Below the pieces are notes generated by a model. It did not search any database. It had not been told where the DNA came from and worked only from the letters and a program-made list of their open reading frames with translations. Positions 1 through 8,886 of a stretch of 8,886 bases of DNA are shown here, piece by piece (the stretch's first letter is position 1; the number at the start of each line of letters is the position of its first letter). The translations under genes and the position numbers were made by a program. The DNA comes from a bacterium (GTDB lineage Bacteria > UBP6 > JAFGXH01), in assembly GCA_027064085.1 (NCBI GenBank), contig JAMOQH010000115.1, positions 1 to 8,886 of the forward strand, given 5' to 3'.

Positions 1-63
1 TATAAAAGTAACTGTAAGAGAGAAGATTCCTAAAAGTGTTATTAAAAGAGTTGCACTGTTCAT
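1..63 (-). CDS. N-terminus of a membrane or secreted protein, cut by the window edge
   Basis: Only the first 21 codons are present. The start is ATG at 63-61, with an AGGAG Shine-Dalgarno sequence 6 nt upstream, lying inside the last codons of the gene before it; the stop of that gene (TGA, 67-65) is separated from this ATG by one base. The visible residues begin MNSATLLITLLGIF and are almost entirely hydrophobic, as in a signal peptide or first transmembrane helix. It is the fourth gene of the leftward operon and is probably translationally coupled to its predecessor. Nothing can be said about its function from this fragment. Confidence 0.6.
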   Translation of the reverse strand, partial: MNSATLLITLLGIFSLTVTFI

Positions 64-64
64 C

Positions 65-346
65 TCATACTCCTGCTTCTACTAAAGTGCAGTATGCAAC
101 ATTTATCACTTCATCACCTTTTTTAAAATATTGCTTTTTATAGATATTCCAATCATCCTTTTTATTCACAAGTATTGAGGCTCTGCCTCCAAGAGAAGCT
201 TGACAGATTAAACTCTTGCCTCTTTGGAAAGAAAGAATTGTTTGTTTTTTGGTGGTTTGTGTGCTATTCATATCCCCTAATTGCATAAGTATAATGATTC
301 CTAGTAAAAAAATTATTGTTGCCAGTACCTTTTTAGCATTTCGCAT
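65..346 (-). CDS. small N-terminally anchored hypothetical protein (93 aa)
   Basis: I do not recognise this protein. Residues 6-23 (KVLATIIFLLGIIILMQL) form one hydrophobic segment, either a membrane anchor or an uncleaved signal. The remaining ~70 residues are polar, lysine-rich and probably periplasmic, with two cysteines (in LICQAS and VAYCTL) that could pair there. The ATG at 346-344 has a strong AGGGAG ribosome-binding site 6 nt upstream, which fixes the start. It lies 79 bp after the membrane-protein gene and one base before the next gene, so it is probably the third gene of an operon. No catalytic motif is visible. Operon position suggests an envelope role shared with the neighbouring membrane proteins, but this is inference. 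Confidence 0.7.
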   Translation of the reverse strand: MRNAKKVLATIIFLLGIIILMQLGDMNSTQTTKKQTILSFQRGKSLICQASLGGRASILVNKKDDWNIYKKQYFKKGDEVINVAYCTLVEAGV

Positions 347-425
347 TATTAACTCCCTTATAAATCATTTGTAACGCTCCTTCATTTTAATTTATTATTT
401 TGTATCAAAGTATGATGCTCTCTAT

Positions 426-776
426 TTATAAAACCTTATCCAGATAATAAAGCAATAGTTCTTTATGCTTTTCATATTTCTTATCTGTAAAGAGGATATA
501 AAAGAACCCTGCTCCCAGTAACAAAAAAAGAAGGACTTGATAAGCACCTTTTATAATTAGCATATCTATAAGTAATATCCAAACAAGCATCAACATTACT
601 TCAGGAGAAAAATACTTATCCGCAAATTTAAAAAAGAGTCCACTTTCTATAAAATAGTACATCAATACCAACGCTATAATCGTATTAACTACCAATGTTG
701 TTGGACTTCCATGAGTAGTGATTCCATAAGCAGCATACGCTTCATTCATATCATAGGCTATCGTTGCGAGTGACAT
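426..776 (-). CDS. three-helix inner-membrane hypothetical protein (116 aa)
   Basis: Not recognised. Three hydrophobic stretches are visible at about residues 27-48, 60-75 and 78-96, followed by a short charged tail rich in Lys and Glu (from TDKKYEKHKE). The protein is therefore probably an integral inner-membrane protein with no soluble domain. The start at 776 is supported by AGGAG 9 nt upstream; the alternative Met10 (ATG at 749) lies just past the upstream stop codon but lacks a ribosome-binding site. Using 776, the gene overlaps the upstream gene by 26 bp, with its Shine-Dalgarno sequence inside that gene, which implies translational coupling and a linked function. No family motif can be assigned. 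Confidence 0.72.
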   Translation of the reverse strand: MSLATIAYDMNEAYAAYGITTHGSPTTLVVNTIIALVLMYYFIESGLFFKFADKYFSPEVMLMLVWILLIDMLIIKGAYQVLLFLLLGAGFFYILFTDKKYEKHKELLLYYLDKVL

Positions 777-1302
777 AGAGTTTTTCTCCTTGGTGTTGGA
801 TCTGCAATGGGGTAGTATGAAGTGTTAGGAGTTTTGTATTTTGTTCATACCAGAGAATGGCATCATAAATACCTACACCAGCAACAATATATTCAAATCC
901 ATAATTGTCTATGTAATATTGCCCTGCTTTTTGGATATAGATCATTGATTCTATTGCTTTGTATAAAGTTTTATCTCTATGGGCTAATAAAAAAGAGTCA
1001 AGCTCTACATCACTGAGTTGAGCAAGGAGTCCATTAGGAAGTGGTTGACACCCTGCTTTACCAAATGTACTGACATACTGCATAAAAAGTGCTATAGCAT
1101 CATCAATGGCTATGTCTGCATCAACACCATCTAATTCAAACTCTGCAAATGTTCCTGTTTCTTCATTGTTATAGAGAAAAAGTAGTGGTACTTCAAAGAG
1201 ACTGTACTCTTTATATTGCTTACTATTGGTTTTACAGAATGGTTCAAACTCATCTGCTGTAATAGTGACAGGTTCAATATTCTCAAACGGATTATGATGC
1301 AT
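751..1302 (-). CDS. acidic cytoplasmic hypothetical protein (183 aa)
   Basis: Not recognised. The sequence is acidic (clusters such as ELDGVDADIAIDD at about residues 56-68), has no signal peptide or membrane helix, and looks like a compact soluble cytoplasmic protein rich in aromatic and aliphatic residues. ATG at 1302-1300 is preceded by AAGGAG with a 5-nt gap, a strong ribosome-binding site. It is the first gene of the leftward operon; a TATAAT-like box on the minus strand at 1325-1320 or a further upstream AT-rich box could serve as promoter. Its 3' end overlaps the start of a membrane-protein gene by 26 bp, so the two products may work together, for example as a cytoplasmic partner of the membrane protein. 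That link is inference from gene order only. Confidence 0.72.
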   Translation of the reverse strand: MHHNPFENIEPVTITADEFEPFCKTNSKQYKEYSLFEVPLLFLYNNEETGTFAEFELDGVDADIAIDDAIALFMQYVSTFGKAGCQPLPNGLLAQLSDVELDSFLLAHRDKTLYKAIESMIYIQKAGQYYIDNYGFEYIVAGVGIYDAILWYEQNTKLLTLHTTPLQIQHQGEKLYVTRNDSL

Positions 1303-1409
1303 GGCAGCTCCTTTTTTATATTATAGTTGGTTTCTTATGATAATTTACATTTTATGGCAAACCGTCATATTTTATAATATGCCTTAAACTATTTGGCATA
1401 CATAAGTAT

Positions 1410-1427
1410 TGTAACAAAAATGTTACA
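1410..1427. promoter_or_regulatory. perfect inverted repeat TGTAACA-AAAA-TGTTACA, candidate operator
   Basis: Two 7-bp arms, exact reverse complements, are separated by AAAA. The site lies in the 178-bp space between the leftward operon (start 1302) and the rightward secreted-protein gene (start 1481), overlapping the expected -35 position of the TATAAT box at 1443. A dimeric repressor or activator bound here could control both directions. The arms could also form a small hairpin. The regulator is unknown. Confidence 0.4.
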
Positions 1428-1440
1428 AAAGAGCAAATAG

Positions 1441-1448
1441 TGTATAAT
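1441..1448 (+). promoter_or_regulatory. extended -10 promoter TGTATAAT
   Basis: TGTATAAT matches an extended -10 element and lies 33 bp before the ATG at 1481, giving a leader of roughly 25 nt. The same octamer is found before the HTH gene at 3310-3317 and, on the minus strand, before the membrane-protein gene at 3245-3238, which supports it as a promoter word in this genome. No good -35 is seen, as is usual for sigma70 promoters in Campylobacterota. Confidence 0.5.
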
Positions 1449-1480
1449 TGCGAAATAATTTAAAATCTGGAATGATAAAT

Positions 1481-1741
1481 ATGAAAAAAACAATAGTAAG
1501 TATGATCCTCTTTTCTTTTAGTGCAATAACGCTCAATGCCGGAATGTTTTCCATGGCAGCTGGAATGGCTATGAAAGAGATTAAGCCACAAGCTGCTTAT
1601 ACCGTTGATACTGCCGGAATAAACCCAAGGGTTTATGAGTTTAATACAAGAGTAAAACCTATTATGCACTGTATAGTACTTATTGCCAGCAGTGACAAAC
1701 TCGCTGCTCCTGCAATGCAGTGTTATAAAATAGAAAAATAG
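1481..1741 (+). CDS. small secreted or periplasmic hypothetical protein (86 aa)
   Basis: A classic signal peptide is visible: MKKT, a hydrophobic core (IVSMILFSFSAITL), then NA-G as a probable cleavage site near residue 20. The mature part is only about 65 residues with two cysteines (MHCIV and MQCYK) that could form a disulfide. An upstream in-frame TTG at 1448 would add 11 charged residues, but it overlaps the TATAAT box and puts the signal peptide inside the chain, so ATG 1481 is chosen; ATG 1472 is also possible. The ribosome-binding site is weak (GGAA about 10 nt upstream). The next gene begins 9 nt after the stop, so the two are probably co-transcribed, although a secreted peptide beside an HsdS-like protein makes no obvious pathway. 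Function unknown. Confidence 0.6.
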   Translation: MKKTIVSMILFSFSAITLNAGMFSMAAGMAMKEIKPQAAYTVDTAGINPRVYEFNTRVKPIMHCIVLIASSDKLAAPAMQCYKIEK

Positions 1742-1750
1742 GATAAGAGA

Positions 1751-2569
1751 TTGGAAGAATCTTCATCTGCAGAACGTTCTGAGGGGCTCTTAGAAGTATT
1801 AGCAAAAGATTTTAAAGGTATTCCTCTTACTACTTTAGATACATTAGTGAAAAATATCTCTTTGGCACCTAGTGTTCGTAGTGGTCCAAAAGAGAAACTT
1901 GATCCGAATGTAAAATATTATGAAGTAGGACTGCGAGATATAAATGCAGAGAGAGTAATTACACTTGAGCATTGCAAGAAAAAGAACCTCGGTCCTGCCA
2001 ATCCCTACCTTGTACAAAAATATGCTTTACATGAAAATGATCTCTTACTTCCATACAGAGCTTCTACTGATCTAACAATTGCAAGAGTTGGAAGTCATTA
2101 CCCTGCTGCTGTTGTTACCAATGCCAGTGTAATTCGTATTGAGATGAAAGAAGATACAACTACTGAGTTAGCAATACTGATACAAGCATATCTCTCAATT
2201 AGTTATGTAAAAAAAGCTATTCTTCCCAAAGAGATTTTTTCACGCGAGAGACGATATGGCAGATATCTTATCTCAATAAAAACTCTTTGTGCCCTACCTA
2301 TTCCTACATTTACCAATGTAATGGTAAAAGATAAAGAGTTTGGCGCATTATATCAAAGACGATTACATCTCAATTATATGTTGCGTGTAATCCGTGGCAA
2401 AAGTATGCAACTCTTACAAAGTTTTGATAAAGATGAAATAGAGACAATAAAACTCTATCTTCACGATAAAAATGATCTCCCAGCCATTAATGAGAAAGAG
2501 ACCTATCTTTTAAAAAAACTTGATGCATTATTAAATGAGTTCGTTTCTTTACAAAACGAACTACTTTAA
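1751..2569 (+). CDS. orphan HsdS-like (type I restriction specificity) protein, 272 aa
   Basis: The first ~200 residues resemble one target-recognition domain of a type I restriction-modification specificity subunit: YYEVGLRDIN (residues 57-66), an ENDLLLPYRAST segment (about 95-106, the usual 'gDill' strand), VGSHYPAAVVTNASVIRI (about 112-129), then a helical segment ending RRYGRYLISIKTLCALPIP. The C-terminal ~60 residues are helical and Leu/Glu/Lys-rich, possibly a coiled coil. Full HsdS has two such domains (about 400 aa), so this is a half-size form; half-subunits can work as dimers. No HsdM or HsdR gene is present here. The start is TTG at 1751, with AGGA about 8 nt upstream at the end of the previous gene; no ATG occurs until far inside the domain. 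The last 13 codons coincide with an inverted repeat related to the iterons. The family call is by resemblance and only moderately sure. Confidence 0.5.
   Translation: MEESSSAERSEGLLEVLAKDFKGIPLTTLDTLVKNISLAPSVRSGPKEKLDPNVKYYEVGLRDINAERVITLEHCKKKNLGPANPYLVQKYALHENDLLLPYRASTDLTIARVGSHYPAAVVTNASVIRIEMKEDTTTELAILIQAYLSISYVKKAILPKEIFSRERRYGRYLISIKTLCALPIPTFTNVMVKDKEFGALYQRRLHLNYMLRVIRGKSMQLLQSFDKDEIETIKLYLHDKNDLPAINEKETYLLKKLDALLNEFVSLQNELL
2531..2569. repeat. imperfect inverted repeat of iteron-like words at the end of the HsdS-like gene
   Basis: The left arm 2531-2546 and right arm 2554-2569 are 16-nt reverse complements at 14 of 16 positions, around a 7-nt loop. Read on the minus strand, the left arm is AAACGAACTCATTTAA, one base from the 16-nt iteron AAACGAAGTCATTTAA; the right arm is AAACGAACTACTTTAA, with a three-base difference. 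The site includes the stop codon of the HsdS-like gene. It has no T-run, so it is a poor intrinsic terminator. Possible roles are attachment site, extra Rep site or RNA hairpin. Confidence 0.6.
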
Positions 2570-2608
2570 CACCCCCTACTCTCTTATGCATCCACAATAA
2601 AACAACTA

Positions 2609-2624
2609 TTAAATGACTTCGTTT
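2609..2624 (-). repeat. isolated exact iteron in inverted orientation
   Basis: TTAAATGACTTCGTTT is the exact reverse complement of the 16-nt iteron AAACGAAGTCATTTAA found in the array that begins at 3798, about 1.2 kb away. A 16-nt exact match is unlikely by chance even in AT-rich DNA. It may be an outlying Rep-binding site or a remnant of a rearranged array. Confidence 0.7.
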
Positions 2625-2639
2625 TTTTAAACAAATCCC

Positions 2640-2753
2640 CTAAAACAGCCCTTGACAATCATTATATAACTCAAATCCATAAGAACATATCTCCAAACAT
2701 GTAGCCAAGAGAATCAAGATTTCTTTATTAATTACTTTTTTTATTACTTTCAT
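2640..2753 (-). CDS. possible 37-aa peptide with signal-like N-terminus, perhaps a gene remnant
   Basis: An ATG at 2753-2751, 10 nt after the stop of the membrane-protein gene, opens a 37-codon frame ending at TAG 2642-2640. It begins MKVIKKVINKEILILLATC and continues to YGFELYNDCQ, so it reads like a signal peptide followed by the first residues of a secreted protein. The ribosome-binding site is weak. It ends just before the inverted iteron at 2609-2624. It may be a real small peptide, or the 5' remnant of a longer gene cut at the edge of the cassette. The call rests only on the frame and its hydropathy. Confidence 0.3.
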   Translation of the reverse strand: MKVIKKVINKEILILLATCLEICSYGFELYNDCQGLF

Positions 2754-2763
2754 AGCTTATACT

Positions 2764-3180
2764 TTAATCATTAATATTATAAACGGGTTTAGTTTCTGAA
2801 AAAAATGCAACTACCGCAATAAATACAAAAAAGACTAAAGGTGTTGCAGCCAAATAAAGAATTCCCTCTGCAACACTCATCATAAAACCGTATAATGGAG
2901 AAGTTCTTTTTATATTAACATAAATCACACTAAATAATAAAAGAGCTCCTATGACTATTAATAAAATACCATTTAATATATCTCCATGCACTTTTAACTC
3001 CTGAATATACCATTCATTCCCAAAATAGATAGCGATATATCCAAGAACACTAAGAACGAAGTTCCCCACATTAAATATCTCATATTTATATACTCTTACA
3101 CTATACTCGTTTGAGAACTGTATAAAGAGCGCAATGACAATAAGACCAACAATAATTCCGATAATAGATAAGACTAACAT
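2764..3180 (-). CDS. four-helix membrane hypothetical protein (138 aa)
   Basis: Not recognised. Four hydrophobic segments are visible, at about residues 2-21, 39-54, 69-88 and 105-129, linked by short polar loops; the loop NEYSVRVYKYE after the first helix is charged. The protein should be an integral inner-membrane protein. The ATG at 3180-3178 has an excellent AAGGAG ribosome-binding site 6 nt upstream, which fixes the start. A TGTATAAT box on the minus strand at 3245-3238 is the likely promoter, about 50 nt from where translation begins. It is transcribed divergently from a small HTH gene, so that protein may regulate it. Possible plasmid roles such as entry exclusion or maintenance are speculation; no motif supports one. 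Confidence 0.7.
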   Translation of the reverse strand: MLVLSIIGIIVGLIVIALFIQFSNEYSVRVYKYEIFNVGNFVLSVLGYIAIYFGNEWYIQELKVHGDILNGILLIVIGALLLFSVIYVNIKRTSPLYGFMMSVAEGILYLAATPLVFFVFIAVVAFFSETKPVYNIND

Positions 3181-3201
3181 AGATAACTCCTTTTATTTTA
3201 A

Positions 3202-3246
3202 ATGTATAATATTATTTTTATTAGATAAATAAATCATATTATACAT
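3202..3246. promoter_or_regulatory. perfect 11-bp inverted repeat containing opposed TGTATAAT boxes
   Basis: ATGTATAATAT at 3202-3212 and ATATTATACAT at 3236-3246 are exact reverse complements separated by 23 bp. The right arm carries TGTATAAT on the minus strand (3245-3238) and is the probable promoter of the membrane-protein gene. The left arm carries the same box on the plus strand, pointing toward the HTH gene about 140 bp away. The repeat may be simply two opposed promoters, or an operator for the neighbouring HTH protein. Confidence 0.45.
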
Positions 3247-3309
3247 AACAAAATAATAAATAAAAAAAGTATAAATGTCAAGAAAAAAAGTATATCTTTA
3301 TAAAAGTAG

Positions 3310-3317
3310 TGTATAAT
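3310..3317 (+). promoter_or_regulatory. extended -10 promoter TGTATAAT of the HTH gene
   Basis: TGTATAAT lies 33 bp upstream of the ATG at 3351, the same distance as in the promoter at 1441-1448. The implied leader is about 27 nt and contains the ribosome-binding sequence GAGAG. No convincing -35 is visible. Confidence 0.5.
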
Positions 3318-3350
3318 AGTCGTAATATATGATTCAAATGAGAGATTAAG

Positions 3351-3590
3351 ATGGAAAAACAAAAATTTATAAACTTATTAGATCTGGCACACATCAATAA
3401 AAAAGAATTTGCAAAAATTGCTAATATCCCTTATGGTACCGTTAATAATTGGGGATTAAAAAGAAAAGGCAAAATATTAGCAATACCAAACTGGGTAGAG
3501 CCTTTTATTTACTATTATCTAAAAGCAAAAAAGCTTGAGTATGTTACTGAAGAGATTTGCCAAAAATTACAAGAGGTAAAAGAAGAATAA
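3351..3590 (+). CDS. small helix-turn-helix DNA-binding protein (79 aa)
   Basis: Residues 17-37 (KKEFAKIANIPYGTVNNWGLK) have the form of a helix-turn-helix: a first helix with the KEFAK pattern, a turn at NIPYG, and a recognition helix TVNNW. This is the arrangement of small XRE/Cro-like or phage-repressor-type proteins. The C-terminal half is helical and charged (from about residue 48) and could mediate dimerisation. There is no other domain, so it is a regulator rather than an enzyme. It stands divergent from the membrane-protein gene, with a perfect inverted repeat between them that it might bind, and just upstream of the iteron region, so a role in copy control is also possible. The ATG has GAGAG about 8 nt upstream. 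A terminator hairpin begins within the stop codon region. Confidence 0.7.
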   Translation: MEKQKFINLLDLAHINKKEFAKIANIPYGTVNNWGLKRKGKILAIPNWVEPFIYYYLKAKKLEYVTEEICQKLQEVKEE

Positions 3591-3612
3591 GAAATTTTTC
3601 TTATTTTTTTTT
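3586..3612 (+). terminator. rho-independent terminator of the HTH gene
   Basis: AATAAGAAA (3586-3594) pairs with TTTCTTATT (3597-3605), and a run of T follows through 3612. The stem contains the stop codon of the HTH gene. The all-A/T-rich stem with a long T-run is typical for low-GC bacteria. Confidence 0.65.
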
Positions 3613-3652
3613 ACAAAATGCAATATTTATAAAAAAATAACTTCTTTTTAAC

Positions 3653-3658
3653 TACAAT
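3653..3658 (+). promoter_or_regulatory. possible -10 box TACAAT for a leaderless transcript
   Basis: TACAAT ends 6 bp before the ATG at 3665, so transcription would begin at or within a base or two of that ATG. No ribosome-binding site is seen before this ATG, which is consistent with a leaderless message. Evidence is only a six-base match in AT-rich DNA. The transcript would run into the iteron array. Confidence 0.25.
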
Positions 3659-3664
3659 AGCAAC

Positions 3665-3799
3665 ATGAACAATTCAAAAAATAGAGTAATCAATGATTAT
3701 CAACTTATTCTTTATATATTAAATACCTCTAAAGACAAAAGTATTGCACATATACTTCAAAGATTTAATAATATAAAAAAGATGTTAAGTAATAAGTAA
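3665..3799 (+). CDS. possible 44-aa peptide immediately before the iteron array
   Basis: ATG at 3665 opens a 44-codon frame ending TAA at 3797-3799; the final two bases of the stop are the first bases of the first 16-nt iteron. The peptide is basic and helical in look (…YQLILYILNTSKDKS…, …HILQRFNNIKKML…) and could be a small DNA- or Rep-binding protein. There is no ribosome-binding site, but a TACAAT box sits at the right distance for a leaderless transcript. It could equally be chance in AT-rich DNA or a decayed gene. No family is recognised. Confidence 0.3.
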   Translation: MNNSKNRVINDYQLILYILNTSKDKSIAHILQRFNNIKKMLSNK

Positions 3800-4123
3800 A
3801 CGAAGTCATTTAATAATAAATATATCCTTTTACATATAATTCTAAATAAAAACGAAGTCATTTAATAGTTAATCAAATCAATAATAAATATAAATAAAAC
3901 GAAGTCATTTAATAATAAATATATCCTTTTATTTACAAAATATGTCTTTTTACTCTATAATTCTAAATAAAAACGAAGTCATTTAATAAAAACTCTTAAT
4001 AATTTTAAATATTTTTCAAAATACCGAAGTCATTTAAGGGCATAAACGAAGTCATTTAAGTATAAAACGAAGTCATTTAAGGATATACCGAAGTCATTTA
4101 AGGGCATAAACGAAGTCATTTAA
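3798..4123 (+). repeat. iteron array: nine direct repeats, probable oriV
   Basis: The 13-nt core CGAAGTCATTTAA occurs exactly nine times in one orientation, at 3801, 3853, 3900, 3974, 4025, 4047, 4068, 4089 and 4111. Seven copies have AAA before the core and two (4025, 4089) have TAC. The last five are spaced 22, 21, 21 and 22 bp, two helical turns, as for iterons bound by a plasmid initiator; the first four are 47-74 bp apart. The array also shows internal duplication (a 43-nt block at 4021-4063 is repeated at 4085-4127). It lies 75 bp beyond the 3' end of the rep gene in very AT-rich DNA. The repeats are direct and too close, and the spacers too similar, for CRISPR. The 608-bp space between 3590 and 4199 is made of this array, the short ORF before it and the repeats after it. 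Confidence 0.88.
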
Positions 4124-4132
4124 GTATTAGTA

Positions 4133-4169
4133 TAGATAATATAGATATATTTAGATAATATAGATATAT
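4133..4169. repeat. two 18-nt AT-rich direct repeats, candidate DNA unwinding element
   Basis: TAGATAATATAGATATAT occurs at 4133-4150 and again at 4152-4169, a 19-bp period. It lies next to the last iteron and contains only two G per copy and no C. AT-rich direct repeats beside iterons are the usual place where a plasmid origin is melted. The melting role is inferred from position and composition. Confidence 0.5.
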
Positions 4170-4210
4170 CAGATATAAATAATCTATTAAGGATTATTTT
4201 AATCTGATAT
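4166..4210 (-). terminator. long hairpin at the 3' end of the rep gene
   Basis: Arms 4166-4184 and 4192-4210 are 19 nt each and complementary at 17 positions, with a 7-nt loop; the rep stop codon (4201-4199) lies in the promoter-proximal arm. Position suggests a transcript end for the parA-parB-rep operon, protecting the origin from read-through. There is no U-run after the hairpin on the minus strand, so it may stabilise the 3' end, or be part of the origin as a cruciform, rather than terminate. Confidence 0.45.
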
Positions 4211-5053
4211 AGTAATTTTTTCTTTTTCTTTACCTTTCATGAATGTAATACTATTTTCAAAACTTGATTTACGATATATTAATTTTGATTTTGGTTCAAA
4301 TACTATGCCGTATTCAGATAATAATTCTATATTATCTTTTATTTCTTTAATTGCTTTTTGTTTCATTCGTATAGATTCAAGAGGAAAACCAACAGTTTTT
4401 AAAAGAGTTTCAATATTCATATTACTTCCTATAGAATGTGACCAGAAAAATCGAATTATGGATCGAAGTAAAGCACTCTTAACCTTTAATAATTTTGGAA
4501 GTTCTTTTTTATAATTAATAGTTAATTGTTCCTCAAAGAATTTTCTGTAAGCTGATGTCAATACTAATCCAAATGAATTATGTTTGGTACTAAATGCATG
4601 TGAATCAACTATACTAAAACTATAATAATCTTGAGAATTATTTTGTTTAAATTCAATTGAACTATTTTGTATTTCATCTAATTTATCTTTGAGCCATTTT
4701 GTATTTGTATTAATTTTCCCACTATAAGATTTTAATATTTGTGTGGTTGAAAAATAAACAGCTATTGCCCCACCCTCTAATTCTTTTACCTCTTTTGCAT
4801 CAGCTAAAATACAATCCAATAGATCCCTGTGAGTTTGAGTTAATATATTACCTTTAATAATAGTTTTTCCCCAACTTGTTTCAATGGTACGTTTTCTTCC
4901 ATTATTTATAAAATCTTTGTATGTTTTAGAATTAGCAGATATTTTATCTATTGGTGCAAAAATACCAGTACGAAGTTCATTTGCTGTTGTAATTGTTTTT
5001 TCAAATTTGTGAATTACATCAAATTCTAAAGTTAATTGTTTTTTCTTAGCCAT
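4199..5053 (-). CDS. plasmid replication initiator, winged-helix Rep (284 aa)
   Basis: This is probably the initiator that binds the iterons and opens the origin. Residues 71-83 (LTQTHRDLLDCIL) match the conserved first helix seen in TrfA/RepC-like initiators; two winged-helix modules can be placed at roughly 70-155 and 185-265, the second with basic helices (VKSALLRSIIRFFW, then IRMKQKAIKEIKD). Length is normal for such initiators. The start chosen is ATG 5053, which overlaps the parB stop as TAATG, a coupling junction; an in-frame TTG at 5065 would add only four residues and lacks a better ribosome-binding site. It is the last gene of the parA-parB-rep operon, and the iterons lie after its 3' end rather than before it, so autoregulation through the iterons in the usual way is unlikely. 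The family call rests on motif resemblance plus context. Confidence 0.72.
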   Translation of the reverse strand: MAKKKQLTLEFDVIHKFEKTITTANELRTGIFAPIDKISANSKTYKDFINNGRKRTIETSWGKTIIKGNILTQTHRDLLDCILADAKEVKELEGGAIAVYFSTTQILKSYSGKINTNTKWLKDKLDEIQNSSIEFKQNNSQDYYSFSIVDSHAFSTKHNSFGLVLTSAYRKFFEEQLTINYKKELPKLLKVKSALLRSIIRFFWSHSIGSNMNIETLLKTVGFPLESIRMKQKAIKEIKDNIELLSEYGIVFEPKSKLIYRKSSFENSITFMKGKEKEKITISD

Positions 5054-5931
5054 TATACTGACCAACTAGATGATATTATTAATATTTCTTCATTTAACTG
5101 TATTATTTTTTTATTTATTATTTGTAATTGATCTTGGGATAATTTTTTTATGTCAATATTAATATTAATTTTAGTGTTAGTATTTTTAATATTGACAATT
5201 GATTTATTTTTATCTTCCTTGGCTAAGTATCTAGTTTTAATATATTTTTCTGCTTCAGAGCGAGATAAATCTTTAACATTATTAAATGCCTCAAACATTT
5301 GCTTTTCATCTTCGAGTTTATTTAATAAAACTAATATATTTATATCCGTATAATTAATATCTTTAATCATTTTAATAATATTTGCAGGTAATTTTAAAAT
5401 ATTTATGAGTTTTGAAACATATCCTTTAGATAGTCCTACATATTCAGCTAATTTATTTTGACTTTCTACTATAGAATTATCAAGAATATTTTTTATAGCA
5501 ATTGCATTTTCAATAGGATGCAAATTTTCTCTCATTAAATTTTCAGTTAGTGATAAAACTGCTAAATCTTTATCATTTAAATCTTTCATTATAATACATT
5601 GTATTTTTTCTTTCCCCATTATTTTAAAAGCTTCATATCGCCTATGTCCTGCAACAATAACATACGATTCATTATTATTAAAGGTAGGGGTTATAACTAT
5701 TGGTTGCATTAAACCATTTTGTTCAATTGAGGAAATTAATTCATTTAGAGATTGTATATTAATATCTATTCTTGGTTGATAAGGATTACTTTGTAAATTT
5801 TTTAAAGGAATTTCAACAATATTTTTTGTAGAAACTTCTTCTGGAATAGATTTAATTCGTTTTATTAGAGGAGAGGATTCCGCAATTGTTTTACTCATTT
5901 CTGAAGTAATTCTATTTCTTTTTTTTGCCAT
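5053..5931 (-). CDS. parB: ParB partition protein (292 aa)
   Basis: ParB binds parS, loads as a CTP-dependent clamp and connects DNA to ParA. All expected parts are visible: a basic N-terminal tail (residues 1-30) of the kind that stimulates ParA ATPase; NPYQPR (49-54); GHRRYEA (95-101), the Arg-rich CTP-binding motif; TENLMREN (129-136), corresponding to the usual TENLQRE; a helix-turn-helix at about 158-182 (LAEYVGLSKGYVSKLINIL); and an Asn/Ile/Lys-rich linker followed by a helical C-terminal dimerisation segment. The start ATG 5931 has an AGG ribosome-binding site 8 nt upstream and overlaps the parA stop by 20 bp. It overlaps rep by one base at TAATG. Its likely site is the palindrome at 6715-6734. 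The gene is AT-rich like the rest of the cassette. Confidence 0.92.
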   Translation of the reverse strand: MAKKRNRITSEMSKTIAESSPLIKRIKSIPEEVSTKNIVEIPLKNLQSNPYQPRIDINIQSLNELISSIEQNGLMQPIVITPTFNNNESYVIVAGHRRYEAFKIMGKEKIQCIIMKDLNDKDLAVLSLTENLMRENLHPIENAIAIKNILDNSIVESQNKLAEYVGLSKGYVSKLINILKLPANIIKMIKDINYTDINILVLLNKLEDEKQMFEAFNNVKDLSRSEAEKYIKTRYLAKEDKNKSIVNIKNTNTKININIDIKKLSQDQLQIINKKIIQLNEEILIISSSWSV

Positions 5932-6607
5932 TTTTTAAACCTGCCTTTTTTTCTATTTCTTTTATTAAAGTTGTTATTTCATTACTAGATTTACTTTTTT
6001 TGTCTAATTCTTTTACACTAAAACCATACCCTATTGAGTGCTTATAATCAGATCTAAATCTAATTACTGTATCAAAAAGTTTAAAGTGTTTGATGTCATT
6101 TATAAAATCAACAATATCAGTAAAATCTTTAAGTTTAGGATCTATTTTATTTAATAATACATTCACTTTAACAATTTCTCCCTTAATAACAGAGAGTTCT
6201 TCTAATATTGTTTTAAATTTTTGAAGACCAAATATTTCCATATAATCAGATGATACAGGTGTAATAACAAAATCACTTGCAATAATTGCCAATCTATTAA
6301 GATCAGCATCATAGCCACCAGAATCAATAATTACCAAAGTATCATCCTCAACAGAATTTATAAATTCTTCTAGTCGTGAACGTTCATCATCAGTAAATCT
6401 TATAATTTTTAGAGGAGAATGACCATATTCCATTCTTAATCTATTTGTCATAGTAACAGATTCTTGATTATCTAAATCTACAAAAATAAATTTTTTATAT
6501 CCATATTTTTTGTATTTTTTTCGAAGTTCAACTGCTAAATTCCAGGCTAATGTACTCTTTCCAGTACCGCCTTTTTGATGTGCCAACGTTATGATATTAG
6601 TTTGCAA
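5912..6607 (-). CDS. parA: ParA partition ATPase (231 aa)
   Basis: ParA is a Walker-type ATPase that moves ParB-bound plasmids over the nucleoid. Seen in the sequence: deviant Walker A KGGTGKS (12-18) with signature lysine K12; Walker A' VDLDNQES (43-50), where most ParAs have DxDPQ; and Walker B LVIID (91-95). The protein is short and lacks the N-terminal HTH of type Ia ParA, so it is of the small type Ib class, which normally does not repress its own operon. The start is TTG at 6607, placing M-Q-T-N-I-I nine residues before the P-loop region; AGGAG 5 nt upstream fixes it. It is the first gene of the parA-parB-rep operon, with a TATAAT box on the minus strand at 6663-6658. The C-terminus ends in a run of lysines (KNGKKKK). 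Confidence 0.93.
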   Translation of the reverse strand: MQTNIITLAHQKGGTGKSTLAWNLAVELRKKYKKYGYKKFIFVDLDNQESVTMTNRLRMEYGHSPLKIIRFTDDERSRLEEFINSVEDDTLVIIDSGGYDADLNRLAIIASDFVITPVSSDYMEIFGLQKFKTILEELSVIKGEIVKVNVLLNKIDPKLKDFTDIVDFINDIKHFKLFDTVIRFRSDYKHSIGYGFSVKELDKKSKSSNEITTLIKEIEKKAGLKNGKKKK

Positions 6608-6648
6608 ATTTTCTCCTAATGAGGTAATAACATTAATTTAATTTTAAA

Positions 6649-6669
6649 AATTGTATAATTATATCAATT
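6649..6669 (-). promoter_or_regulatory. parA operon promoter within a near-perfect inverted repeat
   Basis: The 21-bp segment reads AATTG, then the perfect palindrome TATAATTATA, an extra T, and CAATT, so it is an inverted repeat apart from one base. It contains TATAAT on the minus strand (6663-6658), giving a leader of about 44 nt before the parA TTG. The symmetry suggests an operator overlapping the promoter, but AT-rich palindromes also arise by chance. Confidence 0.4.
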
Positions 6670-6714
6670 TAAAATAAAAATATGAATATTTAATAAGTAA
6701 AATCTTTAAATATA

Positions 6715-6734
6715 GTGTTTCACATGTGAAACAC
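6715..6734. promoter_or_regulatory. parS: parS-like centromere palindrome with two extra central bases
   Basis: GTGTTTCACATGTGAAACAC is a perfect 20-bp palindrome. It contains both halves of the known ParB site TGTTNCAC/GTGAAACA, but they are separated by AT, making an 18-bp core instead of the canonical 16 bp. It lies between divergent parA and the helicase gene, 22 bp before the helicase ATG, and close to a possible TATAGT box at 6711-6716, so ParB bound here could also repress the helicase. Only one copy was noticed in the window. Confidence 0.8.
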
Positions 6735-6755
6735 CTAGCAAAATAAAGAGGAAAA

Positions 6756-7976
6756 ATGCAAGAACTAACCTATGATACAAATATAGAAGCAACAATAATT
6801 TCAAGTTTAATATATTCCCCAGCATTACTTGATAAATATATAGAGAAAATCAACAAAAAACTTTTCTTTTTACCCTTACATTTAAAAATTATTGAAGTAA
6901 TACTAAAATTGCACCAATCCGAAAAAATTATTGATGAAGAAATTATTCGTAATAAAATTGGCAAGGAATATGAAAATGAGCTCATTTACATAATTTCTAA
7001 AAATCCTATAAACTATTTAGAAGACTATATTGAAATTCTTCAGGATTACTCTATTAAGAGAGATATGCAATCTCTTGCCTTTAATATAACTAAATCTCTT
7101 CAATCAAATACATCTGGTTTGGAATTACAGGCAAAAGTAAACACCTTAACAGAAGCTATGTCATCTTCTTCTCAAGTGGAACTTTTGGAGATTAATAATA
7201 TAGAAAATATTGAAGATAAAGAGGTTGAATTTATTTGTAAATCTTGGCTTCCTATTCCTATTAGGACAGTATCTTTAGTTACTGCTCCTGGTGGAACTGG
7301 TAAAAGTTGGTTTGTTTTGCAATTAGCAATAAGAGCTATTCAAGAAGCTACTATTAAAAAAGCATTTCTATGGTTAAGTGAAGATCCTAAAGAAATTAGT
7401 AAAAATAGATTTAATAAAGTTTTTGACAAAGTACTTAAACTTACAGATAATTCTATAAAGAGTAAAATAGATATTAGTGACTCCCCTACTATCCAGTTTC
7501 TTTATGATGATCAAAGAAGAGTAGAGGTTTCCCCACTACTCTCTCATTTTAAAGCAAAACTTCAGGAGTATGATTTAATAGTATTAGATCCTTTAATAGC
7601 TTTTTATGGTACTGATGAAAATAATAACTCAAGCGCAAGAAGATTTATGCAACTTTTTACTGATTGGGCCAATAAAGAGAATAAAACTATTATTTTTATT
7701 CATCACTCCACTAAAAATACTACTCAAAGTAGAGGTGCATCAGCATTTGTAGATGCAGTAAGAACTGTTTATGAACTTGATAAGATAAAAGATAAAGAGG
7801 GCAATGTTCAAGAATCCAATAAAAGAGTTGTAAAACTTACTAAAGATAATTATGGAATATCTCATATATTAGAAAGCTTTAGTGTGGAGAGAGAATTGTT
7901 TCCAAGAGTAGTCAAATTTGAAGAGACATCTTATAATACTGATATGCCATCATTTGGAATACCAAATGATTTTTAA
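6756..7976 (+). CDS. replicative helicase: DnaB-like N-terminal domain joined to a RepA-like hexameric ATPase (406 aa)
   Basis: Residues 1-115 look like the DnaB helicase N-terminal domain (NIEATIISSLIY near the start, then a helical bundle), the part of DnaB that interacts with primase. The rest is a RecA-fold ATPase of the AAA_25/RepA type: Walker A APGGTGKS (177-184), a catalytic-region Glu in WLSEDP (206-211), Walker B LIVLD (274-278), IIFIHHSTK (312-320), and SRGASAFVDAVR (325-336) with candidate arginine-finger residues. RepA of IncQ plasmids has this ATPase without the DnaB domain. The probable role is the plasmid's own replication helicase at oriV, unwinding DNA and bringing in host DnaG; no plasmid primase is present. 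ATG 6756 has AGAGG 4 nt upstream. It is divergent from parA, with the parS-like site in its leader. A DNA-repair or phage helicase is a less likely alternative. Confidence 0.8.
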   Translation: MQELTYDTNIEATIISSLIYSPALLDKYIEKINKKLFFLPLHLKIIEVILKLHQSEKIIDEEIIRNKIGKEYENELIYIISKNPINYLEDYIEILQDYSIKRDMQSLAFNITKSLQSNTSGLELQAKVNTLTEAMSSSSQVELLEINNIENIEDKEVEFICKSWLPIPIRTVSLVTAPGGTGKSWFVLQLAIRAIQEATIKKAFLWLSEDPKEISKNRFNKVFDKVLKLTDNSIKSKIDISDSPTIQFLYDDQRRVEVSPLLSHFKAKLQEYDLIVLDPLIAFYGTDENNNSSARRFMQLFTDWANKENKTIIFIHHSTKNTTQSRGASAFVDAVRTVYELDKIKDKEGNVQESNKRVVKLTKDNYGISHILESFSVERELFPRVVKFEETSYNTDMPSFGIPNDF

Positions 7977-7979
7977 AAT

Positions 7980-8007
7980 AATAAAAATAGTTAAATCAAT
8001 TTTTATT
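7980..8007 (+). terminator. weak A/T-only hairpin after the helicase gene
   Basis: AATAAAAAT (7980-7988) pairs with ATTTTTATT (7999-8007) around a 10-nt loop, just after the helicase stop. There are no G-C pairs and no T-run after it, so it would be a weak terminator. The rest of 8008-8091 shows no gene or clear site. Confidence 0.25.
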
Positions 8008-8091
8008 AAACGTAAATGGGGAGAAAATCCGAGATTATAAAATAAGAAGCTTTTAAATAAGAGTAGATAAAACATTAAGTTATAAAAGGTG

Positions 8092-8139
8092 TTAAAATAG
8101 TTTGTTTTTTAAAGAAAAATATAAAACGAACTATTTTAA
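8092..8139. repeat. inverted repeat of iteron-like words at the right edge of the cassette
   Basis: Arms 8092-8107 and 8124-8139 are 16 nt each and complementary at 15 of 16 positions, with a 16-nt AT-rich loop. The right arm AAACGAACTATTTTAA differs at one position from the right arm of the 2531-2569 repeat and shares AAACGAA and TTTAA with the iterons. It stands between the convergent helicase and NUDIX genes, 11 bp beyond the NUDIX stop, so it might also act as a two-way terminator. Confidence 0.6.
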
Positions 8140-8149
8140 TAGTAGATAA

Positions 8150-8593
8150 TTAAATAGATAGAGTAGGGTGATATTTTTTTAAATAGTCTTTTATAATAGT
8201 GCTATGATCAAATACAAGCTTTTTTAACTCTTTTTGCAGGTCCTCTAAAATAAATACCTTTGCCTCTTTTGCATCATCTGCTCCAAGAGGTGTACCATAA
8301 GCCTTACAAACATAGACTACAGAAGCTGTATGAAATCTTATATCTCTTTTGGGGTCAGAATATACTCCAAGGAGTGATTGAATAGTAACATCTAAAGATA
8401 TTTCCTCTTTCATTTCTCTTATAACTGCTTGTTCAACACTCTCTCCAATATTTACAAATCCACCAGGAAGTGCAAGACCAATAGGGGGATATTTTCTTTG
8501 TATTAAAACAATGCCTAGAAGCTTCTCAGTGTTATTATATATTTCAACTATACCATCTGTTGCAAGATAGGGTGTTTTTGGTGTGAATGCCAT
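8150..8593 (-). CDS. NUDIX hydrolase, probably ADP-ribose pyrophosphatase type (147 aa)
   Basis: NUDIX enzymes cleave nucleoside diphosphates linked to another group, using Mg2+ held by the NUDIX-box glutamates. The box is at residues 45-67: G45, E51, R59-E60, E63-E64, preceded by the typical LPGG (42-45). The usual Gly before the last hydrophobic residue is Ser66, a tolerated change. The following VYSDPKRDIRFHTASVVY (about 77-94) resembles the DPxRDPR-H motif of small ADP-ribose pyrophosphatases, so ADP-ribose hydrolysis to AMP and ribose-5-phosphate is the best guess; substrate cannot be fixed from sequence. Length is normal and complete. ATG 8593 has AAAGG 8 nt upstream. Its base composition is less AT-rich than the neighbouring plasmid-type genes, and it is convergent with the helicase gene, so it is probably part of the flanking DNA. 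Confidence 0.88.
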   Translation of the reverse strand: MAFTPKTPYLATDGIVEIYNNTEKLLGIVLIQRKYPPIGLALPGGFVNIGESVEQAVIREMKEEISLDVTIQSLLGVYSDPKRDIRFHTASVVYVCKAYGTPLGADDAKEAKVFILEDLQKELKKLVFDHSTIIKDYLKKYHPTLSI

Positions 8594-8730
8594 TTATATG
8601 CCTTTATATCGTATATTTAAAGTTGTTTGGTATTTTTATCATAAATTTAACTAATTTATATCTTTGCTTTGTTTTTATAAGTTAATGTTGGTTCTTCAAT
8701 CTTTTCAAATTCATAATCCACATAATACCT

Positions 8731-8886
8731 CTATTTTTGAAATGGTAATTTTGACATAATTATTTCATGTTGATTCACATATTGCCTGCAGTCTTTACCA
8801 CCAAGTTTCTGACAGGTTTGTTGCCAAAGTATAGAATGCCCATTATTTTCATTAGAATTTTTATGAAGAGCAAAGAGCAGGGCATG
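8731..8886 (-). CDS. C-terminal 51 codons of an unrecognised protein, cut by the window edge
   Basis: The minus-strand frame open at the right edge runs 51 codons to TAG at 8733-8731. It reads like true coding sequence (HALLFALHKNSNENN, then WQQTCQKLGGKDCRQYV, ending LPFQK), with two cysteines seven residues apart and no hydrophobic helix, so a soluble protein. The frame stays open after the TAG for 24 more codons, to TAA at 8658-8656. It is upstream of the NUDIX gene in the same direction, with 62-137 bp between them. No family is recognised, and because the start is missing, coding status rests on frame and composition. Confidence 0.5.
   Translation of the reverse strand, partial: HALLFALHKNSNENNGHSILWQQTCQKLGGKDCRQYVNQHEIIMSKLPFQK

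Follow-up and report, generated by a model that had tools for sequence, protein, structure and literature searches.

A parA-parB-rep unit with a predicted Rep_3-superfamily iteron initiator on Sulfurimonas-type plasmids

The window, meaning the entire 8,886-nucleotide stretch of DNA analysed here, carries parA, parB and rep in this order on its minus strand and a replicative helicase gene diverging from them on its plus strand (Table 1). The first two genes have 20 bp in common (5912-5931), and the stop codon of parB shares one base with the start codon of rep in the TAATG at 5055-5051. The coordinates thus confirm what an earlier note on this DNA had described, namely a repABC-like order in a single direction with a 20-bp overlap followed by a TAATG junction; the note is silent on the divergent helicase gene and on the palindrome that precedes it. 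ParA is recognized by AAA_31 (4.5e-15) and by NCBIfam ParA_partition (2.1e-32, where its 112 bits lie under the 180-bit cut-off of the model), and ParB by ParB_N (1.6e-21) and HTH_ParB (5.7e-10). ParA is 88-92% identical to its close Sulfurimonas relatives, and Rep is 81-88% identical to its counterparts on Sulfurimonas plasmids.

Table 1 Features of the window, with positions counted from its first nucleotide.
Feature	Position	Strand	Description
Outlying inverted iterons	2531-2544, 2609-2622	-	two copies, the first with 1 mismatch, the second exact
Sparser iterons	3800-3986	+	four copies, 47-74 bp apart
Core iteron array	4024-4123	+	five copies, spacing 22/21/21/22 bp
AT-rich putative unwinding element	4124-4198		ATATCTATA-type repeats, between rep stop codon and iterons
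rep	4199-5053	-	284 aa, ATG start; replication initiator, Rep_3 superfamily by fold
parB	5053-5931	-	292 aa, ATG start; centromere-binding protein, family assigned by profile
parA	5912-6607	-	231 aa, TTG start; ParA/MinD-type ATPase lacking the N-terminal regulatory domain
Putative parA promoter	6658-6686	-	TTCATA - 17 bp - TATAAT, extended -10
parS-like perfect palindrome	6715-6734		GTGTTTCACATGTGAAACAC, 20 bp, between the diverging parA and helicase genes and 21 bp ahead of the start of the latter
Replicative helicase gene	6756-7976	+	406 aa; DnaB N-terminal domain and RSF1010 RepA-like ATPase core
NUDIX hydrolase gene	8150-8593	-	NUDIX 2.8e-18; adjoins the helicase gene on related plasmids too

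Queried alone, Rep finds no match in Pfam, NCBIfam or the PDB sequences. Relatives collected from plasmid records and species genomes belong nearly all to Campylobacterota, and none was found in viral contigs. With an alignment of 18 sequences as input, AF2 gave a confident model of Rep (pLDDT 88.5, pTM 0.87), which displays a two-winged-helix fold of the RepE/Pi type over residues 17-267 (Z 10-13). Its top match among solved structures is domains 2-3 of RctB (Z 12.8, 4.5 Å over 221 residues), with RepE54 of mini-F (Z 11.7, 3.9 Å over 190 residues) and Pi of R6K (Z 10.2, 3.9 Å over 199 residues) also well above the background of unrelated rows (Z ≤ 5.6) in a comparison for which Foldseek was run as well. 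Sequence identity to these three proteins is 7-14%. Pfam Rep3_N matches four of the 21 Rep family members, the best being L020 (5.2e-7, above the curated cut-off; L numbers denote surveyed loci), with no match for the Rep of the window. The fold match combined with the Rep3_N matches of its relatives indicates that Rep belongs to the Rep_3 superfamily of iteron initiators, is unnamed in databases and is predicted to bind iterons and start replication; in the literature searched, no functional test of this family was found.

The profile and structure comparison proposed in the earlier note lends no support to its TrfA/RepC(IncQ)-like initiator. None of the 21 family members matches the Pfam models of IncQ RepC or TrfA up to E = 1, and the top folds are RctB, RepE and Pi; the two families are also missing from the fold-match lists, an absence that constitutes no evidence. 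The other proposal, that Rep differs from the alphaproteobacterial RepC, agrees both with the Rep_3-type fold and with the Pfam RP-C model of repABC RepC, which is matched neither by Rep nor by its 20 relatives up to E = 1.

Beyond the stop codon of rep, on its distal side, nine direct copies of the iteron ACGAAGTCATTTAA, two of them with one mismatch, lie within 3800-4123, starting at 3800, 3852, 3899, 3973, 4024, 4046, 4067, 4088 and 4110. The commonest 13-mer of the window, CGAAGTCATTTAA, occurs nine times, while the best count in 200 dinucleotide-preserving shuffles had a mean of 2 and a maximum of 6. Since no shuffle gave nine copies and the array is kept in relatives, it cannot be attributed to chance. 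An equally spaced array after rep is conserved in these relatives, and the five core iterons align in eight plasmids, the second of two Rep clades included, with an iteron core that differs by clade (TTAAATGACTTCG in the first, TTAAAGTACTTCG-like in the second). The AT-rich stretch next to the array, with TRF repeats at 4131-4175, is likewise kept in sequence and position in relatives from both clades. This is the layout expected for an iteron origin with an unwinding element, where Rep binding and melting would take place, and, in agreement with the earlier note, it places the predicted origin downstream of rep rather than inside the initiator gene. Epsilonproteobacterial-type DnaA boxes (after PMC5043019) were not found in the origin stretch, the nearest matches lying inside rep and far to the left. 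The repeats are unlike the difH and dif sequences of Campylobacterota (PMC2731167), so that CGAAGTCATTTAA was rejected as a Xer/dif site, and an Rfam search of the window returned no match to a described RNA. Sparse additional copies also occur in L002, L012 and L013. Extra sites of RctB titrate or handcuff that initiator (PMC6090056), and by analogy the sparse and outlying iterons of the window may serve Rep titration or handcuffing.

The divergent helicase is a composite of two domains. Pfam matches DnaB (1.2e-9) and AAA_25 (1.1e-19); in profile searches against the PDB, residues 8-115 find the N-terminal domain of Helicobacter pylori DnaB as best match (1e-18) and residues 170-368 find RSF1010 RepA (4.6e-10). 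The fold of residues within 143-386 superposes on RSF1010 RepA with Z 21.1 and 2.9-3.1 Å over 213-215 residues at 20% identity, and by profile as well as by fold the core is thus of the RecA-like RepA type and putatively hexameric. The IncQ resemblance of this locus sits in the divergent helicase and not in Rep. In gene order, the helicase-then-initiator succession of RSF1010 repA-repC recurs in another Campylobacterota arrangement described below. In contrast to IncQ, the helicase of the window has a DnaB N-terminal domain and Rep has no IncQ RepC match; no RepB'-type primase was seen beside the helicase.

A survey of the gene order around Rep homologues, as suggested in the earlier note, found three main arrangements, in which rep lies behind parB, behind a helicase gene or is fused to the helicase, together with a few loci where rep is beside neither helicase nor parB. 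In the first (arrangement A), the helicase gene diverges from parA-parB-rep; it comprises the window, pSULFM1, L011-L014, L023, L025, L026 and a S. paralvinellae plasmid, while L024 shows the trio only. In the second (arrangement H), rep follows the helicase gene, with parAB divergent in L016, L017, L021 and pSULKU03, upstream in the same direction in L008, L020 and L094, and outside the view in L004, L005, L027 and L028. In the third, found on Campylobacter and Helicobacter plasmids including pTet, helicase core and Rep form one protein of about 598 aa; the pTet-type plasmid NC_006135 thus encodes an initiator and a RepA-like ATPase homologous to those of the window, but fused, without the DnaB N-terminal domain and with no parAB before them. 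No description of the parA-parB-rep arrangement in Campylobacterota was found in the searched literature outside subscription journals.

Two closed circular Sulfurimonas plasmids, neither with another annotated initiator, have the layout of the window, tight gaps and phased post-rep iterons included. pSULFM1 of Sulfurimonas aquatica (81.9 kb) encodes a Rep 85% identical to that of the window, while the block of the S. paralvinellae GO25 plasmid (49.8 kb) belongs to the second clade (Rep 41%, ParA 46% and ParB 36% identical to the window) and has another iteron and another palindrome. Both records annotate rep as 'hypothetical protein', and in that of S. paralvinellae the helicase gene spans the record start.

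The region between parA and the helicase gene contains a perfect palindrome, GTGTTTCACATGTGAAACAC, which reads as the canonical bacterial parS (TGTTTCAC/GTGAAACA) with AT at its centre. Six relatives keep it unchanged, and it is doubled in L011, L012 and L014, the second copy of L014 having one mismatch. When the 148-bp divergent region was shuffled 2000 times, arms of at least 10 arose only twice. Other ParB lineages have different palindromes in or near their par genes (ATGTTCATGAACAT in the second clade, TGTTTCCCCGGGAAACA in L021). The TATAAT of the putative parA promoter is invariant in these six relatives too. Larger ParA proteins repress their own operon through an N-terminal domain; the ParA of the window is short and has no such repression domain, which makes ParB the likelier operon regulator. 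From this anatomy, ParB would probably sit on the palindrome and repress the promoters on either side.

These features are best explained, with fairly high confidence, as the module by which a presumably low-copy Sulfurimonas-type plasmid replicates and is partitioned, with rep expressed through the parA promoter. Rep would bind the five phased iterons located shortly beyond the end of rep and melt the adjacent AT-rich DNA, where the divergent RepA-like/DnaB-hybrid helicase would be loaded; from the known role of the DnaB domain, the helicase would in turn recruit the host primase DnaG. ParA and ParB would partition the plasmid via the palindrome as the presumed parS. The three genes are presumably co-transcribed from the conserved parA promoter, with translational coupling probable at the junctions, so that initiator supply, and with it a presumably low copy number, would follow expression of the partition genes, and ParB on the palindrome probably feeds back on both flanking promoters.

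Alternatively, rep may merely adjoin parAB and be transcribed from a promoter of its own inside parB, autoregulated by Rep as in mini-F and P1, the operon appearance then reflecting compaction. Most Rep_3 initiators described so far are autoregulated and have a separate promoter, other plasmids of this Rep family have rep behind the helicase gene instead of parB, and many promoter-like matches occur within parB on the rep strand. These matches, however, are at chance level in a general promoter scan, with no excess over shuffles, so that an internal promoter is neither favoured nor removed by the scan and the contrast between the parA promoter and the parB 3' end relies on conservation: in the aligned parB 3' ends of the six relatives, no position-conserved promoter motif comparable to that of parA is seen. 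Moreover, each of the 11 arrangement-A loci has a parB-rep gap between -1 and about +9 bp, the 1-nt overlap of the window among them, and the stretch preceding rep yielded neither an iteron nor another Rep site. A separate rep promoter is thus considered unlikely, and supply through the parA promoter is retained as the preferred reading.

The block might also be an integrated remnant and not a working plasmid. The contig ends show no overlap, the window being a contig fragment; G+C is elevated in its left third (0.335 versus 0.23-0.28 elsewhere), which includes two genes whose relatives lie close together in Sulfurimonadaceae genomes; and broken chromosomal rep copies occur elsewhere in Campylobacterota. 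Against a remnant, all reading frames are intact, the iterons, AT-rich element and palindrome are conserved, and the layout recurs on closed plasmids, one of which also has the NUDIX neighbour (copies 72-74% identical to that of the window are present in L013, L023 and the closed S. paralvinellae plasmid). We regard a remnant as quite improbable. The bin that contains the contig is assigned to a phylum other than Campylobacterota, yet Rep was found in none of the other genomes among the 28 searched from that phylum, and the one left-flank gene that was searched there had no relative. No 16S match was found in the bin, and the low G+C of its sampled contigs (0.24-0.34) would favour misbinning of a low-G+C contig. 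Judged by sequence relationships, the module belongs to Sulfurimonas-type (Campylobacterota) plasmids and the contig is probably misbinned, although plasmid transfer into another phylum may be the explanation instead.

The unit shares with the repABC plasmids (PMC6090056) the order of ParA, ParB and initiator in a single direction, and differs from them in its unrelated initiator, in the iterons lying outside the initiator gene, in its short ParA without the N-terminal domain and in the missing gap for a counter-transcribed RNA. The earlier note's remark that there is no room for such an RNA holds for the intergenic space between parB and rep, given the 1-nt overlap and the absence of an Rfam match in the window. 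A divergent alphaproteobacterial repABC member, to which the gene order and a weak ParB match to RepB (TIGR03454, 81 bits) could point, is rejected as a very remote prospect, as that ParB score lies below the cut-off of 201.5 bits, ParA reaches 20 of the 348 bits of the repABC RepA model TIGR03453, no Rep family member matches the RepC model, and the predicted origin, with iterons and without intergenic space for the RNA, lies after rep and not inside repC. According to a review, chromid replication is of the repABC and iteron-origin types, with repABC in alphaproteobacteria only (PMC6090056), and judged by its genes the unit of the window combines a repABC-like order with an iteron initiator. 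Outside alphaproteobacteria, rep also lies directly downstream of parAB on the Leptospira plasmids lcp1-lcp3, and vectors with rep alone transformed some Leptospira strains, as stated in passages of PMC4338851 that report no divergent helicase of the kind seen in the window; given this precedent, the parAB-rep order by itself is not unheard of. The systems of RctB (Vibrio cholerae ori2), RepE (mini-F) and Pi (R6K) resemble the unit in the two-winged-helix fold and in iterons beside AT-rich DNA. To our knowledge, none of these three initiators is encoded in third position of a par operon.

In the Rep tree, the sequences of arrangement A are split between two clades that lie apart, both of them nested with helicase-rep relatives, and a single clade is rejected (p-AU 7.6e-6). 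The trees place the ParA of the first clade with L021, a plasmid of the helicase-rep kind, and the Rep of this clade with L016-L018 and L078, and the trio was thus assembled from parts with different histories. The trees thereby bear out, and extend, the suggestion of an independently assembled coupling of segregation and replication: within one Rep family, and independently of repABC, the parA-parB-rep order was assembled at least twice. Between the clades, identity falls to 43-49% for ParA, 33-40% for ParB and 37-41% for Rep. In contrast, the first-clade helicases share 74-82% identity with the helicases of L023 and L026 and, L014 excepted, are no closer to each other than to these two; the helicase tree mixes both clades, and a single clade for the first group is rejected (p-AU 1.3e-4). 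Divergent trios beside such similar and interleaved helicases imply that the block moves together, and the comparison indicates exchange of parA-parB-rep, with its iterons and parS-like palindrome, as a unit between plasmids, in trees that do not distinguish transfer of the block from transfer of the helicase side and in which some long-branched rows make the finer placements unsure.

A broader reading is possible, although we hold it with some doubt: the arrangement, as one self-regulated unit, would have had at least two origins independent of repABC among the iteron plasmids of Campylobacterota, the partition promoter would set initiator supply, ParB spreading from the palindrome would regulate both arms, and the parA-parB-parS-rep-iteron block would act as an incompatibility cassette that is exchanged while the DnaB/RepA hybrid helicase stays constant. 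The novelty lies in recognizing a widespread and unnamed initiator family through its fold, in its alternation among parB, helicase and fusion contexts, and in the evidence that the unit was assembled repeatedly and exchanged as a block. The fold gives a predicted identity to a 'hypothetical protein' of Sulfurimonas, Sulfuricurvum, Nitrosophilus and Arcobacter-group plasmids, and on pTet-type plasmids the same family lies concealed within a protein annotated 'AAA family ATPase'. The origin parts described here may serve for vectors in a bacterial group with few genetic tools. Within one Rep family, plasmids that would drive rep from the partition genes stand beside others that would drive it from the helicase gene, a natural comparison which makes directly testable why partition and initiation genes, as in repABC, come together in one operon.

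The contig that forms the window is probably misbinned: its plasmid core and flanking genes resemble those of Sulfurimonas, a genus outside the phylum to which the bin is assigned. The same module is also observed on contigs L023, L024 and L027, which derive from MAGs labelled Candidatus Gracilibacteria, and a similar binning problem probably applies to these.

Close to the ends of the window's plasmid core lie inverted repeats that carry CGAACTAYTTTAA, a sequence resembling the iteron of the second Rep clade, and the stretch 8088-8140 can form a long stem. An iteron copy lies within the 3' end of the ORF with a marginal restriction-subunit match. The small HTH gene has weak relatives located beyond rep in four loci with Rep relatives (L003, L021, L016 and L091). 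Sparse iteron-like sites are also found in another such locus (L013:6840-7150), where they are preceded by TATTAAAT/TATAAT-like sequence and followed by hairpins with T runs; such units may be small RNA genes under Rep control.

Features of the window and variants of the Rep family
Feature	Location	Strand	Remarks
30-bp inverted repeats	window 2544-2573 and 8088-8140		90% complementary; near plasmid core ends
Small HTH gene	window 3351-3590	+	beyond iterons; phrog_8898, 7.7e-11
ORF	window 1751-2569	+	marginal match (PADLOC 0.0062) to specificity subunits of type I restriction systems
Helicase core-Rep fusion, pTet-type	L009:5179-6972
Helicase core-Rep fusion, pTet-type	L010:5203-6996
Helicase core-Rep fusion, pTet-type	L098:5035-6828
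Rep relative, C-terminal extension	L022:2797-4410		537 aa
Rep relative, C-terminal extension	L029:7408-8538		376 aa

On pTet-type plasmids the RepA-like helicase core and Rep constitute a single protein of ~598 aa, and C-terminal extensions are displayed by further relatives. In addition, an in-frame stop interrupts the Rep relatives of six genome contigs (G174:C1, G201:C1, G260:C170, G083:C1, G317:C5 and G296:C7), several of them residing on megabase contigs. These stop-bearing relatives are probably decayed remnants of integrated plasmids.
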